Shown here: positions 1 to 64,000 of the stretch, in pieces
Position numbering within the stretch: the first letter of the stretch is position 1
Layout: the number at the start of each line of letters is the position of its first letter
Source: Paludibaculum fermentans
GTDB lineage: Bacteria > Acidobacteriota > Terriglobia > Bryobacterales > Bryobacteraceae
Length of the DNA stretch: 64,000 nucleotides
Reading direction: 5' to 3'
Assembly: GCF_015277775.1 (NCBI RefSeq)
Contig: NZ_CP063849.1
Span: 6,153,501-6,217,500, forward strand
The notes under the pieces: generated by a model
Databases searched by the model: none
The model's input: the letters and a program-made list of their open reading frames with translations, nothing else
Told to the model about the DNA's origin: nothing
Program-made: the position numbers and the translations under genes

Positions 1-1
1 T

Positions 2-586
2 CGTGAGGCCCTTGGTGAACTCTTTGCCTCAAATGGGATCCTTCACGTGCCTTTCAGTTCGGCCGCGGAGTTCCTGCGCTGTGTCAGAAATGACACAACT
101 GCCTGTCTCATCCTCGATGTGCGCCTGCCCGACATGAACGGCCTTGAGTTGCAGCGCAAGCTGGGGAGCGAAGGTGCGCCGCCGATTGTCTTCATCAGCG
201 GCTATGGTGACATTCCTTCAATCATCCAGGCGTTCAAGGCCGGAGCGATGGAGTTCCTCACCAAGCCAGTCAACCCACAATTGCTGCTGCCGGCAGTTCG
301 GGCGGCCTTTGATCTGGATCGTGAAAGGCGGCGCAGCACGGCGGCGAGGATGGAGCTACAGCGGAGGTTTTCCCGTCTGACGCCAAGGGAGAGGGAGGTA
401 TTTCCGCTCATCATCGGGGGCATGCTGAACAAGCAGGCAGCCGCCCACCTTGGTATCACGGAGGTGACCTTGCAGGTTCACCGGGGACAGATCATGAGGA
501 AGATGCAGGCGGAATCATTCGCGGATCTGGTGAGAATGGCAGGAGTGCTCGGGATCCCGGGGCCGGATTCGGTCCAGGCAGGCTAG
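2..586 (+). CDS. FixJ/NarL-type response regulator, 5'-truncated
   Basis: The reading frame is already open at the left edge of the window, so the start lies outside. The visible part is most of a receiver domain, with the phosphoacceptor motif LILDVRLPDMNG, then ISGYGD, then FLTKP with the conserved lysine. A C-terminal LuxR/GerE-type helix-turn-helix follows (LTPREREVFPLIIGGMLNKQAAAHLGIT is the recognition region). This domain order and the GDIP...GAMEFLTKP spacing are typical of the FixJ/TtrR/NodW branch, cytoplasmic transcription activators partnered by a histidine kinase. The kinase is probably upstream, outside the window. The gene ends at TAG and overlaps by a few bases the end of the convergent hydrolase gene. 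Confidence 0.9.
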   Translation, partial: REALGELFASNGILHVPFSSAAEFLRCVRNDTTACLILDVRLPDMNGLELQRKLGSEGAPPIVFISGYGDIPSIIQAFKAGAMEFLTKPVNPQLLLPAVRAAFDLDRERRRSTAARMELQRRFSRLTPREREVFPLIIGGMLNKQAAAHLGITEVTLQVHRGQIMRKMQAESFADLVRMAGVLGIPGPDSVQAG

Positions 587-1617
587 TCGCCCCGCAGGCT
601 CTGTTCCATTGCATAGCACTGATCCCAGATGAAAGCGTCGAATCCGGCCAGCCTCGTTGACCACTTCGGGGTGAGGGTGTTGACACACTGGACCATCACC
701 CGGTCCGTGTAGTTGTCGAAGAGGGCCCAGGGATTGGCCATGTCCCTTGGGTCCATGCCCTCACCCGGTTTCGTTGTGTTGAGAGCCTGGCCTGCCGCGA
801 GCTTCAAGTCCTTGAGAAACTCGCTCTGCAACTCCACGTCCGCCTTGGTACCCGTGCGCGCTACGTGTCCGGCCACGAGGGTGTCGAAGGGGAGGTGTCT
901 GATCTCTTCCACCTGGGCGAAGTAACCGGGAATATCCTCGGCCAGGGAGAGCCTGCGCCAAGGCATCCAACCAGGACAGATCACATCGACTACCATGAGC
1001 GTCTTTGACGCTGGTACGGAGATGAAGATGTTGCCTGGCTCGTGCGCATTCCCGTGATAGGAGAGTTCGAGAATCCGGCTGCCGGCCCTCAGTGTGAAGC
1101 GATCCCGGAAGGTCACGGCCGGCACCGGGCGATTGGGGTCGTTCGCGCGGACGAGCAGGCGGCGTGTCTCTTCGTGCGCAACGATGACGGGATGGCCGCC
1201 AAGCCCCTTCGCTCCGCCAATGTGGTCGAGATGCGAATGACTGTAGATCAGGTGAGTCACCGGTTTGAGGGTGATCTCCGCAATTGCCTGGCGAATGTGG
1301 CCGGCGAAAGAGGGTGGAGCGTCGACGACGACAACGCCGGTTTCGTATACCAGGAACATCGACTGGTATGCGTTGTCCGTGATGACGAACAAACCCTCGC
1401 CAAGATCCTGGAGCCGGTAGCCCTTCGCCGGATCAACGGCCGGGCCCTTCGCCGATTCAGGAACGTCCATATACCTGGCAATCCGGCTCCCGATCGGTGC
1501 GATCCGTGGCATGTCCGGATACGGTGCTCCGGCGGCGCCTGGAGAATCGTCCCCAGCCACGGATGCCAGGAGCATGCTCCCAACTAACGCGGCCATGGCC
1601 GCAAATCCTGATTTCAT
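583..1617 (-). CDS. Secreted metallo-beta-lactamase-fold hydrolase
   Basis: Encodes 344 residues from the ATG at 1617, chosen because a hydrophobic leader (KSGFAAMAALVGSMLLASVAG) begins there and purine-rich GAGG/GGAGG sequences precede it; the frame stays open upstream without homology. The zinc-binding motif HSHLDHIGG is clear, with later metal-ligand candidates in YHGNAHEPGN and VAGHVARTG. The fold hydrolyses ester, lactam or thioester bonds using one or two zinc ions, but nothing in the sequence fixes the substrate. The leader predicts a periplasmic enzyme. It stands divergent to the DUF305 gene. A second, differently built MBL-fold gene lies at 5330-6286. Confidence 0.85.
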   Translation of the reverse strand: MKSGFAAMAALVGSMLLASVAGDDSPGAAGAPYPDMPRIAPIGSRIARYMDVPESAKGPAVDPAKGYRLQDLGEGLFVITDNAYQSMFLVYETGVVVVDAPPSFAGHIRQAIAEITLKPVTHLIYSHSHLDHIGGAKGLGGHPVIVAHEETRRLLVRANDPNRPVPAVTFRDRFTLRAGSRILELSYHGNAHEPGNIFISVPASKTLMVVDVICPGWMPWRRLSLAEDIPGYFAQVEEIRHLPFDTLVAGHVARTGTKADVELQSEFLKDLKLAAGQALNTTKPGEGMDPRDMANPWALFDNYTDRVMVQCVNTLTPKWSTRLAGFDAFIWDQCYAMEQSLRGD

Positions 1618-1785
1618 AAGTGGCCTCACTGCCTCCGAGCGTACGGTGCCAGGATCCGTAGGACTTGCAGAAAGAATCGAAGCTGGCGGAATGTTGCGAT
1701 AAAAAGCCTCCGCACGATTATGAAAGCCACAGAAGGCAGGTCCAAATACGATGGGGCTACCACCAAGCGACCCAGGAGTGACGCA

Positions 1786-2124
1786 ATGAAGACGATTGCC
1801 GTGATCGGCGGGCTGCTGGTCCTGACTGCAGCGGCGCAGAATGCTCCCCACGAGGACAGCTTCAGGAAGGAGATGCACGCCACCATGCAGGTGATGGATC
1901 GCGGGATGACCGCTGCCCCCATGCTTGGCGATGTGGATCACGATTTTGCGGCCATGATGATCCCGCACCACCAGGGTGCGATCGATATGGCGAAGTCGGA
2001 GCTCAAGTACGGCACCGACCCGGTAATGCGCCGGCTGGCGCAGGAGATCCTGGTTGACCAACAATCCGAAATCGTGGCCATGCAGCTTTGGCTGGACAAG
2101 CGTGCGGCCAGGCGGGAGAAGTAG
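1786..2124 (+). CDS. DUF305 family secreted protein
   Basis: Encodes 112 residues. The ATG at 1786 is preceded by AGGAG about 8 bases away and begins a short leader (KTIAVIGGLLVLTAAAQ); in-frame upstream codons have no such support. The core DHDFAAMMIPHHQGAIDMAKSEL is the signature of DUF305, a ferritin-like four-helix family often found beside copper or heavy-metal genes. The HH and neighbouring acidic and methionine residues (many M in the N-terminal third) could bind metal. It is followed five bases later by the beta-propeller gene, so the two are probably co-transcribed. Function is otherwise unknown. Confidence 0.85.
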   Translation: MKTIAVIGGLLVLTAAAQNAPHEDSFRKEMHATMQVMDRGMTAAPMLGDVDHDFAAMMIPHHQGAIDMAKSELKYGTDPVMRRLAQEILVDQQSEIVAMQLWLDKRAARREK

Positions 2125-2129
2125 GCAAT

Positions 2130-3530
2130 ATGAAGCGCTGCCTGATGATCCTTCTCGCCGCTGGAGTCATGCCAGGGGTTCAAGGCGGTGATCGGGTGTA
2201 CACGGCGGATCAGACGTCCAACACTGTCTCCGTCATCGACCCCGCGACCAACAAGCTGCTAGGTTCCATTCACCTGGGAGAGGATGTGCCCACGGCATTG
2301 CTGCCTCTGTATCGGGGTGAGCTGCTCGTTCATGGACTTGGCTTTTCGTCGGATCACAAAACCCTCAGCGTGGTCTCCATTGGATCGAATTCGGTCACCT
2401 TGATCGATACCGAAACAAACACGGTGAAGGGGAAGATCTACCTTGGCCGCTCACCGCATGAGGCCTTCTTCCGGCCGGATGGCAAGGAACTCTGGGCGGC
2501 CGTCCGCGGCGAGAACTACGTCAGCGTCATCGATCCGATTCGCCGCAAGGAGATCCGCCGGATCGAGACCGCCAACGGCCCGGGCATGGTGCTCTTCCGG
2601 CCGGACGGCAGGTACGCCTTTGTGCCGTCCAGTTTCACACCCGAGCTGGATGTGATCGAGGTCTCGACTTATCGCGTCGTTGCACGCATCCCGCAAGTGA
2701 GTCCATTCTCACCGAATCTGGCGGTCGATCAGGACGAGGTTTGGCTGACCTTAAAGGACTCCGGCAAAACCCAGGTGGTGAGCGCGAAGCCTCCCTTTGC
2801 CACAACCGCCGTCCTCGAGACCGGGCCGATCACCAATCACGTCACCTTCCTCTCCAACCCGAATGGCCGTTTTGCTTACGTCTCGGTCGGGGGCAAGGAC
2901 CAGGTGCTGGTCTACCGGCGTGTTCAGGGTTCGACACCCCAGCTTGTGTCGACGATCAAGACCGGCGACCTGCCTCACGGCATTTGGGGGTCTGGAGATG
3001 GCAGCCGTGTCTATGTTGGGCTTGAGAACGGTGATGCCGTCCAGGCGATCGACACCGGCTCGAACGAGATCATCGCCACGATACCGGTGGGCCAGTTGCC
3101 GCAAGCCCTGGTCTATGTGCCACAAGCAACCTCCTCCGATCGCGGTACGGCCAACCTGAAACCGCTCGAACATGCGGCAGAGGCGTTGCATCTCACGTTG
3201 GCCGCCCCCGAAGGTAGCGGTTCCACCGCCCATGCCAGCGTCTCGATCAATTCATTGGGGCTTATCGATAGTCTGCAAATTGCTGCCACGGGGCTTACCC
3301 CGGGCAGCAGATATCGCCTGGTGCTGGTGGGTGGCACCGAACCGCAGGACCTCGCCACTTTCACCGCGGGCATTGGCGGGGTCGCGATCACTCAAACGCT
3401 TGGGCCCCTGAAGCGCGTCGTCGCCGGCTCACACGCCACGGCCCCATTGCAGCTCGAAGTGAGATCGGCCGAGCCCGGCGCATCGCAGGTGGTGCTGCAG
3501 CAGGCCAGGCCCATCGTGGATCAACAGTAG
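2130..3530 (+). CDS. Secreted YVTN-type beta-propeller protein
   Basis: Encodes 466 residues from the ATG at 2130; an in-frame ATG at 2088 lies inside the upstream gene and is less likely. A signal peptide (KRCLMILLAAGVMPGVQGG) is followed by repeated strands of the form VSVIDPATNKLLGSI, VTLIDTETNTVKGKI and VSVIDPIRRKEIRRI, the YVTN/NHL-like propeller repeat, about six or seven blades to near residue 345. The C-terminal ~110 residues form a separate beta-rich, Ser/Thr-rich domain with no recognised family. Such proteins are periplasmic or surface scaffolds. It lies between the DUF305 and SDR genes on the same strand, suggesting one transcript. Confidence 0.85.
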   Translation: MKRCLMILLAAGVMPGVQGGDRVYTADQTSNTVSVIDPATNKLLGSIHLGEDVPTALLPLYRGELLVHGLGFSSDHKTLSVVSIGSNSVTLIDTETNTVKGKIYLGRSPHEAFFRPDGKELWAAVRGENYVSVIDPIRRKEIRRIETANGPGMVLFRPDGRYAFVPSSFTPELDVIEVSTYRVVARIPQVSPFSPNLAVDQDEVWLTLKDSGKTQVVSAKPPFATTAVLETGPITNHVTFLSNPNGRFAYVSVGGKDQVLVYRRVQGSTPQLVSTIKTGDLPHGIWGSGDGSRVYVGLENGDAVQAIDTGSNEIIATIPVGQLPQALVYVPQATSSDRGTANLKPLEHAAEALHLTLAAPEGSGSTAHASVSINSLGLIDSLQIAATGLTPGSRYRLVLVGGTEPQDLATFTAGIGGVAITQTLGPLKRVVAGSHATAPLQLEVRSAEPGASQVVLQQARPIVDQQ

Positions 3531-3546
3531 TCAAAAGGAGAATCAG

Positions 3547-4302
3547 ATGGCACGCAAGCTGGAAGGCAAGATCGCCTTGATCACAGGCGGCAGCAGTGGG
3601 ATTGGACTGGCCACCGCAAAAGACTTCGCCGCGGAGGGCGCGCATGTCTATATCACCGGCCGGCGCCAGAGTGAGCTGGATCGGGCCGTTGACGAGGGCG
3701 GCGGACAGATCACCGCGATCCAGGGCGACGTGTCCAGAATGGAAGATCTCGACAGACTCTTCCACGTCATTCAGACAGAACAAGGCTGGCTCGATGCCGT
3801 CTTCGCGAACGCCGGGACGGGTGGGTTCGCCCCTCTGGGGCAGATCACTGAAGAGCACTTCGACAAACAGTTTGACCTGAACGTCAAAGGCTTGTTGTTC
3901 ACCGTGCAGAAGGCCTTGCCGCTGCTACGCGACGGGAGTTCGATTGTATTGAACGCCTCGATCGTGTCCGTTAAGGGCAACCCGGCTTTCAGCGTCTACA
4001 GTGCCACCAAGGCGGCGGTCCGCTCCTTTGCACGCACCTGGGCGGTGGATCTGCGGGAACGCCGGATTCGAGTGAATGCCATCAGTCCCGGCGTCGTCCC
4101 GACGCCCGGGTACAACACCAGCCTGGGGATGAATGAGCAGCAGGTGGACGAGTTTGTGCAAGGCTCACTCGCCAGTATTCCGCTCGGCCGCGCCGGCACA
4201 CCAGAGGAGATTGCGAAGGCCGTGACTTTCCTGGTCTCCCCGGATAGCAGTTACATCAACGGAATTGAGTTGTTTGTGGACGGTGGGCTGGCACAGATCT
4301 GA
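3547..4302 (+). CDS. Short-chain dehydrogenase/reductase (classical SDR)
   Basis: Encodes 251 residues with an AAAAGGAGAATCAG ribosome-binding region directly upstream. The NAD(P)-binding motif TGGSSGIG is at residues 13-20, NAG appears as NAGTGGFAPLG, and the catalytic YSATK (Y-x3-K) follows a serine in NASIVS. The C-terminal SxxSSYINGIELFVDGG is typical of classical SDRs. The TGR after the first helix favours NADP(H). The substrate cannot be read from the sequence. It starts 16 bases after the propeller gene and faces the convergent hydrolase at 4464. Confidence 0.93.
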   Translation: MARKLEGKIALITGGSSGIGLATAKDFAAEGAHVYITGRRQSELDRAVDEGGGQITAIQGDVSRMEDLDRLFHVIQTEQGWLDAVFANAGTGGFAPLGQITEEHFDKQFDLNVKGLLFTVQKALPLLRDGSSIVLNASIVSVKGNPAFSVYSATKAAVRSFARTWAVDLRERRIRVNAISPGVVPTPGYNTSLGMNEQQVDEFVQGSLASIPLGRAGTPEEIAKAVTFLVSPDSSYINGIELFVDGGLAQI

Positions 4303-4317
4303 GTTGCCGCGCCGGCC

Positions 4318-4348
4318 GGGCCGCCCCATTTACCTAATTGGGGCGACC
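4318..4348. terminator. Possible bidirectional hairpin between convergent genes
   Basis: CGCCCCA at 4322-4328 pairs with TGGGGCG at 4339-4345 across a ten-base loop, with GC-rich flanks. It lies between the SDR gene and the convergent hydrolase gene. There is no clear T-tract, so intrinsic termination is only plausible. Confidence 0.35.
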
Positions 4349-4463
4349 CGCGGCTTGCGGTGCCAAACACGGCCGGTGGCCCAAAGCTAAGAGTCCTGGC
4401 TACTCCCGGAACCGCGCCAGGCAGCACCGCCCGGCTCGGTCCAGGGTTGCCTCTTCCAGTTGG

Positions 4464-5303
4464 TCACGACGCAGCCGGCACTCCCTGGCTTAGGAAGGCC
4501 AGTAGTTCGTCGTTCACCCGCGCTTTCAAGGTCGAACACATTCCATGCGGCGCTCCTTCGTAAATCTTGAGGGTAGCGTTGCGGATGATTTTTGAAGAAA
4601 GCAACGCGGAGGCGCCGATTGGCACAATCTGGTCGTCATCGCCGTGGAGAACGAGTGTTGGAACGTCGAACCGTTTGAGGTCCGCCGTGAAATCGGTCTC
4701 GGAGAATGCCCGGATGCAATCAAGCGCCGCCTTATGGCCCGCCAGCATGCCCTGGAGCCAGAAGGAATCCCTCAATCCCTGTGAAACCTGCGCCCCGGGC
4801 CGGTTGAACCCATAGAACGGCATACTCAGCTCCCGGAAGAACTGCGACCTGTCCGACAAGACACCCGCGCGGATCTCATCGAAAGCAGACAGAGGCAGCC
4901 CCCCGGGATTCGACGCCGTCTTCAGCATCAGCGGCGGCACCGCGCCGATCAGCACGGCTTTGGCTACACGGCTGGTCCCGTGACGGCCGATGTAACGGGC
5001 GACTTCCCCGCCGCCTGTGGAGTGCCCGATGTGCACCGCGTCGCGAAGATCGAGGGCCGTCACCAACGCGGCAAGATCATCGGCGTAGGTGTCCATATTG
5101 TTGCCGTCCCACGTCTGGCCGGACCGCCCATGGCCTCGCCGATCGTGAGCGATGCATCGATATCCGCGATCTGCCAGGAAGATCATCTGGTCTTCCCAGG
5201 CATCCGCGCTCAAAGGCCAGCCGTGGCTGAAGACCAGCGGTTGCCCCTGGCCCCAGTCCTTGTAATAGATCGACGTACCATCCGGAGTTGTAAATGTAGG
5301 CAT
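4464..5303 (-). CDS. Alpha/beta hydrolase of the non-haem chloroperoxidase/arylesterase type
   Basis: Encodes 279 residues from the ATG at 5303; the frame continues upstream but homology begins at [17 protein letters not shown]. The nucleophile elbow is GHSTGG with the oxyanion region [11 protein letters not shown], the acid lies in HGDDDQIVP and the histidine in GAPHGM. The [16 protein letters not shown] stretch is characteristic of cofactor-free haloperoxidases (perhydrolases), which are esterases that can form peracids. No signal peptide, so cytoplasmic. Only 26 bases separate it from the MBL-fold gene upstream, so the two probably share a transcript. Confidence 0.9.
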
Positions 5304-5329
5304 TTGGATTCCCTCGTTGACGGATTCAG

Positions 5330-6286
5330 CTAGACACCCATGTAGACCAGCCCGACGAACATGGCGGGCGTGATGAGAAAGTTGCCCCACTTGGCATCGA
5401 AGGCAGCCGTGGGCCGCTCTCCGATGGTCTCATCCAAGGACTTGCCGCGCTTCTTCAGCACGGCTACTTTTTCCCGGATCGTCGCCAGCATGTCGTGGAA
5501 CTCGACGAGATCGGAGTGCCCGCCAATCGCGCCATGCCCGGGGATCACGATCGTCTTTCCAGCGACTGTCTTCGTGTTGGCCGCAGCGGCGCGAATCGAT
5601 CCGTCAATACTGCCTCCCGTGGAGTAGTCGATGAACGGATACACGCCGTTCCACCAGGTGTCCCCTACGTGAATGACGTCCGCGTCGGTGAAGTTCACAG
5701 AGATATCACAGTCGGTATGGGCTGGCCCGTAGTAGTTCAGGGCAATGCCAGTGTTGTTGCGGCGCAGGTTGTGCGTGGTGGCGAATACCGTCTCTGGCAA
5801 CGCACCCTTGGGCGCCGCGGGAAAGGTGTAGTTCCAACCCTCCACGCGTGTGGCGACGGCCAACCGTTTCCTCGTGTTTTCGTGAGCGGTGATGCCCGCG
5901 CCGTCTGAGTGAAGCCAGTCGTTGCCGTCCGTGTGGTCGGTATGCCAATGCGTATTCACGAGGTCCTTGATCGGGTCAGGACTCACCGACTGCAATGCGG
6001 CGGTGAGGGCAGGCCGCGACACCGAAAAACCGGCATCGACCAATAGCTTGCCGTCCTTGCCGGTCAAGACCGCGATGTTCCCCCCTGAACCCTCGAGCAC
6101 CGTAATGCCTCGCCGCAGGGGTTGAACCACAATCTTGGCCTTCGCGGCTGCGTTGACCATTGTCGGGACAATTCCGTCCTCCAACGCCAACAAGGGGCTG
6201 CCGGCCGTAAGAGCCGCGCCCATGGCGGTGCCCGCCACCGCAAGCATCCGGCGCCGCGTAATCGCATATGATTCGGCGTGTCTCAT
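5330..6286 (-). CDS. Secreted metallo-beta-lactamase-fold hydrolase (cyclase/glyoxalase II-like)
   Basis: Encodes 318 residues. The ATG at 6286 is chosen because a strong ribosome-binding site (GAAGGAGACTCACG) precedes it and a twin-arginine leader ([10 protein letters not shown]...) follows. The zinc motif is [12 protein letters not shown] near residue 115, with further ligands in [18 protein letters not shown] and IPGHGAIGG. The [10 protein letters not shown]-plus-GPAHTDGD arrangement recalls quinoprotein-linked and B-type MBL proteins, many of unknown substrate. A Tat-type leader suggests export of a folded metalloprotein. It is upstream of, and co-directional with, the chloroperoxidase-type hydrolase. 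Confidence 0.87.
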
Positions 6287-6491
6287 CGTGAGTCTCCTTC
6301 TATCGTCGAGTGTTGGCTTCAGTGCCAGGTGTTGGAATTTGTCTTCACCGGAAGAACAAGCGAAACCCCGTGCTTGCGCAGGAATGGGGGGCCCGCATCG
6401 ACCAATTCGATGAGGATGCCGTACACTTCCGGCGAAGAACTGTTTTGATGGGCGGCTCGCTGCTGCCGCCCGCCCAATCGGCCATCGAGTT

Positions 6492-7124
6492 CTATGCGTC
6501 GTGCTTCTGATTGAGTTGCTCACGCAGGGCTTTATTCTGCTGCTCCAGTTCCTGGAGACGCCGTTCGAAGGGCTCCAGCGCTTCCTGGATCTGATCAGCA
6601 GTAAAGCGAGGCGTAATGTGCTGCGTGCAGTTCCAATCGAATCCTTCAATCCTGATCACGTAAGCCCGTTCGATCACGGCCTGATAGCCAGGTTCGCGGA
6701 GCCGCTTGATCCAACTGACCAGTTGCTCACCTTCGAAGACCTCCGCCCGCCCCAGTATCTTCAACCTGCCCTGGCTTGGATAGTCGACCAGGATGAGGGC
6801 TACCCGGTTGTCGGTACCAATGTTGCCCGTGCTGACGAACTGCAGATTGCCCCGGAAATCGGCGAAAGCAATCGTCTGATCATCGATCACCTTGAGAAAC
6901 CCCTTGGGGCCACCGCGATGCTGGACATAGGGCCACCCAGTCGCACCTACGGTGGCCATGTAGAAACTGTCCCGCTCGGCTATGAAGGCTGATTCGTCAG
7001 GGCCCAGACGATCAGAGGAGGGCGCCCCCGCCTCCAGCCGGGCATACCGACGCCGGCTGCCATACCTTTCCTGCAGCGCTTTGACAAGCGGGGTGAAAAC
7101 AAGCGATCCGAAGTGATGTGCCAT
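6492..7124 (-). CDS. Pyridoxamine 5'-phosphate oxidase-fold flavin-binding protein
   Basis: Encodes 210 residues. The core FYMATVGATGWPYVQHRGGPKGFLKV followed by FADFRGNLQFVSTGNI and RVALILVDYPSQGRLKILGRAEV is the split-barrel fold of the PPOX/FMN-binding family. Proteins of this subtype typically bind FMN, F420 or haem and reduce small molecules. The final ~40 residues form a predicted coiled coil (QEALEPFERRLQELEQQNKALREQ), suggesting dimerisation. It sits 27 bases after the dehalogenase-like gene on the same strand and is probably in its operon. Confidence 0.88.
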   Translation of the reverse strand: MAHHFGSLVFTPLVKALQERYGSRRRYARLEAGAPSSDRLGPDESAFIAERDSFYMATVGATGWPYVQHRGGPKGFLKVIDDQTIAFADFRGNLQFVSTGNIGTDNRVALILVDYPSQGRLKILGRAEVFEGEQLVSWIKRLREPGYQAVIERAYVIRIEGFDWNCTQHITPRFTADQIQEALEPFERRLQELEQQNKALREQLNQKHDA

Positions 7125-7151
7125 GTCGGGACCAGGCTGTCGTAGCCGCCG

Positions 7152-8051
7152 CTAGCGCGCCGGAGTCCGAGTCGCCAGGAACAGCTCGATTCGTGCCGCG
7201 ATCTCCTCGCCGTGCGTCTCCAGGGCGAAGTGACCAGTGTCGAGCATGTGGGTCTCCACATGCTTGAGATCGCGCTGATATGGAGGGGCTCCATCCGCCG
7301 GGAAGATGTAGTCGTTCTTGCCCCAGACAATCAGTGTCGGGGGCTGATACTGCCGGAAGAAGGCTTGAAACTCCGGATAGAGCGGCACGTTCGTTCCGTA
7401 GGACAGCATCAGGTCCATCTGGATATCCAGATTCCCCGGGCGGTCCAAGCCCACCTGATCCACCAACCAGGTTGTCGGGTCCAGCAGGCTGGTGTCCGCC
7501 ACCCCGTTTTCGTACTGCCAGCGGGTCGACTTGGGATCGACGAGGAAGTGCAGACCGGCGCGGTTCTCGGGCGTCGGATCACCCCAGTATTTCTTGATCG
7601 GATCCCAGAATTCGAGCAACCCCTCTTCGTACGCATTGCCGTTCTGCACAATCAGCGCCTGTACCCGCTCAGGATGCCGCAGTGCCAGGCGATATCCAAC
7701 CGGAGCGCCGTAATCCATGACATACATGGCAAACCTGGTAAGGCCCAGCGCGTGTACAAAGCCGTCCGTGACATTCGCCAGATTCTCGAACGTGTAAGAG
7801 TACTCCTTGTGGTTTGGCATGCTGCTCTGGCCGAACCCCGGGTAGTCCGGAGCCACTACCCGGAACTGTCCGGCGAGCCGCGGGATCAGGTTGCGGAACA
7901 TATTCGACGAGGTTGGGAATCCGTGCAGGAGCAGGATCACCGGAGCCGACTCCGGCCCCGCCTCACGGTAGAAGATGTCCAGGCCGTTCACCTGAACTGT
8001 CCGGTAGTGCACCGGAAACCGGGTGCTTGCCGGCGTTGTCACTGCGGTCAT
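7152..8051 (-). CDS. Alpha/beta hydrolase, haloalkane dehalogenase/epoxide hydrolase-like
   Basis: Encodes 299 residues from the ATG at 8051. This start has GGAG eight bases upstream, while the in-frame ATG at 8066 has none. The oxyanion motif is LLHGFPTSS, and the nucleophile elbow reads VMDYGAPVG, with Asp rather than Ser, as in haloalkane dehalogenases and epoxide hydrolases. The late Asp is in VWGKNDYIFP and the catalytic His in LDTGHFALE. An Asp nucleophile means an alkyl-enzyme intermediate and hydrolysis of C-halogen or epoxide bonds is plausible; the exact substrate is unknown. It is first in a two-gene minus-strand unit, divergent from the AraC gene. Confidence 0.88.
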   Translation of the reverse strand: MTAVTTPASTRFPVHYRTVQVNGLDIFYREAGPESAPVILLLHGFPTSSNMFRNLIPRLAGQFRVVAPDYPGFGQSSMPNHKEYSYTFENLANVTDGFVHALGLTRFAMYVMDYGAPVGYRLALRHPERVQALIVQNGNAYEEGLLEFWDPIKKYWGDPTPENRAGLHFLVDPKSTRWQYENGVADTSLLDPTTWLVDQVGLDRPGNLDIQMDLMLSYGTNVPLYPEFQAFFRQYQPPTLIVWGKNDYIFPADGAPPYQRDLKHVETHMLDTGHFALETHGEEIAARIELFLATRTPAR

Positions 8052-8504
8052 TGTGTTGTTCTCCATTGCTAACTGTGTTCAAGAACGATCCGTCTGCAAT
8101 CACCTTACGTGGTGGGGCAAAACCGAACTTCCGGAAAAGTGCGATTCTTCCTGGATCCTGCGGGGAGATCGCCGGGCGTTGCGGCAGAAGACGGAAAACG
8201 CTCGAAATGGGCGCGTCCCGGCCCCACGTCGAGTGAGTTCCAGCCTATAGAAATGTGTAATAGCGACTGCCCTGACGCTTTGGTAACCTCAGGCAGAAGT
8301 CGGCGTGAGTTCCTGGGTGCTGCACGCGGATTCTCACGCTGGGGCCCCACCGAGCCTCTCTGGGATACATCTCAACACGGATACAGGGCTCTCCACGGCC
8401 GAGCGAGACCGTGTCCGTCGACCCTCACCAGGAGTTCCCGCACCAACAGCAGTAGGGCAAGACGATAACCGATCAACAAGTTCCCTTTACCGGAGAAGAT
8501 CGCG
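8052..8504. other. Intergenic region between divergent hydrolase and AraC genes
   Basis: About 450 bases with no convincing gene; short open frames here lack ribosome-binding sites and protein-like composition. It must hold the promoters of both divergent genes and is the natural place for an AraC binding site. I see no strong direct repeats in it. Confidence 0.5.
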
Positions 8505-9455
8505 ATGCAAGCTCAACTACTAGACCCGAATTTGACTTCGAATGGACAAAGCTGGAACCAGGCTGGACACGCTGCGGACATGGCCCCGGCGTCCGCTCTC
8601 CGAACCTTCGCGCCAGGACGAGTTCAAGTTGTCAGTTCCAGCCGCCACCTGCCCTGGCCGGGGCTGCTTCTTGAAAGGCACGTGACGATGCCTGGAGAGC
8701 GCGCTGGTGCCTCGATCCACGCGCCTGTCATTACTCTCTTCTCCGGGTCTCCGTGCCGTTTTGAGTACCGCCGGGGATCCGGCCATTTTCAGTCCTGTCT
8801 GGCCCGCCCGGGAACATTGATGATAACGCCCTCCGGCCCGGTGCCCGACCTTCGCTTGCACACGCCCGCCATGTTGATCCATTGTGTCCTGAACATGGAA
8901 TTGATACGTGCCGCGATGGAAGAGTCGGGCGGCCAGGTCCGCCCCACGCCGCGCTTCCATGCCGGGATCCGTGACAAGCCAATCCAGAGAATCCTCGGCA
9001 TGCTCACCACGGAAATGGAAACGGAACAACCATTGGGCGAGCTCTATGTCGCCTCCCTTACACACGCTCTGGTCACGCGCTTCGTGCAACTCGATTCAAC
9101 CTGCGAACTGCATTCGACGGCGGGCGTCTCGGCCCTGCCGCCACGAATTCTGAAGCGGGTCCTGGAGAAGATCGAAGCCAATCTTGACGCGGATCTCACC
9201 GTAACGAACCTGGCCCAGGAGACCGGCTATAGCCGTGGCCATTTCCTCCGGATGTTCAGGGCGGCTACAGGCCTGACGCCGCACCAGTACGTTCTGGATT
9301 TGCGCTTGAGGAGAGCGCAGGACTCCCTCAAGCGGAAAGACACGCGGATCATCGATGTCGCCCTGTCGTGCGGATTCTCCAGCCAGTCGCACATGACCAG
9401 CGTGTTCCGGCAGCGCCTGGAGATGACGCCGGCGGAGTTCCGACGCAGCGCTTAA
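8505..9455 (+). CDS. AraC-family transcriptional regulator
   Basis: Encodes 316 residues; the ATG at 8505 has GGAGAAG about seven bases upstream. The C-terminal ~100 residues hold the double helix-turn-helix: LTVTNLAQETGYSRGHFLRMFRAATGLTPHQYVLDLRLRRAQ, then IIDVALSCGFSSQSHMTSVFRQRLEMTPAEFR, which matches the AraC/XylS consensus. The N-terminal ~200 residues are a probable ligand-binding cupin-like domain with weak similarity to known sensors. It is divergent from the dehalogenase-like/PPOX pair, so it may control that pair in response to a small hydrophobic compound (inference). Confidence 0.93.
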   Translation: MQAQLLDPNLTSNGQSWNQAGHAADMAPASALRTFAPGRVQVVSSSRHLPWPGLLLERHVTMPGERAGASIHAPVITLFSGSPCRFEYRRGSGHFQSCLARPGTLMITPSGPVPDLRLHTPAMLIHCVLNMELIRAAMEESGGQVRPTPRFHAGIRDKPIQRILGMLTTEMETEQPLGELYVASLTHALVTRFVQLDSTCELHSTAGVSALPPRILKRVLEKIEANLDADLTVTNLAQETGYSRGHFLRMFRAATGLTPHQYVLDLRLRRAQDSLKRKDTRIIDVALSCGFSSQSHMTSVFRQRLEMTPAEFRRSA

Positions 9456-9584
9456 GGTCTGTCGTTCCCTGCTGTGGCAGAGCTGGGGCGTACAGCCGGG
9501 CAGCCCCGCACATCACCCACTTGAACCCCATCTTCCACCGCCCGCGCGCTCGGGTGTGGTGTGCCGCCGCGCTACACTGCCCAA

Positions 9585-10076
9585 ATGAAAGCTCGCCCGG
9601 CGGTACCTTCCGACTCCGCGGCTATCGCCAGCATCTATAACGAAGGCATTGAAGACCGCACTGCCACTTTTGAAACCCGGCCCCGCTCCGAAGCAGACAT
9701 CCGAAGCTGGTTCGATGGAGCCCACCCGATCGTCGTCGTGGAAGCTGAAGGCCGAATCATCGCCTTCGCCGCCACGTCCACTTACCGGCCTCGAGACTGC
9801 TACGCCGGCGTCGCGGAGTTCTCCGTCTACGTTGCCCGGTCCGGCCGCGGCAAGGGCGCCGGCCGCATAGCCATGCTGGCTCTGCAGGACGCGGCCGAGA
9901 AGTCCGGCCTCTGGAAGCTCGTTTCCCGCGTCTTCACAGACAATCAGGCGAGCCTGGGGCTGTTGGCCTCTCTCGGCTTCCGCCAGGTCGGCGTGTATGA
10001 GAAGCACGGTAAACTCGACGGCGCCTGGCGCGACGTTGTGATTGTCGAACTGCTGCTGCCCGCCAATTGCCGTTGA
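9585..10076 (+). CDS. GNAT acetyltransferase of the ArsN1/phosphinothricin type
   Basis: Encodes 163 residues from the ATG at 9585, where homology starts; an earlier in-frame ATG at 9561 adds eight residues. IYNEGIEDRTATFETRPRSEADI, then AEFSVYVARSGRGKGAG (acetyl-CoA pyrophosphate loop) and FRQVGVYEKHGKLDGAWRDVVIVE match closely the ArsN1/PAT branch of GNAT enzymes. These N-acetylate arsinothricin or phosphinothricin, toxic glutamate mimics, and so give resistance. No ars genes lie nearby, and many chromosomal relatives are uncharacterised, so the substrate is inferred from family only. Confidence 0.87.
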   Translation: MKARPAVPSDSAAIASIYNEGIEDRTATFETRPRSEADIRSWFDGAHPIVVVEAEGRIIAFAATSTYRPRDCYAGVAEFSVYVARSGRGKGAGRIAMLALQDAAEKSGLWKLVSRVFTDNQASLGLLASLGFRQVGVYEKHGKLDGAWRDVVIVELLLPANCR

Positions 10077-10130
10077 GCCTCCCTCAATGCCAGACTTGGG
10101 GAATCGAGGATAGGCAAGGAGGAACTGGGT

Positions 10131-11006
10131 ATGCGTTGGACACCCGGCGGCTCAAGTGACGACATCGAGGATCGCCGCGACGACGGCGGAAGTGGCGGGG
10201 GTGGTGGGGGTGGTGGCTTCGGAGGTTTCAAGCTAGGTCTGGGCGGCATGCTCGTGCTCGGCGTCCTGAGCCTGGTCTTCAAAACCGATCTCATCAGTCC
10301 CTTCCTGGGTCTCAGCCGTGGGGGTTCGCCCGGCGTTAGCCGTCGCGCACCGGATACGGCCCGCACGAAGAGCGAACAGCCCCTCGTCGAGTTCGTCTCA
10401 TTCGTTCTCGATGACAACCAGAAGACCTGGGCACAAATGCTCACTGCCCAGGGCAAGACTTATCAGAAGGCGAAGCTGGTGTTGTTCCGCGACAGCGTGG
10501 AATCCGCCTGCGGCATGGCCGAATCCGCGACGGGTCCCTTCTACTGCCCTGGCGACGGGAAGGTTTATATCGATCTCGGCTTCTACGACGAACTCCGCAC
10601 AAAGTTCGGCGCGCCCGGGGAGTTCGCCGAGGCCTACGTCATCTCCCACGAGATCGGTCACCACATCCAGAATCTCCTCGGCATTGAAGCGCAGGTGCGC
10701 TCCGCCCAGCGCCGCAACCCATCCCAACGCAATGCCCTCTCCGTGAAGATGGAACTGCAGGCCGATTGCTTCGCGGGCATCTGGGGACACAGCACCAATG
10801 AACGCGGCATCCTGGAGAAAGGCGACGTCGAATCCGGCCTCGGCGCGGCTGCTGCCGTCGGGGACGACCGTCTGCAGAAGGCGGCCACCGGTCACGTTTC
10901 ACCGGAGTCCTTCACCCACGGTAGCTCCGCCCAGCGCATGGAATGGTTCCAGCGGGGATACAATTCAGGGAAGCTCTCGGCGTGCAATACCTTCGCCCAG
11001 GACTGA
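10131..11006 (+). CDS. YpfJ-type neutral zinc metallopeptidase
   Basis: Encodes 291 residues. Order: a charged start (MRWTPGGSSDDIEDRR), a glycine run at residues 20-30, one transmembrane segment near 36-50, then an extracytoplasmic peptidase domain. The zinc site HEIGHH is at residues 173-178, followed by LQADCFAGIWGH, the downstream signature of the YpfJ family (PF04228). The opening residues are also family-typical. The family is widespread but its substrates are unknown. It is single, between the acetyltransferase and NIPSNAP genes on the same strand. Confidence 0.92.
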   Translation: MRWTPGGSSDDIEDRRDDGGSGGGGGGGGFGGFKLGLGGMLVLGVLSLVFKTDLISPFLGLSRGGSPGVSRRAPDTARTKSEQPLVEFVSFVLDDNQKTWAQMLTAQGKTYQKAKLVLFRDSVESACGMAESATGPFYCPGDGKVYIDLGFYDELRTKFGAPGEFAEAYVISHEIGHHIQNLLGIEAQVRSAQRRNPSQRNALSVKMELQADCFAGIWGHSTNERGILEKGDVESGLGAAAAVGDDRLQKAATGHVSPESFTHGSSAQRMEWFQRGYNSGKLSACNTFAQD

Positions 11007-11018
11007 TCAGGCCCAGCT

Positions 11019-11447
11019 ATGAAATACCAAACTCCTCTCCTCACCCTAGCTATTGCAGCGCTAGCCGCCACCGCCGGCTGGATGGCGCGCGGCATTCCGG
11101 CATCCGCGGCCGAAACCCACGTCTATGAATTGCGGACCTATCACTGTGAGCCGGGCAAGCTGCCCAACCTGCTCACCCGGTTCCGTGACCACACCACGAA
11201 AATCTTTGAGAAACACGGCATGAAGAACATCGGCTACTGGGTGCCCTCCGATGGCCCGGAGCATGAGAACACGCTCATTTACATCCTGGAACACAAGAGC
11301 CGCGACGCGGCCAAGGCCTCCTGGGATGCCTTCCGGAACGATCCCGAGTGGAAGAAGGTTCGCGACGCTTCCGAGGTCGGCGGCAAGATCGTCACCAAAG
11401 TCGACTCGGTCTTCATGGACCCGACTGACTATTCCAAGCTGCGCTAG
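11019..11447 (+). CDS. Exported NIPSNAP-family protein
   Basis: Encodes 142 residues: a signal peptide (LLTLAIAALAATAGWMARG...A), then one NIPSNAP domain from VYELRTYHCEPGKLPNLLTRFRDHTTKIFEKHGM to the end. The domain is a dimeric alpha/beta barrel related to antibiotic-biosynthesis monooxygenases; its biochemical role in bacteria is unclear. It starts 13 bases after the zinc peptidase gene and is followed by a strong terminator, so it ends the transcription unit. Confidence 0.88.
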   Translation: MKYQTPLLTLAIAALAATAGWMARGIPASAAETHVYELRTYHCEPGKLPNLLTRFRDHTTKIFEKHGMKNIGYWVPSDGPEHENTLIYILEHKSRDAAKASWDAFRNDPEWKKVRDASEVGGKIVTKVDSVFMDPTDYSKLR

Positions 11448-11462
11448 CCCCAAAACAACAAC

Positions 11463-11505
11463 GGCTCCGGCCGCCCCATCGCGGGCGGCCGGAGCCATTC
11501 TCTTT
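11463..11505. terminator. Strong intrinsic terminator between convergent genes
   Basis: A perfect 14-bp stem (GGCTCCGGCCGCCC at 11463-11476 with its complement at 11483-11496) encloses a six-base loop CATCGC and is followed on the plus strand by ATTCTCTTT. It ends the NIPSNAP unit and may also serve the convergent DUF937 gene. Confidence 0.85.
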
Positions 11506-11518
11506 AGAGAGCCCTTCG

Positions 11519-11875
11519 CTATTCCTTCTGCATAAACTTCTGGGCCATCCCCAGCACGTCATCCAGCGCCGACCCGTCCTTGTCCCGGTCCAGCATCGAC
11601 GTCACCGTATCCAGCAGTCCGCCGCCTTGGCCGCCCTGCTGTCCGCCCAGGAACGAGCTCAGCAGCGGCGCCAGTTGTTGCAGCAGTCCGCTATCCAGCC
11701 CCGTACTCGCCGCGGCTTGCGCGGCTGCTTCTTCGTGGGCCGCGCCGCCCTGCAGCGCGGGTAGCAGCGCACCCACTGCCGAACTCACCTGACTCTCGTC
11801 CAGGCCGAATTGGCCGGCCAGTTGCCGGACGACGTCCCCGCCGCCGCCTTGCAGCATGTTCTCCAGAAGATCCAT
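11519..11875 (-). CDS. DUF937 (YidB-like) family protein
   Basis: Encodes 118 residues from the ATG at 11875, preceded by AAAGGAGTG. The pattern MDLLENMLQGGGGDVVRQLAGQFGLDESQVSSAVGALLPAL matches DUF937, which forms short helical repeats around G-L-x-x-x-Q motifs and has an acidic, glycine/glutamine-rich C-terminus. The last residues (DRDKDGSALDDVLGMAQKF) are typical of this family in Acidobacteria. Function is unknown. It is divergent by 41 bases from the serine hydrolase gene. Confidence 0.85.
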   Translation of the reverse strand: MDLLENMLQGGGGDVVRQLAGQFGLDESQVSSAVGALLPALQGGAAHEEAAAQAAASTGLDSGLLQQLAPLLSSFLGGQQGGQGGGLLDTVTSMLDRDKDGSALDDVLGMAQKFMQKE

Positions 11876-11916
11876 GATGTGAAAATCACTCCTTTCACCA
11901 GAGGACCCATCATCAC

Positions 11917-12810
11917 ATGAGACGCCGGAATTTTCTATCCCTGCCCGCCATGGCGCTGGCCCCCTCAAAAGATCTGCTGGACGCCATCCGCCGCGACATG
12001 CTGGGTGTGGACGCCGATATCTCCCTCTATGCCAAGAATCTCGACACCGGCCAATCTTTCGGCCTGCGTGAGAATGCCCGCGTCCGCACCGCCAGCACCA
12101 TCAAACTACCCATCATGGCGGCCGTCTTCCATAAGGTTGCCAGGCGCCAACTCCGCTGGGACCGTACCCTGCTGCTGCGTGAGTCGGACAAAGTCTCGGG
12201 CTCCGGCGTACTCCACGAATTCTCCGCCGGCTTGCACCTGCCGCTGCGCGACGTCGTGAACGTCATGATCGTGGTCAGCGACAACACGGCCACCAACCTT
12301 ATTCTCGATCTCATCACCGCGGACGCGGTGAACGCTTTCCTCGACACCATGGGTCTCAAGCAGACGCGCAGCATGCGCAAGGTGCGTGGCGACGGCAATC
12401 AACTCAAGGCGCCCTCCGGTTGGAGCAAGGCCGGCCTGCTGGAAGAGAACAAGCGTTTCGGCATCGGGTCGTCCACACCGTTTGAAATGGTCAGCCTGCT
12501 GGAACGGCTGGAGAAAGGCGAGGTCGTGAATGCCGCCTCCAGCCGGGCCATGCTCGACATCCTGAAGCGCCAGCAGTTCAAGGACGGCATCGGCCGCCGC
12601 ATGGGCGCCATGCCGGTCGCCAGCAAGTCCGGTGCCCTGGACGCTTTGCGTTCCGATGTCGGCATCGTCTATACACCCAAGGGCCGCGTCGCCCTCGCCA
12701 TCACCGTCGACGGGCTCAAACAGATCGACGAGAGCCAGGACAACCCCGGCCTGCTGCTCATTTCGCGCGCCGCGCAAACCCTTTGCCGGGGACTGACAGG
12801 CATGCTATAA
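11917..12810 (+). CDS. Class A beta-lactamase-fold serine hydrolase
   Basis: Encodes 297 residues with a short Tat-like start (RRRNFLSLPAMAL). Three active-site elements are visible: S60-T-I-K63 (SxxK), S121-D-N123 (SDN) and K237-S-G239 (KTG equivalent). The omega-loop ExxLN motif that carries the deacylating glutamate of true class A beta-lactamases is not seen in the expected 150-185 region. That argues for a PBP-like esterase or peptidase, or a slow beta-lactamase, rather than an efficient resistance enzyme. It is followed within ten bases by the HhH-protein gene. Confidence 0.85.
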   Translation: MRRRNFLSLPAMALAPSKDLLDAIRRDMLGVDADISLYAKNLDTGQSFGLRENARVRTASTIKLPIMAAVFHKVARRQLRWDRTLLLRESDKVSGSGVLHEFSAGLHLPLRDVVNVMIVVSDNTATNLILDLITADAVNAFLDTMGLKQTRSMRKVRGDGNQLKAPSGWSKAGLLEENKRFGIGSSTPFEMVSLLERLEKGEVVNAASSRAMLDILKRQQFKDGIGRRMGAMPVASKSGALDALRSDVGIVYTPKGRVALAITVDGLKQIDESQDNPGLLLISRAAQTLCRGLTGML

Positions 12811-12819
12811 CTGTCCGCT

Positions 12820-13140
12820 ATGAAGCTCTTCCGTCTGATCCCAGTAGCGATAGTAGCCTTGTCGCTCGCGTTCGGCCAAGGGGCAGCCAAGAAGGCTGCT
12901 GATGCCAAAACAGCAGTCAAGTCCGCGGCTGCCGCGCCCGCCAAGGCTGCTGATCTGCTCGATATCAACACCGCCTCGGTAGACTCCCTCAAGGCCTTGC
13001 CCGGCATCGGCGACGCCTACTCCGGCAAGATCGTCAAAGGCCGCCCCTACAAGCGCAAGGATGAACTGGTCCAGAAGAGCATTCTGCCGCAGGCCACCTA
13101 CGACAAGATCAAAGACCTCATCGTAGCCAAACAGAAGTAA
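12820..13140 (+). CDS. Exported helix-hairpin-helix (ComEA-like) protein
   Basis: Encodes 106 residues: a signal peptide ([19 protein letters not shown]), an Ala/Lys-rich linker, and a single HhH domain [38 protein letters not shown] from about residue 47. This is the C-terminal domain of ComEA, which binds double-stranded DNA outside the membrane during uptake. Here the transmembrane anchor is replaced by a cleavable leader. Role in competence is inferred, as no other competence gene is nearby. Confidence 0.87.
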
Positions 13141-13145
13141 CCCGG

Positions 13146-13631
13146 CTACTCCTTATCCTTGGCGATCGGCGCATAAATCGCATTGACGGCGCGGCGGTAA
13201 TCCTCGGGCGCGAGCAGAATCTGCATGCCGCGCTGCCCTGCCGAGATCGAGATGCGATCGTAGAGCTGCGCGAATTCGTCGAGATAGACCGGGTAGTCTT
13301 TCTTGCCGGCAAGCGCGGTGACGCCGCCTCGGATGTAGCCGGTCAACGGCTGAACTTCTTTCAAGGGGACCGTGTCCGCCTTGCGGTCCCCCATAGCCTT
13401 GGCCAACGCCTTCAGGTCCAGTGCGGCGTTGCCGGGGATCACGGCCAGACACACACCTGTCCTGTCGCCGCGCGCCACCAGGGTCTTGAAGGTCTGCTCC
13501 AGGGGAAAGCCTATCTTCGCGGCAACGGTCTCAGCGGACAGGTCCTCCGGATCCACCTCGTACTCTCTCACTTCGAACGAAATGTTCAATCCTTCCAGGA
13601 AACGTACAGCATTCGTCTTAGCAGCGGCCAT
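13146..13631 (-). CDS. ybaK: Cys-tRNA(Pro)/aminoacyl-tRNA deacylase YbaK/EbsC
   Basis: Encodes 161 residues. The whole length fits the YbaK family: KTNAVRFLEGLNISFEVREYE, FPLEQTFKTLVARG (conserved lysine), GNAALDLKALAKAMG and TGYIRGGVTALAGKKDYPVYLDE. The enzyme removes cysteine (or other wrong amino acids) mischarged onto tRNA(Pro). Cytoplasmic. It converges on the ComEA-like gene with only five bases between them and is divergent by 24 bases from the nucleotidyltransferase gene. Confidence 0.92.
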   Translation of the reverse strand: MAAAKTNAVRFLEGLNISFEVREYEVDPEDLSAETVAAKIGFPLEQTFKTLVARGDRTGVCLAVIPGNAALDLKALAKAMGDRKADTVPLKEVQPLTGYIRGGVTALAGKKDYPVYLDEFAQLYDRISISAGQRGMQILLAPEDYRRAVNAIYAPIAKDKE

Positions 13632-13655
13632 CGTTACGATGGTACATAGGAAACT

Positions 13656-14507
13656 ATGCGGATACGCAAAGCAGTAGTCACCGCGGCCTCCCCGGCGCAG
13701 CGTCGTCTGCCATTACAGAATCTTGTCGATCGCGATGGCCAGGAGCGTAGCGTCCTCGGCATCCTGCTGGAAGAGATTGTCCGCGCCCGTGTGGAAGAAA
13801 TCTGTGTCGTCGTTTGTCCCGGCGACGCCGGCAACTATGCCTCCGTCACCGGCGACCATGCGGGCCGCGTCCGCTTTGTCGAACAGACAGAACCTCGCGG
13901 CTACGGCCATGCCATTCACTGTGCCCGTCAGTTCACCGCCGGCGAACCTTTCCTGCACCTGGTGAGCGATCACCTGTACGTCAGCCGCGGCGAGGCCAGT
14001 TGCGCCGCCGAGCTCATCGAGGTGGCCGAAGCCGAAAACTGCTCAGTGTCCACCGTGCAGGCCACCCGCGAGGGCCACCTCAAAGAGTTTGGAGCCGTCG
14101 GCGGGCAGCGGCTCGCCGGGCGCGACCGTCTCTACAAGGTCGATACGGTCCTCGAGAAGCCCACACCCACCGAAGCTGAACAGAAGATCATCGTGCCCGG
14201 CCTGCGCTCGGGACACTATCTCTGCTTCTTCGGCATGCACGTGCTGACCCCTGGCGTCATGGCCATCCTCGAGGAACTCCTCCTCGAATCCAAAACCGGA
14301 GCGGTTACCCTCTCCGCCGCCCTGTCCGAACTCGCACGCCGCGAGCGCTACCTCGCCCTGCAGATGACCCATCGCCGTTACGACCTGGGCGCCCGCTACG
14401 GCTTGCTCACCGCCCAGCTCGCGTTGGGGCTGAGCGGCCGCGACCGCGACGAGATTCTCTCGCAACTGGTCGAACTGATGGCCTTGCGGGAGACGGCCGC
14501 GAAATGA
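13656..14507 (+). CDS. GalU-like sugar-nucleotide pyrophosphorylase
   Basis: Encodes 283 residues. The order resembles GalU: KAVVTAASPAQRRLPLQNLV (nucleotide-binding loop, with the usual GxGTR replaced by ASPAQRR), VEQTEPRGYGHAIHCAR, FLHLVSDHLY (metal Asp), and VEKP-equivalent VLEKPTPTEAE, then SGHYLCFFGMHVLTP. GalU makes UDP-glucose from UTP and glucose-1-phosphate. Because the first loop is altered, substrate use may differ. Its stop overlaps the start of the 1108-residue gene by four bases (ATGA), so the two products are probably made together. Confidence 0.85.
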   Translation: MRIRKAVVTAASPAQRRLPLQNLVDRDGQERSVLGILLEEIVRARVEEICVVVCPGDAGNYASVTGDHAGRVRFVEQTEPRGYGHAIHCARQFTAGEPFLHLVSDHLYVSRGEASCAAELIEVAEAENCSVSTVQATREGHLKEFGAVGGQRLAGRDRLYKVDTVLEKPTPTEAEQKIIVPGLRSGHYLCFFGMHVLTPGVMAILEELLLESKTGAVTLSAALSELARRERYLALQMTHRRYDLGARYGLLTAQLALGLSGRDRDEILSQLVELMALRETAAK

Positions 14508-17500
14508 GTGAACTGGCCCGCATCATCCTCTCCTCAGACCAGGAAGTACGCAACCGGTCTCTCGATTCCTTCTGCCGCGCAGCCACCGCGGCAACCCTCC
14601 TCACCGAATGCGAGGAGCTGGAAGCGCTCCGCCGCGACAGCGACAACCTGTACACCCGCGTCCGCGCCCTGTTCTTCCTCGCCTCGGTTCACCGCATGTA
14701 CCTGGCCGGCAAGCCCGGCGTGGCCCCCCAGGGCCGTGTCCCTTTCGAGGGCTATACCCACCTGCTGCACCGCCGCTTTGAAGAAGCCATCCGCTGCTTC
14801 CTCGACGCGCAGCAGCAGCAGGGTCCTAACCAGGCCGTCAGCAGCGCCCTCGCCACCACTTATCGCAGCCTCGCCTTCCAGAATCTCGCCGACCAGGTCC
14901 GCCGCAGCGTCCGTAGCGTGCGCGGCAACCAGTGGATGTTCCGCACCGGCCACCCCGCCGACTACCCATTGCGCCTCCGGCCGGAGCTGCTCCAGGCCCA
15001 CCCCTCCACCGGCGTCTTCCCTGTTCTGCGCGAAGCCACCCCGGTCCGCATGGACCTCTCACACAGCGGTTGGAGCGACATCTTCTTTCTCGGCATGGAC
15101 TTCCCCGAGGGCGCCCGCGTCCTGAATACGTCCATCGATCTGGCCGTCCGTGGCCAGGGCGACTCCACCCCAAAGCCCCCCGTCGAAACCTATCTCCGCG
15201 TCATCGACGAACCGGTCCTGCGGCTCGCCAGCGTGGACCTGGGCGCCACCGCCGACATCACCTCTCTCGCCGAAGTCTTCGACTTCGGGCGCGACTATCT
15301 CGGTCTCCTGAAAGCCGCCATCATCGCCGCCGGAGTCGTGCCGCCCGGCATGGAAGGCTCCGGTCAATCCCTGGCTGAACTGCTCACCGCCCTGACCGGC
15401 CGGCCCGGCTGTGGTCTGGAAGTTGCCAGCAAGGTCAACGACATCCCCAAGGGCTCGCGTCTCGCCGTCTCCACCAACCTGCTGGCCAGCCTGATCTCCG
15501 TCTGCATGCGCGCCACCGGGCAGATCCACTCCCTCATCGGAGGACTCCAGGAAAGCGACCGCCGGCTCGTCGCCGCACGGGCCATCCTCGGTGAATGGCT
15601 GGGCGGCAGCGGTGGCGGCTGGCAGGACTCAGGCGGGGTCTGGCCCGGCATGAAGCTCATCGAAGGCGTCGTGGCCCGCGAAGGCGACGTCGAATTCGGC
15701 ATCAGCCGCGGTTGCCTGCTGCCTCGCCACCGCGTCTTCCCGCTCGAAGAGATCTCCGCCGAAACGCGCGAGAAGCTGCAACACAGCCTCGTCCTCGTCC
15801 ATGGCGGCATGGCACAGGACGTCGGACCCATTCTCGAGATGGTCACCGAGAAGTATCTGCTGCGCGGGGAGAAGGAATGGCAGGGCCGCCTGCAGGCCAT
15901 CGAACTCCTCGACGAGATCATCGATTGCCTGCGCCGCGGTGACATCCGCGGTGTCGGCGCCTGCACCCAGCGCAACTTTGACGGACCCATTCAGACCATC
16001 ATTCCGTGGGCAGCCAACCAGTACACGCTGCGTCTCATTGAGGGCGCCCGCCAGGAGTTCGGCGACGATTTCTGGGGCTTCTGGATGCTCGGCGGCATGG
16101 CCGGTGGCGGCATGGGCTTCCTGTTCGCGCCGCAGGTGAAGGTCCGCGCCCAGCAGCGCATGGCCGAAATCATGCTCGCCGCTAAACGCGCCATGGACCG
16201 TGCCGTGCCTTTCGCGATGGAACCCGTCGTCTACGACTTCACCATCAACGAACGCGGTACCTGGGCCGAACTCCTCACCGGCGAAGACAGTCTCCTGCCC
16301 GCGGGCTACTACGCCCTGCGTGTCCCCGAACTCGTCCGCCGCCAGACGCGCGAACTCAGCCCGGCCCAGCGCGGCGACCTGATGGCCTTCGGCGAAGCCT
16401 GCCGTCACAAGCCGGAACTCACCGGCATGGTCCAGACCCTCTTCGATCGCCTGCTGCCGCGCGACACGAACAAGGAAAGCGGCTCAGCCCTTTCGCTCCA
16501 GCAGTTGCTGGAAGACTACGGCTTCGATCGGGTCCAACACGAGAAGATCCGCGCCGACCTCCGCAGCGGCCGCATCGGCCTCGCCCAGAATCGCCTGCCC
16601 GTCAGCAGCCGCATCCAGGACGTCGCCCCAGCGGAAGTGATCGACGCGCGCCTGCCGCTGCCCGCCCGTCTGGTGGAACTCGGCGCCCAGGCGCTGTCGG
16701 AAGGCTCCGTGGCGGTGATCTCCCTGGCCGGAGGCGCCGGCAGCCGCTGGACCAAAGGCGCCGGCGTCGTCAAAGCACTCAACCCCTTCGTCCTGATGGC
16801 CGGCCGCCATCGCAGCTTCGTCGAGATCCATCTCGCCAAGTCGCGCCAGACCGCGCGCCGCTTCGGCCACCCCATCCCCCACGTCTTCACCACCAGTTAC
16901 CTCACCCACCCCCCGATGCAGCAGTACCTGCAGGCCGCGGGCAACTTCGGTTATGAGGGGCCCCTCCATCTATCGCCCGGCCGCATTGTCGGACTGCGCC
17001 TGATTCCGACGGCTCGCGACCTTCGCTTTGCCTGGCAGGAGATGCCGCAGCAGGTGCTCGACGACCAGAAGCAGAAGGTCCGCGACAGCGGCCGCGCCGC
17101 CCTCATGAACTGGGCCACCTCACTCGGCGAAGCCTCGGACTATACCGACAACCTTCCGCAGCAGTGCCTTCACCCCGTCGGCCACTGGTATGAGATCCCA
17201 AACCTGCTGCGCAACGGTACCCTGCGCCGGTTGCTGGAAGCCCAACCCAACCTGCGCTACCTGATGCTGCACAACATCGACACCATGGGTGTCTCGCTGG
17301 ACCCGGGGCTGCTGGGCCTGCACATCGACTCCGGCGCCGCCCTCACCGCCGAAGTCATCGGTCGGGAAGTCGAGGATCGAGGCGGCGGCCTGGCGCGGGT
17401 CGACGGTCGTGTCCGGCTCATCGAAGGCCTGGCGCTGCCCGACGAGAAGCTCGAATTCGAGCTCTCCTACTACAACAGCAACACCATGTGGATCAGTGTG

Positions 17501-17830
17501 GACGCCCTGCTGCGTGTCTTCCATCTCACCGTGGAAGATCTGGCCGATGATGAAAAGACCGCTGTCGCCGTGCGCAATCTCGCCGCGCGCATGCCCACCT
17601 ACATCACGTTGAAGGATGTGAAGAAACGCTGGGGCACTGGCCAGGAAGACATCTTTCCCGTCACTCAGTTCGAGAAGCTCTGGGGTGACATGACCGCGCT
17701 GCCGGAACTCACCTGTGGCTACGCCGTGGTCCCGCGCATGCGCGGCCAGCAGCTCAAGGAAGTTGCCCAGCTCGATGGCTGGCTCTCCGACGGCTCGGCT
17801 GCCTATGCCGAAGCGCAGTGCGACTGGTAG
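14504..17830 (+). CDS. GHMP-kinase-like / UDPGP-pyrophosphorylase fusion protein
   Basis: Encodes 1108 residues. Residues 1-170 are helical and unassigned. From about 180 there is a fucokinase/GHMP-like region: ATPVRMDLSHSGWSDIF, then GCGLEVASKVNDIPKGSRLAVSTN near 305-325 (place of the GSGLGSS ATP loop, but altered), GGWQDSGGVWPG near 370, and GGMAGGGMGFLF near 535 (glycine motif 3). From about 735 a UDPGP-type transferase follows: LAGGAGSRWTKGAGVVKALNP, HPVGHWYEIPNL, LHNIDTMG and SYYNSNTMWISVD. UDPGP enzymes join UTP to sugar-1-phosphates. The kinase loop changes suggest a reduced or regulatory first half. The product may therefore phosphorylate and activate a sugar, or only activate one (inference). 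Confidence 0.8.
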   Translation: MSELARIILSSDQEVRNRSLDSFCRAATAATLLTECEELEALRRDSDNLYTRVRALFFLASVHRMYLAGKPGVAPQGRVPFEGYTHLLHRRFEEAIRCFLDAQQQQGPNQAVSSALATTYRSLAFQNLADQVRRSVRSVRGNQWMFRTGHPADYPLRLRPELLQAHPSTGVFPVLREATPVRMDLSHSGWSDIFFLGMDFPEGARVLNTSIDLAVRGQGDSTPKPPVETYLRVIDEPVLRLASVDLGATADITSLAEVFDFGRDYLGLLKAAIIAAGVVPPGMEGSGQSLAELLTALTGRPGCGLEVASKVNDIPKGSRLAVSTNLLASLISVCMRATGQIHSLIGGLQESDRRLVAARAILGEWLGGSGGGWQDSGGVWPGMKLIEGVVAREGDVEFGISRGCLLPRHRVFPLEEISAETREKLQHSLVLVHGGMAQDVGPILEMVTEKYLLRGEKEWQGRLQAIELLDEIIDCLRRGDIRGVGACTQRNFDGPIQTIIPWAANQYTLRLIEGARQEFGDDFWGFWMLGGMAGGGMGFLFAPQVKVRAQQRMAEIMLAAKRAMDRAVPFAMEPVVYDFTINERGTWAELLTGEDSLLPAGYYALRVPELVRRQTRELSPAQRGDLMAFGEACRHKPELTGMVQTLFDRLLPRDTNKESGSALSLQQLLEDYGFDRVQHEKIRADLRSGRIGLAQNRLPVSSRIQDVAPAEVIDARLPLPARLVELGAQALSEGSVAVISLAGGAGSRWTKGAGVVKALNPFVLMAGRHRSFVEIHLAKSRQTARRFGHPIPHVFTTSYLTHPPMQQYLQAAGNFGYEGPLHLSPGRIVGLRLIPTARDLRFAWQEMPQQVLDDQKQKVRDSGRAALMNWATSLGEASDYTDNLPQQCLHPVGHWYEIPNLLRNGTLRRLLEAQPNLRYLMLHNIDTMGVSLDPGLLGLHIDSGAALTAEVIGREVEDRGGGLARVDGRVRLIEGLALPDEKLEFELSYYNSNTMWISVDALLRVFHLTVEDLADDEKTAVAVRNLAARMPTYITLKDVKKRWGTGQEDIFPVTQFEKLWGDMTALPELTCGYAVVPRMRGQQLKEVAQLDGWLSDGSAAYAEAQCDW

Positions 17831-17836
17831 CGGCAG

Positions 17837-18493
17837 CTACTCTTTGCGCGCCACCAGGCGCACGATGGGGGCTTTGCCCTCGGGACCGTTCGACCATTCG
17901 GCCTGCATCGTCCGATCCTCATACCGCAGGATCCGCAGCCGCTCGAACGCCCGCACCAGCTGATTCGTCATGTAGCCGGGAGGCCCGCCCGACACGGGCC
18001 GCAGGCCCAGCGACTGCACGTCCGCATGATGCCCCTCCACGATCAGCAACCCGCCGGGTTTCAGCGCCTCGATCAGCTTCCGCGCGTTCTTGATGGGCAC
18101 CATGTGGATGTACATGCAAAGGATCAGGTCGTACCGGTCGCGGCCCAAGTCCATCCGCTCAATGTCGCCGGCTCGTGCGTCGAACTCCACCTTCAGCTTC
18201 GCCGCTTCCTGGCTGGCTTGCTTCACGGCCGCCGGAGAGATGTCGACACCCGTCACTTTCCAGCCTTTGCGAGCCAGATAGATCGAGTTCCGCCCGTTGC
18301 CCATGCCCACGTCCAGCGCCGCGCCAGGCTTCAGGTTCGCCGTGGTTTCCAGCACCAGGGTGCTCGGATTCACGGGAACCTTGGCGTCCTGGTTGAGATA
18401 GATCTGATCCCAACGGGCGGCCGGATTTCTCTGCGTCTGCGCCGCCAACAAACCCATACCCGCCACAAACAGAAACACGAACGAAGTGCGCAT
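17837..18493 (-). CDS. Exported class I SAM-dependent methyltransferase
   Basis: Encodes 218 residues from the ATG at 18493, which opens a signal peptide (RTSFVFLFVAGMGLLAAQT). The SAM-binding motif ALDVGMGNGRNSIYLA is near residue 60, followed by VTGVDISPAAV, ERMDLGRDRYDLIL and ALKPGGLLIVEGHH. It is a small-molecule methyltransferase; an exported one is unusual because SAM is cytoplasmic, so the leader may be a membrane anchor. Start and the stop of the CusF-like gene are two bases apart, so it is the third gene of the acyl-CoA dehydrogenase transcript. Confidence 0.85.
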   Translation of the reverse strand: MRTSFVFLFVAGMGLLAAQTQRNPAARWDQIYLNQDAKVPVNPSTLVLETTANLKPGAALDVGMGNGRNSIYLARKGWKVTGVDISPAAVKQASQEAAKLKVEFDARAGDIERMDLGRDRYDLILCMYIHMVPIKNARKLIEALKPGGLLIVEGHHADVQSLGLRPVSGGPPGYMTNQLVRAFERLRILRYEDRTMQAEWSNGPEGKAPIVRLVARKE

Positions 18494-18495
18494 GG

Positions 18496-18813
18496 TTACT
18501 CCACCGTAATGCCGGTCAGCCAGAAGAACATGTCGTTCACGTTGACCGTGGCGCGAATCGCGGCGCCCGGTTTCAGCTTGCCGAACTCCTCGGCCGAGGG
18601 CACGGGGAATTCCATGGTCATGGCTTCCATCCAATCCCCGATCTTCTCATGCTTCACCACCACCACGCGATCTTCCGGCTTGAGGTTTACAACCACACCT
18701 TTCAGCTCGTACTTCTTTTTCGCCTCGCCGTAATCGAAGCGGTTTTCACCCTTCTTCGCGCACGCGGTGCATACCGCGGCCAGGGCCGCCGTCACAAAAC
18801 TTCTACGCTTCAT
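18496..18813 (-). CDS. CusF-like periplasmic copper-binding protein
   Basis: Encodes 105 residues. An exported leader (KRRSFVTAALAAVCTAC) is followed by a small beta-barrel region YELKGVVVNLKPEDRVVVVKHEKIGDWMEAMTMEFPVP. H-x-x-I-x-x-W-M-x-A-M-T-M is the CusF Cu(I)/Ag(I) site. Such proteins carry copper to efflux pumps. No pump gene is adjacent; in Acidobacteria and others the domain often stands alone or beside SCO-like genes. Sits between the acyl-CoA dehydrogenase and methyltransferase genes, with eight- and two-base gaps. Confidence 0.85.
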   Translation of the reverse strand: MKRRSFVTAALAAVCTACAKKGENRFDYGEAKKKYELKGVVVNLKPEDRVVVVKHEKIGDWMEAMTMEFPVPSAEEFGKLKPGAAIRATVNVNDMFFWLTGITVE

Positions 18814-18820
18814 ATTCTCC

Positions 18821-19990
18821 TTAACGATAAGCCGGTAGACCGGTCACCCGCTCGCCGATCACCAGCGCGTGGATATGGTCGGTACCCTCATAGGTCTTCA
18901 CCGTCTCGAGGTTGCACATGTGCCTCATGATCGGATAATCGTCGATAATCCCGTTGCCGCCCAACAGATCGCGCGAAAGGCGCGCGCAGTCCAGGGCGAT
19001 GGCCACGTTGTTCCTCTTCAACATCGAGACGTGCGCGAAGTCGAGCTTCTTTCCGTCCTTCAACCGGCCGCACTGCATCGCCAGCAGCTGACCCTTGGTA
19101 ATCTCCGTCACCATCCACGCCAGCTTCTCCTGCACCAGTTGGTGGGTGGCGATGGGCCTGTCGTCGAACTGCTTGCGCACCAGCGTGTACTGCCGCGCCG
19201 TCTCAAAGCAGTCCATGGCCGCACCCAGGACGCCCCAGCCAATGCCGTACCTGGCCTGCGACAGGCATCCCAATGCCGTCTTCAACCCGATCGCATTCGG
19301 CAGCCGCTGCGACTCCGGAATCCGGCAATCGTTGAACGCCAGCGATGACGTGACCGACGCGCGCATCGACAACTTTCCGTGAATGTCGCTCGACGTGAAA
19401 CCGGGCGTCCCCTTTTCGACAAGGAAGCCTCGAACCCCTTCCGGAGTCCGCGCCCACACAACAGCCACGCCGGCCGCGGTCCCGTTCGTGATCCACGTCT
19501 TCTCGCCGTTCAGGATCCAATCCTCGCCATCCCGCTTCGCCGTGGTTGTCATGCCGCCTGGGTTCGATCCGAAGCCGGGTTCGGTCAATCCGAAGCAGCC
19601 GATCAGCTTGCCCTCGGCCAGTAGCGGCAGGTACTTTTCACGCTGCTCCTCGCTGCCGTAGGTGTGGATCGGATACATCACCAGCGCGCCCTGCACGCTG
19701 ACGAAACTGCGCAGGCCCGAGTCGCCCCGCTCCAGTTCCTGCATGATCAGTCCGTATTCCACGTTCGAGAGGCCGGCACAGCCGTAGCCTTCGAGATTCG
19801 CCCCGAAGAAGCCGAGCTCGCCCATCTCCGGAATCAATTCGGCCGGAAAGCGGCCCTGGTTGTAACAGTCCTTGATGATCGGGACCACCCGGTCCTCTGT
19901 AAACTGGCGCGCTGTTTGCCGGACCAGCTTCTCTTCATCGTTCAACAGGGAATCGATGTGAAGGTAATCCACACCCCGAAAGGGAGTCAT
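18821..19990 (-). CDS. Acyl-CoA dehydrogenase, glutaryl-CoA dehydrogenase-like
   Basis: Encodes 389 residues, full length for the family. FAD-binding motifs CFGLTEPGFGSNPGGM and EKTWITNG, then QFDDRPIATHQLVQEKLA, DLLGGNGIIDDYPIMRHMCNLETVKTYEGTDHIHALVIGERVTGLPAYR. The glutamate in YEGT is the catalytic base of this branch, and the C-terminus matches glutaryl-CoA dehydrogenases, which convert glutaryl-CoA to crotonyl-CoA in lysine/tryptophan and benzoate catabolism. A short-chain acyl-CoA substrate cannot be excluded. First gene of a three-gene minus-strand unit. Confidence 0.9.
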   Translation of the reverse strand: MTPFRGVDYLHIDSLLNDEEKLVRQTARQFTEDRVVPIIKDCYNQGRFPAELIPEMGELGFFGANLEGYGCAGLSNVEYGLIMQELERGDSGLRSFVSVQGALVMYPIHTYGSEEQREKYLPLLAEGKLIGCFGLTEPGFGSNPGGMTTTAKRDGEDWILNGEKTWITNGTAAGVAVVWARTPEGVRGFLVEKGTPGFTSSDIHGKLSMRASVTSSLAFNDCRIPESQRLPNAIGLKTALGCLSQARYGIGWGVLGAAMDCFETARQYTLVRKQFDDRPIATHQLVQEKLAWMVTEITKGQLLAMQCGRLKDGKKLDFAHVSMLKRNNVAIALDCARLSRDLLGGNGIIDDYPIMRHMCNLETVKTYEGTDHIHALVIGERVTGLPAYR

Positions 19991-20057
19991 ATACCTCCAT
20001 GTTAGACCCTGAATATTCCGTGAGAGCGAAGACCTTACGCTCGCACTACTTTTTCAA

Positions 20058-21788
20058 ATGCTCGTGTTGTTCCTGCTACTGTCGGACGCCTCGTGCGCCC
20101 TCTGGCCGGCCGATCCGGCCACCGCGGCCTATGCGGCGCTTCGCGAAAACAGGCTCGATGCGGCGGTCGCGGCCTTCCATCTGGCGCTACCCTGCAATCC
20201 TGCCAACGCCAGGATCCGCAAGGACTTCGCTTACGCCCTGCTCCGCACTGGCGATCGCCTCGCCGCCCGCCGCCAGTTTGAAGACGCGTTGCGCCTCGAC
20301 CCATTGGATGACTCCACGGCGCTGGAATGCGCGTTTCTGAGCTTCGAAACCGGCCAGCCCCGCCAGGCACGCCTACTCTTCCTGCGGCTGAAGGACTCAG
20401 TGGATCCTCAGGTGCGCGCCAAAGCTGACCGCGCCTTTGAAGACATCGACGAGCCCCTGCGCACCGGCATCACCCGCTGGCAGGAGGCGCTGCGCCGCGC
20501 GCCCGGCCAGTGGTCGGCCCACGAGGAACTGGCCCGCCTGGCCGAAAAGCGTGACGAACCCGCCCTGGCCGCGGAACACTTCGAGGAGGCCTGGCGCCGC
20601 CGCCCCGGCAATACCGATCTCCTGCTCGACCTCGCCCGCGTCTGGAAGGAAAAGGGCGACGCCTCAAAGGCCCGGTCCGCGCTGGTCACCGCCTGGCGCA
20701 CAGGCTCCCCGCGAGTTGCTGAGTCGGCCCGCGAACAACTGGGCGGCTCGCTGCCCACCGCCACGGAGACCGCCCTGGCCACGCCGCCGTCCTCACCCCA
20801 GCAGGACGATTCCCCCGTTTTCGAAGCCAAGGAGATGGGGGCCCGCTCCCTGGAAAACAGCTACCTGAACGACGCCTTGAAATACCTGACCCAGGCGTAC
20901 CAACAGAATCCGAAAGACGCCGAGGTTCTCTACCAACTCGGGGTCACCAACAACATGCTGCACCGCGACACCGAGGCGCTGCAGTGGTTCGCCTTGGCCC
21001 GCCGCTCGGACGACGCCGAAGTAGCGCCCAAGGCGGCGCAGGCCTATTCCGCCCTGCGCGCCACACGGCCGGGCCTTCACGTCTCCGCATGGTTCGTCCC
21101 TCTTTACTCCTCACGCTGGAACGACGCCTTCCTCTACAGCCAGGCGACCGCCGAGTACCGCCTCGGCCATTCCATCTTTACCCCGTACGTGTCCCTTCGT
21201 TTCCTGGGCGACACCCGCAGCGGCGTGAAGTTCAATGCCTATACCTACTTGTCCGAGACCAACTTCATTGGCGCAGTCGGACTCAAAGCCCGGCTCTTCC
21301 CGCACGCTTACGGCTGGTTTGAGGCCGGAGAGGCTGTTAGCTATCTGGGCCGTCGCCCGAACCTCGGCCTGGCCACCCCGGACTACCGTGGTGGGCTCTC
21401 CTGGTCGAAGGGCTGGGGCCGCCTGTTCGGCTCGCCGGAAGGTGGCTGGTTCACCGAGACCGCCCTCGACGGCATCTACCTCCATCGCCAACAGGACGAC
21501 TTGTTCCTGTACTCCCAAACGCAGTTCGGCTACACCCTGCCCAAGGACGAGCGCGGCCACCAGTTGATGGCCTATTGGAACTTCAATTTCACGGCCGATC
21601 GTCTCGGAGCCTCCTGGGCCAACTTTGCGGAGTTTGGACCCGGAATAAGGGTCCAACTGCCGGGCATGCCGCGCGGCATGGTGCTCCGCTACGACATTCT
21701 TTACGGCAAGTACACAATGCCCGCGGGGTCACGGAATCCCGGCTACTGGGATGTCCGCACTGGACTGTGGTATGCGCTATCTCATTAG
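20058..21788 (+). CDS. Secreted TPR protein with C-terminal outer-membrane beta-barrel
   Basis: Encodes 576 residues. A leader (LVLFLLLSDASCA) precedes TPR repeats: AAYAALRENRLDAAVAAFHLALPCNPANARIRKD, then WSAHEELARLAEKRDEPALAAEHFEEAWRRRPGN, a Pro/Ser linker around residue 235-260, and AYQQNPKDAEVLYQLGVTNNMLHRDTEAL. From about residue 345 to the end the pattern is alternating aromatic/hydrophobic, glycine-rich and barrel-like (SAWFVPLYSSRWND, PYVSLRFLGD, QFGYTLP, GLWYALSH). This recalls the TPR-barrel proteins PgaA, PelB and NfrA, which export polysaccharide. It overlaps the next gene by 17 bases, so the two act together (inference). Confidence 0.8.
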   Translation: MLVLFLLLSDASCALWPADPATAAYAALRENRLDAAVAAFHLALPCNPANARIRKDFAYALLRTGDRLAARRQFEDALRLDPLDDSTALECAFLSFETGQPRQARLLFLRLKDSVDPQVRAKADRAFEDIDEPLRTGITRWQEALRRAPGQWSAHEELARLAEKRDEPALAAEHFEEAWRRRPGNTDLLLDLARVWKEKGDASKARSALVTAWRTGSPRVAESAREQLGGSLPTATETALATPPSSPQQDDSPVFEAKEMGARSLENSYLNDALKYLTQAYQQNPKDAEVLYQLGVTNNMLHRDTEALQWFALARRSDDAEVAPKAAQAYSALRATRPGLHVSAWFVPLYSSRWNDAFLYSQATAEYRLGHSIFTPYVSLRFLGDTRSGVKFNAYTYLSETNFIGAVGLKARLFPHAYGWFEAGEAVSYLGRRPNLGLATPDYRGGLSWSKGWGRLFGSPEGGWFTETALDGIYLHRQQDDLFLYSQTQFGYTLPKDERGHQLMAYWNFNFTADRLGASWANFAEFGPGIRVQLPGMPRGMVLRYDILYGKYTMPAGSRNPGYWDVRTGLWYALSH

Positions 21789-23586
21789 TTGTCTGTTATT
21801 TACATTGACGGCCTGGGGCTCCTGGCCGCGTCTGTTCCAGTCCCTGGGGCTCGACTCCGCCCGTGTGACGATCCTCGAAGGAGCTGTGCCGAAGGAGGGC
21901 TTTCAGCCCGGATCCGCAACCGTCAACGTTCGCAGCGTGACCGATCGCTTCGGCCCCGAACTCCAAATCGTATGGAAAGAGGCGCAAACCGTGCCACGCT
22001 ACGAGTTGCCGGCGGAAGCGATCGTTTTCACCCGCGAACGGTGGACCGGCGCACCCCTGGCGGCTGGCTTCCGGCGCGGTTCGCAAATCGTCTTCTGGAC
22101 GGCTGTTCCTCTCGGCGAGCAGGGTTACGAGCGCTTCCCTTACATCCCCCAGGCATTGGCGGAGCTGGGCCTGCTGCCCCGCGCCGAGAGCCGCGGACTG
22201 TGGGCCTTCTTCGACTCCTCTTACCGCCTGCGCGCCGATCCTGACTACCTTGCCGCCCGCTGGCGCTCCGGTGGGGTCTCTGCCCTCCATATCGCCGCCT
22301 GGCACTACTGGGAACCCGATCCGGAGCGCGATGCCTGGCTCAGCCGCCTGATCGAGGCCTGCCACCGCCACGCCATCGTCACCTACGCCTGGGTGGAACT
22401 CCCGCACGTCAGCGACCGCTTCTGGGCCGATCACCCGGAGTGGCGCGAACAGACCGCCACCGGCCAGGACGCCCATCTCGACTGGCGCAAGTTGATGAAT
22501 CTGAACAATCCAGACTGCGCCGCATCGATTGACCAGGGCCTGCGAGCGCTGCTCCTACGCTTCGATTGGGACGGCGTCAACCTGGGAGAACTCTACTTCG
22601 AGTCCTTGGAAGGCTACCAGAATCCAGCCCGGTTCACGCCGTTCAACACCCAGGTGCGCGACGCGTTCCGCGAGAAGAACGGCTTTGATCCCAAAGACTT
22701 GTACGACCCGCGCTCGAAGCGCTTCCACGCCCGTGACGCTCGTCCCATGCGCCAGTTCCTGGACTATCGCGCCGACCTCGTCGCCGGCCTCCAGGCCGAC
22801 TGGCTCAACCGCATCGAGTCCATCCGCCAGTCGAAGCCCTGGCTCGATCTCGCCTTCACCCACGTTGACGATCGCTTCGACCTCACCATGCGCGACAAAG
22901 TCGGCGCGGACGCTGCCCGCCTGCTGCCCGCAGCCGCCGCGCACCATGCAACGTTCCTTGTGGAAGATCCGGCCACGGTGTGGCACCTGGGGCCGGAACG
23001 CTACGAGGAGATCGCCCGCCGCTACGTCCCGCTCGTAGCCGGCGGGCAACCGCTCGCCATCGACATCAATGTGGTCGAGCGCTACCAGGACGTCTATCCA
23101 ACCAAGCAGCAGACCGGGGCCGAACTGTTTCGTCTGGTTCATGGCGCAGCCACGGCCTTCCCTCAGGTTGCCCTATACTTCGAGAACTCCATCCTCCCGG
23201 TGGATTGGCCGCTGTTGGCCGCCGCCGCCTCTCCAGCCACTCATTCCGTCACCGGTGATGCCTTTGACGTCGAGTCACCCCAAGTGGTCGCTGTCGCGTG
23301 GACCGGTTGCGCTCTGGTGAACGGTGAACCCTGGCGGATCCACCAGGCAGGCCGGCTGCTGCTGCCAGCCGGGCACAGCCAAGTCGAACCTTGTCCGCCA
23401 GGAACGCAACCCGGCCCGCTCCTGCTTGATTTCAATGGCGGAATGGAAAAAGCCGTGCTCCATGACAGTCGTTTGACGGTCACTTACACGGCTCGGACCC
23501 GCGCGATTGCTGTATTGCCCAGTGGTGAGTTCCGCCTGCTACCGGCGGGTCATCACACGGTTACCCTGGGCGCCGGCGAACCTTAG
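21772..23586 (+). CDS. Secreted TIM-barrel glycosidase-like protein
   Basis: Encodes 604 residues from ATG 21772, which opens a signal peptide (RYLISCLLFTLTAWG); an in-frame ATG at 21751 is inside the upstream gene. The centre, residues ~150-420, has repeated alpha/beta units: GGVSALHIAAWHYWEPDP, CHRHAIVTYAWVELPHVSDRFWADHPEW, NNPDCAASIDQGLRALLLRFDWDGVNLGELYFES and LAFTHVDDRFDL. The H-A-x-V-x-A-W and HPEW features recall GHL10-type putative glycosidases. Glutamates in WVELP and GELYFE are active-site candidates. A beta-sandwich-like C-terminal end follows. Coupled to the TPR-barrel gene, it may trim or process an exported glycan (inference). Confidence 0.75.
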   Translation: MRYLISCLLFTLTAWGSWPRLFQSLGLDSARVTILEGAVPKEGFQPGSATVNVRSVTDRFGPELQIVWKEAQTVPRYELPAEAIVFTRERWTGAPLAAGFRRGSQIVFWTAVPLGEQGYERFPYIPQALAELGLLPRAESRGLWAFFDSSYRLRADPDYLAARWRSGGVSALHIAAWHYWEPDPERDAWLSRLIEACHRHAIVTYAWVELPHVSDRFWADHPEWREQTATGQDAHLDWRKLMNLNNPDCAASIDQGLRALLLRFDWDGVNLGELYFESLEGYQNPARFTPFNTQVRDAFREKNGFDPKDLYDPRSKRFHARDARPMRQFLDYRADLVAGLQADWLNRIESIRQSKPWLDLAFTHVDDRFDLTMRDKVGADAARLLPAAAAHHATFLVEDPATVWHLGPERYEEIARRYVPLVAGGQPLAIDINVVERYQDVYPTKQQTGAELFRLVHGAATAFPQVALYFENSILPVDWPLLAAAASPATHSVTGDAFDVESPQVVAVAWTGCALVNGEPWRIHQAGRLLLPAGHSQVEPCPPGTQPGPLLLDFNGGMEKAVLHDSRLTVTYTARTRAIAVLPSGEFRLLPAGHHTVTLGAGEP

Positions 23587-24899
23587 TTCACCCGGACGAT
23601 TTCGCCCTCTTTGACACCTTCGAGAATGGCCACCTGCGTCCCGTTGTTCATGCCGAGGCGCACCTCGCGCTTCTCGAACGTATTGCCATTCTTCACATAC
23701 ACATAGTTCTTGTCGCCGTTCTGCTCGACTGCTGACGCCGGAGCCGCGAGAACGTTGTCGGCCTTGCCCAGCAGTACATCGGCGGAGGCCGAAAGGTCCG
23801 GAATCACGTTCTTGTCCGGATTGACCATTTGCACGCGCACCGGCACGTTGCGAATAAAGAACTGCTGCCGGCCGCCGCTGGTCGCCAGGGCGCCAATCGC
23901 GTAAACCTTTGCATCGTAGTGAGATCCGGGGAAGGCGTCGAGGCTGACATCGGCTGGCTGGCCAATGCGGAAGGTGCTGCTCTCTGACTGGTTGATCTGG
24001 CCTTCCACCTGCATGGTGCGGGCATCGATGATCTTCATGATCGGCTGGCCCGGCCGCACCTGATCACCAACAGCGAGCGTGACCTGGTCGCCGCCCGGCC
24101 GGAACATGGTCTGCAGCACCACCATCCCGTCCATCGGGGCCTTGATCACCATCTTGTCCAGATCGCCCTGTTGGCGCTCGGCGTTGATGTCTTCAATCTT
24201 CTTCGTAATCTCCAGAATCCGCATGTCCGATTTCTGGGAGGCCACCTTCTGAGGAACGTCGGTTTGCTGCTCCTTATAGGCCGCTTCCGCCTCGTCGACG
24301 GAAAGCTGCAGCAGCTCCCTGTCGATATCCATGCGGATTTGAGTTGTACGGAAGTCGAGCTTGGCCTTATCCACAGCCGCCTTGGCCTGGCGGAGGGACT
24401 GTTGCAGGTTCTCCATGTCGAGTTCCTGCTCTACGCGCCGCTTCTTGATGTTGTTCTCGTAGTCCTTGATCGTGGCGATCTGGTCGTCCATGCGATCCTT
24501 CATGGCCTGCGGATCAAACTCCGCCACGACATCGCCCTTTTTGACCATCGAACCCGACGTCGCCAGCTTCAACAGCACCATGTTCGGGTCCACGCCGCGG
24601 AACCGGATGCGCGGAGCAACCATAAAAGCAAACTCACGGGCCGAAGTCTGGCCGGTCACCCGCAACCGCATTTCGATATTGGTCCGGCGAACAGGCACCG
24701 TCTTGGCCACTGCGACGACCGCCGCCTGGGCCGCTCGCGCCGGACGCACCACGTTCCAGTAATACGCACCACCGCCCACCAGTGCCAGCAAGCCCAATCC
24801 TCCCAATATGTTAGGGAGCGGATTCGGCTTCTTGGGCGGTTCGCCCGTATACTTCGGCATCGGCAGCTGATCCGGGTTGGGGTTCGTCATCGCGGGCAT
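23583..24899 (-). CDS. HlyD/RND-type membrane-fusion adaptor (orphan)
   Basis: Encodes 438 residues. One transmembrane segment near residue 30-48 (ILGGLGLLALVGGGAYYW), a first lipoyl half, a long coiled coil from about 125 to 230 (QATIKDYENNIKKRRVEQELDMENLQQSLRQAKAAVDKAKL), the second lipoyl half with VIKAPMDGMVVLQTMFRPGGDQ, and a beta-barrel domain. Adaptors bridge an inner-membrane pump and an outer-membrane channel. No pump or channel gene follows; the gene is convergent with the glycosidase-like gene, overlapping by four bases. It may serve a MacB-type ABC exporter elsewhere, or the TPR-barrel protein. Confidence 0.85.
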   Translation of the reverse strand: MPAMTNPNPDQLPMPKYTGEPPKKPNPLPNILGGLGLLALVGGGAYYWNVVRPARAAQAAVVAVAKTVPVRRTNIEMRLRVTGQTSAREFAFMVAPRIRFRGVDPNMVLLKLATSGSMVKKGDVVAEFDPQAMKDRMDDQIATIKDYENNIKKRRVEQELDMENLQQSLRQAKAAVDKAKLDFRTTQIRMDIDRELLQLSVDEAEAAYKEQQTDVPQKVASQKSDMRILEITKKIEDINAERQQGDLDKMVIKAPMDGMVVLQTMFRPGGDQVTLAVGDQVRPGQPIMKIIDARTMQVEGQINQSESSTFRIGQPADVSLDAFPGSHYDAKVYAIGALATSGGRQQFFIRNVPVRVQMVNPDKNVIPDLSASADVLLGKADNVLAAPASAVEQNGDKNYVYVKNGNTFEKREVRLGMNNGTQVAILEGVKEGEIVRVN

Positions 24900-24987
24900 A
24901 CAGACACACTCAGCCTTTCATTGGACTCGACGCGCCAACAAACGAAAAGGCGCAATCCCGGACTCCCGAGGTTACAGAGGCAATCTT

Positions 24988-25968
24988 TCAGACAGCGCCA
25001 TGTTTATGGGCATCAAAAGCCCAGGCGCTCTCCACAATCGACGCCAGGGTGTCGTACTTGGGTTTCCAGCCAAATGTTTTCTGCAATTTAGAGGAATCCG
25101 CCACCAGTTCGGCCGGGTCGCCTTCGCGCCGCTCGCCCAACGTGAAGGATGCCTGCCGCCCCGTCACCGTCTCCGCCGCGCGAATCACTTCCATCACCGA
25201 ATAACCCTGGCCCATCCCGGCGTTAAACACGCCGCTGGGGCCACCGGCAAGCAGACTGTCCAGGGCCAGCCTGTGCGCTTCCGCCAGATCCGACACGTGG
25301 ACATAGTCACGCACACAGGTGCCATCCGGAGTCGGGTAGTCGTTGCCAAACACCGTGATCGGCTTCCCCGTCCGGATCGCCCGGAAGATCAGCGGGATCA
25401 GGTGCGTTTCCGGTTCGTGCTCCTCGCCGATTCCGTACTTGCTCTCCGCGCCGCAGGCGTTGAAGTAGCGTAGCGCGACATAGCGCAGCGACGAGCACTC
25501 ATCCAGCCAGCGCAGCGTCGTTTCCGTCATCAGCTTCGATTCCCCATAGGGATTCACGGGCTTCAGAGTCTGGTCTTCGACGATCGGCACATGCTCTGGA
25601 TTTCCATAGACCGCCGCCGTCGAACTGAACACCAGACGCCGCACTCCGTGCCGCCGCATCGTATCCAGCAGCGACAACGAGCCGCCCGTATTGTTGCGGA
25701 AGTACTTTTCCGGCTCGCGCACCGATTCGCCTACCGCGATGAAGGCCGCAAAGTGAATCACCGCATCGAAATGGCCCTTGGAAAAGACGCGGTCCAGCGC
25801 GGCCGTATCGTGCAGATTCACGACGTGCAGGCGGCCCTCCGGCACGTTGTGGGCGTAGCCCTTCGACAGGTCATCCAGTACCTGGACGTCATGGCCCAGG
25901 GAAAGGAGATGGTGTGTGGTGTGCGAACCAATGTAGCCGGCGCCGCCGGTGACGAGAATGCGAGCCAT
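24988..25968 (-). CDS. galE: UDP-glucose 4-epimerase
   Basis: Encodes 326 residues from ATG 25968. Motifs: NAD-binding TGGAGYIGSHTTHHLL at the start, LDDLSKGY, HFAAFIAVGESV, FSSTAAVYG, and the catalytic YGESK (Tyr-x3-Lys), then RYFNACGA and DGTCVRDYVHVSDLAEAH. All are signature GalE residues. It interconverts UDP-glucose and UDP-galactose. The upstream in-frame ATG at 26004 falls inside a terminator hairpin and is not used. The leader lacks a Shine-Dalgarno sequence. UDP-glucose would come from the GalU-like enzyme in this window, if that is active. Confidence 0.95.
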   Translation of the reverse strand: MARILVTGGAGYIGSHTTHHLLSLGHDVQVLDDLSKGYAHNVPEGRLHVVNLHDTAALDRVFSKGHFDAVIHFAAFIAVGESVREPEKYFRNNTGGSLSLLDTMRRHGVRRLVFSSTAAVYGNPEHVPIVEDQTLKPVNPYGESKLMTETTLRWLDECSSLRYVALRYFNACGAESKYGIGEEHEPETHLIPLIFRAIRTGKPITVFGNDYPTPDGTCVRDYVHVSDLAEAHRLALDSLLAGGPSGVFNAGMGQGYSVMEVIRAAETVTGRQASFTLGERREGDPAELVADSSKLQKTFGWKPKYDTLASIVESAWAFDAHKHGAV

Positions 25969-26009
25969 AAAGAAAAGGGTTGGGCCGCCTCGCGGGCGAT
26001 CCAACCCTC
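25969..26009 (-). terminator. Terminator of the glutathione peroxidase gene, abutting galE
   Basis: On the minus strand AGGGTTGG at 26008-26001 pairs with CCAACCCT at 25983-25976, with inner pairing, and is followed by TTTTCTTT directly before the galE ATG. It ends the glutathione peroxidase transcript and leaves almost no leader for galE. Confidence 0.75.
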
Positions 26010-26035
26010 TAAGCTATCAGATTCAACAGGCTAAC

Positions 26036-26569
26036 TTATTGCAAAGCCTTTTCCACGGCGGCCGTCAGCTCAGGCGATTCCGGAGCGACCTTCGACTCGA
26101 AGCGCTCAATCACCTTGCCGTCCTTGCCCACCAGGAACTTGGTGAAGTTCCACTTCACGTCGCCACCCTTGGCCGCTGTAAGGTACTGATACAAGGGCGT
26201 TATATCCGCGCCCTTCACGCTGACCTTCGACATGATGGGGAAGGTTACGTTGTAGTTCCGCGAGCAGAACGTCTTGATCTCCTCGTCCGTGCCCGGCTCC
26301 TGCGCGCCAAAGTTGTTGGCCGGAACACCCACGATCTCGAAGCCCTTGCTGTGATACTTCTGGTACAGATTCTCCAGGCCGGTGTACTGCGGCGTGAAGC
26401 CGCACTTGCTGGCGACATTCACGACCAGCACGACCTTTCCGGAATAGTTCTTTAACGGCGTCGGCTTGCCGTCAATGTTGTTCATCGTAAAGTCGTAAAT
26501 GGAGTTGGCGGCAAAGGCGCTCATGGCAACGAGGAGTACTCCTCCCAGGACGGTGGCAATCGCTTTCAT
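26036..26569 (-). CDS. Exported cysteine-type glutathione peroxidase
   Basis: Encodes 177 residues with a signal peptide (KAIATVLGGVLLVAMSAFA). The peroxidatic centre NVASKCGFTPQYTGLE has Cys at residue 56, then VGVPANNFGAQEPGTDEEI (Gln partner) and WNFTKFLVGKDGKV (Trp-Asn). Family members reduce peroxides using thioredoxin or glutathione. The leader predicts a periplasmic enzyme. It ends in its own terminator upstream of galE and faces the divergent enoyl-CoA hydratase gene. Confidence 0.94.
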   Translation of the reverse strand: MKAIATVLGGVLLVAMSAFAANSIYDFTMNNIDGKPTPLKNYSGKVVLVVNVASKCGFTPQYTGLENLYQKYHSKGFEIVGVPANNFGAQEPGTDEEIKTFCSRNYNVTFPIMSKVSVKGADITPLYQYLTAAKGGDVKWNFTKFLVGKDGKVIERFESKVAPESPELTAAVEKALQ

Positions 26570-26612
26570 GCGCCATTAGATGCTGGCGCTTCCAAATCGG
26601 ACCAGAAAATCC

Positions 26613-27389
26613 ATGAACCAGGAAATGATTCACACGCAACAGGTTGGAGCCGTCCTGACGATCACGCTGGCTCGGTCCGAGCGCCGCAACGCGCTCTCCC
26701 TACAGATGATGCGCGAGCTCATCGCGTGCCTGGAAACGACCGCGGCGACCAAGGAAGTGCAGGTCGTCATCCTGGCGGCCGAGGGCAAGGTCTTCTCTTC
26801 CGGCCACGACCTCTCCGAGATGACCGGCCGCTCTGAGGCCGAGTATCGCGAGATCTTCGAGACCTGCTCCGCCATGATGGAGACTCTCCAGCGCCTGCCC
26901 CAACCCGTAATCGCCCAGGTGCAGGGGCTCGCAACCGCCGCCGGCTGCCAACTGGTCGCCGCCTGCGATCTCGCCGTGGCCAGCGATCTGGCTGCCTTTG
27001 CCACCCCCGGAGTGAAGATTGGCCTGTTCTGCACGACACCCATGGTTCCCCTGACCCGGGCCATCGGCCGCAAACGCGCGTTGGAAATGCTGCTCACCGG
27101 ACGCCTGGTCTCCGCGAACGAGGCGGCGGAGTGGGGCCTGGTCAATCGTGTCGTACCGGCTGCGCAACTGAACGAAGCCACCCAGGAACTGGCGGTACAG
27201 ATCGCCGCCGCCAGCAGCTACACGGTCGGTCTCGGCAAAAATGCCTTCTACCGCCAGATTGACCTCGACCAGCACCACGCCTACGAGTACGCCTCGGGGG
27301 TCATGACGGAGAACGCACTGGCCGGCGACGCCCAGGAAGGCATCTCCGCATTCCTGCAGAAACGCCCGCCCAAGTGGACCGGCCGCTAA
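26613..27389 (+). CDS. Enoyl-CoA hydratase/isomerase family protein
   Basis: Encodes 258 residues from ATG 26613, chosen where homology begins; an in-frame ATG at 26580 would add 11 residues and neither has a good ribosome-binding site. The crotonase fold is clear: LARSERRNALSLQMMRELI, LAAEGKVFSSGHDLSEM (oxyanion hole), VQGLATAAGCQLVAACDLAVAS (second oxyanion hole) and GLVNRVVPAAQL. The second catalytic glutamate position is occupied by GLFCTTP, without the usual Glu, as in ECHDC3-like proteins. Function may be other than hydration. Confidence 0.87.
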   Translation: MNQEMIHTQQVGAVLTITLARSERRNALSLQMMRELIACLETTAATKEVQVVILAAEGKVFSSGHDLSEMTGRSEAEYREIFETCSAMMETLQRLPQPVIAQVQGLATAAGCQLVAACDLAVASDLAAFATPGVKIGLFCTTPMVPLTRAIGRKRALEMLLTGRLVSANEAAEWGLVNRVVPAAQLNEATQELAVQIAAASSYTVGLGKNAFYRQIDLDQHHAYEYASGVMTENALAGDAQEGISAFLQKRPPKWTGR

Positions 27390-27395
27390 AAAGCT

Positions 27396-27428
27396 AAAAG
27401 GGCACGCCGAAGCATGCCCTTTGTTTTG
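27396..27428. terminator. Bidirectional intrinsic terminator
   Basis: AAAGGGCA at 27397-27404 pairs with TGCCCTTT at 27415-27422, followed by TTGTTTT and preceded by an A-rich run, so it can end both the enoyl-CoA hydratase gene and the convergent rseP gene. Confidence 0.8.
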
Positions 27429-27447
27429 ATTCGATTGGAAGCCAGCG

Positions 27448-28770
27448 TCAGCCGGGCAGCAGTTTCGTGATGTCGTTGTAGAGCACGAAAACCACCACCA
27501 TCATCAGGAAGACGAAGCCAAGCTTGAAGACCGTCTCCTTCAGTGCCAGGCTCAGGTCCCGCCGCATCAGCATCTCGATGAGTAGCAGCAGGATGACGCC
27601 GCCGTCCAGAATCGGGATCGGCAACAGGTTGAAAATAGCCAGATTCAGGCTGACCGTCGCCATCAGGTTGATGAACGACATCGGGCCTTCCCGAGCCGCT
27701 TCGCCAGAAAGCCGGGCAATGCTGATTGGCCCTTCCAACGACTTCGGCGACGAACGGCGCTCCAGAATCGCGTGCAGGAACTGATAGATGAGCGTAGCGC
27801 CCTTCAGGTTCTGCTTCACCGACTCATTGATGGCCGCTGCCGGCGACAACTTTGAGTAAATCACGCGCGGCGCCAATTCCACCCCGATCAGCCAGCGGCC
27901 GCCGCCGCCCATCTGATCGCTAAAGTGCGGCAGAATGCTGACCGTCTTGACGTCCTGACTGCGCCGGTAGGCAATATCCACCGCGCGGCCGTCGGATTCC
28001 TTCAATACTTCGTGGATCCGGTAGATGGTGCGAATGGGCTGGCCGTTGATGCTGATGAGCACGTCGCCCTTCTGCAGGCCCTTCTTCTCCGCATCCATGC
28101 CGGGCACCAGGCCGCCGACTTCGATATCCGTCTGCTCCGCCCAACCGGCCAGGCCGACACCCGCCTTGGGGTCCATCTCGGGTGTGACCGATAACGGAAT
28201 ACGCTCGCCCTTGCGGTCGATCACCAGCGGCAGTTCCTTGCTGGCGCTGACCACTTCCTTCAGCAATACGTCTTCCCAGGTTGGATTGGCTTTGCTTTCA
28301 ATCTGGACGATGATGTCGCCTTCACGCAGGCCCGCTTTCGCGGCGGGTGAATCCGGTTTCACGTAACCGATGCTGGCCGGCCCTTGGGCGCTCGCCAGTT
28401 TCGGGTAACGGACCATGTACAGGCCGGCCAGCAGCCCAACCGCCAGCACGACGTTCATGGCCGGGCCCGCAAAGACGACAATCAGTCTCTGCCACCGCGG
28501 CTTGGCCAGAAATCCACGCGGGTCAATCTCATCGGAAGGTTGCTCACCGGCCATCCGCACGTACCCGCCGAACGGGATCCACGCTACGCGGAAGTCGGTT
28601 TCGCCCTTCTGAAAGCCGAACAGCCTCGGGCCAAATCCGATGCTGAACGTGTCCACCCGGATGTCAAAATATCGGGCTGCCCAATAGTGGCCCAGTTCGT
28701 GGATGATGATCATCACCCCGATCAGGACCAGCAGCCACCACACATTCTCGAAGAATTGGTAGAAAACCAT
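27448..28770 (-). CDS. rseP: RseP-type site-2 zinc metalloprotease
   Basis: Encodes 440 residues. The zinc site H24-E-L-G-H28 lies in the first transmembrane segment, followed by a GFGPRLFG loop. Two PDZ domains sit around residues 115-200 (GYVKPDSPAAKAGLREGDIIVQIES) and 205-275 (LVPGMDAEKKGLQKGDVLISINGQP). The second catalytic segment NLLPIPILDGG is near residue 385, and the last helix is VFLMMVVVFVLYND. It cuts membrane-bound anti-sigma factors and remnant signal peptides. Just downstream of dxr on the same strand, the usual bacterial arrangement. Confidence 0.94.
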   Translation of the reverse strand: MVFYQFFENVWWLLVLIGVMIIIHELGHYWAARYFDIRVDTFSIGFGPRLFGFQKGETDFRVAWIPFGGYVRMAGEQPSDEIDPRGFLAKPRWQRLIVVFAGPAMNVVLAVGLLAGLYMVRYPKLASAQGPASIGYVKPDSPAAKAGLREGDIIVQIESKANPTWEDVLLKEVVSASKELPLVIDRKGERIPLSVTPEMDPKAGVGLAGWAEQTDIEVGGLVPGMDAEKKGLQKGDVLISINGQPIRTIYRIHEVLKESDGRAVDIAYRRSQDVKTVSILPHFSDQMGGGGRWLIGVELAPRVIYSKLSPAAAINESVKQNLKGATLIYQFLHAILERRSSPKSLEGPISIARLSGEAAREGPMSFINLMATVSLNLAIFNLLPIPILDGGVILLLLIEMLMRRDLSLALKETVFKLGFVFLMMVVVFVLYNDITKLLPG

Positions 28771-28784
28771 TCCCCATTCCTTTT

Positions 28785-29984
28785 CTAGTACTTTGCGGGG
28801 CTAGCCATCACCCGCGCACCCAACCGTTCGCGCGTCACCTGACGCGCCACCGTTCGAGATTCCCGATCCACTTCCAGCACCTGCCCAATGGATTGGGACG
28901 GCTGGCTGGGCACCCTGTTCAATGTCTCTTCGACCACTTCCGCGATCCCGGGAAACGAGATCTCATTCCGCAGAAAGGCCTCTACCGCTACTTCATCGGC
29001 TGCATTCAGCGTACAAGTAGCGGTTCCACCTGTATCTTGCGCCTCATATGCCAATCGCAACAGGGGAAACTTGTCCAGGTCCGGAGCGTGGAACTCCCAA
29101 GTCCTGGCCTGGGCCCAATCCAAACGCGGCACCGGAGCGTTCGCCCGCTCAGGATATGTCAGGGCGTACTGGATGGGCATTCTCATGTCGGTCGCACAAA
29201 CTTGCGCGATCACGCTGCCATCATTGTATTCCACCATGGCATGAACCGTGGACTGTGGATGTACTACTACCTCCACCTGCTTGGTCGGGAAGTCAAAGAG
29301 CCAGCAGGCCTCGATCACTTCGAAGCCCTTGTTCATCAGGGTCGCCGAATCGACGGTGATCCGTGGACCCATCTGCCATGTTGGATGGTTCAAAGCCTGT
29401 TCTGGTTTTACCAGAAGCAACTCTTCCTTAGGAGTTTTCCTAAAAGGACCGCCGGATGCGGTCAGAATCAGCTTCGTGGCGTCTTCCCGGCGGCCGGCCC
29501 GCAGACACTGGTGAGCCCCGTTGTGCTCACTGTCCACCGGAATCAGTTCGGTTTCAAACTGTTTCACGGCGGCCATCACCAGGCTGCCGCCCGCCACCAG
29601 GGTTTCCTTGTTCGCCAGCCCGATACGCTTGCCCAGGCGGATCGCTTCGTAAGTGGCTTCCATCCCGGCCACCCCCACGATCGCGGACATGACGAAATCG
29701 GTCTCGGGCGCTGTCGTGACTTCCGTATAGGCTGCCAGCCCGGCGCGCAGGTCGGGTACGCGCACGCCCGCTTCCTTTAAGAGCGCGGCCAGCACGGGGA
29801 CGTCTTCTTCCCTGGCTACCACTGCTACAGCGGGCTCAAACTCTTGTATCTGTTGGGCCAACCTGCTCAGGTTACGGCCCGCTACCAGGGCGTGGATCGC
29901 AAAGCGGTGCCGGTTCTGACGAACCACGTCCAACGTGCTTTGGCCGATGCTGCCGGTAGATCCGAGGAGGGTTACTCGTTGCAT
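28785..29984 (-). CDS. dxr: 1-deoxy-D-xylulose 5-phosphate reductoisomerase
   Basis: Encodes 399 residues. The NADPH motif LGSTGSIGQSTLDVV opens the protein; LANKETLVAGGSLV, PVDSEHNGAHQCL, TASGGPF, HPTWQMGPRITVDSATLMNKGFEVIEA and the C-terminal LNAADEVAVEAFL follow. It makes 2-C-methyl-erythritol 4-phosphate in the non-mevalonate isoprenoid pathway. The usual SEHSAIFQ is SEHNGAHQ here. The start is the ATG at 29984, and rseP follows after 14 bases. Confidence 0.96.
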   Translation of the reverse strand: MQRVTLLGSTGSIGQSTLDVVRQNRHRFAIHALVAGRNLSRLAQQIQEFEPAVAVVAREEDVPVLAALLKEAGVRVPDLRAGLAAYTEVTTAPETDFVMSAIVGVAGMEATYEAIRLGKRIGLANKETLVAGGSLVMAAVKQFETELIPVDSEHNGAHQCLRAGRREDATKLILTASGGPFRKTPKEELLLVKPEQALNHPTWQMGPRITVDSATLMNKGFEVIEACWLFDFPTKQVEVVVHPQSTVHAMVEYNDGSVIAQVCATDMRMPIQYALTYPERANAPVPRLDWAQARTWEFHAPDLDKFPLLRLAYEAQDTGGTATCTLNAADEVAVEAFLRNEISFPGIAEVVEETLNRVPSQPSQSIGQVLEVDRESRTVARQVTRERLGARVMASPAKY

Positions 29985-30744
29985 GAGCGAACGCCCGTAA
30001 TTCTATCACTGCGCGCTGCTACTGATTTGGTTGCGCACATTTCTTTACGGTGGATTGCTGCTTTGGAGGAGGAAATGAAAGACCCAGAGGGCGCCAGGGA
30101 GGTGAATGCTTCAGGGGTCTTTTGAGGTTAGTCTCGCTTTGGTGGGAGTTGCCTCCCTGGCTTGATTCCAATCTTAGAATACTGTTTCCCGGATTGCAAG
30201 AGTTTTCTACAAATTTCTGTAGAAAAAATTAAACCTGCCGGTGTGGATTCTGTAAGTCATTGATTATACGAGACTATGAATTTTGAAAGAGTGCGTCCCG
30301 ACTCCCTTGCACCTCGGCCATCGTCCGGCAAGCCCTTCTGTCTCAGTCCGATGAGCCCTCCAGTTTCTCATAAGCTGGGTCTGCGACCCGCACTCCTCAC
30401 CCAACGGCCACCAAAATTGGAATCCGCTACCCCCGTCCGCCAATCGGACCGAAACCGTCAGAATTCCGGTCATGGCAAACCGCAGCAGGCGAAGCGCTAA
30501 TGGGAGAGAATTCTCAGCAGGAAAAAGGGGTGGGAGAGGAAGGAGCCGGTGGACGGCGACGCACGTTCAGATCGTCTTCAGGATCGGGTGGATTTTTTTG
30601 GAGGAGGGAAGCAAGACCCAGAGGGCGCCAGGGAGGTTGAATGCTTCAGGGGTCTTTTGAGGTTAGTCTCGCTTTGGTGGGAGTTGCCTCCCTGGCTTGA
30701 TTCCAATCTTAGTATACCGTTTCCCGGATTGCAAGAACTTTCTA
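29985..30744. other. Non-coding region with duplicated element
   Basis: No open frame here has protein-like composition with a ribosome-binding site. It holds the dxr promoter region on the left and two copies of a 149-bp repeat (30062-30210 and 30597-30745) around 386 unique bases. The unique part includes an AT-rich palindrome at 30202-30225 (TTTTCTACA, six bases, TGTAGAAAA). Confidence 0.55.
30062..30210. repeat. 149-bp direct repeat, copy 1, with internal inverted repeat
   Basis: Nearly identical to 30597-30745. It contains GCCAGGGAGG at 30093-30102 and its exact complement at 30152-30161, enclosing a 49-base loop. The ends share TTTGGAGGAGG on the left and CGGATTGCAAGA...TTTCTAC on the right. 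Confidence 0.9.
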
Positions 30745-30745
30745 C
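30597..30745. repeat. 149-bp direct repeat, copy 2, ending at the next gene's stop
   Basis: Second copy, differing by a few substitutions and two single-base indels. Its inverted repeat arms are at 30627-30636 and 30687-30696 with a 50-base loop. Its right end coincides with the last base of the 6-phosphogluconate-dehydrogenase-like gene on the minus strand. Confidence 0.9.
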
Positions 30746-31647
30746 TATTTTTGGGAGGATTTTTTTACTTCGACCCCTGCCAAGCGCTCTAACACCTTGA
30801 TAGTGCTACAGATATCGTCTTCTCCGACCCCTTCAGCAATCGCCGCCCGGAACAACTGCTGCGTCAGAGCGGTCAAAGGCAGCGGCACATCCATCTCGTT
30901 GCCCGTTTCCAGCATCAGGCCGATGTCCTTGTGCATCCATCTCACTGAAAAATTGGTACTAAAGTCGCGCCGGAAGACATACGGAGCCTTGAACGACACC
31001 AATCCGCTCTTGGCCGCCGAATTGTCCAGGATATCCAGCATCAGTTCCGGATCCACCCCCGCCTTGGTGGCCAGCACCATGCCCTCGTTGAACGCCTGTA
31101 ACAGATTCGAAAGAATGAGGTTCTGCGTCAGTTTGGCGTGCAGCCCCAGCCCGGTTCCTCCGCAGTAGTAGAACCGCTTGCCCATCAATTCCATGAAGGG
31201 CTTCACTTTTTCATAGACCGCCTCGTTGCCGCCCACCATAAAGGTCAGGGTCGCGCCCTCGGCACCCGGCTTGCTACCGGTTACCGGAGCATCCAGGAAC
31301 TCGGCGCCCTTTTCGGCGAGTGTCGCGGCCGCACGGCGGGCATAGCTGGGGGCGACAGTGCTGCAGTCGGCGATCACGGCACCAGGCCGGAGCCCCTCAA
31401 TCAGCCCGTTCTCCCCCAAGGTCACCTTCGCCGACATGTCGGTGTCGCCCACGCACAGGAAGATGATGTCGGCATTCTCGGCCACCTGCTTTGGCATCTC
31501 GCACACCAGAGCCTGGCCCAGTCCCGCCAGCGCCGTCGCCTTGGACGCCGTGTGGGACCACAACGCCACCTCGTGCCCGGCTTTCAGAAGATGGCCGGCC
31601 ATCGGACCGCCCATGATGCCCAGACCGAGGAAGCCCAGTTTCGCCAT
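30745..31647 (-). CDS. NAD(P)-dependent beta-hydroxyacid dehydrogenase
   Basis: Encodes 300 residues. The NAD(P) motif MAKLGFLGLGIMGGPMAGHLLKAGH opens it, then DAPVTGSKPGAEGATLTFMVGG, the catalytic-lysine segment GGTGLGLHAKLTQNL, and the C-terminal helical domain. The family includes 3-hydroxyisobutyrate dehydrogenase and tartronate semialdehyde reductase (GarR/GlxR). The substrate is not fixed by the sequence. The gene is divergent by about 105 bases from the 2-hydroxyacid dehydrogenase at 31753, and its stop is formed beside the 149-bp repeat. Confidence 0.92.
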   Translation of the reverse strand: MAKLGFLGLGIMGGPMAGHLLKAGHEVALWSHTASKATALAGLGQALVCEMPKQVAENADIIFLCVGDTDMSAKVTLGENGLIEGLRPGAVIADCSTVAPSYARRAAATLAEKGAEFLDAPVTGSKPGAEGATLTFMVGGNEAVYEKVKPFMELMGKRFYYCGGTGLGLHAKLTQNLILSNLLQAFNEGMVLATKAGVDPELMLDILDNSAAKSGLVSFKAPYVFRRDFSTNFSVRWMHKDIGLMLETGNEMDVPLPLTALTQQLFRAAIAEGVGEDDICSTIKVLERLAGVEVKKSSQK

Positions 31648-31752
31648 GTGTATTCTCCTGTCCTTCTTTTCTTTACAGTGACCAACGATTCATGGAAGAT
31701 CCTCAATTGTAAGCCCCTCGCCGCTCGTGCGACAATCGCGGCTGACTCTGCC

Positions 31753-32727
31753 ATGTCGAAGATTCTAGTCAGCAAACGCGTCTACCCCGAAGCCGTCGAG
31801 TTCCTGCGCAAGGACTTCGAGGTGGACTACGAAGGCACCGACGCCGGTCTGACGACCGAGGCGTTGATCGAACGCGCCAAAGGCTGCGATGCGATCGTCA
31901 GCCAGCTCACCGACAAACTGAACGCCGAAATACTGTCTCAGCTCGAGGGTATTAAGGTGATCGCCAATGTCGCCGTCGGCTTCGACAACATCGACGTCCC
32001 GGCGGCCACGGAGCGCGGCATCCTGGTCACCAACACCCCCGGAGTCCTCACCGAGACCACGGCCGACTTCGCGTTCACCCTGCTGATGGCCACCGCCCGC
32101 CGCATCCCCGAAGGCCATGCCTTTGTCCATTCCGGAGAATGGAAGACCTGGCTCATCGACCTGCTGGCCGGCCAGGATATCCATGGCGCGACCCTGGGTC
32201 TGTTCGGCCTGGGCCGCATCGGGGCCGCCGTCGCCCGCCGGGCCAAGGGCTTCGGCATGCGCATCCTCTATAACGACGCACAACCCGCCCCGGCCGCCCT
32301 CGAGCACGAGCTCGACGCCCGCTTCGTCTCCAAGGACGAACTGCTGCGCGACTCCGATTTCGTCAGCCTCCACGTCCCGCTCACGCCCGAGACCCGCCAC
32401 TTCATCGGAGCCGCCGAACTGGCCCGCATGAAGCCGACCGCCATCCTCATCAACACCGCGCGCGGCCCTGTTGTCGACGAAGTGGCCCTGGCCGATGCCC
32501 TCGAGAAGCGCCTCATCTGGGCCGCCGGCCTGGATGTCTTCGAACGCGAGCCGCAGGTGGAAGCAAAACTCCTGTCGCTGCAGAACGTCGTCCTCGCGCC
32601 GCACATCGCCAGCGCCAGCGTCGCCACGCGCCGCCGCATGTCGATGATGGCCGCCGAAAACGCCGCCGCCGCCCTGAAAGGCGAGCGCCCCGCGAATCTG
32701 CTGAACCCCGACGCCTGGACCGCGTAA
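31753..32727 (+). CDS. D-isomer-specific 2-hydroxyacid dehydrogenase (glyoxylate reductase-like)
   Basis: Encodes 324 residues from ATG 31753, after which homology is continuous (the same frame is open far upstream without similarity). NAD-binding LGLFGLGRIGAAVARRAKGFGM, the substrate arginine within NVAVGFDNID...LINTARGPVVDE, and the catalytic His in LAPHIASAS are all present. These enzymes reduce glyoxylate or hydroxypyruvate to glycolate or D-glycerate. It begins a long co-directional run to 40254. Confidence 0.93.
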   Translation: MSKILVSKRVYPEAVEFLRKDFEVDYEGTDAGLTTEALIERAKGCDAIVSQLTDKLNAEILSQLEGIKVIANVAVGFDNIDVPAATERGILVTNTPGVLTETTADFAFTLLMATARRIPEGHAFVHSGEWKTWLIDLLAGQDIHGATLGLFGLGRIGAAVARRAKGFGMRILYNDAQPAPAALEHELDARFVSKDELLRDSDFVSLHVPLTPETRHFIGAAELARMKPTAILINTARGPVVDEVALADALEKRLIWAAGLDVFEREPQVEAKLLSLQNVVLAPHIASASVATRRRMSMMAAENAAAALKGERPANLLNPDAWTA

Positions 32728-32781
32728 CGGCTCTCCGCCGGGCGTCCACATTTAGTTCTGACTTGCACGATAATCGTGTTG

Positions 32782-33690
32782 ATGCAACGCAGAAGTTTTC
32801 TCTCCCTGGCTGCCGCCTCGGCCGCGTCATCCGCCCTTCCCTCGCTCTCCGCACAGACCGGTGAAAAGCGCCTCATCGTACACGCCGACGATGCCGGAAT
32901 GTGCCACTCCGTGAACATGGCCACCGTGGAAGCCCTCACCAAGGGCTCCGTCAGTTCGGCCAGCATCATGATGCCCTGCCCGTGGGTGTCGGAGTTTGCC
33001 GCCTGGGCCAAGGCCAACCCCAAAATGGACCTCGGCCTCCACCTCACGCTCACCAGTGAGTGGAAGTACTACCGCTGGCGGCCCGTCGCCCCCATCGATC
33101 AGGTGAAGGGCCTCATCGACCCCGAAGGCTACATCTGGCGCGACGTCCGCAACGCTGCCACCCACGCCACGCCGGCCGAAGTGGAAACCGAACTCCGCGC
33201 CCAGGTCATCCGCGCGAAGGAATACGGCATCCAGTTCACCCACGTCGACACGCACATGGGCACGCTCTTCGCGCGGCCCGACTTCTTCGAGGTCTATACC
33301 AAGGTCGCGAAGGAGTTCAACGTCCCCTGCATGCTCCCGCGCCCCACGCCCGAAGCCGAGAAGGAGATGAAGGAGTACCCCATCACCGTCGACATGCTGA
33401 ACAAGAAGGCGGCCGCGGGCTACAAGATGCTCGACCGCCTGGTGACCGGTGTGCCCGGCAAAGGCTGGGAAGAACGCACCGCCAGCTACCGCAAGCTCAT
33501 CGCGGAACTGAAGCCCGGCGTCACCAAGCTCATCATCCACCTGGCCAAGGACGATGCCGAAATCCGAGCTGTCACGGGCGCCTGGGAATACCGCTGGGAA
33601 GATTTCCGCTTCTGGACCAGCCAGGAAGCCAAGGATCTTCTCGCGAAGCACAACGTTCGGCTCTTCACTTATCGCGAACTTGCCGGATAA
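32782..33690 (+). CDS. YdjC/ChbG-type carbohydrate deacetylase, exported
   Basis: Encodes 302 residues from ATG 32782, where a twin-arginine-like leader (QRRSFLSLAAASAASSALPSLSA) starts; a GTG at 32776 is also in frame. Metal-site motifs are HADDAGMCHSVN, LGLHLTLTSEW and FTHVDTHMGT. The fold deacetylates chito-oligosaccharides or related sugars with a divalent metal, and HADDAGM is its signature. With an export leader it may act on extracellular amino-sugar chains. Followed seven bases later by the isomerase-like gene. Confidence 0.9.
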   Translation: MQRRSFLSLAAASAASSALPSLSAQTGEKRLIVHADDAGMCHSVNMATVEALTKGSVSSASIMMPCPWVSEFAAWAKANPKMDLGLHLTLTSEWKYYRWRPVAPIDQVKGLIDPEGYIWRDVRNAATHATPAEVETELRAQVIRAKEYGIQFTHVDTHMGTLFARPDFFEVYTKVAKEFNVPCMLPRPTPEAEKEMKEYPITVDMLNKKAAAGYKMLDRLVTGVPGKGWEERTASYRKLIAELKPGVTKLIIHLAKDDAEIRAVTGAWEYRWEDFRFWTSQEAKDLLAKHNVRLFTYRELAG

Positions 33691-33697
33691 TAGCCAA

Positions 33698-34726
33698 ATG
33701 CAGCGCCGCGAATTCCTCGCCACGACCCTTGCCGCGCCGGCCGCCCTGGCCGCCGCGCCTGCTGGAGCCAAACTCGGAGTGGACCTGTTCAGCCTGCGGT
33801 CGCAGAACTGGTCCGCCTTCGAGTATCTCGACTACTGCTCCAAATTCGGGGCGCGCACCGTGCACTTTTCCGAGATCCGCTTCCTCGGCTCCCTGGAAGA
33901 CGACCACGTGCGCAAAGTGGGCGAACACGCGGCCAAACTCGGCATCGAGGTGGAGATCGGCATGCGCTCCATGTGTCCCACCTCCACCGCCTTCGATCCC
34001 AAACAGGGCACGGCCGAGGAACAGCTCATCCGCCTGATGCGCGCCGCCAAGCTGACCAATTCCAAGCTGGTGCGCGCGTTTCAGGGGACGTTTGCCGACC
34101 GCAAAACCCCCGGCGGCATCGAAGCCCGCATCGAGGACAGCGTCAAGGTGCTGCGCAACGTCCGCTCGCAGGCGCAGGATCTCAACCTGAAGATCGCCAT
34201 CGAGAACCACGCCGGCGACATGCAGGCCCGCGAGCTCCGCATGCTCATCGAAGGCGCAGGCAAGGATGTGGTCGGCGCCTGCTTCGACTCCGGCAACCCC
34301 TGCTGGGTGCTGGAGGATCCCAACTTCACCCTCGAAACCCTCGCGCCCTACATCCTCACCAGCCACATCCGCGACAGCTACCTCTGGAACGACGACAACG
34401 GCACCCAGGTTAGCTGGACGCGCATGGGCGAGGGCAACATCGGCATCGAGGGGCTGCTGCAGCGCTTCCTCGAGCTCTGCCCCGGCAAGTCCATGTCGCT
34501 GGAGATCATCGTCACGGGCCCGCGGCCCTACACCTGGCGCAAACCCGAATTCTGGGAAGGCTATCGCGGCATCCCCGCGGCCGACTTCGCCCGCTTCCTC
34601 AACCTGGCCGGCAAAGGAACTCCGCAAACTCCGCGCCCGGCGCCGGCCAAAGACCAGGTCGCCGCGCGCGAACGCGAGGACTTCGAAGCCTCCATGAAGT
34701 GGACCCGCGCATTCCTGAAGCTATGA
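33698..34726 (+). CDS. Exported sugar-phosphate isomerase/epimerase-like TIM-barrel protein
   Basis: Encodes 342 residues from ATG 33698, which opens a Tat-like leader (QRREFLATTLAAPAALAAAPAGA). The AP-endonuclease-2-like barrel follows: LGVDLFSLRSQNWSAFEYLDYCSKFGARTVHFSEIRF, IAIENHAGDMQARELRMLIEGAGKDVVGACFDSGNPCW, LTSHIRDSYLW and SLEIIVTGPRPY. The E-N-H, D-S-G-N, H-I-R-D and E metal positions are those of xylose-isomerase-like enzymes. Substrate is unknown. The last four bases overlap the SDR start (ATGA). Confidence 0.9.
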   Translation: MQRREFLATTLAAPAALAAAPAGAKLGVDLFSLRSQNWSAFEYLDYCSKFGARTVHFSEIRFLGSLEDDHVRKVGEHAAKLGIEVEIGMRSMCPTSTAFDPKQGTAEEQLIRLMRAAKLTNSKLVRAFQGTFADRKTPGGIEARIEDSVKVLRNVRSQAQDLNLKIAIENHAGDMQARELRMLIEGAGKDVVGACFDSGNPCWVLEDPNFTLETLAPYILTSHIRDSYLWNDDNGTQVSWTRMGEGNIGIEGLLQRFLELCPGKSMSLEIIVTGPRPYTWRKPEFWEGYRGIPAADFARFLNLAGKGTPQTPRPAPAKDQVAAREREDFEASMKWTRAFLKL

Positions 34727-35484
34727 GTCGCCAGCCCGCGGGACTCCTGGCCGGCAAGGTCGCGCTGATCACCGGCGGCTCCCGAGGCATCGGAGCCGCC
34801 ATCGCCGCCGCATTCCACCGCGAAGGCGCCAAGGTCGCCATCTGCGGCCGCAAGCAGGAAACCCTCGATGCCGTCGCCGCCTCCATCGGAGCCGGTGTTC
34901 TCGCCTGTGCCGCGCACGTCGGCCGCGCGAATGACCTCAAGGCCCTAGTCGCGAAGGTCGAGCAGGAACTCGGGCCCATCGACATCCTCGTCAACAACGC
35001 CGCCACCAACGTCGCGCAAGGCCCGTGTCTCAGCCTCGACGAAGCCGCTTTCGACAAGATGGTGGAAGTGAACCTGAAGTCCACCTTCCGCCTCACCCGG
35101 AGCATCGCCCCGGGCATGTGCGAACGCGGCCGCGGCTCCATCCTCAACATTGCTTCGGTGGCCGGGCTCAAGCCGCAGTTCGAAAGCCTGCTCTACTCCA
35201 TGACCAAGGCCGCGCTCATCATGATGACCAAGTCCTATGCGCAGGAGTTGGGCCCTAAAGGTGTCCGTGTCAATGCCATAGCGCCCGGCCTCATTCAGAC
35301 GAAGCTCAGCGAGTTCTTCTGGAAGGACGAGGAGCGCCGCCGAATCTTTTTCAAAGACCAGCCCATCCAACACGTGGGACAGCCTGAAGAGATCGCGGAA
35401 TTGGCCGTACTTCTGGCCAGCGACCGGGCCTCTTATGTGACCGGCGAAGTGGTTGTCGCCGACGGCGGATTCCTGCTGACCTGA
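34723..35484 (+). CDS. Short-chain dehydrogenase/reductase (DHRS4/gluconate dehydrogenase-like)
   Basis: Encodes 253 residues; starts within the preceding stop (ATGA overlap). NAD(P) motif TGGSRGIGAAIAAAF, NNAATNV, then a catalytic Ser (NIASVAG), YSMTKAALI (Tyr-x3-Lys) and the C-terminal VTGEVVVADGGF. A classical SDR; substrate unknown, but its tight coupling to a TIM-barrel sugar isomerase-like gene suggests a sugar or sugar acid. Confidence 0.92.
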   Translation: MSRQPAGLLAGKVALITGGSRGIGAAIAAAFHREGAKVAICGRKQETLDAVAASIGAGVLACAAHVGRANDLKALVAKVEQELGPIDILVNNAATNVAQGPCLSLDEAAFDKMVEVNLKSTFRLTRSIAPGMCERGRGSILNIASVAGLKPQFESLLYSMTKAALIMMTKSYAQELGPKGVRVNAIAPGLIQTKLSEFFWKDEERRRIFFKDQPIQHVGQPEEIAELAVLLASDRASYVTGEVVVADGGFLLT

Positions 35485-35492
35485 GAGCCCGA

Positions 35493-36416
35493 ATGCGTCG
35501 AACCCTACCCCTCCTTTTCCTCATGATCATCACGAAAGTGGCGCTACCGCCCGTATACGCCCAGAAACCGCCCATCGTCCGCGAAGTGCGCGACGCCCTC
35601 GACGTCAAGGACTATGCGGCCGCCCTCAAAGCCCTGGCTGCCGACCGCGCCGCCACCGGCGTCACCCCCTCCTACATCGAAGCCGTCTCCTGGATAGGCC
35701 GCGGCTACCTCGCCGCCAAGAACTACGACCAGGCCGATCACTACGCCGTCGAAGCCCGCAAGCTGGCCCTGGCAGCCCTCAAGCATCGTCAGTTGGATGC
35801 CGAGCCGTCCCTGCCGCTCGCCCTGGGCGCCTCCATCGAAGTGCAGGCCCTGGTACTCGACGCCCGCGGCCAGAAGGCCGAAGCTGTCGCGTTCCTGCAG
35901 CAGGAAGTGAAGGCCTGGCACGCCACCTCCATCCGCGCCCGCATCCAGAAGAACCTGAACCTGATCTCATTGAAGGGCCACGCGGCCCCCGTGCTCGACG
36001 TCCACGAATATGTGGGCGACAAGCCGCCGGCCGTGGCTTCCCTGAAAGGCCGCAAAGTCCTCGTCTTCTTCTGGGCCCACTGGTGCGCCGACTGCAAGGC
36101 CATGGCCGGCGTCGTGGCCCGCCTCGCCCGCGAGTACCCGCAAACGGCGGTCATCGGACCCACCCAGCCTTACGGCTACGCCTCCGGCGGCATGGAAGTG
36201 CCTCGCGCGGAGGAGATCAAGTACATCGACGAAGTCCGCCAGCGCTACTACAAGAACATCCCGGGCCTCACGGTTCCGGTCAGCGAAGAGAACTTTAAGC
36301 TTTGGGGCGCCAGTACCACGCCGACCGTGGCCGTGATTGACGCTCGCGGCATGGTGCGCCTCTATCATCCCGGGAGGATGAGCTATGAGGAACTCCTGCC
36401 CTATGTCCGCGATTAA
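35493..36416 (+). CDS. Exported thioredoxin-like protein with N-terminal TPR-like region
   Basis: Encodes 307 residues. A signal peptide (RTLPLLFLMIITKVALPPVYA) is followed by a helical TPR-like region to about residue 160, then a TlpA/redoxin domain from about 175: VLVFFWAHWCADCKAM, with C198-A-D-C201 in place of the common WCxPC, and TTPTVAVIDARG (cis-Pro). It is probably a periplasmic thiol-disulfide protein. It begins nine bases after the SDR gene and overlaps the start of the unknown gene by 32 bases. Confidence 0.88.
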   Translation: MRRTLPLLFLMIITKVALPPVYAQKPPIVREVRDALDVKDYAAALKALAADRAATGVTPSYIEAVSWIGRGYLAAKNYDQADHYAVEARKLALAALKHRQLDAEPSLPLALGASIEVQALVLDARGQKAEAVAFLQQEVKAWHATSIRARIQKNLNLISLKGHAAPVLDVHEYVGDKPPAVASLKGRKVLVFFWAHWCADCKAMAGVVARLAREYPQTAVIGPTQPYGYASGGMEVPRAEEIKYIDEVRQRYYKNIPGLTVPVSEENFKLWGASTTPTVAVIDARGMVRLYHPGRMSYEELLPYVRD

Positions 36417-37170
36417 CGCCTTTCTTGACGGCATCCTCGACTACGCGGGCCTCTTCCCGCCCGCGCGGCTCGATCTGCCCACTGCGCTCGGCAACTACGA
36501 CTTCTACCACCGCCACCCGCGGGCTTCCGTGCTGGCCCGCTTCGTGCTGCCGCTTGACCTGCTTTCCCAGGCAGAACCCCTGCCCGCCCGCATCGCGCTC
36601 ATCTGCCGCGGCGAAGGCATCCACCTGCCCGACCTGCCTCCCCAGGTCGAAGCCCTCGAAGTCGCCGGATCCCTCTCCACTTCCACGGGGCTGCCCGTCT
36701 TCCACGAAATCGACTGGCGCGGCTCGCTCACCAACCACTTCCCCACCGCCGGAGGCGTCAAGCTGCGCACGGGCGGGCTCACCCCCGACACCATTCCGCC
36801 GCCCGACGCAGTGGAGAGCTTCCTGCTCGAAGCGGCCCGCCGAGCCCTGCCCATCAAATTCACCGCCGGCCTGCACGGCCCCGTGCCCCACGACGATCCC
36901 CAAGTCGGCGCCCGCCTGCACGGCTTCCTCAACGTCTTCGCCGCGGCGTTTGCCGCCTACTCCGGTGAGACGAACCTGGCCGGCTTCATCGCCGCCGCGA
37001 GCTGGGGCGACTTCCAGTTCACCGACACCCACTTCCACGCGGGCCCATTCTCGTTTACTCTCGATGAGATCGTCACGCTGCGCCGCAAGTTCGTCATCAG
37101 CTTCGGGTCCTGCAGCTTTCTGGAACCAATCGAGCACCTGGAACGCCATGGCTTCTTACCATCCGAATGA
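36385..37170 (+). CDS. Unknown protein linked to fumarylacetoacetase
   Basis: Encodes 261 residues. ATG 36385 has GGGAGGATGAG at the right distance, which decides the start although it lies inside the thioredoxin-like gene. I recognise no catalytic motif. Features are: AINAFLDGILDYAGLFPPARLDLP at the N-terminus, GLHGPVPHDDP in the middle, and a C-terminal GSCSFLEPIEHLERHGFLP. It is cytoplasmic (no leader) and overlaps the fumarylacetoacetase start by 23 bases, so a role in aromatic or ketone catabolism is likely but unproven. Confidence 0.75.
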   Translation: MRNSCPMSAINAFLDGILDYAGLFPPARLDLPTALGNYDFYHRHPRASVLARFVLPLDLLSQAEPLPARIALICRGEGIHLPDLPPQVEALEVAGSLSTSTGLPVFHEIDWRGSLTNHFPTAGGVKLRTGGLTPDTIPPPDAVESFLLEAARRALPIKFTAGLHGPVPHDDPQVGARLHGFLNVFAAAFAAYSGETNLAGFIAAASWGDFQFTDTHFHAGPFSFTLDEIVTLRRKFVISFGSCSFLEPIEHLERHGFLPSE

Positions 37171-38331
37171 CCCCACCCTGACGAGCTGGGTCCCCACGCC
37201 GCCAGACCATCCGTTCCCGCTCCAGAATCTGCCGTTCGGAATCTTCGCCCCCAGGCCCGGCGATCCGCGCCCCGGCGTGGCCATCGGCGATCACGTGCTC
37301 GACCTCGCCGAACTCGGCCTGCTCGAAGGCGATTCCCTCAATGACCTGATGGCCCAGGGGCCGGCCGCCTGGCGCGACCTGCGCGCGAAAATCTCCTGGC
37401 TCCTCAACGCCGGCAATCCGGAGCTCCGCGACCACCCCGGCTCTGCCCTCCACCGCAGCGCCGAGGTCGAACTCCTCCTGCCCGCCCGCATCGGCGACTA
37501 TGTCGACTTCTACTCCTCGCTCGAACACGCCACCAACGTCGGCAGCATGTTCCGCGATCCCGCGAATCCCCTGCTGCCCAACTGGCGTTGGCTGCCCATC
37601 GGCTATCACGGCAAAAGCGGCACCATCGCCCTCAGCGGCACGCCCGTCCGCCGCCCCAAGGGCCAACTGACCGCCGACAACCAGACCGCCGTTTACGCGC
37701 CCTGCCGCCGCCTCGACATCGAGCTCGAAACCGGCTTCTTCCTGGGCTCCCACACAGACATCTTCGGCCTCGTCCTCCTCAACGACTGGTCCGCCCGCGA
37801 CATCCAGCGCTGGGAGTATCAGCCCCTGGGCCCCTTCCTGGCCAAGAGCTTCCTCACCTCCATCTCGCCCTGGGTCGTCACCCTCGATGCGCTGGAACCC
37901 TTCCGCGTCGACGGACCCGCGCAGCAGCCCGAGCCCCTGCCGCACCTGCAAACACCGGAGCCCCGCAACTACGACCTCCACCTCGAAGTCTGGCTCCAGC
38001 CCGCCTCCGCGCCCCGCGCCACCTGCCTCGCCCGCACCAATTTCCGCCATATGTACTGGTCGATGAGCCAGCAGCTCCAGCACCTCACCTCCAACGGAGC
38101 ACCGGTCCGTCCGGGCGACCTCTGCGGCTCCGGCACCATCAGCGGCCCCACGCCGGACTCCTACGGTTCTCTCCTGGAACTCGCCTGGAACGGCACGCGG
38201 CCCCTCACGCTGGATACCGGCGAGACCCGCACCTTCCTGGAAGACGGCGACACCGTCACCCTCCGCGGCTGGTGCCAGGGCGCCGGCTACCGCATTGGAC
38301 TTGGCGACGTCACGGGCCAGGTGGTGCCCGC

Positions 38332-38335
<4 letters not shown>
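37148..38335 (+). CDS. fahA: Fumarylacetoacetase
   Basis: Encodes 395 residues from ATG 37148. The start SWVPTPPDHPFPLQNLPFGIF is characteristic, and DYVDFYSSLEHATNVGSMFRD, LPIGYHGKSGTIALSG, ELETGFFLG, LLNDWSARDIQRWEYQPLGPFLAKSF and GDLCGSGTISGP form the metal and substrate site. It cleaves fumarylacetoacetate to fumarate and acetoacetate, the last step of tyrosine and homogentisate degradation. The acetoacetate product fits the next gene, whose start overlaps its stop (ATGA). Confidence 0.95.
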
Positions 38336-40254
<1,919 letters not shown>

Positions 40255-40487
40255 TTCCAGCCACGGCATTTGCAGCCGGTAACTACGGCGTTCTGCTGCT
40301 GGTCCTTTAGTTCTAGTACTTCTAGAATTGAATCCGTAGCTTGGACCTTAAGTGGTCATTGCGGAGGAGGAAGTCGTCGCCGCTGCGTGTCGGAACCTTG
40401 CGCCAAAGTGCGTGTGCCCGCGCCACAGTCCCTCCAACGAATTCCCTCCCATTAGGATTCGCTCATTAGAACGGAAGTCAAATAAAC

Positions 40488-41411
40488 ATGAAACACGTTA
40501 AGACGTTCACGCTCACCACGGCTTTGATTCTTGCCGGATTGGTCATCTTTTCCGTCCCCGTGAAAGCTCAGCCAAAGGCCTCCAGCGGAGCAATTTTCAC
40601 CACGCTGGGCGACGGTACCGCCGTGAACCACAATCAATATTCCTCCACCTGCGCAGTCTTTTTGGATGGCGGCCCCGGCCCCAACGCCCCGGCTCATGCC
40701 GCGGGTCTGGACAATGGTGAGTACTACTTCCAGGTCACTGACCCTAGCGGCAAGACCCTGCTCAGCACCGACATCGTCGCGAACCGGAGATTCCGCGTCC
40801 AGAATGGCGTCATCGTTGCCTATACCGGTGTTGGCGGACCCGTTCACCCCATCGGCCTCGATCAGGATCATCCCGAACTCGGCGCCATCACCATCCGCCT
40901 TGCCAATGCCACTTGCCCCACTGACTTCGCCCAGACACCCAACAACGGCGGCGCCTATAAGGTGTGGGCCACCCCGGTGACCAGCTTCGTCGGCGACCCC
41001 AACCTCGTCGACAACCCGTGCGGCAACGGCTGCTTCCATGGCTTCATGCCTTCCGCGTCCAAGTCGGATAACTTCAAGGCGAAGAACGACTCCGCCACTT
41101 TCTGCCTGAGCGTCGAAAAGCAACTGCAGTTCGTCGACGGCCACACCGGCATCGGCACCGGCTGGTTGTTCAACGTCACAGATCCGCTCGGCGTGGTGAA
41201 TGCTTATTTCACCGACGATAACGGCTTCCTCAATATCTGCGGCCTCGCCGCCGGCGCCTACACAGTGGCTGAGGACCCGAACTCGCAAATCCGGGGACTG
41301 TACGTCAACAGCGTCCAACTGCCGCTCAGCACCACTTACTCCTTCACCTGGGCCGCCGGCCAGACCGCGCCCGTAATCCTCTTCCAGAACCTCTACGGCA
41401 ACCCGTTCTAG
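40488..41411 (+). CDS. Large secreted protein with prealbumin-like (SpaA/Cna-B) segment
   Basis: Encodes 307 residues. A signal peptide (KHVKTFTLTTALILAGLVIFSVPVKAQ) is followed by a Thr/Asn/Gly-rich, Cys-containing body. Residues ~225-260 (GWLFNVTDPLGVVNAYFTDDNGFLNICGLAAGAYTVAED) look like a prealbumin/SpaA-like beta-sandwich repeat as in surface proteins. No catalytic motif is seen. It stands alone after a 233-base spacer, with an apparent hairpin downstream at 41463-41497. Confidence 0.75.
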   Translation: MKHVKTFTLTTALILAGLVIFSVPVKAQPKASSGAIFTTLGDGTAVNHNQYSSTCAVFLDGGPGPNAPAHAAGLDNGEYYFQVTDPSGKTLLSTDIVANRRFRVQNGVIVAYTGVGGPVHPIGLDQDHPELGAITIRLANATCPTDFAQTPNNGGAYKVWATPVTSFVGDPNLVDNPCGNGCFHGFMPSASKSDNFKAKNDSATFCLSVEKQLQFVDGHTGIGTGWLFNVTDPLGVVNAYFTDDNGFLNICGLAAGAYTVAEDPNSQIRGLYVNSVQLPLSTTYSFTWAAGQTAPVILFQNLYGNPF

Positions 41412-41462
41412 GCTTGGCGAGATTCCGTTACAATCCACTCCTTCGGAATCTCCCCACCCGAC

Positions 41463-41503
41463 GGCCAGGGGCGCCTTTCACCGGGCGTCCCCTGGCCATC
41501 CCT
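41463..41503 (+). terminator. Probable terminator hairpin
   Basis: GGCCAGGGG at 41463-41471 pairs perfectly with CCCCTGGCC at 41489-41497, with inner CGCC/GGCG pairing. The T-tract after it is weak. It lies between the secreted protein and the enolase-superfamily gene. Confidence 0.5.
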
Positions 41504-41525
41504 GTCTGTGACATCATGTTCACGC

Positions 41526-42638
41526 ATGAAACGTAGAGCCTTCCTTGGCGCCCTTGGCCTGTCGCCTCTCCTCAAAGGCCTGCCACCCCTCAAAATCACC
41601 GACCTCAAAGCAGTCAACGCCGACGGCTACATCTTCTACCGCCTCTACACCAACGGCGGAGTCACCGGCGTGGGCGAGCCAAGCCCCTCCAACGGACCGC
41701 TCAATGTCACCTTCGTCGGGATGATCAAGCCGCTCATCCTCGGCATGGACGCGTTTCACATCGAAGAGATCTGGCAGAAGCTCTACATCGGCCTCTACAA
41801 GACCCGCGGTCAATCGGCGTCCATGGCCATCTCCGCCGTCGACATCGCGCTCCACGACGTGGTCGGCAAAGCCCTCGGGGTGCCCGTTTCCACGCTCTTA
41901 GGCGGAGCCGTGCGCGACCGCATCCGCATGTACGCCAGCTACACCAGCCGCGACCGCGCCCCCGTCGACCAGGCCAAGCTCTGCGCCGCCGCCATCCAGG
42001 GCGGCTTCACCGCCACCAAGATCAAGATCGCCGCCCGCCACGGCTTCGACGCCGATCCCAAATACCCCGATCACGACATGGTGCGCGAAGTGCGTTCCGC
42101 CATCGGGCCCAAACCCGAGTTCATGGTCGACGCCAACTCGGGCTACAGCGTGCCGCGCGCCATCCAGATCGGACGCATGCTCGAGAAATACGACGTGTTC
42201 TGGTTCGAGGAACCCGTGCCGTTCACTGACTATGCTGCCACCGCGCGCGTCAACGCCGCGCTCGACCTCTTCATCGCCGGCGGCGAACAGGACCACACGC
42301 GCTACGACTTCCAGAAGATCATCGAGGCCGGAGCCGTCGACATGGTCCAGGCCGACGTCACCAAGGCCGGCGGCGTCAGCGAGTGCAAAAAAATTGCCGC
42401 CATGGCCGATGCGGCGGGTCTCGGCTATACGCCGCACGATACCTCGCACAACATCGGCCTGGCGGCCTGCTTACACATGGTGGCGTCCACACCCGTCTGC
42501 CGCTATTCGCAGGAGTTCATCATGGAACCCGGCGGCAAACGCATTCTCAAGACGCCGCTCGTGCCCGAAAAGGGCTTCATCACGCTGCCCACCGGCCCCG
42601 GACTTGGCATCGAAATCGATCCCAGGTACGGAGAATAG
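41526..42638 (+). CDS. Exported enolase-superfamily (mandelate racemase/muconate lactonizing) enzyme
   Basis: Encodes 370 residues from ATG 41526, where a twin-arginine leader (KRRAFLGALGL) starts. TKIKIAARHG (lysine pair), VDANSGYS, WFEEPVPF, GGEQDHT, VQADVTKAGG and PHDTSHNIG show the whole metal and acid/base set (KxK, Asp, Glu, Glu/Asp and His) of the MR/MLE subgroup. Such enzymes dehydrate sugar acids or racemise/lactonise. Periplasmic export is unusual but common for this family in Acidobacteria. Substrate unknown. Confidence 0.9.
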   Translation: MKRRAFLGALGLSPLLKGLPPLKITDLKAVNADGYIFYRLYTNGGVTGVGEPSPSNGPLNVTFVGMIKPLILGMDAFHIEEIWQKLYIGLYKTRGQSASMAISAVDIALHDVVGKALGVPVSTLLGGAVRDRIRMYASYTSRDRAPVDQAKLCAAAIQGGFTATKIKIAARHGFDADPKYPDHDMVREVRSAIGPKPEFMVDANSGYSVPRAIQIGRMLEKYDVFWFEEPVPFTDYAATARVNAALDLFIAGGEQDHTRYDFQKIIEAGAVDMVQADVTKAGGVSECKKIAAMADAAGLGYTPHDTSHNIGLAACLHMVASTPVCRYSQEFIMEPGGKRILKTPLVPEKGFITLPTGPGLGIEIDPRYGE

Positions 42639-42647
42639 CGGGCTGGC

Positions 42648-45053
42648 CTAGAACGACAGCTTCAAGCCGCCCGTCGCCCAGATGCCGGGGGTCCGGAACC
42701 CGTCCTCGAAGTAGCGCTGGTTCGTCAGATTCTCCGCTCGTGTGAAGAACCGCAACGACGTCCGCTCGCTCAGCGGCAGCGTGTAGCTCACGGCCAAGTC
42801 CAGCTTCCGCGGCCCGTCGAACTGATACGGCCGGTTGCCGCTGCCCACGAAGAACGAACCCGAGATGTAGTCGCTCGCGCCCAGGAAGCTCAGCGTCACC
42901 TGCGTGCGCTTCGACACCTGCTGCGTAGCCACCGCCGTGAACATCTGCGGGAATACACGGATCGACCGCAGCGAACCGCCGATCACTCCGCTCTTCCGTT
43001 CGTCCGCATTCGTGTAGGTATAGGACGACGACAGGGTCAGGCTGCGGTACGGCCGGGCCTCGCCCGACACTTCCACGCCGCGTGCCAACCCGCCGCCCAT
43101 ATTCACATAGCCGCCGTAGCGGCCATACGGGTCGTTCACAAGGCCGGCGTAGCCGATCACCTCCTGCAGCCGTGTGTAGAAGTACGAGGCGCTCACGCGA
43201 TACTTCGAGTTCGCGAAGTATTGATCCACGCCGAAGTCGCTCGACACCGTCCGCTCCGGCCGCAGCCGTGGATCGCCCAGCGGGCTGAAGGCTCCGAAGT
43301 AGAACGACGAGCCCAGCCGCTCATACAACGTCGGCGACCGGAACCCGTTGCCCGCGTGCGCGCGCAGCTTCGTCGAGCTCGCCGGCACGAAGTAGCTCAC
43401 CGCCACATCGCCCGTGTACGCATTCGGAGGCGCCGCAAATGTGGCCCCCTGGTACAGCGGAGTGCCACCCGTGAACACCGGCTGCGAGAGCTGGAAGCCC
43501 TGGAACCGGCCGCTCAGGTTCACCTGCAGCCGCTCGCCCAACATCCGGATCTGATCGGTGAAGAAAGCCGAGTGGCTGCGCTGCGTGGCCGAGGCCTTGG
43601 CATCCACGCGCTGCACCGGATCCGGATTCTGGTCGGTCGACGGGTTCTCATAGAACTCCCGTTCCCACTCATATCCGGCGCTCAGCACGTTCCATTTCGC
43701 CAGCACCCAGTCAGCCCGCGCCTGGATCGTATCCAGCCGGCCGGCGAAGATGCTCGACGAATTGTAAGGCGATTGGTAGCCCGAGCCCGCCGGACCGTTC
43801 CTGTTGTCGCGATCCGAGTTCACGGCCTGGTAATTCACCCGGTAGTTGAACCGCGGCGACACCTGCTGGTTCCAGCTCAATAACGAGGAGACCACCAGGC
43901 CCACGCGCCGGCTGTCGGGATCATAAAGGTTCGGGGCAAACGTGGCGTTGCCCCACGAGAACGGCTTGCCTTGATCCGCCAGACGCGCCTGGTCGGCCGC
44001 CAGCGGAATCGCTGGAATCACGGTGGAGGATGGCAGGTTCGCCGCCGGAGCTGCCTGCGGAGTTGAGTTGATCCCTACATTCGCCGAGGTGCCCCACACG
44101 CGGCCGGAGAGCGAAGTGTTGGCCGAAGGGCGCCACAACGCGTAGCCCATCCCGCTGGTGTTGCGGACATTTTCGATTCCGTCGATGCCGCCGTTCACGT
44201 TTAGTTCGGCCAGCCCGGCGCTGTATTGGAACTTGTCGTGCTTCAGGCCGCCGGCTACGCGAGCCATGCCGCGAAACAGGCCCAGGCCGCCGCCTTCGCC
44301 CGTCACTTCGCCGCGCAGCGCGCCGCCGCCCTGGTCCGTCACCAGGTTGATCACGCCCGCCGTGGCATTCGTCCCATACAGCGACGAACCCAACCCGCGC
44401 AGCACCTCAATCCGGTCGGTCCCAATCAACTGCAGGTCGCCGAGAAACGCCGTCGCATCACCCTGCACGCTGGCTGCGTCGCGCAGCCGCATGCCGTCGA
44501 TCAGGACACCCGTATCCGCCGCGCGCAGGCCCCGTGTAAGAATGCGCGTAAATGAACCCGGTCCGCCCAACTGCTGCACACGCAGCCCGGCTGTCAGCTT
44601 GATGGCTTCCGAAAAGGTGATGACCTGCCGCCGCGCCATCTCGCCTGAATCCACCACATCCATCGCCTTGCCGGACTCCGAAGTCGACACCGGATTCGCG
44701 GTGGCCGTCACCAGCACGCGCGACGCCAGCCCGCGAATCTCCAGCTTCAAATCGACCGCCAGGTCTTTCCCTGGTTCGACGGTGATGTTCACGGCGCTGG
44801 CCTGGTCCAGCCCGCCGGTCCGGCCTTCCAGCAGGAACTCGCCGGCCGGGACCTCCTCCATCCGGAAGGAGCCCTGCCCGTCGGCGACCGCCGTCCGCAG
44901 GAACGAACTATCGCGGTTGTAGAGCCGGACGGTGGCGCCGGGCACAGCCGCGGCGGATGGATCGAGCACGCGGCCCGACAGGGTTTGGGTACGAGACGGC
45001 TGTGCGCAGACACACAACGCCGTCAGAAAGGAAAATGTAAGAACGCGAAACAT
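42648..45053 (-). CDS. TonB-dependent outer-membrane receptor, B12-controlled
   Basis: Encodes 801 residues. Signal peptide (FRVLTFSFLTALCVCAQ), a carboxypeptidase-regulatory-like beta-sandwich at 25-100 (LSGRVLDPSAAAVPGATVRLYN), a plug from about 110 (ITFSEAIKLTAGLRVQQLGGPGSFTRILTRGLRAADTGVLIDGMRLRD, IEVLRGLGSSLYGTNATAGVINLVTDQGGG), then a 22-strand-type barrel ending in F (GGLKLSF). A cobalamin riboswitch lies directly upstream, so it is probably a cobalamin (BtuB-like) importer. The start has GGAGGAG close upstream. Confidence 0.9.
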   Translation of the reverse strand: MFRVLTFSFLTALCVCAQPSRTQTLSGRVLDPSAAAVPGATVRLYNRDSSFLRTAVADGQGSFRMEEVPAGEFLLEGRTGGLDQASAVNITVEPGKDLAVDLKLEIRGLASRVLVTATANPVSTSESGKAMDVVDSGEMARRQVITFSEAIKLTAGLRVQQLGGPGSFTRILTRGLRAADTGVLIDGMRLRDAASVQGDATAFLGDLQLIGTDRIEVLRGLGSSLYGTNATAGVINLVTDQGGGALRGEVTGEGGGLGLFRGMARVAGGLKHDKFQYSAGLAELNVNGGIDGIENVRNTSGMGYALWRPSANTSLSGRVWGTSANVGINSTPQAAPAANLPSSTVIPAIPLAADQARLADQGKPFSWGNATFAPNLYDPDSRRVGLVVSSLLSWNQQVSPRFNYRVNYQAVNSDRDNRNGPAGSGYQSPYNSSSIFAGRLDTIQARADWVLAKWNVLSAGYEWEREFYENPSTDQNPDPVQRVDAKASATQRSHSAFFTDQIRMLGERLQVNLSGRFQGFQLSQPVFTGGTPLYQGATFAAPPNAYTGDVAVSYFVPASSTKLRAHAGNGFRSPTLYERLGSSFYFGAFSPLGDPRLRPERTVSSDFGVDQYFANSKYRVSASYFYTRLQEVIGYAGLVNDPYGRYGGYVNMGGGLARGVEVSGEARPYRSLTLSSSYTYTNADERKSGVIGGSLRSIRVFPQMFTAVATQQVSKRTQVTLSFLGASDYISGSFFVGSGNRPYQFDGPRKLDLAVSYTLPLSERTSLRFFTRAENLTNQRYFEDGFRTPGIWATGGLKLSF

Positions 45054-45083
45054 GCGCTCCTCCCTCGAGAGCTACTTGGAGAT

Positions 45084-45101
45084 GCCGGAAACGTTTCCGG
45101 C
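45084..45101 (-). promoter_or_regulatory. Palindromic hairpin in the riboswitch leader
   Basis: GCCGGAAACGTTTCCGGC is a perfect 18-base palindrome between the riboswitch aptamer and the ribosome-binding site of the receptor gene. It probably belongs to the expression platform, although no T-tract follows it, which suggests control of translation or of structure rather than simple termination. Confidence 0.6.
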
Positions 45102-45103
45102 CC

Positions 45104-45290
45104 GACGGCAGGTCTTCGGACTTGTGAGCATGTCCCGGATGACTCCGGGCTTTCCTACGATCCGCGGCTTCCCAAGTGCCCGGGGGCGCTCAGTGCCAAA
45201 CTGCGGAGCTCGTTCTCACTTACCGCTGCGGGGCAGTCCCGGATTCTCACCGGGTTCCCTCTTACGCGGCTGGTTGTTGACGCCAGCCGG
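45104..45290 (-). promoter_or_regulatory. Cobalamin (AdoCbl) riboswitch upstream of TonB receptor
   Basis: On the minus strand the conserved core is visible in order: AGGGAACCCGGTGAGAATCC, GGGACTGCCCCGCAGCGGTAAG, GCACTGAG with an adjoining GC-rich arm, and AGTCCGAAGACCTGCC at the 3' end. These are the cobalamin riboswitch consensus boxes. It lies just upstream of the TonB-receptor ATG, so high cobalamin should turn receptor production off. Exact ends were not determined. Confidence 0.93.
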
Positions 45291-45495
45291 CCAGTCGTAT
45301 TCAGATTATCCCGTCCGTTTTGCCTTCCAGTCAAACTGAAAGTAACCGGGTCCGTGTGAAAGCCCACTAAAGCCGACCAGCCCCGAAGGATCCGCGGAGC
45401 TGCCACACGGTTCCGATTGAGCTCAGTTTGGTATATGCTACCAGTTTGGGAGCATAGTACTGGAATAGATTTATGGGATCAGGACTCCGTCTCCC

Positions 45496-45798
45496 GTGAG
45501 AGTGATCGCGTTGCGGACTCTTCGCGAGTTCTGGGAGAGCGATTCGAAGCATGCGGATTCGAAAGCCCCGTTGCAGGCTTGGTACCACGAAGCGAAATGC
45601 GCAACCTGGTCCAATCCCGCCGCCGTCAAGGCTCAGTACCGCAACGCAAGCATCCTGAAGGAGAGTAGAGTCGTCTTCAATATTGGCGGAAACAAATATC
45701 GCCTGGTCGTCAGGATCAACTACGCCGTCGAGATTGTATTCGTGCGGTTTATAGGGACCCACGAACAATATGACGAGATCGATGCGGAGACCATATGA
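45496..45798 (+). CDS. higB: HigB-type mRNA-degrading toxin
   Basis: Encodes 100 residues from a GTG start at 45496, the most suitable initiation codon for the domain. RVIALRTLREFWE, APLQAWYHEAKCATWSNPAAVKAQYRNASIL, RVVFNIGGNKYRLVVRINYAVEIVFVRFIGTHEQYDEID match the HigB-like (RelE-superfamily) toxin fold, a ribosome-dependent mRNA endonuclease. It overlaps the start of the downstream antitoxin gene by four bases, the classical toxin-antitoxin coupling with toxin first. Confidence 0.9.
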   Translation: MRVIALRTLREFWESDSKHADSKAPLQAWYHEAKCATWSNPAAVKAQYRNASILKESRVVFNIGGNKYRLVVRINYAVEIVFVRFIGTHEQYDEIDAETI

Positions 45799-47036
45799 CT
45801 GAAACAATTCGCCCGATCCGGTCAGAGCAGGACTACGAAGCAGCCCTCGCCCGAATCGACAGTCTCATGGACGCCCGGCCGGGCACGCCCGAAGCGGACG
45901 AACTGGATCTCCTCGCGACTCTCGTGGAGTGGTATGAGAAGCGGCACTTTCCCATCGAGAAGCCGGATCCCGTCGCCGCCGTCCGATTCCGCCTGGAACA
46001 GGCCAATCAGACAAGCCGCGATCTTGTGCCGCTCCTCGGTAGCCGCGCCAAAGTGTCCGAAGTGATGTCCGGCAAACGTGGGCTCACGCTCCAGATGATC
46101 CGCGCGCTTCATCGCCACCTCGGCATCCCTGCGGAGGTTCTGTTGCAGGAAACTGCCGCCGCTTCGCCCAGCACCGGCACGGCTGCCGACTGGACACGCT
46201 TCCCCATCGCCGCGATGGTGAAAGCCGGTTGGTTCGACGCAAGCCGTCGGACAGGTCCAGGCTGGAAAGCGCAAGCCGAAGTTCTGATGCGGGACCTTAT
46301 TGAAAGGGCGGGTGGCCTGGATGCCGTTCCGGAGGCCCTATATCGTAAGGGCGTTACCAGCCGGCAGAACGCTAAGACAGACCGCTTTGCACTCAAAGCC
46401 TGGTGTTACCAGGTAATCGCTACCGCTCAAGCCAGGTCGCTCCCCGCAAAGTACCGGCCCGGCGTTGTCACTGAGCCATGGGCGCGGAAACTGGCGAAGC
46501 TGAGCGCCTCTTCCGCGGGCCCTCAACGGGCAAAGGAATACCTTGAGCGCCACGGGATTCACTTGATCCACACTGGCCATTTGCCCCGGACGTATCTGGA
46601 TGGGGCGGCGATGCTCCTGCCCAATGGGACGCCGGTCATTGCTGTCACCCTGAGGTTCGATCGGCTCGACAACTTCTGGTTTTGTCTGTTCCACGAACTC
46701 GCCCATATCGCCCTGCACCTGCGCGACAAAAATGATCTTTTCATCGATGACCTCAGTCTGGACGGCTCTTCGGATGGTTCTACCAATCGTGCAGAGGCTG
46801 AAGCCGATCGATGGGCCGCGGATATGTTGATTCCCCCAGACCTCTGGCAATGCAGCGCTGCGGCCGAGCGGCCGACTCTTATGAATGTTGTGAGTCTCGC
46901 GCAGGAACTCGGAATCCATCCCGCCATCGTTGCGGGGCGGGTGCGCAAAGAACGGCGCAACTTCCACCTCCTTTCCCAAATGGTCGGCAATAGGCAGGTA
47001 AGGCAGCACCTGGATTCCGGTTCCTCTCGGAATTGA
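45795..47036 (+). CDS. higA: HigA antitoxin fused to an ImmA/IrrE-type zinc protease
   Basis: Encodes 413 residues. Residues 1-125 are HigA-like: a negatively charged helix, then a helix-turn-helix (DLVPLLGSRAKVSEVMSGKRGLTLQMIRALHRHLGIPAEVLL). From about residue 180 a second part follows, with ImmA/IrrE peptidase features: F299-H300-E301-L-A-H304 (HExxH), and E334-A-E-A-D-R-W-A-A-D-M-L-I-P as the third-ligand motif. ImmA-type proteases cut repressors or antitoxins. Coupled to the HigB gene, the same chain might neutralise the toxin, repress the operon and cut a regulator (inference). Confidence 0.88.
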   Translation: MTETIRPIRSEQDYEAALARIDSLMDARPGTPEADELDLLATLVEWYEKRHFPIEKPDPVAAVRFRLEQANQTSRDLVPLLGSRAKVSEVMSGKRGLTLQMIRALHRHLGIPAEVLLQETAAASPSTGTAADWTRFPIAAMVKAGWFDASRRTGPGWKAQAEVLMRDLIERAGGLDAVPEALYRKGVTSRQNAKTDRFALKAWCYQVIATAQARSLPAKYRPGVVTEPWARKLAKLSASSAGPQRAKEYLERHGIHLIHTGHLPRTYLDGAAMLLPNGTPVIAVTLRFDRLDNFWFCLFHELAHIALHLRDKNDLFIDDLSLDGSSDGSTNRAEAEADRWAADMLIPPDLWQCSAAAERPTLMNVVSLAQELGIHPAIVAGRVRKERRNFHLLSQMVGNRQVRQHLDSGSSRN

Positions 47037-47140
47037 AGTCCGCCAGATAAATTTAAGCCGATTTATTTCCGCCTGCGCCGCGCGCCGTTTTGCGCCCATA
47101 ATGAGCTGACACCAAATTTCCGGCTGCAGAGGATTTGGCC

Positions 47141-47937
47141 ATGGCCTTGCCCGTCTCCATCTTGCAAGCTGCACTGCTCTATGCCCCGGCCTACTCCTCC
47201 AGGCCCAACCTCGTCCAGCTCCCGATCCACTCGCCTGCATCAGCCTGCGCCTCACTCCAGTGGCGACACCAGCGGATCCCCGTGCCGCCGCGGAGGCTGC
47301 CTCTCGCAGCGGCCCTGCCCGCCCGGCACCTGTCACTTTCGATTTCCTCCTGAAGAACGATTGCGCCCAGGGTCTCACGGCCTTCGTGATCAACATCCCG
47401 GGTCCACAGGATTCCGCTGCGGGCATCGCCAATCAGATCCGCTTCGATTCCGCCCTGCAAGTGGGACCGGACGGCCAGGCCCTGGTGAAGCCCTCCGCTT
47501 CGTTCAGCCGGCGGATGCCGGCCAATGGGCCCGTCGACTCTCTCTGCGCAGCCCATCTCAATGCGGCGATCTTCGCGGACGGGTCCACCTTTGGGGATCG
47601 CCGCGAGCTCGCCAGCCTCATCTCCGACCGGCGCAGCCTTCTCGACGGCTATCGCCAGATAAAGTCGATCCTCGAGACGATCCCCTTTCGCGGCGACGCG
47701 GCCCGCTACGCGTCAAACCTGCTCGAAATCCCCGAATATGCACCGGTCAATAGCATGGGCGAGATGGCGCTCCGCAGCTTCAAGGGAAACATCGCGTCCT
47801 TCGTGAAGTATGGCAATCGCTCCGATTGGGACGGTTACTACCAAGGCAAGCAGAAGTGGGTCCAGCTCCAGATCGACCAGCTCCCCGCCGCCCTGGCGGG
47901 CACGCCCGGCACTCTGCCGGGGCCGGCCGCCCGCTGA
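47141..47937 (+). pseudogene. Secreted protein of unknown function with a probable frameshift in the leader
   Basis: The well-formed frame starting at GTG 47260 (225 residues, VTFDFLLKNDCAQGLTAFVINIPGPQDS...) has no ribosome-binding site. A better start is ATG 47141, with AGAGGA upstream and a leader-like start (ALPVSILQAALL), but that frame stops at 47351. From about 47184 onward the GTG frame itself reads CPGLLLQAQPRPAPDP, a signal-peptide end. A single-base shift near 47180-47190 would join the two into one normal exported protein, so this is either a frameshift mutation or a sequencing error. Function unknown. Confidence 0.6.
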
Positions 47938-48015
47938 GTCCGCCCCACAACCGCAAGATCCGAGAAGCACCTCCACCTCCACCCATGGCAATCTATGCTT
48001 CGGGAGGCAGTATCC

Positions 48016-48450
48016 ATGATTCAACGGCTTTCGCACGTTACCATCTACGTTCTCGATCAGGACGAGGCGTACGACTTCTACATCAACAAACTCGGCTTTG
48101 AGGTCCGCATGGACGCCAAAATGGACAACGGTTTCCGCTGGCTCACCATCGGACCCAAGGGCCAGCCCGACCTCCAGATCATCCTCATGCCCACCACGCC
48201 CACCCCCATGATGGACAAGGAAACTTCGGATACACTGAGGTCTCTAGTGAAGAAGGGCGTGCTCAGCGGGGGCGTCTTCAAGACGGCCAACTGCCAGCAG
48301 ACCTACGAGGAGCTCAAAGCCAAAGGCGTCGAATTCGTGCAGCCGCCCACGGAACGGTTCTACGGCATCGAAGCGCTGGTCAAAGACAATTCGGGCAACT
48401 GGTTCAGCATGACCCAGCCCAAGGAAGCCTATGAAGTCCCCTCTAAATGA
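48016..48450 (+). CDS. VOC-family (glyoxalase/bleomycin resistance fold) protein
   Basis: Encodes 144 residues from ATG 48016, which follows GGGAGG; homology starts at IQRLSHVTIYVLDQDEAYDFYINKLGFEVRMD. Two betaalphabetabetabeta units form the fold, with GFRWLTIGPKGQPDLQIILMP and GVEFVQPPTERFYGIEALVKDNSGNWFSMTQ. The final Glu/His pattern is compatible with a metal site, so a dioxygenase, lyase or thiol-transfer role is possible. It overlaps the next gene by 20 bases. Confidence 0.9.
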   Translation: MIQRLSHVTIYVLDQDEAYDFYINKLGFEVRMDAKMDNGFRWLTIGPKGQPDLQIILMPTTPTPMMDKETSDTLRSLVKKGVLSGGVFKTANCQQTYEELKAKGVEFVQPPTERFYGIEALVKDNSGNWFSMTQPKEAYEVPSK

Positions 48451-49618
48451 GAAACTTCGGGCCTGGTGGTCGCACCGCCAGGCCCTCGATGGCCGCATGG
48501 CCAACGCCGCACCCGCCGACGTCCTGGCCCAGAGTGGTTGGGCCCGCTCCGTCGCCGGCGTGGGTCCCTACTTGACCCTGCTGTCCCGCGCCGGCATCAC
48601 CCGCGAAGCAGCCGACAAAGCTGTCACCCAGCTCGAGATCCACGAACTGCCGTGCGCTCGCGGCTGCACTTACGTCGTCCCCGCTTCCGATTTCGCCTTC
48701 GCCCTTCAGGCCGGAGCCAGCTTCGGCGGCGCCGAATTGAAGACAGCCGCGAAGCTCGGCGTGACGGAGAAGGAAATCGACAAGCTCTGCGCCGCCGTGA
48801 TCGACGCCCTGGCCAAGGGGCCCATGGAGCCGGACGAGATCCGGGCCGCCACCGGCAACGCCTCCCGCAGCCTCGGCGAGGAAGGCAAGAAGAAGGGCCT
48901 CACCACCACCTTGCCGCTCGCCCTAGGCCAGCTTCAAACCACCGGCGACATCCGCCGCATCCCCACCAACGGCCGTCTCGACCAGCAGCGCTACCGCTAC
49001 ACCCTCTGGCGTCCCAACCCCCTCGCCAAGTCGAAGATGACCACGGAAGAGGTCCACATCGAGCTCGCCCGCCGCTACTTCCAGTGGATCGGCCCAGCCA
49101 CCCAGGCCGAGTTGCAATGGTTTACCGCCCTCAATGGCAGGGACACCAAGGCCTCCCTCGCCGCCCTGAAACTCGAGAAGCTCGAGGGTGACAAACTGAT
49201 CCTGGCCGAAGACCGCGATGCGTTTGAATCCTTCCAGGTCCCCAAACAGGCCCACTACGTCCTCACCAGCTCCATCGACGGTCTCAGCCTGCTGCGCCGC
49301 GACCTGCAAAGCCTGCTCGACCCCGCCGACGCGGCCAACCCGCTGCTCCAGAGCACCAGCCGCGGCGGCTTGTTGATGGAACTGCCCAGCCACGCCATCT
49401 TCGACCGCGGCCGCCTCGTCGGCCTCTGGGAGTACGACCCCTCGACCGAGTCCATCGCCTGGACCTCGTTCATTCCAAAGAACAAAGAGTTGGAAAAGGC
49501 AGTGGCTCGGACGGAAGAGTACGTGCGCACCCAGCTCGGCGACGCCCGGTCGTTCAGTCTCGATAGCCCGAAGAGCCGCATGCCGCGGATCGAAGCGCTC
49601 CGCCAGGCTGGTCGCTGA
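48431..49618 (+). CDS. AlkZ/YcaQ-like winged-helix DNA glycosylase-family protein
   Basis: Encodes 395 residues with winged-helix repeats: PADVLAQSGWARSVAGVGPYLTLLSRAGIT, then GPMEPDEIRAATGNASRSLGEEGKKKGLTTTLPLALGQLQTTGDIRRIPTNGRLDQQRYRYTLWRP, TTEEVHIELARRYFQWIGPATQAELQWFTAL and HAIFDRGRLVGLWEYD. This layout is that of the HTH_42 family, whose members AlkZ and YcaQ excise alkylated or crosslinked bases. The catalytic QxQ/QxD motif was not seen, so activity is not assured. Its 3' end overlaps the convergent Fic gene by 65 bases. Confidence 0.82.
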   Translation: MKSPLNEKLRAWWSHRQALDGRMANAAPADVLAQSGWARSVAGVGPYLTLLSRAGITREAADKAVTQLEIHELPCARGCTYVVPASDFAFALQAGASFGGAELKTAAKLGVTEKEIDKLCAAVIDALAKGPMEPDEIRAATGNASRSLGEEGKKKGLTTTLPLALGQLQTTGDIRRIPTNGRLDQQRYRYTLWRPNPLAKSKMTTEEVHIELARRYFQWIGPATQAELQWFTALNGRDTKASLAALKLEKLEGDKLILAEDRDAFESFQVPKQAHYVLTSSIDGLSLLRRDLQSLLDPADAANPLLQSTSRGGLLMELPSHAIFDRGRLVGLWEYDPSTESIAWTSFIPKNKELEKAVARTEEYVRTQLGDARSFSLDSPKSRMPRIEALRQAGR

Positions 49619-50714
49619 TGCCCGCCAGATGGTAGCTGGTGCTGCGCCCGCCCTCCGGACCCCGCACCAGCGCCCCGCTCTCCACCAGTGCCGCAATATC
49701 TCGTAACGCCGTGTCGTGCGAGCACTTGGCCAGCTTGGCGTACTTCGAAGTCGTCAGCTTGCCCTCAAACCCGCCCAGCATCTTCTTCAGCACCAGCCGC
49801 TGCCGCTCGTTCAGCGGAACCTGCGCGATGGAATCCCAGAAGTGCGCCTGCTGCAGCACGTTGCCCAGCGTTCCGTGCGCGCCGGCAATCGCCCGGTCCA
49901 GCGTTCGCAGGAACCACTCCAACCACGGAGTCACATCCAAAGGCCCCCGCTGCGTCTCTTCCAGAATCTGGTAGTACGCCGCGCGCTCCTGCCGGATCTC
50001 GGCGGACATACTGTAGAACCGCTGCCCGCTGCCTTCTGACCGTGCCAGCATCAGGTCCGCCACCGCTCGCGCAATGCGACCATTGCCGTCGTCAAACGGG
50101 TGCACGGTCACAAACCACAGGTGCGCCAGGCCCGCCTTCAGCACCGGATCCATCGCCGGACCCGCCTCAAACCACTCCAGGAACCGCGCCATCTCCTCGT
50201 CCAGCCGCTCCGCCGGAGGAGCCTCGAAGTGGACGTGCTCCTTGCCCATCGGCCCGGAGACCACCTCCATCGGACCCGTCGCATCGTCCCGCCACGCGCC
50301 CACCCGGATCCTGGTGATGCCGCTGCGGCCCGTCGGGAACAGAGCCGCATGCCAGTCGAACAACCGCTCGCGCGTCAACGGCTGGTCATACCGGCCGGTC
50401 GCGTCCAGCATCATCTCGACGACGCCCTCCACATGGCGGTCCGCCGGTTTCAATGCCCCGATGTCCACGCCCAGACGCCGCGCGATGGAAGAGCGAACCT
50501 GCTCCAGGTCCAGACGCTCACCCTCGATCTCACTGCTTTTGAGGACGTCGTCTGTCAAAGTCCGCAGCACGGCCTCCTGCCGGGAGGGAAACCCGAGCGC
50601 CTCCATCTGCCCCAGCAGCCGCCCCTGCCGGTGCCGCACTCCGGCCAGCAACTCCGACAGGTAATCGGCCCGCCACAGGAACTTCGGCCACTCGGTCCGC
50701 TGCCACAGGTACAT
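49554..50714 (-). CDS. Fic-domain AMPylase with inhibitory helix and C-terminal winged helix
   Basis: Encodes 386 residues. An N-terminal DUF4172-like segment carries the inhibitory motif S60-S-E-I-E64-G65 ((S/T)xxxE(G/N)), and the active-site loop is H205-P-F-D-D-G-N-G-R213. A C-terminal winged helix (LNERQRLVLKKMLGGFEGKLTTSKYAKLAKCSHDTALRDIAALVESGALVRGPEGGRSTSYHL) ends the chain. Fic enzymes move AMP from ATP to Ser, Thr or Tyr of a target. The self-inhibited, DNA-binding design suggests autoregulation through the repeats at 50715-50791 (inference). Starts at ATG 50714. Confidence 0.9.
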   Translation of the reverse strand: MYLWQRTEWPKFLWRADYLSELLAGVRHRQGRLLGQMEALGFPSRQEAVLRTLTDDVLKSSEIEGERLDLEQVRSSIARRLGVDIGALKPADRHVEGVVEMMLDATGRYDQPLTRERLFDWHAALFPTGRSGITRIRVGAWRDDATGPMEVVSGPMGKEHVHFEAPPAERLDEEMARFLEWFEAGPAMDPVLKAGLAHLWFVTVHPFDDGNGRIARAVADLMLARSEGSGQRFYSMSAEIRQERAAYYQILEETQRGPLDVTPWLEWFLRTLDRAIAGAHGTLGNVLQQAHFWDSIAQVPLNERQRLVLKKMLGGFEGKLTTSKYAKLAKCSHDTALRDIAALVESGALVRGPEGGRSTSYHLAGISDQPGGALRSAACGSSGYRD

Positions 50715-50791
50715 TCAACGCAATCCTTGCGTCGATTGTATCACCTAATCAACGCATAATTTGCGTCGAATACGCTGCCTAATCGACGCAA
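50715..50791. promoter_or_regulatory. Putative operator repeats upstream of the Fic gene
   Basis: Two inverted repeats and an extra half-site share TTGCGTCGA: TCAACGCAA (3-base gap) TTGCGTCGA at 50715-50735, TCAACGCA (5-base gap) TGCGTCGA at 50749-50769, and TCGACGCAA at 50783-50791. They lie between the Fic ATG and the stop of the convergently-fed efflux operon, in Fic's promoter position. Confidence 0.7.
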
Positions 50792-50793
50792 CC

Positions 50794-52353
50794 CTAATGC
50801 GCCGCCACCGGACCAGCCATCTTCCCCGGCCGCTTCATGATCAGCACCAGCGGCACCAGCGCCAGGAAGATCACCGACAGGATGCGGAAAATCTCCAGGA
50901 ACGACAGGATCGTCGCCTGCTGCTGCACCAGTCCGAACATCTGGGCGTAGCTCTGCCGGTAGGCCACATTGGGAGCCGACCCGTGCGCCATCATCGACTG
51001 CTGCATCCCGCGCATCAGCCCCATGGCCTTCTGGTTGTAGGGCGTGATCTGGTGAACGAGGTCAGCCGTGTTCGACTGCGCGAAGCGCGCCACCATCGTG
51101 GTGACGCCCGCGATGCCCACGCTGCCGCCGATGTTCCTCAGCAGATTGAACATGCTTGCCGCGTTGCCCATCTTCTCCTTCGGGATCCGCGACATCGTAA
51201 TGGTCGTCAACGGCACGAACAGCATCGCCAGTGACACCCCCTGGACGAACTGCGGCCAGAAGAAGTCCCAGTAGCCGGCGTTCAGATTCAAACGCGACAA
51301 CTGGAAGAGCGTTGCCGAAGAGACCACCAGCCCGGTGGCCAGAAACTTCCGCGCATCGAACTTCGACAGCATGGCGCCCACCAGCGGCATGGCGATGAAC
51401 GAGCCGAGCCCGCGCGGCGCCAGCGCCCAACCCGCCTGCAGCGAAGGGTAACCCAGCAGCGTTTGCAGCCAGATGGGCAGCAGCACCATGCTGCCGTACA
51501 GGACGAAGCCGAGCATAGTCATCAGCAACGTCCCCGTGGAGTATGTCCGGTCTTTGAAGACGCGCAGGTCCACCACCGGTCCCTTCACTCTCAACTCATG
51601 GTAAATAAACCACCCCAGCGCCACCAGCGCCGTGATGAACAGGCTCAGGATCCAGCTCGAAGCGAACCAGTCTTCCTGCTGGCCCTTGTCCAGCACGATC
51701 TGCAGCCCGCCGATGCCCACCGCCAGCAACCCGATGCCCCAGTAATCCACACCTAGCTTGCTGCGTTGGATATACGGCGGATCGAACACAAACCAGCGCG
51801 TCATCAGCAGCGACGCGATCCCTACCGGAATGTTGATGTAGAACACCCAGCGCCAACTGTACGCATCCGTCAGCCAACCGCCCAGCACCGGCCCCAGAAT
51901 CGGAGCCACGACAATGCCCAACCCCCAGAACCCCATGGCCTTGCCGCGCTGGTCCGGCGGAAACGCCTCCAGCAGCACAGCCTGCGACAGCGGTTGCAGC
52001 GCCCCGCCGGCCGCCCCCTGGATCACGCGGAACACAATCAGGATCGGCAATGTCGGCGCGAAGCCGCAAAAGAACGACGCCACCGTGAAGCCGATCACGG
52101 ACATCATCAGCAACCGCTTGCGTCCAAAGTAGTTAGCCAGCCAGCCCGTAATGGGCAGGATCATTGCGTTCGCCACCAGGTAGGAGGTCAGCGCCCACGT
52201 AGCCTCGTCAATCGACGCCGACATGCTGCCCGCGATATGCGGCAGCGACACGTTCACCACCGTGGTATCCAGCACCTCCATGAAGGTGCCGAACATCACC
52301 GCGATGGCGACGATCCAGGGATTCACATGCGGCCGTTCGGCGGTCGCGCTCAT
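50794..52353 (-). CDS. EmrB-type DHA2 (14-TM) multidrug MFS transporter
   Basis: Encodes 519 residues with 14 predicted transmembrane segments. NPWIVAIAVMFGTFMEVLDTTVVNVSLPHIAGSMSASIDEATWALTSYLVANAMILPITGWLANYFGRKRLLMMSVIGFT shows the LDTTVVNVALP and GRKRLL loop motifs of the DHA2/EmrB family. It exports hydrophobic toxins together with an EmrA adaptor and a TolC-type channel, both encoded upstream in the same operon. The start (ATG 52353) overlaps the kinase-like gene by four bases. Confidence 0.93.
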   Translation of the reverse strand: MSATAERPHVNPWIVAIAVMFGTFMEVLDTTVVNVSLPHIAGSMSASIDEATWALTSYLVANAMILPITGWLANYFGRKRLLMMSVIGFTVASFFCGFAPTLPILIVFRVIQGAAGGALQPLSQAVLLEAFPPDQRGKAMGFWGLGIVVAPILGPVLGGWLTDAYSWRWVFYINIPVGIASLLMTRWFVFDPPYIQRSKLGVDYWGIGLLAVGIGGLQIVLDKGQQEDWFASSWILSLFITALVALGWFIYHELRVKGPVVDLRVFKDRTYSTGTLLMTMLGFVLYGSMVLLPIWLQTLLGYPSLQAGWALAPRGLGSFIAMPLVGAMLSKFDARKFLATGLVVSSATLFQLSRLNLNAGYWDFFWPQFVQGVSLAMLFVPLTTITMSRIPKEKMGNAASMFNLLRNIGGSVGIAGVTTMVARFAQSNTADLVHQITPYNQKAMGLMRGMQQSMMAHGSAPNVAYRQSYAQMFGLVQQQATILSFLEIFRILSVIFLALVPLVLIMKRPGKMAGPVAAH

Positions 52354-52976
52354 AAGCGTTCCTCAAACGACATGGCGTGGACGATCACCGAGGCCGCCTC
52401 CTCTTCGCCCAAACCGGAACTGACCATCAGGTCGTACAAATGCGGATCCGACCAGACACAGTCGAAGCGCTCCTTCACATACTGCGCCCGAATCTTGTCC
52501 GTATTCACGATCTCCGCCCAGGCGTCCCCGCAGTCCGGCACCCGCCGCCGAATCCGCATAATCCGTTGATCCCAAGGGGCATACACAAACGTATGGAAAA
52601 CATCCGCCTTGTCCTGCAGCAGGCATTGGGCGGCCCGGCCCACTATCACGCACTGCCCCTGTGCATAGGCTTCCCGGATGAGATCTCCTGCCAGCCGGGC
52701 TTCGGTCTCGGCGTCGAAGATGCTGGTCCCCACCGGACCCGCCACGCCCTCGATCGCCCCCTGCCATAGCGCTATCCGGCTCACCCGGTGCAGCCAGGAA
52801 TCCACCTTCTCGTCGAACTGCCGCACCAAGTCCGGCGACACCTGGGCCGCCCGCGCGATCTCCTGCACCAGTGCGTTATCCAGCAGCCGCCAGCCCAGCT
52901 TGGCGGCGACAATCTTCGCCACGGCAGCCCCGCCGCTGCCGTACTCCCGGGCCACCGTCAGTGCGCGGTATCGCAT
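52350..52976 (-). CDS. Cytidylate-kinase-like P-loop family protein
   Basis: Encodes 208 residues: AREYGSGGAAVAKIVAAKLGWRLLDN (phosphate-binding loop GSGG plus A), CVIVGRAAQCLLQDKADVFHTFVYAPWDQRIMRI and RRVPDCGDAWAEIVNTDKIRAQYVKERFDC match the cytidylate kinase-like family (PF13189), which is common in bacteria but of poorly known substrate. It starts on the stop of the EmrA gene (TAATG) and ends in the start of EmrB (ATGA), so it is part of the efflux transcript. A kinase is not expected there, which makes it notable. Confidence 0.87.
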   Translation of the reverse strand: MRYRALTVAREYGSGGAAVAKIVAAKLGWRLLDNALVQEIARAAQVSPDLVRQFDEKVDSWLHRVSRIALWQGAIEGVAGPVGTSIFDAETEARLAGDLIREAYAQGQCVIVGRAAQCLLQDKADVFHTFVYAPWDQRIMRIRRRVPDCGDAWAEIVNTDKIRAQYVKERFDCVWSDPHLYDLMVSSGLGEEEAASVIVHAMSFEERL

Positions 52977-54226
52977 TAGCGAACCTCGACCGTCGGCATC
53001 ACCGACATACCCGGCCGCAGCACATGGTCCGGATCCTGACCCTTCTCCAGCAGGATCTTCACCGGCACCCGCTGCACCACCTTCACGTAGTTGCCAGACG
53101 AGTTCTCCGCCGGCAGCAGGCTGAACCGCGCGCCTGTCGCCGCCGCGATGCTCTCCACGTGCGCCTGATACTTCCGGCCGCCGTACGCATCCACCGAGAC
53201 CTCCACCTTCTGCCCCACCTTCATGTGGGCCAGCTGGTTCTCCTTGAAGTTCGCCACCACCCAGATGTCATCCATCGGGACCACCGCCATCAGAGGCTGC
53301 CCGGCGTTGATGATCTGCCCCACTTCCAGGCTCTTCTGGCTGACAATCCCGCTCGCCGGCGCACGCACCGTGGTGTAGCTCAGGTTCAGCTCCGCCTGCT
53401 CCAGGGCGGCCTTCATTTGCAACATCTTGGCGCTGGACGACTCCGCCCGCGACCGTGTCGCCGACACCTGCTGCGGAGCCGTGGCCGCCGCCTTCACGTC
53501 CGACTCGGACCGCGCCAGCTTGGCCCGGTGCTCGCCCAACTGGCTCTGCGCCACCCGCACCGCCTGCTCCGCTTCGTGGACCTGGGCCTGGGAAGCTTCC
53601 ACCTGCGCCTGCGTGGCGTCCGCCGTCGACTTCGCCGCGTCGTACTGCTGCTTCGAGATCTCGTCCTTCGCCAGCAGCGCCTCATAGCGCTTGAAGTCGC
53701 TCGCCGCCCGCACTCCGTTCGCCTGCGCCTGCCGCAGCATCGCCTGCGCGGACTTCACCCGCACCTGCGCCGACTCCACCTGCTGCTCCGCCGTCGCCAG
53801 CGTGGCCTTCGATTCCTGCACCGCGGAATGGGCGGAATCCAGCCGGCTCGCCGACGAGGCCGACATGATCGGCACCTCAGTCCGGTCCGCCTGCATCGTC
53901 GCCTCGGCTTCGGCCAGATCCGCCTTCGCCTTGGCCACCGCCACCTCGTAATCCTTCGGGTCGATCCGCGCCAGCACGGTGCCCGCCTCCACAAACTGGT
54001 TGTCCCGCACCCGTACTTCGATCACTGTGCCGCCTACGCGCGCGCCAACCGAGTGAATGCGCCCGTCGATCTGCGCGTCGTCGGTCGACTCCCGGCCGGC
54101 TGCATGAGTCCAATACGCATAACCGCCGCCGGCCAGCACGAGCAGCAGTACCACCGCCGCCACCGGCTTGACCAGCGAGGACTTCTGCGGCGGCGCCGGC
54201 GTCGTTTCCATCACTTCACGTTCCAT
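52976..54226 (-). CDS. EmrA/HlyD-type membrane-fusion adaptor
   Basis: Encodes 416 residues from ATG 54226, which has GGGGAG eight bases upstream. One transmembrane helix (SLVKPVAAVVLLLVLAGGGYAYW), a first lipoyl half with DAQIDGRIHSVGARVGGTVIEVRVRDNQFVEAGTVLARIDPKDYEVA, a long coiled coil at about 95-265 (many Gln, Ala and Glu), a second lipoyl half with VRAPASGIVSQKSLEVGQIINAGQPLMAVV, and the conserved VVANFKENQL. It joins EmrB in the inner membrane to the TolC-type channel. One-base overlap (TAATG) with the next gene. Confidence 0.93.
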   Translation of the reverse strand: MEREVMETTPAPPQKSSLVKPVAAVVLLLVLAGGGYAYWTHAAGRESTDDAQIDGRIHSVGARVGGTVIEVRVRDNQFVEAGTVLARIDPKDYEVAVAKAKADLAEAEATMQADRTEVPIMSASSASRLDSAHSAVQESKATLATAEQQVESAQVRVKSAQAMLRQAQANGVRAASDFKRYEALLAKDEISKQQYDAAKSTADATQAQVEASQAQVHEAEQAVRVAQSQLGEHRAKLARSESDVKAAATAPQQVSATRSRAESSSAKMLQMKAALEQAELNLSYTTVRAPASGIVSQKSLEVGQIINAGQPLMAVVPMDDIWVVANFKENQLAHMKVGQKVEVSVDAYGGRKYQAHVESIAAATGARFSLLPAENSSGNYVKVVQRVPVKILLEKGQDPDHVLRPGMSVMPTVEVR

Positions 54227-54245
54227 GTTGGGGCTCCCCATATAC

Positions 54246-55619
54246 CTATTGCTTTCCTTCCGGGAAGAGGACATCCACGTTCTTTTCAATGCCGCCCATG
54301 GCCCGGGCCAACTGCGCCCGCGCCAGATTGTAGGAGTACAGGCTCGAGATGAAGTTCTCGTTCGCGGTAGCCACCGCCTCCTGCGCCTGCACCACTTCCA
54401 GATTGTTCGTGACACCCGCCGCGAACCGGTCCCGCGCCTGCTCCGACTGCTGCTTGGCCAGCGACACGGCCGAGCGGTTCACATCCAGTTGCTCCGCCGT
54501 CGACTTCAGGTCCAGCAGCGCGCTTCTCAGCTCAAAGGCGATCTGCCCGCGCAGACTGTCCAACTGGGCCCGCTCCTTCGCCAAAGCCGCCTGCGCCTCC
54601 AGCACCTCACCCTTCACCCGGCCGCCCTGGAAAATGGGGATGTTCACGCCGACGCCCGCCATGAACGTGCCGTGCATGTTCACCGGACTCTTGCCCAGCA
54701 CACCGTAGTCGCCTGTGAACCCCACCGACGGCAGATACCCGGCCGACGCCGCGCGCGCTGACAACTCAGCGGCCTTCACCCGGCTCGACAGGCTCAGATA
54801 GTCCATCCGACCCTCATACGCCCGGGTCAGTGCCTCTTCCATGGCCGGAGCCGGCGGTGTCGCCTCCGGCATGACATCGGCCAGCCGGATCTCCTGCCCA
54901 TCCGGCAGCCCGATCGCCCGGCCCAACGACAACTTGCTCTTTTCGAAGGAGTTCCGCGCCGCGATCAGCCGTTGCCTCTGCGCCTGCAGTTCCACTTGGG
55001 CACGCAGTACATCGATGCCCGGCACCATGCCCTCTTTCTTGAAGTCAACCGCCTGGTCATAAAGCGCTTGCGCCGCCGCGACCTGTGCCTCTACAGCCTC
55101 GATCCGGCTCGATTCCGAGTTCGATTGCAGGTACAACGCGGCCACCACCAGCGCCACCGTATCCCGCGCGTCCTTGTAAGACAGCTCCGACGCCTTCTGC
55201 GCCGCCACGCTCGCCTGCGACCCGCGCAGCGACCGGAAGTTCAGAATCGTCTGCGACACCGTCGCCCGCGCGTCAAATACGCCAAACGGTCCGATGATCG
55301 ACCGGATCCCCGGGAACGAATCGAAGCCGAAGGCCGCCAGGTTCACCTGCTGCGAGGTCTCGGCCACCCGGCCGTTGATGTTCGGCAGCAACTGGCTCAA
55401 CGCCACCAGCCGTTCGCCCCGCGCCGCTTTGGCCGACTCTCCGGCCAGCACCGACCCCAGGTTGTGCTTCAGCCCGCGCGCCACCGCCTGTTGCAGCGTC
55501 AGCGCCATTGGTCCGGCCGTCGCCTGCCCCTCAGGCACTGCGCCCAGAAACGGATTCTGCTGGGCCGCAACCGACCCCGCCAGCAGCCCGCCCAGAATCG
55601 CTAAGTGTATGCCCCTCAT
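54246..55619 (-). CDS. TolC-family outer-membrane efflux channel
   Basis: Encodes 457 residues with a signal peptide (RGIHLAILGGLLAGSVAAQ). Two TolC-type helical repeats: NIN-G-x-x... PNINGRVAETSQQVN, LRAQVELQAQRQRLIAARNSFEKSKLSLGRAIGLPDGQEIRLAD, and later GRVKGEVLEAQAALAKERAQLDSLRGQIAFELRSALLDLKSTAEQLDVN...NNLEVVQAQEAVATANENFISSLYSYNLARAQLARAMG. These build the outer-membrane channel of EmrAB. Its ATG overlaps the tetR stop by one base (TGATG), so control and efflux are coupled. Confidence 0.93.
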   Translation of the reverse strand: MRGIHLAILGGLLAGSVAAQQNPFLGAVPEGQATAGPMALTLQQAVARGLKHNLGSVLAGESAKAARGERLVALSQLLPNINGRVAETSQQVNLAAFGFDSFPGIRSIIGPFGVFDARATVSQTILNFRSLRGSQASVAAQKASELSYKDARDTVALVVAALYLQSNSESSRIEAVEAQVAAAQALYDQAVDFKKEGMVPGIDVLRAQVELQAQRQRLIAARNSFEKSKLSLGRAIGLPDGQEIRLADVMPEATPPAPAMEEALTRAYEGRMDYLSLSSRVKAAELSARAASAGYLPSVGFTGDYGVLGKSPVNMHGTFMAGVGVNIPIFQGGRVKGEVLEAQAALAKERAQLDSLRGQIAFELRSALLDLKSTAEQLDVNRSAVSLAKQQSEQARDRFAAGVTNNLEVVQAQEAVATANENFISSLYSYNLARAQLARAMGGIEKNVDVLFPEGKQ

Positions 55620-56230
55620 CAGTTGGAGATTCCTTTCCAGGCCAGGTCCGTCAGTGTCTCCACGTCTTCGTCCACGCTGGTTCCGGTGGGCAGCATCAGG
55701 CGCCGCATCATCGTCCCCTTCGCCATGTCGTAGATCGCCGACGCGATGGTCGTCAGGTTCGAGGCGCGGATCTCCCCCGCCTCCAGGCCTTCCCTCAGCA
55801 CGGCCTCAAACGCCACCAGGTTCTTCAGGTAGAGATCCCGGAAGTCCTGGCACAGCGCCACCGGGTGCATGATGTTGCCGAACTCAGAGTGGTAGATCAG
55901 GAAGAAATCACGGTTCTCTTCCAGGTACTGCAGGCGCGTCTGGAAGAACGCCCGGATCTTCGCCCGGAACCCCGCCACCGCACCCATGCGCTGCACCGTC
56001 AGGACGCCCAGTTCCTCGGCGCCCTGCATCAGCGCGGCCAGGTAGACGTCTCGCTTCGACGGGAAATAGAGGTACACCGTGCCCTTCGACAGCCCCCCCG
56101 CTTCCGCGATCTGGTCCATCGTGGCGTCGTTAAATCCCTTCTCCGCAAAGACTTTACGCGCCGCGCTGAGGATCTCAGCGGTGCGAAAGGCGGAGAGCAC
56201 TTCGTGTTTTGTTTTGCCTTGTACGGCCAT
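55619..56230 (-). CDS. TetR-family repressor of the efflux operon
   Basis: Encodes 203 residues. The helix-turn-helix ILSAARKVFAEKGFNDATMDQIAEAGGLSKGTVYLYFPSKRDVYLAAL is typical of TetR; residues ~65-203 form the ligand domain, with no known family more precise than the AcrR/TetR type. It is first in the operon, divergent sites aside, and has a perfect 16-base palindrome beside its own start. It most likely represses itself and the efflux genes until a toxic ligand binds. Confidence 0.93.
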   Translation of the reverse strand: MAVQGKTKHEVLSAFRTAEILSAARKVFAEKGFNDATMDQIAEAGGLSKGTVYLYFPSKRDVYLAALMQGAEELGVLTVQRMGAVAGFRAKIRAFFQTRLQYLEENRDFFLIYHSEFGNIMHPVALCQDFRDLYLKNLVAFEAVLREGLEAGEIRASNLTTIASAIYDMAKGTMMRRLMLPTGTSVDEDVETLTDLAWKGISN

Positions 56231-56231
56231 A

Positions 56232-56247
56232 ATGACTGACGAGTCAT
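56232..56247. promoter_or_regulatory. Probable TetR operator
   Basis: ATGACTGACGAGTCAT, perfect inverted repeats of six bases (ATGACT/AGTCAT) around four bases, sit immediately upstream of the TetR start. This TGACTGAC-type dyad is common for TetR repressors of efflux pumps. Confidence 0.7.
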
Positions 56248-56318
56248 AAAACCGACCCGTTAGTTACTAGACTGTACGATCTGGTCAACTGATTCAACCC
56301 GCAGCCGAAAGATGGCCA

Positions 56319-57368
56319 CTAATAGGGCTGTTGCGAGTCCTTCGAAACCTCCACCCGGCCCTTGTAGTGCTTGCCGATGAAGCCGAAGTAGAAGAATGAC
56401 AGTACGAACGCCACCGGCCACCACCAGGCCGCCGCCCACAGGCTCGCGGGATCGGCTGACCCGTTGTAGACCGTGATCGAGTGCTTCGCGTCCAGGGTCG
56501 AGTGCAGGATCACCGGGAACAGGCTCACCGCGGCTGTCGCCAGCAACCCCGCGATGAAGGCGATCCCGCCCAGGAACACGCGCGCTTCCTGCCCGTACCG
56601 CAACCCTGTGCCGATCGCCCCGGCTCCGCCCATCACCACCGCGACGGTCAGCCAGGCCAGCGGCCGCCCGGCTATCCCTGAGAACAGCTCCGGCCTCACC
56701 ACGGCCGTCATGCCCGTCACCACCGCCAGCAGCACGGCCACCGCCAGCCAAAGCCGGCCGGCCAGGCGGCGGCTGCGGTCATGCACGTCGCCGGTCGTCT
56801 TGAGCGTCAGGTACGAAGCGCCATGGGCCGCCAGGGTCACCACGGTGAACACCGCTACCGAGACCGTGTACCAGTCCAGGATCCCGACGCTGCCCTCTAC
56901 CCCGAAATGGGTGAACAACGGCAGGCTGAGCTCCGCCTCCGGACCCAACGGCATCCCCCGCACGACATTCCCCAGCGCCGCTCCGAACAGCACAGCCAGC
57001 AGCGTATTCGACACCACAATCACGAAGTCCCAGAACGACCGCCACATTCCGTCGTCGATGTGACCTCGGAACTCCAGCGAAATCCCGCGCAGCACCAGAG
57101 TCCACAGCACCAGGAAAAGAGCCAGGTAATAGCCCGGAAACGCGATCGACAGCACCCGCGGAAACGCCACGAACAGCACGCCGCCCGTCGCCACCAGCCA
57201 CACCTCGTGCCAGCTCCACAGCGGACCCACGGCCGCAATCAGCACCCGCCGCTCGTCCTGGTTCTTCGCCACCAGGAAGTGGAGCATGCCTGCCCCGATG
57301 TCCCACCCGTCCAGGATCACGAAGAACGTGATCATCAGGCACAGAACGCCAAACCATGCCTCCACCAT
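56319..57368 (-). CDS. cydB: Cytochrome bd oxidase subunit II
   Basis: Encodes 349 residues with about nine transmembrane segments. WFGVLCLMITFFVILDGWDIGAGMLHFLVAKNQDERRVLIAAVGPLWSWHEVWLVATGGVLFVAFPRVLS, with ILDGFD equivalent ILDGWD and GPLWDGNEVWL equivalent GPLWSWHEVWL, is the CydB signature; the Asp-Gly-Asn to Ser-Trp-His change is unusual. CydB contributes to the quinol-binding complex. Overlaps the cydA stop by one base (TGATG). Confidence 0.9.
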   Translation of the reverse strand: MVEAWFGVLCLMITFFVILDGWDIGAGMLHFLVAKNQDERRVLIAAVGPLWSWHEVWLVATGGVLFVAFPRVLSIAFPGYYLALFLVLWTLVLRGISLEFRGHIDDGMWRSFWDFVIVVSNTLLAVLFGAALGNVVRGMPLGPEAELSLPLFTHFGVEGSVGILDWYTVSVAVFTVVTLAAHGASYLTLKTTGDVHDRSRRLAGRLWLAVAVLLAVVTGMTAVVRPELFSGIAGRPLAWLTVAVVMGGAGAIGTGLRYGQEARVFLGGIAFIAGLLATAAVSLFPVILHSTLDAKHSITVYNGSADPASLWAAAWWWPVAFVLSFFYFGFIGKHYKGRVEVSKDSQQPY

Positions 57369-58702
57369 CAGAGCACCTCCGCCGCGGGCGGGCCGTGCAT
57401 CACTTCCCGGCCAACCAGATACAGATACAGCAGTCCAACGACGAAATAGAGCCCGGTGAACCCAATCAGGGTAAACAGCACGTCGCCCGAGTTCACGGCC
57501 TTGCTATACCCTTCGCTGGTCCGGAACAGCCCGTAGATCAGCCACGGCTGCCGCCCCAGTTCCGCCGTCATCCAACCCGCTGTATTGGCGATGAACGGGA
57601 ACGGGAAAGCCAGCATCAGCACCCACAGCATGGGCCGCGCCGTCTCCAGCAGCCCGCGCCAGCGCAGCAGGTTCGCCAGCCCCATCAGTCCGATGAAGAT
57701 GGTGCCCAGCCCGGCCATCACGTGAAACGCATAGTAGAGTAGTTCGATATTCGTGGGCCAGGTGTCTTCGGGAAACGCCGCCAGGCCCTGCACATTGCTG
57801 TGAAAGGTCCCGAAGGCCAGGAAGCTCAGCATGCCCGGCACGCGGATGGGATTATCCAGCCGCCGCATCTTCACATTGGGCTGGCCGATCAAGGTGATGT
57901 CGGCCATCGGCCCGGTCTCGAAGCGCCCCTCCATCGCGGCCAGCGCGGCCGGCTGATGATGCGCCACCAGCTTCGCCTGCGCGTCGCCTGTCGGGAACGC
58001 CACCAGCAGGGCCGCCGCCAGTCCGATCGCAGTGCCCCACCGCAGGTAGAGCCGCGCCTGTTCGGTATGTTCCGTTTTCAACAGGTAGAACGCGCCCACC
58101 GCGGCGATGACGAACGAGCCCGTCACCACCGCTGCCGCCTGGTTATGACAGAACTGGATGAGTGCCCACGGGTTCAACAGATACTCGCTCAGGCTGCCGA
58201 TCTTCAAAGTGCCGTCCGCCGCCACGGCGTAGCCGGCCGGATGTTGCATGAAGGCATTGGTCACGATAATGAAATAGCCGGAGATCCAACTGCCCAGGGC
58301 CACGCCCAGTGCCGCCAGGAAATGATTCCGCGGCCCCAGCCGTTTCTCGCCCCAGACCAACGCGCCGATAAACGCGCTTTCCAGGAAAAAGGCGAACATT
58401 CCTTCCATCGCCAGCGACTGCCCGATCACGCTGCCGGAGTACTTCGAGAACGACGCCCAGTTGGTGCCGAACTGAAACTCCATCGGGATGCCGGTCACCA
58501 CGCCCACGGCGAAGTTGATGCCGAAGATGCGGGCCCACAACCGTGCGGCCGCACCATACTGCGCATTGCCCGTGCGCCAGTGAAGATATTTCCAGAAGAC
58601 CAGGAACCACGCCAGGCCCATGGTCAGCTGGGGAAAAAGGTAGTGATAAACGATAGTGAATGCGAACTGCAGGCGATGCCACAACGCAGGATCGCCGGTC
58701 AT
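57368..58702 (-). CDS. cydA: Cytochrome bd oxidase subunit I (short Q-loop)
   Basis: Encodes 444 residues with nine-type transmembrane segments. HRLQFAFTIVYHYLFPQLTMGLAWFL (haem His), KIFGINFAVGVVTG, GGFYLL, FPTGDAQAKLVAHHQP, AAMEGRFETGP (quinol-site Glu) and WMTAELGRQPWLIYGLFRT are CydA signatures. At 444 residues it has a short quinol loop, as in the cyanide-insensitive oxidases. The enzyme reduces O2 to water at high affinity, moving protons without pumping. Lies 88 bases upstream of tetR, same strand. Confidence 0.95.
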   Translation of the reverse strand: MTGDPALWHRLQFAFTIVYHYLFPQLTMGLAWFLVFWKYLHWRTGNAQYGAAARLWARIFGINFAVGVVTGIPMEFQFGTNWASFSKYSGSVIGQSLAMEGMFAFFLESAFIGALVWGEKRLGPRNHFLAALGVALGSWISGYFIIVTNAFMQHPAGYAVAADGTLKIGSLSEYLLNPWALIQFCHNQAAAVVTGSFVIAAVGAFYLLKTEHTEQARLYLRWGTAIGLAAALLVAFPTGDAQAKLVAHHQPAALAAMEGRFETGPMADITLIGQPNVKMRRLDNPIRVPGMLSFLAFGTFHSNVQGLAAFPEDTWPTNIELLYYAFHVMAGLGTIFIGLMGLANLLRWRGLLETARPMLWVLMLAFPFPFIANTAGWMTAELGRQPWLIYGLFRTSEGYSKAVNSGDVLFTLIGFTGLYFVVGLLYLYLVGREVMHGPPAAEVL

Positions 58703-58774
58703 GATCGAACGAATCCCCTCATGCTTCCATTTAAGCGCGAAGGGATGTCAAAGGTGCGAACACTGCGCCGGCTG

Positions 58775-59683
58775 TCAGGCCTTGGGCGCGTAATAGCCCT
58801 TGCGGGCGCGCACCACCAGATCCTTGCGCTCCCGCACCTTGATCTGCACCGGATGGTACAAACCGTCGGTCTTCAGCGGTTCCGGCCGGAACAGGATGCT
58901 GTACTGCGACCGCAGCTCGTTCGCAATGTTCTCGAAGTCCTGCGACAGGTCCTCTGCCTTAAACGGGAAAAACGCCAGGCCGCCCGTCTCCGCCGCGAAG
59001 TATCTCAGAATCTTGTCGCCGCTCGTCTCGCTGTGCGTCGTGTTCGTCGAGATGGAGTACACCACCACTTCCGTCTTGTGGACCATCTCCAGCGCCTGGT
59101 CACGCGTGTAGTGGGAGTTGTTGTCCTCGCCGTCGCCCACCATGATCAGCGCGCGCCGGAACTTGTGGCGCGGCTGTTCCTTGTCCAGGCGGTCGCGGCA
59201 GCACAGGAAGATGGAGTCGTAGAACGCCGTGCCTCCGCCCGGCCGCAACTCGCGCACCTTCTTGTCGAGCACGTCGGCATCGTCGGTGAAATCCTGAACA
59301 ATGCGGGTCTCCGTATCGAAGCTGTACACCACCGCTTTGTCGACATTCTTGCGGACGACGCTCTTTAGGAACTGGCCCGAAGCCTCCAGCTCAAAGCGGA
59401 ACCGGTCGCGGATCGAATTGCTGGTGTCGATCAGCAGCCCGATGCGCAGGGGCAGGTTCGTCTCCGCAGCGAATTCCAGAATCCTCTGCTTCTTCTTCTC
59501 TTCGTAGACTTCGAAGTCGTCCCGCCCGAGGTTGTTCACAAACCGCCCCCGTTTGTCGGAAACGGTATACAGCAGGTTGACGCGCGTGACGTCGAACGTG
59601 ATGGTCTGGTTGGAATCGGCGACCTGCTGGCCCAGGGCCGGCAGGCAGGAAGCCAACGACAGGAATGAGCGTCTCGTCGTCAT
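58775..59683 (-). CDS. Secreted VWFA-domain protein (acidobacterial type)
   Basis: Encodes 302 residues from ATG 59683, which opens a Tat-like leader (TTRRSFLSLASCLPALGQ). Residues ~25-80 (FDVTRVNLLYTVSDKRGRFVNNLGRDDFEVYEEKKKQRI) resemble the common DUF-type beta-sandwich preceding the domain. The VWA MIDAS starts with LLIDTSNSIRDR (DxSxS), and ALIMVGDGEDNNSHYT completes it. Such VWFA-related proteins are numerous in Acidobacteria; they probably bind proteins or surfaces. No partner is apparent. Confidence 0.88.
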   Translation of the reverse strand: MTTRRSFLSLASCLPALGQQVADSNQTITFDVTRVNLLYTVSDKRGRFVNNLGRDDFEVYEEKKKQRILEFAAETNLPLRIGLLIDTSNSIRDRFRFELEASGQFLKSVVRKNVDKAVVYSFDTETRIVQDFTDDADVLDKKVRELRPGGGTAFYDSIFLCCRDRLDKEQPRHKFRRALIMVGDGEDNNSHYTRDQALEMVHKTEVVVYSISTNTTHSETSGDKILRYFAAETGGLAFFPFKAEDLSQDFENIANELRSQYSILFRPEPLKTDGLYHPVQIKVRERKDLVVRARKGYYAPKA

Positions 59684-59715
59684 AAAACCTCGGTTCACCT
59701 TCAATACCACCTTGA

Positions 59716-60612
59716 TTATAAGAGCCGTTGTTTCCAAGCCTCAAGCTCAGCCGGCACCGGCGCTTCGATTGTCACCTCCTCGCCCGTCGCCGGCGAGGTG
59801 AACGTAATGCGCCACGCATGCAGCCACGGCCGGTTCTCCGGAGCCGCCGGAGCCCCATACAGCGGATCCCCCGCCACCGGATGCCCCAACTGCGACAGGT
59901 GCACCCGGATCTGGTGCGTCCGCCCCGTCCCGATCAGCACGCGCAGCAGCGTATGGTGCGGCAGCCGCTCCAGCACGTAGTATTCCGTGTGCGCTTCGCG
60001 CCCCTCTTCCAGCCGCGCCGTCATCTTCGTCCGGTTCACCGGATCGCGGGAAATCGCCGTATCAATCCGCCCCGCATCCCTTTTGACGTGCCCCATTACC
60101 AGCGCCAGGTAAACTTTTTTCACCTTGCGCCCGGCAAACTGCGCTGACAGATTGCGGTGCGCGGCATCCGTGCGCGCCACTAGCATCACGCCGCTGGTCC
60201 CTTTGTCCAGCCGGTGCACGATGCCCGGCCGCAGCTCACCGCCCAGGGTCGAAAGCGATTCGAAGTGGTGCAGCAGCGCGTTCACCAGGGTGCCCGATTC
60301 ATTCCCCGCTCCGGCATGCACCACCAGCCCGGCCGGCTTGTTGATCGCCAGCAGGCTCTCGTCTTCATACAGGATTTCCAGCGGGATGTCTTCCGCAAAG
60401 GCGCGCAGCGGCTTCAGTTCGGCCGGTTCCACTTCCACCGTCTCGCCGGACCGCAGCTTCCAGGAAGCCTTGCGGCTCTCCCCGTTCACCTGCACCCGGC
60501 CCTCTTCCACCCACGACTGCAGCCGCGCCCGGCTGAACTCCGGCAGCCGCGTCATCAGGAAATGGTCGAGCCGCTGGCCCGCGTCGCCCTCACCGATCAA
60601 AAAGCTATGCAC
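59716..60612 (-). CDS. RluA/RluD-family 23S rRNA pseudouridine synthase
   Basis: Encodes 298 residues if translation starts at GTG 60612. An ATG at 60660 is in frame but would reach 25 bases into the divergent sppA gene, so it is less likely. An S4-like domain (GQRLDHFLMTRLPEFSRARLQSWVEEGRVQVNGE) is followed by NKPAGLVVHAGAGN, the active-site Asp in GIVHRLDKGTSGVMLVART, and GRTHQIRVHLSQLGHPVAGDPLYG. RluD-type enzymes change uridines in helix 69. Confidence 0.92.
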   Translation of the reverse strand: MHSFLIGEGDAGQRLDHFLMTRLPEFSRARLQSWVEEGRVQVNGESRKASWKLRSGETVEVEPAELKPLRAFAEDIPLEILYEDESLLAINKPAGLVVHAGAGNESGTLVNALLHHFESLSTLGGELRPGIVHRLDKGTSGVMLVARTDAAHRNLSAQFAGRKVKKVYLALVMGHVKRDAGRIDTAISRDPVNRTKMTARLEEGREAHTEYYVLERLPHHTLLRVLIGTGRTHQIRVHLSQLGHPVAGDPLYGAPAAPENRPWLHAWRITFTSPATGEEVTIEAPVPAELEAWKQRLL

Positions 60613-60635
60613 CCTTTCCAGCGTACACTGGGGCA

Positions 60636-62411
60636 ATGAGAAGGATGATCGGGCTGACACTGGCGATTATTGGCGGATTTGTGGTGGTGCTCGGGTTTCT
60701 GGTCGTTCTGATTGCCTTCCTGGCGCAACGCAATGTAGCCAAGGTCGCCCAGAATACGATCGTCGAACTCAACCTGGAAACGAACCTGATGGAGCAGGCG
60801 CCGTCCGACGCCCTCTCGCAATTCCAGAACCGCGGCGGCACCACCCTGCTCGACATTGTGCTCGCCCTGGAGAAGGCTTCGCTCGACCCAAAAGTGAAGG
60901 GCTTGATCGTCCGCGTCGGTTCTTCCCCCCTCATGCCCGCGCACGCCCAGGAGATTCGCGACGCCATCCTCGCCTTCCGCAAATCGAAGAAGTTCGCCAT
61001 CGCCTATGCCGAGGATTTTGACGGCGAGAACTCCGGCCTGACGTCCTACTATCTCGCCTCCGCCTGCGACGAAATCTGGCTCCAGCCCAACTCCGATTTC
61101 GGCGTCGCCGGCATGCGGTTCCAGGTGCCCTTCATCCGCGGAGCCTTCGACAAACTCGGCATCGCGCCGCGCTACGAAGGCCGCAAGGAATTCAAGAACG
61201 CCATCAACACTTACCTGGAGAAGGAATTCACGCCCGCGCACCGGGAAGCCGAACAGCGCCTGCTCGATTCCAGTTTCTCCGTCATGGCCCAAGGCGTGGC
61301 CCAGGGCCGCAAGCTCACCACCGAGGCCGCCCGGCAGGCCCTCTCCGAAGGACCCTATCCCGGCGATCGCGCCCTCGCCCTGCACCTGATCGACGGCCTG
61401 GCTTACCGGGACGAGGTTTACGAAAAGGCCAAAGTCCGCGCGGGCAAGAACGCCAAATTGCTCTGGCTCGGAGCCTACGACAGCCGCACCGACGACCTCC
61501 ACACCGATGGCAAACGCATCGCCCTCATCTACGGCTCCGGCGACATCGTCTCCGGCCGCAGCGGCTTCGATCCCATGAACGGCACTGAGTCCATGGGCTC
61601 CGACACCGTCTCCGCCGCCTTTCGCAAAGCCGTCGACGACAAGGACGTGAAGGCCATCATCTTCCGCGTCGATTCCCCCGGCGGCAGCGTCGTCGCCTCC
61701 GAAACCATCTGGCGAGAAGTGCTGCGCGCGCGGCAGGCGAAGAAGCCGGTCATCGTCTCCATGTCGGCCCTGGCCGCTTCCGGCGGCTACTACGTCGCCA
61801 TGGGTGCAGACCGCATCATCGCCCAGCCCGGCACCATCACCGGCTCCATCGGAGTCTTCACCGGCAAGATGTACACCCGCGCCCTCTGGGAAAAGCTGGG
61901 CGTCTCCTTCGACGCCGTCCAGACCGGCCCCAATGCCGGCATGTACGACGGCTATTCCGACTTCACGCCCGAACAATGGGCCGTCGTCCGGGGCTCCCTC
62001 GACCGCATCTACTCGAACTTCACCCGCAAGGTAGCCGAAGGCCGCAAACTGCCGCTGGCGCGTGTCGAGGAGATCGCCCGCGGCCGCGTCTGGAGCGGTG
62101 AAGATGCACTGGCCCGGGGCCTGGTCGACGAGCTGGGCGGCTTCCCCGCCGCCATCCAGGCCGCCAAGAAGCTTGCGCATATTCCTGAAAAGGAAGACAT
62201 TGAGCTGCGCATCTACCCGCCGGCCAAAGGCCGCATGGAAGCTCTCCTGGCCTTGTTGAACGGTGAGGGCGAAGATAGCAGCGATCCCCGCGACGAGGCG
62301 ATGCTCAGCCTGCTGCGCAGCGTGCAACCCATGACCCGCATGATGCACCGCCTGGGCCTCACCCAGCGCCGTCAAGGGTGGCTGCGGATGCCGCCCGTGG
62401 GTGTCGAATAA
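60636..62411 (+). CDS. sppA: Signal peptide peptidase SppA (long form)
   Basis: Encodes 591 residues. One N-terminal transmembrane segment (IGLTLAIIGGFVVVLGFLVVLIAFLAQ). Two tandem ClpP-like domains: the first has LASACDEIWLQPNSDFGVAG and the lysine region RKEFKNAINTYLEKEF; the second has VDSPGGSVVASETIWREV and the serine region MSALAASGGYYVAMGADRIIAQPGTITGSIGVF. Lys and Ser from the two domains make the dyad. The enzyme digests released signal peptides in the membrane. The length matches the E. coli 67-kDa form. Confidence 0.93.
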   Translation: MRRMIGLTLAIIGGFVVVLGFLVVLIAFLAQRNVAKVAQNTIVELNLETNLMEQAPSDALSQFQNRGGTTLLDIVLALEKASLDPKVKGLIVRVGSSPLMPAHAQEIRDAILAFRKSKKFAIAYAEDFDGENSGLTSYYLASACDEIWLQPNSDFGVAGMRFQVPFIRGAFDKLGIAPRYEGRKEFKNAINTYLEKEFTPAHREAEQRLLDSSFSVMAQGVAQGRKLTTEAARQALSEGPYPGDRALALHLIDGLAYRDEVYEKAKVRAGKNAKLLWLGAYDSRTDDLHTDGKRIALIYGSGDIVSGRSGFDPMNGTESMGSDTVSAAFRKAVDDKDVKAIIFRVDSPGGSVVASETIWREVLRARQAKKPVIVSMSALAASGGYYVAMGADRIIAQPGTITGSIGVFTGKMYTRALWEKLGVSFDAVQTGPNAGMYDGYSDFTPEQWAVVRGSLDRIYSNFTRKVAEGRKLPLARVEEIARGRVWSGEDALARGLVDELGGFPAAIQAAKKLAHIPEKEDIELRIYPPAKGRMEALLALLNGEGEDSSDPRDEAMLSLLRSVQPMTRMMHRLGLTQRRQGWLRMPPVGVE

Positions 62412-62976
62412 ATTCCTGATAGGGTTTTCCCGCCGATCCCGCGTTCCAGAGTGACGAGATATTGAATCGGAGGAGACCACCCAGGTATCCGCGGAGGGGC
62501 GGATGCCGGGTGGATGCCTTCTTTTCTCACGAACCGCGCACGTCAGTAAGCGGGCGCCGGCACCCCCGGACAACCGGAAGTGCGCCACCCTTGCACCCGT
62601 GGAGGAGCGGGTGCGGGATGGTTGTACCCGGGTCCAGTCATCAACTGTCACCTTCGACCGGCATCGTTCTCCCGCTAGCCGCCGCAAAAAACCGCCGAAC
62701 CTGAATTCCCAGCCAGTCAAACACGCATCCGTCAACCCGAAGGGCAGCGTCTCCCCGTGGTCCCCCCTACGGCCGCGGACATGGGTGACAATCTGGTCTA
62801 CCGACATGGGTAACAGTCGTCGCGGGGGCTTGTCTGATCGCCTTTCGCGATTCTAGCCGGATTCGTACGCCTGTGGAAATGTGGGAATCGCGTAGCGATT
62901 TCCAAGCGCGGTGGGAAGCGAGGGAATCCTGTTTTTGGATTTCCTCGCTTTCCACGGTGCGTCATTTCCATGGGCC
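62412..62976. other. Non-coding stretch with IS-end-like sequence and hairpins
   Basis: About 565 bases without a convincing gene. ACATGGGTGAC near 62779 and ACATGGGTAAC near 62804 form a direct repeat with TGTTACCCATGTC on the minus strand, like the terminal sequence of IS481-type elements. Near 62883-62903 and 62913-62953 are hairpins, the second having a near-perfect 15-bp stem with a TTTTT-containing loop; both are possible terminators of sppA or the transposase gene. Confidence 0.5.
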
Positions 62977-64000
62977 TTACTCAGCGGCCGGCACCGCCGC
63001 GGATTCGTCGTCCTGTTGCTCCAGCGCCTTCGGCTTCTTCCTCATAAACCGATTACGCTCTATGTCCAGCCAGCCGAGCAACAGCATGCCGTAGAACACT
63101 TCGAAATAGCGATCGTCAACCTGCCGCAGTCCAAGCAACTGACGCGCAAAGATCTCGCTGATGAAAATCCTCTGATCCTTGTAGTAGAGATCTCCGTGAT
63201 TCTGGATCCGTCGTAGCACGAGCCCTGCCGGGTACTCCACCTCCGGGATCCGACGTGGCATCGGGCGCAACGACGGCTGATAGTGTTTTGCCGGCGTATC
63301 GTAGTCCAGGGCTTCATGGGGCCGCTGCTCGTTGTAGATCCTTTGAAAGTCGTGAAATCGCTTCTGCTGCTGGCGCGGGTTGGCCGCCGGCGGATTCAGC
63401 GTGTCCTGTTTCAACGTCCGATGCATGCGCTCGTGGCGGCCGTTTTCCTGCGGTGAGGCCGGTGCTGTGCGCTCCGGCAGAATGCCCAGCCGAACCCAGC
63501 GCATCGACAACCGACTGAGTCCGCCAGGCGCCCGCGTCGAAAACGGCGTGCCATTGTCCGTACGAATCACCTCCGGCAGACCGTACTCTCGAAACGCCGC
63601 CTCGAAGATCGCAGCCGCATGCTTTCCATCCGTCTTCGGCGTAATTTGGCAGCGCAGCAAGTACCTGCTGTGGGCGTCCGTGATGGTCAATGGATCGCAA
63701 CGCACGCCATCACCTGTACGGAACCAACCCTTGAAGTCCGCGCACCACGTCCGATTGGGTCCATCCACGGACGCAAAGGGCTGCCCGAAGGGCGGCGTCC
63801 GCAAGCGTCGCTTTCGTGTGACACTCAGACCCGCTCTTTTCAGGATCATGGCGATGGTGCTGGGCGCCGGCCAGTGCTTCCTCTCCGGCTCCGCCTCGGC
63901 CAACTTCCTCAATAGCTTGCGCGGGCCCCAGTTCCACTTCCGCCGCTCAGCCAGGATGCGCTCTATGACTTCCTGACTGACTTCCTGCGGGCTGGTATGA
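62977..64000 (-). mobile_element. IS481-family transposase, 5'-truncated by the window edge
   Basis: The frame is open to base 64000, so the start lies outside. The visible 340-odd residues begin with an HTH-like part (HTSPQEVSQEVIERILAERRKWNWGPRKLLRKLAEAEPERKHWPAPSTIAMILKRAGLSV) and hold the DDE integrase core: WCADFKG (first Asp), ITDAHSRYLL, VIRTDNGTPFS (second Asp), and PERTAPASPQENGRHERMHRTLKQD (Glu). This layout and the QRPHEALDYDTPA end are typical of IS481. It ends at 62977 with no recognised IS end in the next 160 bases. Confidence 0.93.

Follow-up and report, generated by a model that had tools for sequence, protein, structure and literature searches.

A TPR-barrel gene and an overlapping glycosidase-like gene of Paludibaculum fermentans as the candidate export half of a split exopolysaccharide system

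What do two overlapping genes of Paludibaculum fermentans do if they look like the export and processing end of an exopolysaccharide system, and where is the synthase that would serve them? Both lie on the plus strand of the window, the whole 64,000-nucleotide stretch of DNA that was analyzed. P0001 (20058..21788, 576 amino acids) is a gene for tetratricopeptide repeats (TPRs) and a predicted outer-membrane beta-barrel, recognized from its open reading frame, Pfam TPR matches, and an AlphaFold2 model. P0002 (21772..23586, 604 amino acids) encodes a secreted glycosidase-like protein, recognized from its open reading frame, an AlphaFold2 model, and profile searches. A sequence-only reading had proposed a stripped or unrecognized glycan export and processing module, and the 17-base overlap that it described (21772..21788) follows from these two reading frames. 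The P0002 frame itself spans 21751-23586, and it is the alternative ATG at 21772, placed inside the Tyr-Ala codons of the C-terminal WYA motif of the barrel, that produces the overlap.

The pair is near-core in the family and tightly coupled. Among 150 sampled Bryobacteraceae genomes, the enzyme was present in 140 and the barrel in 138, and in 74 of the 75 checkable enzyme loci the gene immediately upstream, in the same orientation, was the TPR-barrel gene, which bears out the co-occurrence proposed earlier as a check. A total of 80 enzyme loci were inspected; in 5, the contig begins within or just before the enzyme gene, and L014 alone lacks the barrel gene. The flanks vary between loci, with the commonest other neighbor family found in only 20. 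An in-frame start codon occurs at -17 in 67/74 pair loci, and the WYA tyrosine codon is TAT in 72/74, against 689/1818 at other tyrosines of the same genes, a comparison of related and not independent sequences; the overlapping start looks maintained. Alignments A1, A2, and A3 contained the window together with 57, 50, and 50 of the 80 loci, selected for complete genes and with near-copies thinned. Open reading frames were picked as the longest frames, a choice that dropped some real genes, and the most important absences were checked again in all six reading frames. A promoter and terminator scan at the locus returned nothing, and no P0002 relatives were found on plasmids or phages.

P0002 begins with a hydrophobic stretch that we judged by eye to be a putative signal peptide, and its model (pLDDT 90.5, pTM 0.90) contains a TIM barrel at residues 138-487 (about 140-488; 22183..23232, plus strand), delimited by DSSP strands, the PgaB fold match, and invariant acids. 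A C-terminal beta domain follows (residues 490-600; 23239..23571, plus strand; DSSP), which also occurs in the fused relatives described below. The best fold match of the TIM barrel is the C-terminal domain of Escherichia coli PgaB (4p7l, Z 26.9, 3.5 Å, 317 aligned residues, 12% identity), with GH42 enzymes ranking after it at Z 25.3 and below. The model, thus, has the TIM barrel of the PgaB C-terminal domain, the fold criterion for GH153, and the earlier description as a secreted TIM-barrel glycosidase-like protein stands. The catalytic Asp of the PgaB glycosidase (GH153) is D474 in the Bordetella bronchiseptica protein. In P0002, seven acidic residues (E209, E273, D366, E398, D399, D431, and E471) sit at the C-terminal ends of strands 3-8, with E273 at the end of strand 4 in the model; all seven are invariant in 58/58 pair members and kept in 8-11 of the 11 fused relatives. 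By sequence, identities as PgaB, YbcH, or DigH were rejected (hhalign 0.6%, 0.1%, and 4.9%), the PgaB alignment covering 42 columns outside the PgaB glycosidase domain. Pfam GHL10 and GHL6 were matched at E<=1 by 48/58 and 46/58 enzyme-family members (best 8.5e-9 and 5e-5), with no match for P0002 itself. No deacetylase domain was found in P0002 by the Pfam scan or in the model, and P0002 is the sole match of the enzyme profile in its genome.

The TPR-plus-barrel claim for P0001 also held. The protein matches TPR_19 at 1.9e-18, and its model (pLDDT 90.1, pTM 0.50) is helical up to residue 334, with TPR-type repeats at residues 20-334 (20115..21059, plus strand; DSSP of the model and TPR matches) that are expected to sit in the periplasm. 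Twelve predicted transmembrane strands follow where the barrel had been predicted, at residues 339-575 (21072..21782, plus strand), delimited by DSSP of the model, strand alternation, and hhalign. The alternation of hydrophobic and polar residues in these strands exceeds that of shuffled sequences (1/5000 equally high). The 50 VIA rows for P0001 mainly span residues 14-137 and hold little information on the barrel.

The PgaA/NfrA-like architecture that had been proposed therefore stands for the layout of TPRs and barrel, and it fails for the sequence of the barrel, in which no relation to NfrA or PgaA was detectable. Comparison with E. coli NfrA gave 1% in hhalign, Pfam NfrA_C matched 0/51 barrels, and no likeness to PgaA was seen beyond the TPRs. 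The BcsC-type and DUF560/Slam barrel models of Pfam matched 0/51 members each. Assignments as NfrA, PgaA, or BcsC by sequence were thus rejected. Like BcsC, which exports cellulose, P0001 has TPRs followed by a barrel, and its whole chain matches BcsC 9b8a in Foldseek (E 6.5e-7 over 586 columns); the TM-score of this match is low (0.31), and the NCBIfam BcsC match of P0001 (30.4 of 858 bits) is confined to the TPRs. PgaA and BcsC have 16-stranded barrels, as passages of PMC9384988 describe, and by DSSP the P0001 model has 12 strands, which puts it outside this porin type. The term "unrecognized" fits the barrel, since the 51 family members gave only four chance-level Pfam matches (one member each, best 0.052) and no NCBIfam match. 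The barrel profile finds P0001 alone in its genome.

Within the window, the earlier remark that the pair has no synthase next to it is borne out: tblastn with fused-type GT2, WecB, and DUF2334-type queries (E 1e-8) and with three NfrB queries (E 1e-5) gave no match, and none of these searches revealed a PgaC-like gene beside the pair. Nor does a neighboring synthase emerge as a general feature of the 80 pair loci plus the window, which yielded no DUF2334-type gene, one fused-type GT2 (L030, 31% identity), one wecB (L082), and one NfrB-like gene (L023). Elsewhere, however, relatives of each half adjoin membrane glycosyltransferases, which answers the earlier suggestion to look for such neighbors in other genomes.

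Distant relatives of P0002 form the C-terminal half of proteins of about 1300 amino acids that carry a DUF2334 deacetylase-like domain. They occupy 11 loci (L101-L108 and L141-L143, the last three in Bryobacteraceae itself); a DUF2334-type stretch was found in 11/11 by tblastn, and Pfam DUF2334 in both proteins scanned. Their scores to the enzyme profile range from E 7e-103 to 7e-133, and the match reaches position 662 or 663 of 664 in 10/11, the other being cut by the contig. All ten acidic residues checked are kept in 7/11, and a tree separates the 11 fused proteins from the 58 pair members (unrooted, with two long branches). "Stripped" fits the enzyme because P0002 corresponds to the C-terminal half of these deacetylase-glycosidase proteins. 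A GT2 gene lies downstream in 10/11 of these loci and wecB in 6/11. The fusion shares the homologous glycosidase half with P0002 and differs in being a single long protein with a GT2 gene as its neighbor; a small barrel gene occurs in 5/11 loci, its relationship to the P0001 barrel was rejected by profile comparison (0.3%), and a P0001-like barrel was found in 0/11.

The barrel leads to a different class of synthase. When the best 7 candidates per genome were scored, barrel relatives outside the family appeared in at least two of 396 phylum genomes, along with three family members; the phylum samples were scored for the best 3 or best 7 candidates per genome, so misses are possible. Both of the nonfamily relatives (L149 and L150, in two other families) lie directly upstream of NfrB-like synthases with 39% and 37% identity to E. 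coli NfrB, respectively; hhalign relates the P0001 barrel to the L149 and L150 barrels at 99.6% and 99.2%. The L150 synthase also carries an MshE-related domain and a fused WecB.

A comparable synthase exists in the genome of P. fermentans. An NfrB-like GT2 with an MshEN domain is encoded at G000:C1:3586242-3588074, 2.6 Mb from the pair. It scores 445 bits against the NF011305 cut-off of 409 and falls below the stricter NfrB equivalog NF008411 (361.8 of 1170), and its MshEN domain, at 36.5 bits, exceeds the cut-off of 23.1. The Asp, TED, and QxxRW motif residues are present in 25/25 NfrB-like sequences compared, including those of E. coli, L149, and L150. NfrB-like GT2 genes occur in 137/150 family genomes (132 above the curated cut-off) and in 1/14 controls (E. 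coli). None of ten inspected 20-kb NfrB loci of the family, that of P. fermentans included, contained a relative of the P0001 barrel or of P0002, which speaks for a division over two loci. We infer that this unlinked gene is the partner that the sequence-only reading did not see.

We therefore consider it rather probable that the pair supplies the periplasmic and outer-membrane half of an exopolysaccharide system that depends on a synthase, is probably under c-di-GMP control, may be based on ManNAc, and is divided between two loci. The NfrB-like GT2 would make the chain, and its MshEN domain is the reason for regarding c-di-GMP control as probable. The precursor may be UDP-ManNAc; the WecB-NfrB fusion of L150 and the wecB genes of the fused loci are suggestive of WecB dependence and of a ManNAc polymer. 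P0001 would be the export channel, with periplasmic TPRs that catch the polymer and hold P0002 and a barrel that presumably passes the polymer to the cell surface. P0002 would trim this polymer while it crosses the periplasm, like the PgaB glycosidase domain. A precedent is PgaA, whose TPRs bind the polymer and modulate PgaB, as passages of PMC9384988 describe. The idea of a glycan export and processing module is thus supported by the modeled strands, by pair co-occurrence, and by the glycosyltransferases beside the relatives.

Besides the acidobacterial fusion and BcsC, two further known systems come close. The E. coli NfrBA-YbcH system, which makes the N4 glycan receptor (NGR), shares an NfrB-type GT2 with MshEN and the combination of an outer-membrane TPR-barrel with a periplasmic accessory protein, as far as passages of PMC8669469 and PMC8669472 describe it; wecB provides a further link, fused to NfrB in one barrel relative and near the fused relatives of P0002 in others. 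The differences are that synthase and barrel occupy two loci here and one operon only in L149 and L150, that the P0001 barrel has TPRs and no NfrA_C or detectable relationship to NfrA, and that P0002 is glycosidase-like with no detectable likeness to YbcH. The PgaABCD system, which makes PNAG, likewise couples a TPR-barrel to a periplasmic enzyme with the best-matching TIM barrel, but no deacetylase domain was found in P0002, no PgaC-like gene was found beside the pair, and P0001 has 12 predicted strands and not 16.

Several observations weigh against the split system. With 12 predicted strands where PgaA and BcsC have 16, P0001 would form a narrow pore. The GT2 of the fused loci is not of the NfrB type (its best match in the P. 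fermentans genome is 30% identical), no MshEN was detected in the L149 synthase, and no P0002-like gene was found beside the barrels of L149 and L150. Synthase and pair are separated by 2.6 Mb in P. fermentans and are linked in only 1/80 pair loci. An NfrB-like gene is absent from 10 pair-bearing genomes, and family genomes show a weak association of pair and NfrB (Fisher p 0.03), which is confounded by genome incompleteness; the two-by-two tables, one of pair by NfrB and one of enzyme by barrel, were counted by eye from listings.

Alternatively, the surface glycan that the pair exports and trims could be another one, the product of a Wzx/Wzy system or of some other core glycosyltransferase, and the NfrB-like synthase could serve another purpose. 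We regard this as unlikely, although NfrB is retained in 6/9 pair-less genomes, which counts for this reading and against the split system. Another GT2, which we take to be CslA-like, is likewise near-core (137/150 genomes); it shows no link to the pair and is kept only as a rival partner. The genome holds further glycosyltransferase genes and an EPS-like cluster, judged by eye, and its sole DUF2334 gene lies within an apparently different EPS cluster. Conversely, both nonfamily barrel relatives adjoin NfrB-like synthases, and a GH18-deacetylase-GT2 protein of the genome was rejected as a general partner, being present in only 26/150 genomes at E<=1e-60.

A role of P0002 in the periplasm as a glycosidase of peptidoglycan, in the manner of DigH or Cwp19 and with P0001 as the outer-membrane scaffold that positions it, is improbable. 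Near-core status would fit, and the weak alignment with DigH, which we take to be a GHL10 protein, is in register with the strand-4 motif. GHL10, with its matches across most of the enzyme family, includes Cwp19 (passages of PMC5765458), reported as a lytic transglycosylase (title of PMC6016235), and E. coli DigH cleaves denuded glycans (passages of PMC12288456). Nevertheless, relatives of P0002 with far stronger scores carry a fused deacetylase-like domain and neighbor a GT2 gene, its best fold match is PgaB, and such an enzyme has no obvious need for a barrel in an overlapping gene. Finally, a dedicated protein secretion channel of the Slam/type XI kind that places P0002 on the cell surface is highly improbable: a TPR-barrel gene next to a single tightly linked, cargo-like gene and a weak TPR_Slam match (15.1 bits, below the cut-off of 35.2) speak for it, but no Slam barrel match was found among 51 members, barrel relatives accompany synthases without a P0002-like gene, and the C-terminal beta domain of P0002 recurs in the fused relatives, whose loci have no P0001-like barrel.

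Beyond the locus, we advance tentatively, as a possibility that could easily fail, that an NGR-like exopolysaccharide is near-universal in Bryobacteraceae-type Acidobacteriota, made by an orphan NfrB synthase with an orphan export and trimming pair. P0002 would then found a family of glycosidases specific to polymers that NfrB makes and that may be based on ManNAc, with P0001 as the founder of a family of 12-stranded exporters replacing NfrA; both gene families are unnamed in the libraries searched. If so, P0002 could serve as a reagent for identifying NGR, whose structure is still given as unknown in passages of the 2021 papers (PMC8669469 and PMC8669472), and the enzyme, the transport channel, and the natural NfrB-WecB fusion would be handles on the nature of the NfrB glycan. 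Under this proposal, a large and mostly uncultured group of soil bacteria should share a conserved surface polysaccharide. Operon-based surveys would overlook a synthase-dependent system such as this, with parts that seem to lie apart in the genome. At the one exception, L023, the NfrB-like gene lies about 2.2 kb from the pair on the opposite strand, with a transposase-like gene between them; this linkage counts for the partnership, though 0.18 such cases are expected by chance.

The P0001 gene (20058..21788, plus strand) and the P0002 gene (21772..23586, plus strand) were confirmed as open reading frames at these coordinates, in a window that lies within the 9.53-Mb genome of Paludibaculum fermentans (G000). 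The sequence-only reading had described their products as a TPR-plus-barrel protein and a TIM-barrel glycosidase-like protein, and this observation proved to be real: P0001 carries TPRs followed by 12 predicted strands (Pfam and structure prediction), and P0002 is predicted to fold into a TIM barrel followed by a C-terminal beta domain. Its interpretation as an export and processing module is supported, and extended, by the conservation of the pair, by synthase-linked relatives and by an NfrB-like gene in G000. The results support synthase-dependent exopolysaccharide export with a split layout. Export of this kind is known; what is new here is an exporter family and a glycosidase family that both lack a name, together with the split layout. 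In a literature search whose coverage left most subscription journals outside, no description of NfrB in Acidobacteriota was found and, at the level of titles and abstracts, nothing on this system among work on exopolysaccharides, glycosidases or outer-membrane proteins of Bryobacteraceae or Solibacter. The matches listed for synthase-dependent exopolysaccharides and PgaA did not mention Acidobacteriota.

P0002 alone received no Pfam or NCBIfam name at E<=1. Among the 58 members of its alignment, Pfam (E<=1) matched GHL10 in 48 and GHL6 in 46, and NCBIfam at E<=0.01 matched none. The top fold matches of the P0002 model were the glycosidase domains of PgaB from E. coli (Z 26.9) and Bordetella (Z 25.4), with GH42 enzymes ranked just below (Z 25.3). 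The model places E273 at the end of strand 4. The catalytic residue described for PgaB is an Asp, D474 (PMC5933820); the catalytic residues of P0002 are putative.

The coupling of both genes is conserved among relatives. Considering the best 80 of 160 P0002 relatives in named genomes (pair loci), a P0001 relative lies directly upstream of the enzyme gene in 74; in five others the contig starts too late to judge, and L014 has no P0001 relative. The L014 enzyme gene (L014:9668-11785), which falls inside the pair clade of the tree despite having no upstream barrel, is read here as a broken or rearranged pair. The enzyme start codon is found at -17 in 67 of the 74 loci, within the Tyr-Ala codons of the C-terminal WYA motif of the barrel, where TAT encodes the Tyr in 72 of 74 cases, compared with 689 of the 1818 Tyr codons at other positions in the genes. 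By record title, 78 of the 80 loci belong to Acidobacteriota, and many of these are assigned to Bryobacterales or Bryobacteraceae. The exceptions, L010 (titled Arcobacter) and L080 (titled Acidimicrobiia), carry the pair, nest among Acidobacteriota sequences and are probably mis-binned or mislabelled contigs. Among 150 genomes of this family (Bryobacteraceae-type), 137 have both the enzyme and the barrel and 9 have neither (enzyme in 140 overall, barrel in 138), a few matches being fragments at contig ends. Apart from the pair, no gene is kept nearby across loci, the next most frequent neighbour family being acyl-CoA dehydrogenases (20 loci including the window). In the window, a gene for an HlyD-type membrane fusion protein adjoins the pair (23583-24899, minus strand; relatives in 12 loci including the window), and a sugar epimerase-type gene is found nearby (24988-26004, minus strand; 5 loci including the window).

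NfrB-like proteins (NF011305) were matched in 137 of the 150 family genomes, 132 of them above the cut-off, and among 14 control genomes in E. coli alone. The G000 gene (C1:3586242-3588074) is located 2.6 Mb from the pair, and its product scores over the Pfam cut-off for MshEN and barely over the NCBIfam one for an MshE-related motif (38.9 vs 38). None of the 25 NfrB-like sequences compared has lost residues of the processive GT2 motifs. No barrel gene of the P0001 kind and no enzyme gene of the P0002 kind was present in any of the 10 family NfrB loci of 20 kb inspected or in 12 shorter ones. Conversely, an NfrB-like gene accompanies the pair in a single case among the 80 pair loci: in L023 it lies on the opposite strand at a distance of ~2.2 kb, and its product is 56% identical to that of G000. 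Since ~0.18 linked loci are expected by chance, this linkage is only a hint, and it may derive from a chance rearrangement because a transposase-like gene lies between the pair and the NfrB-like gene (segments 2-1105, minus strand, and 3319-7258, plus strand). Within the family, the association is weak (pair and NfrB in 131 genomes, pair only in 10, NfrB only in 6, neither in 3), its Fisher p of 0.03 being confounded by genome incompleteness. As the inspected NfrB loci lack the pair and the pair loci mostly lack NfrB, each orphan looks like the putative missing part of the other.

In a 396-genome phylum sample, the barrel profile (best seven candidates per genome) matched five genomes, three from the family and those of L149 and L150. 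In both of these loci, a TPR-barrel gene is directly upstream of an NfrB-like synthase gene, and no P0002-like gene is present. L149 encodes a barrel of 541 aa and, after a 27-base gap, a synthase of 605 aa (39% identical to E. coli NfrB); in L150, a barrel of 434 aa overlaps by 4 bases a synthase of 1114 aa (37%). Both barrels can be aligned to the P0001 family along almost their full length (probability 99.6% and 99.2%, respectively). Pfam detected TPRs in the L149 barrel and none in that of L150, for which weak NCBIfam TPR-family matches alone were obtained. The L150 synthase (L150:10582-13926) combines in one reading frame an NfrB-like GT2, an MshE-related domain (NCBIfam; no match to Pfam MshEN) and a complete WecB domain (TIGR00236, 366.6 bits vs cut-off 210.15); no MshEN was detected in the L149 synthase by Pfam or NCBIfam. 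Judging from its domains, the natural fusion in L150 would tie the NfrB synthase to the supply of UDP-ManNAc.

According to the proposed mechanism, c-di-GMP binding to MshEN would lead NfrB to polymerise a sugar nucleotide, the P0001 TPRs would serve both to collect the chain and to bind P0002, and P0002, whose catalysis is putative, would cut or trim the polymer. The E. coli NfrB glycan has been reported as WecB dependent and proposed to be ManNAc based (PMC8669472), and NfrA has been described as a TPR outer-membrane pore (PMC8669469). The roles suggested for the P0001 TPRs are modelled on those of PgaA, reported to bind PNAG and modulate PgaB (PMC9384988).

The enzyme profile (best three candidates per genome) matched 14 of the 396 genomes: 3 family members, 8 strong matches in long reading frames and 3 weak ones. 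The 8 strong matches outside the family and 3 loci inside it constitute 11 fused loci, with a P0002-like half joined to a DUF2334 deacetylase-like half; counts among them include related genera more than once. The DUF2334-type stretch was found in all 11 by tblastn and confirmed by Pfam in both proteins scanned. The fused proteins are ~1300 aa long, that of L108 reaching 1659 aa; L142 is cut by its contig, and the L143 protein is split over two ORFs (enzyme half 767 aa). A GT2 gene follows the fusion in 10 of the 11, two being partial at contig ends, and the L142 contig ends too early. The L107 GT2 is 41% identical to a Listeria innocua GT2 encoded after a DUF2334 gene and before a BcsB gene; in the L. 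monocytogenes pssA-E cluster, pssC and pssE are reported as needed for EPS (PMC4125290). wecB is present in 6 of the 11 loci, the operon not always being shared. Ten acidic residues invariant in the 58 pair members are all kept in 7 of the 11 fused proteins, and L141, L142 and L143 miss only E209. In L108 (L108:7217-12196), which has an extra N-terminal GHL6/GHL10 stretch, six of the ten are changed in the C-terminal glycosidase copy, which looks as if inactivated. In our judgement, neither L108 nor the L023 linkage alters the odds of the export reading.

A small barrel-like gene is found in 5 of the 11 fused loci, near GT2 or wecB (L106:4294-5001 and relatives in L103, L105, L107 and L108). 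It encodes a secreted, beta-rich-looking family of ~235 aa, without Pfam matches in the two members scanned, that is possibly the outer-membrane barrel of the fused-locus system.

G000 encodes other glycosyltransferases, including a GH18-polysaccharide deacetylase-GT2 protein of 1126 aa on C1 near 7.40 Mb (L127:9168-12548), matched in 26 of the 150 family genomes, and a near-core GT2 of 536 aa (L128:10627-12237), matched in 137.
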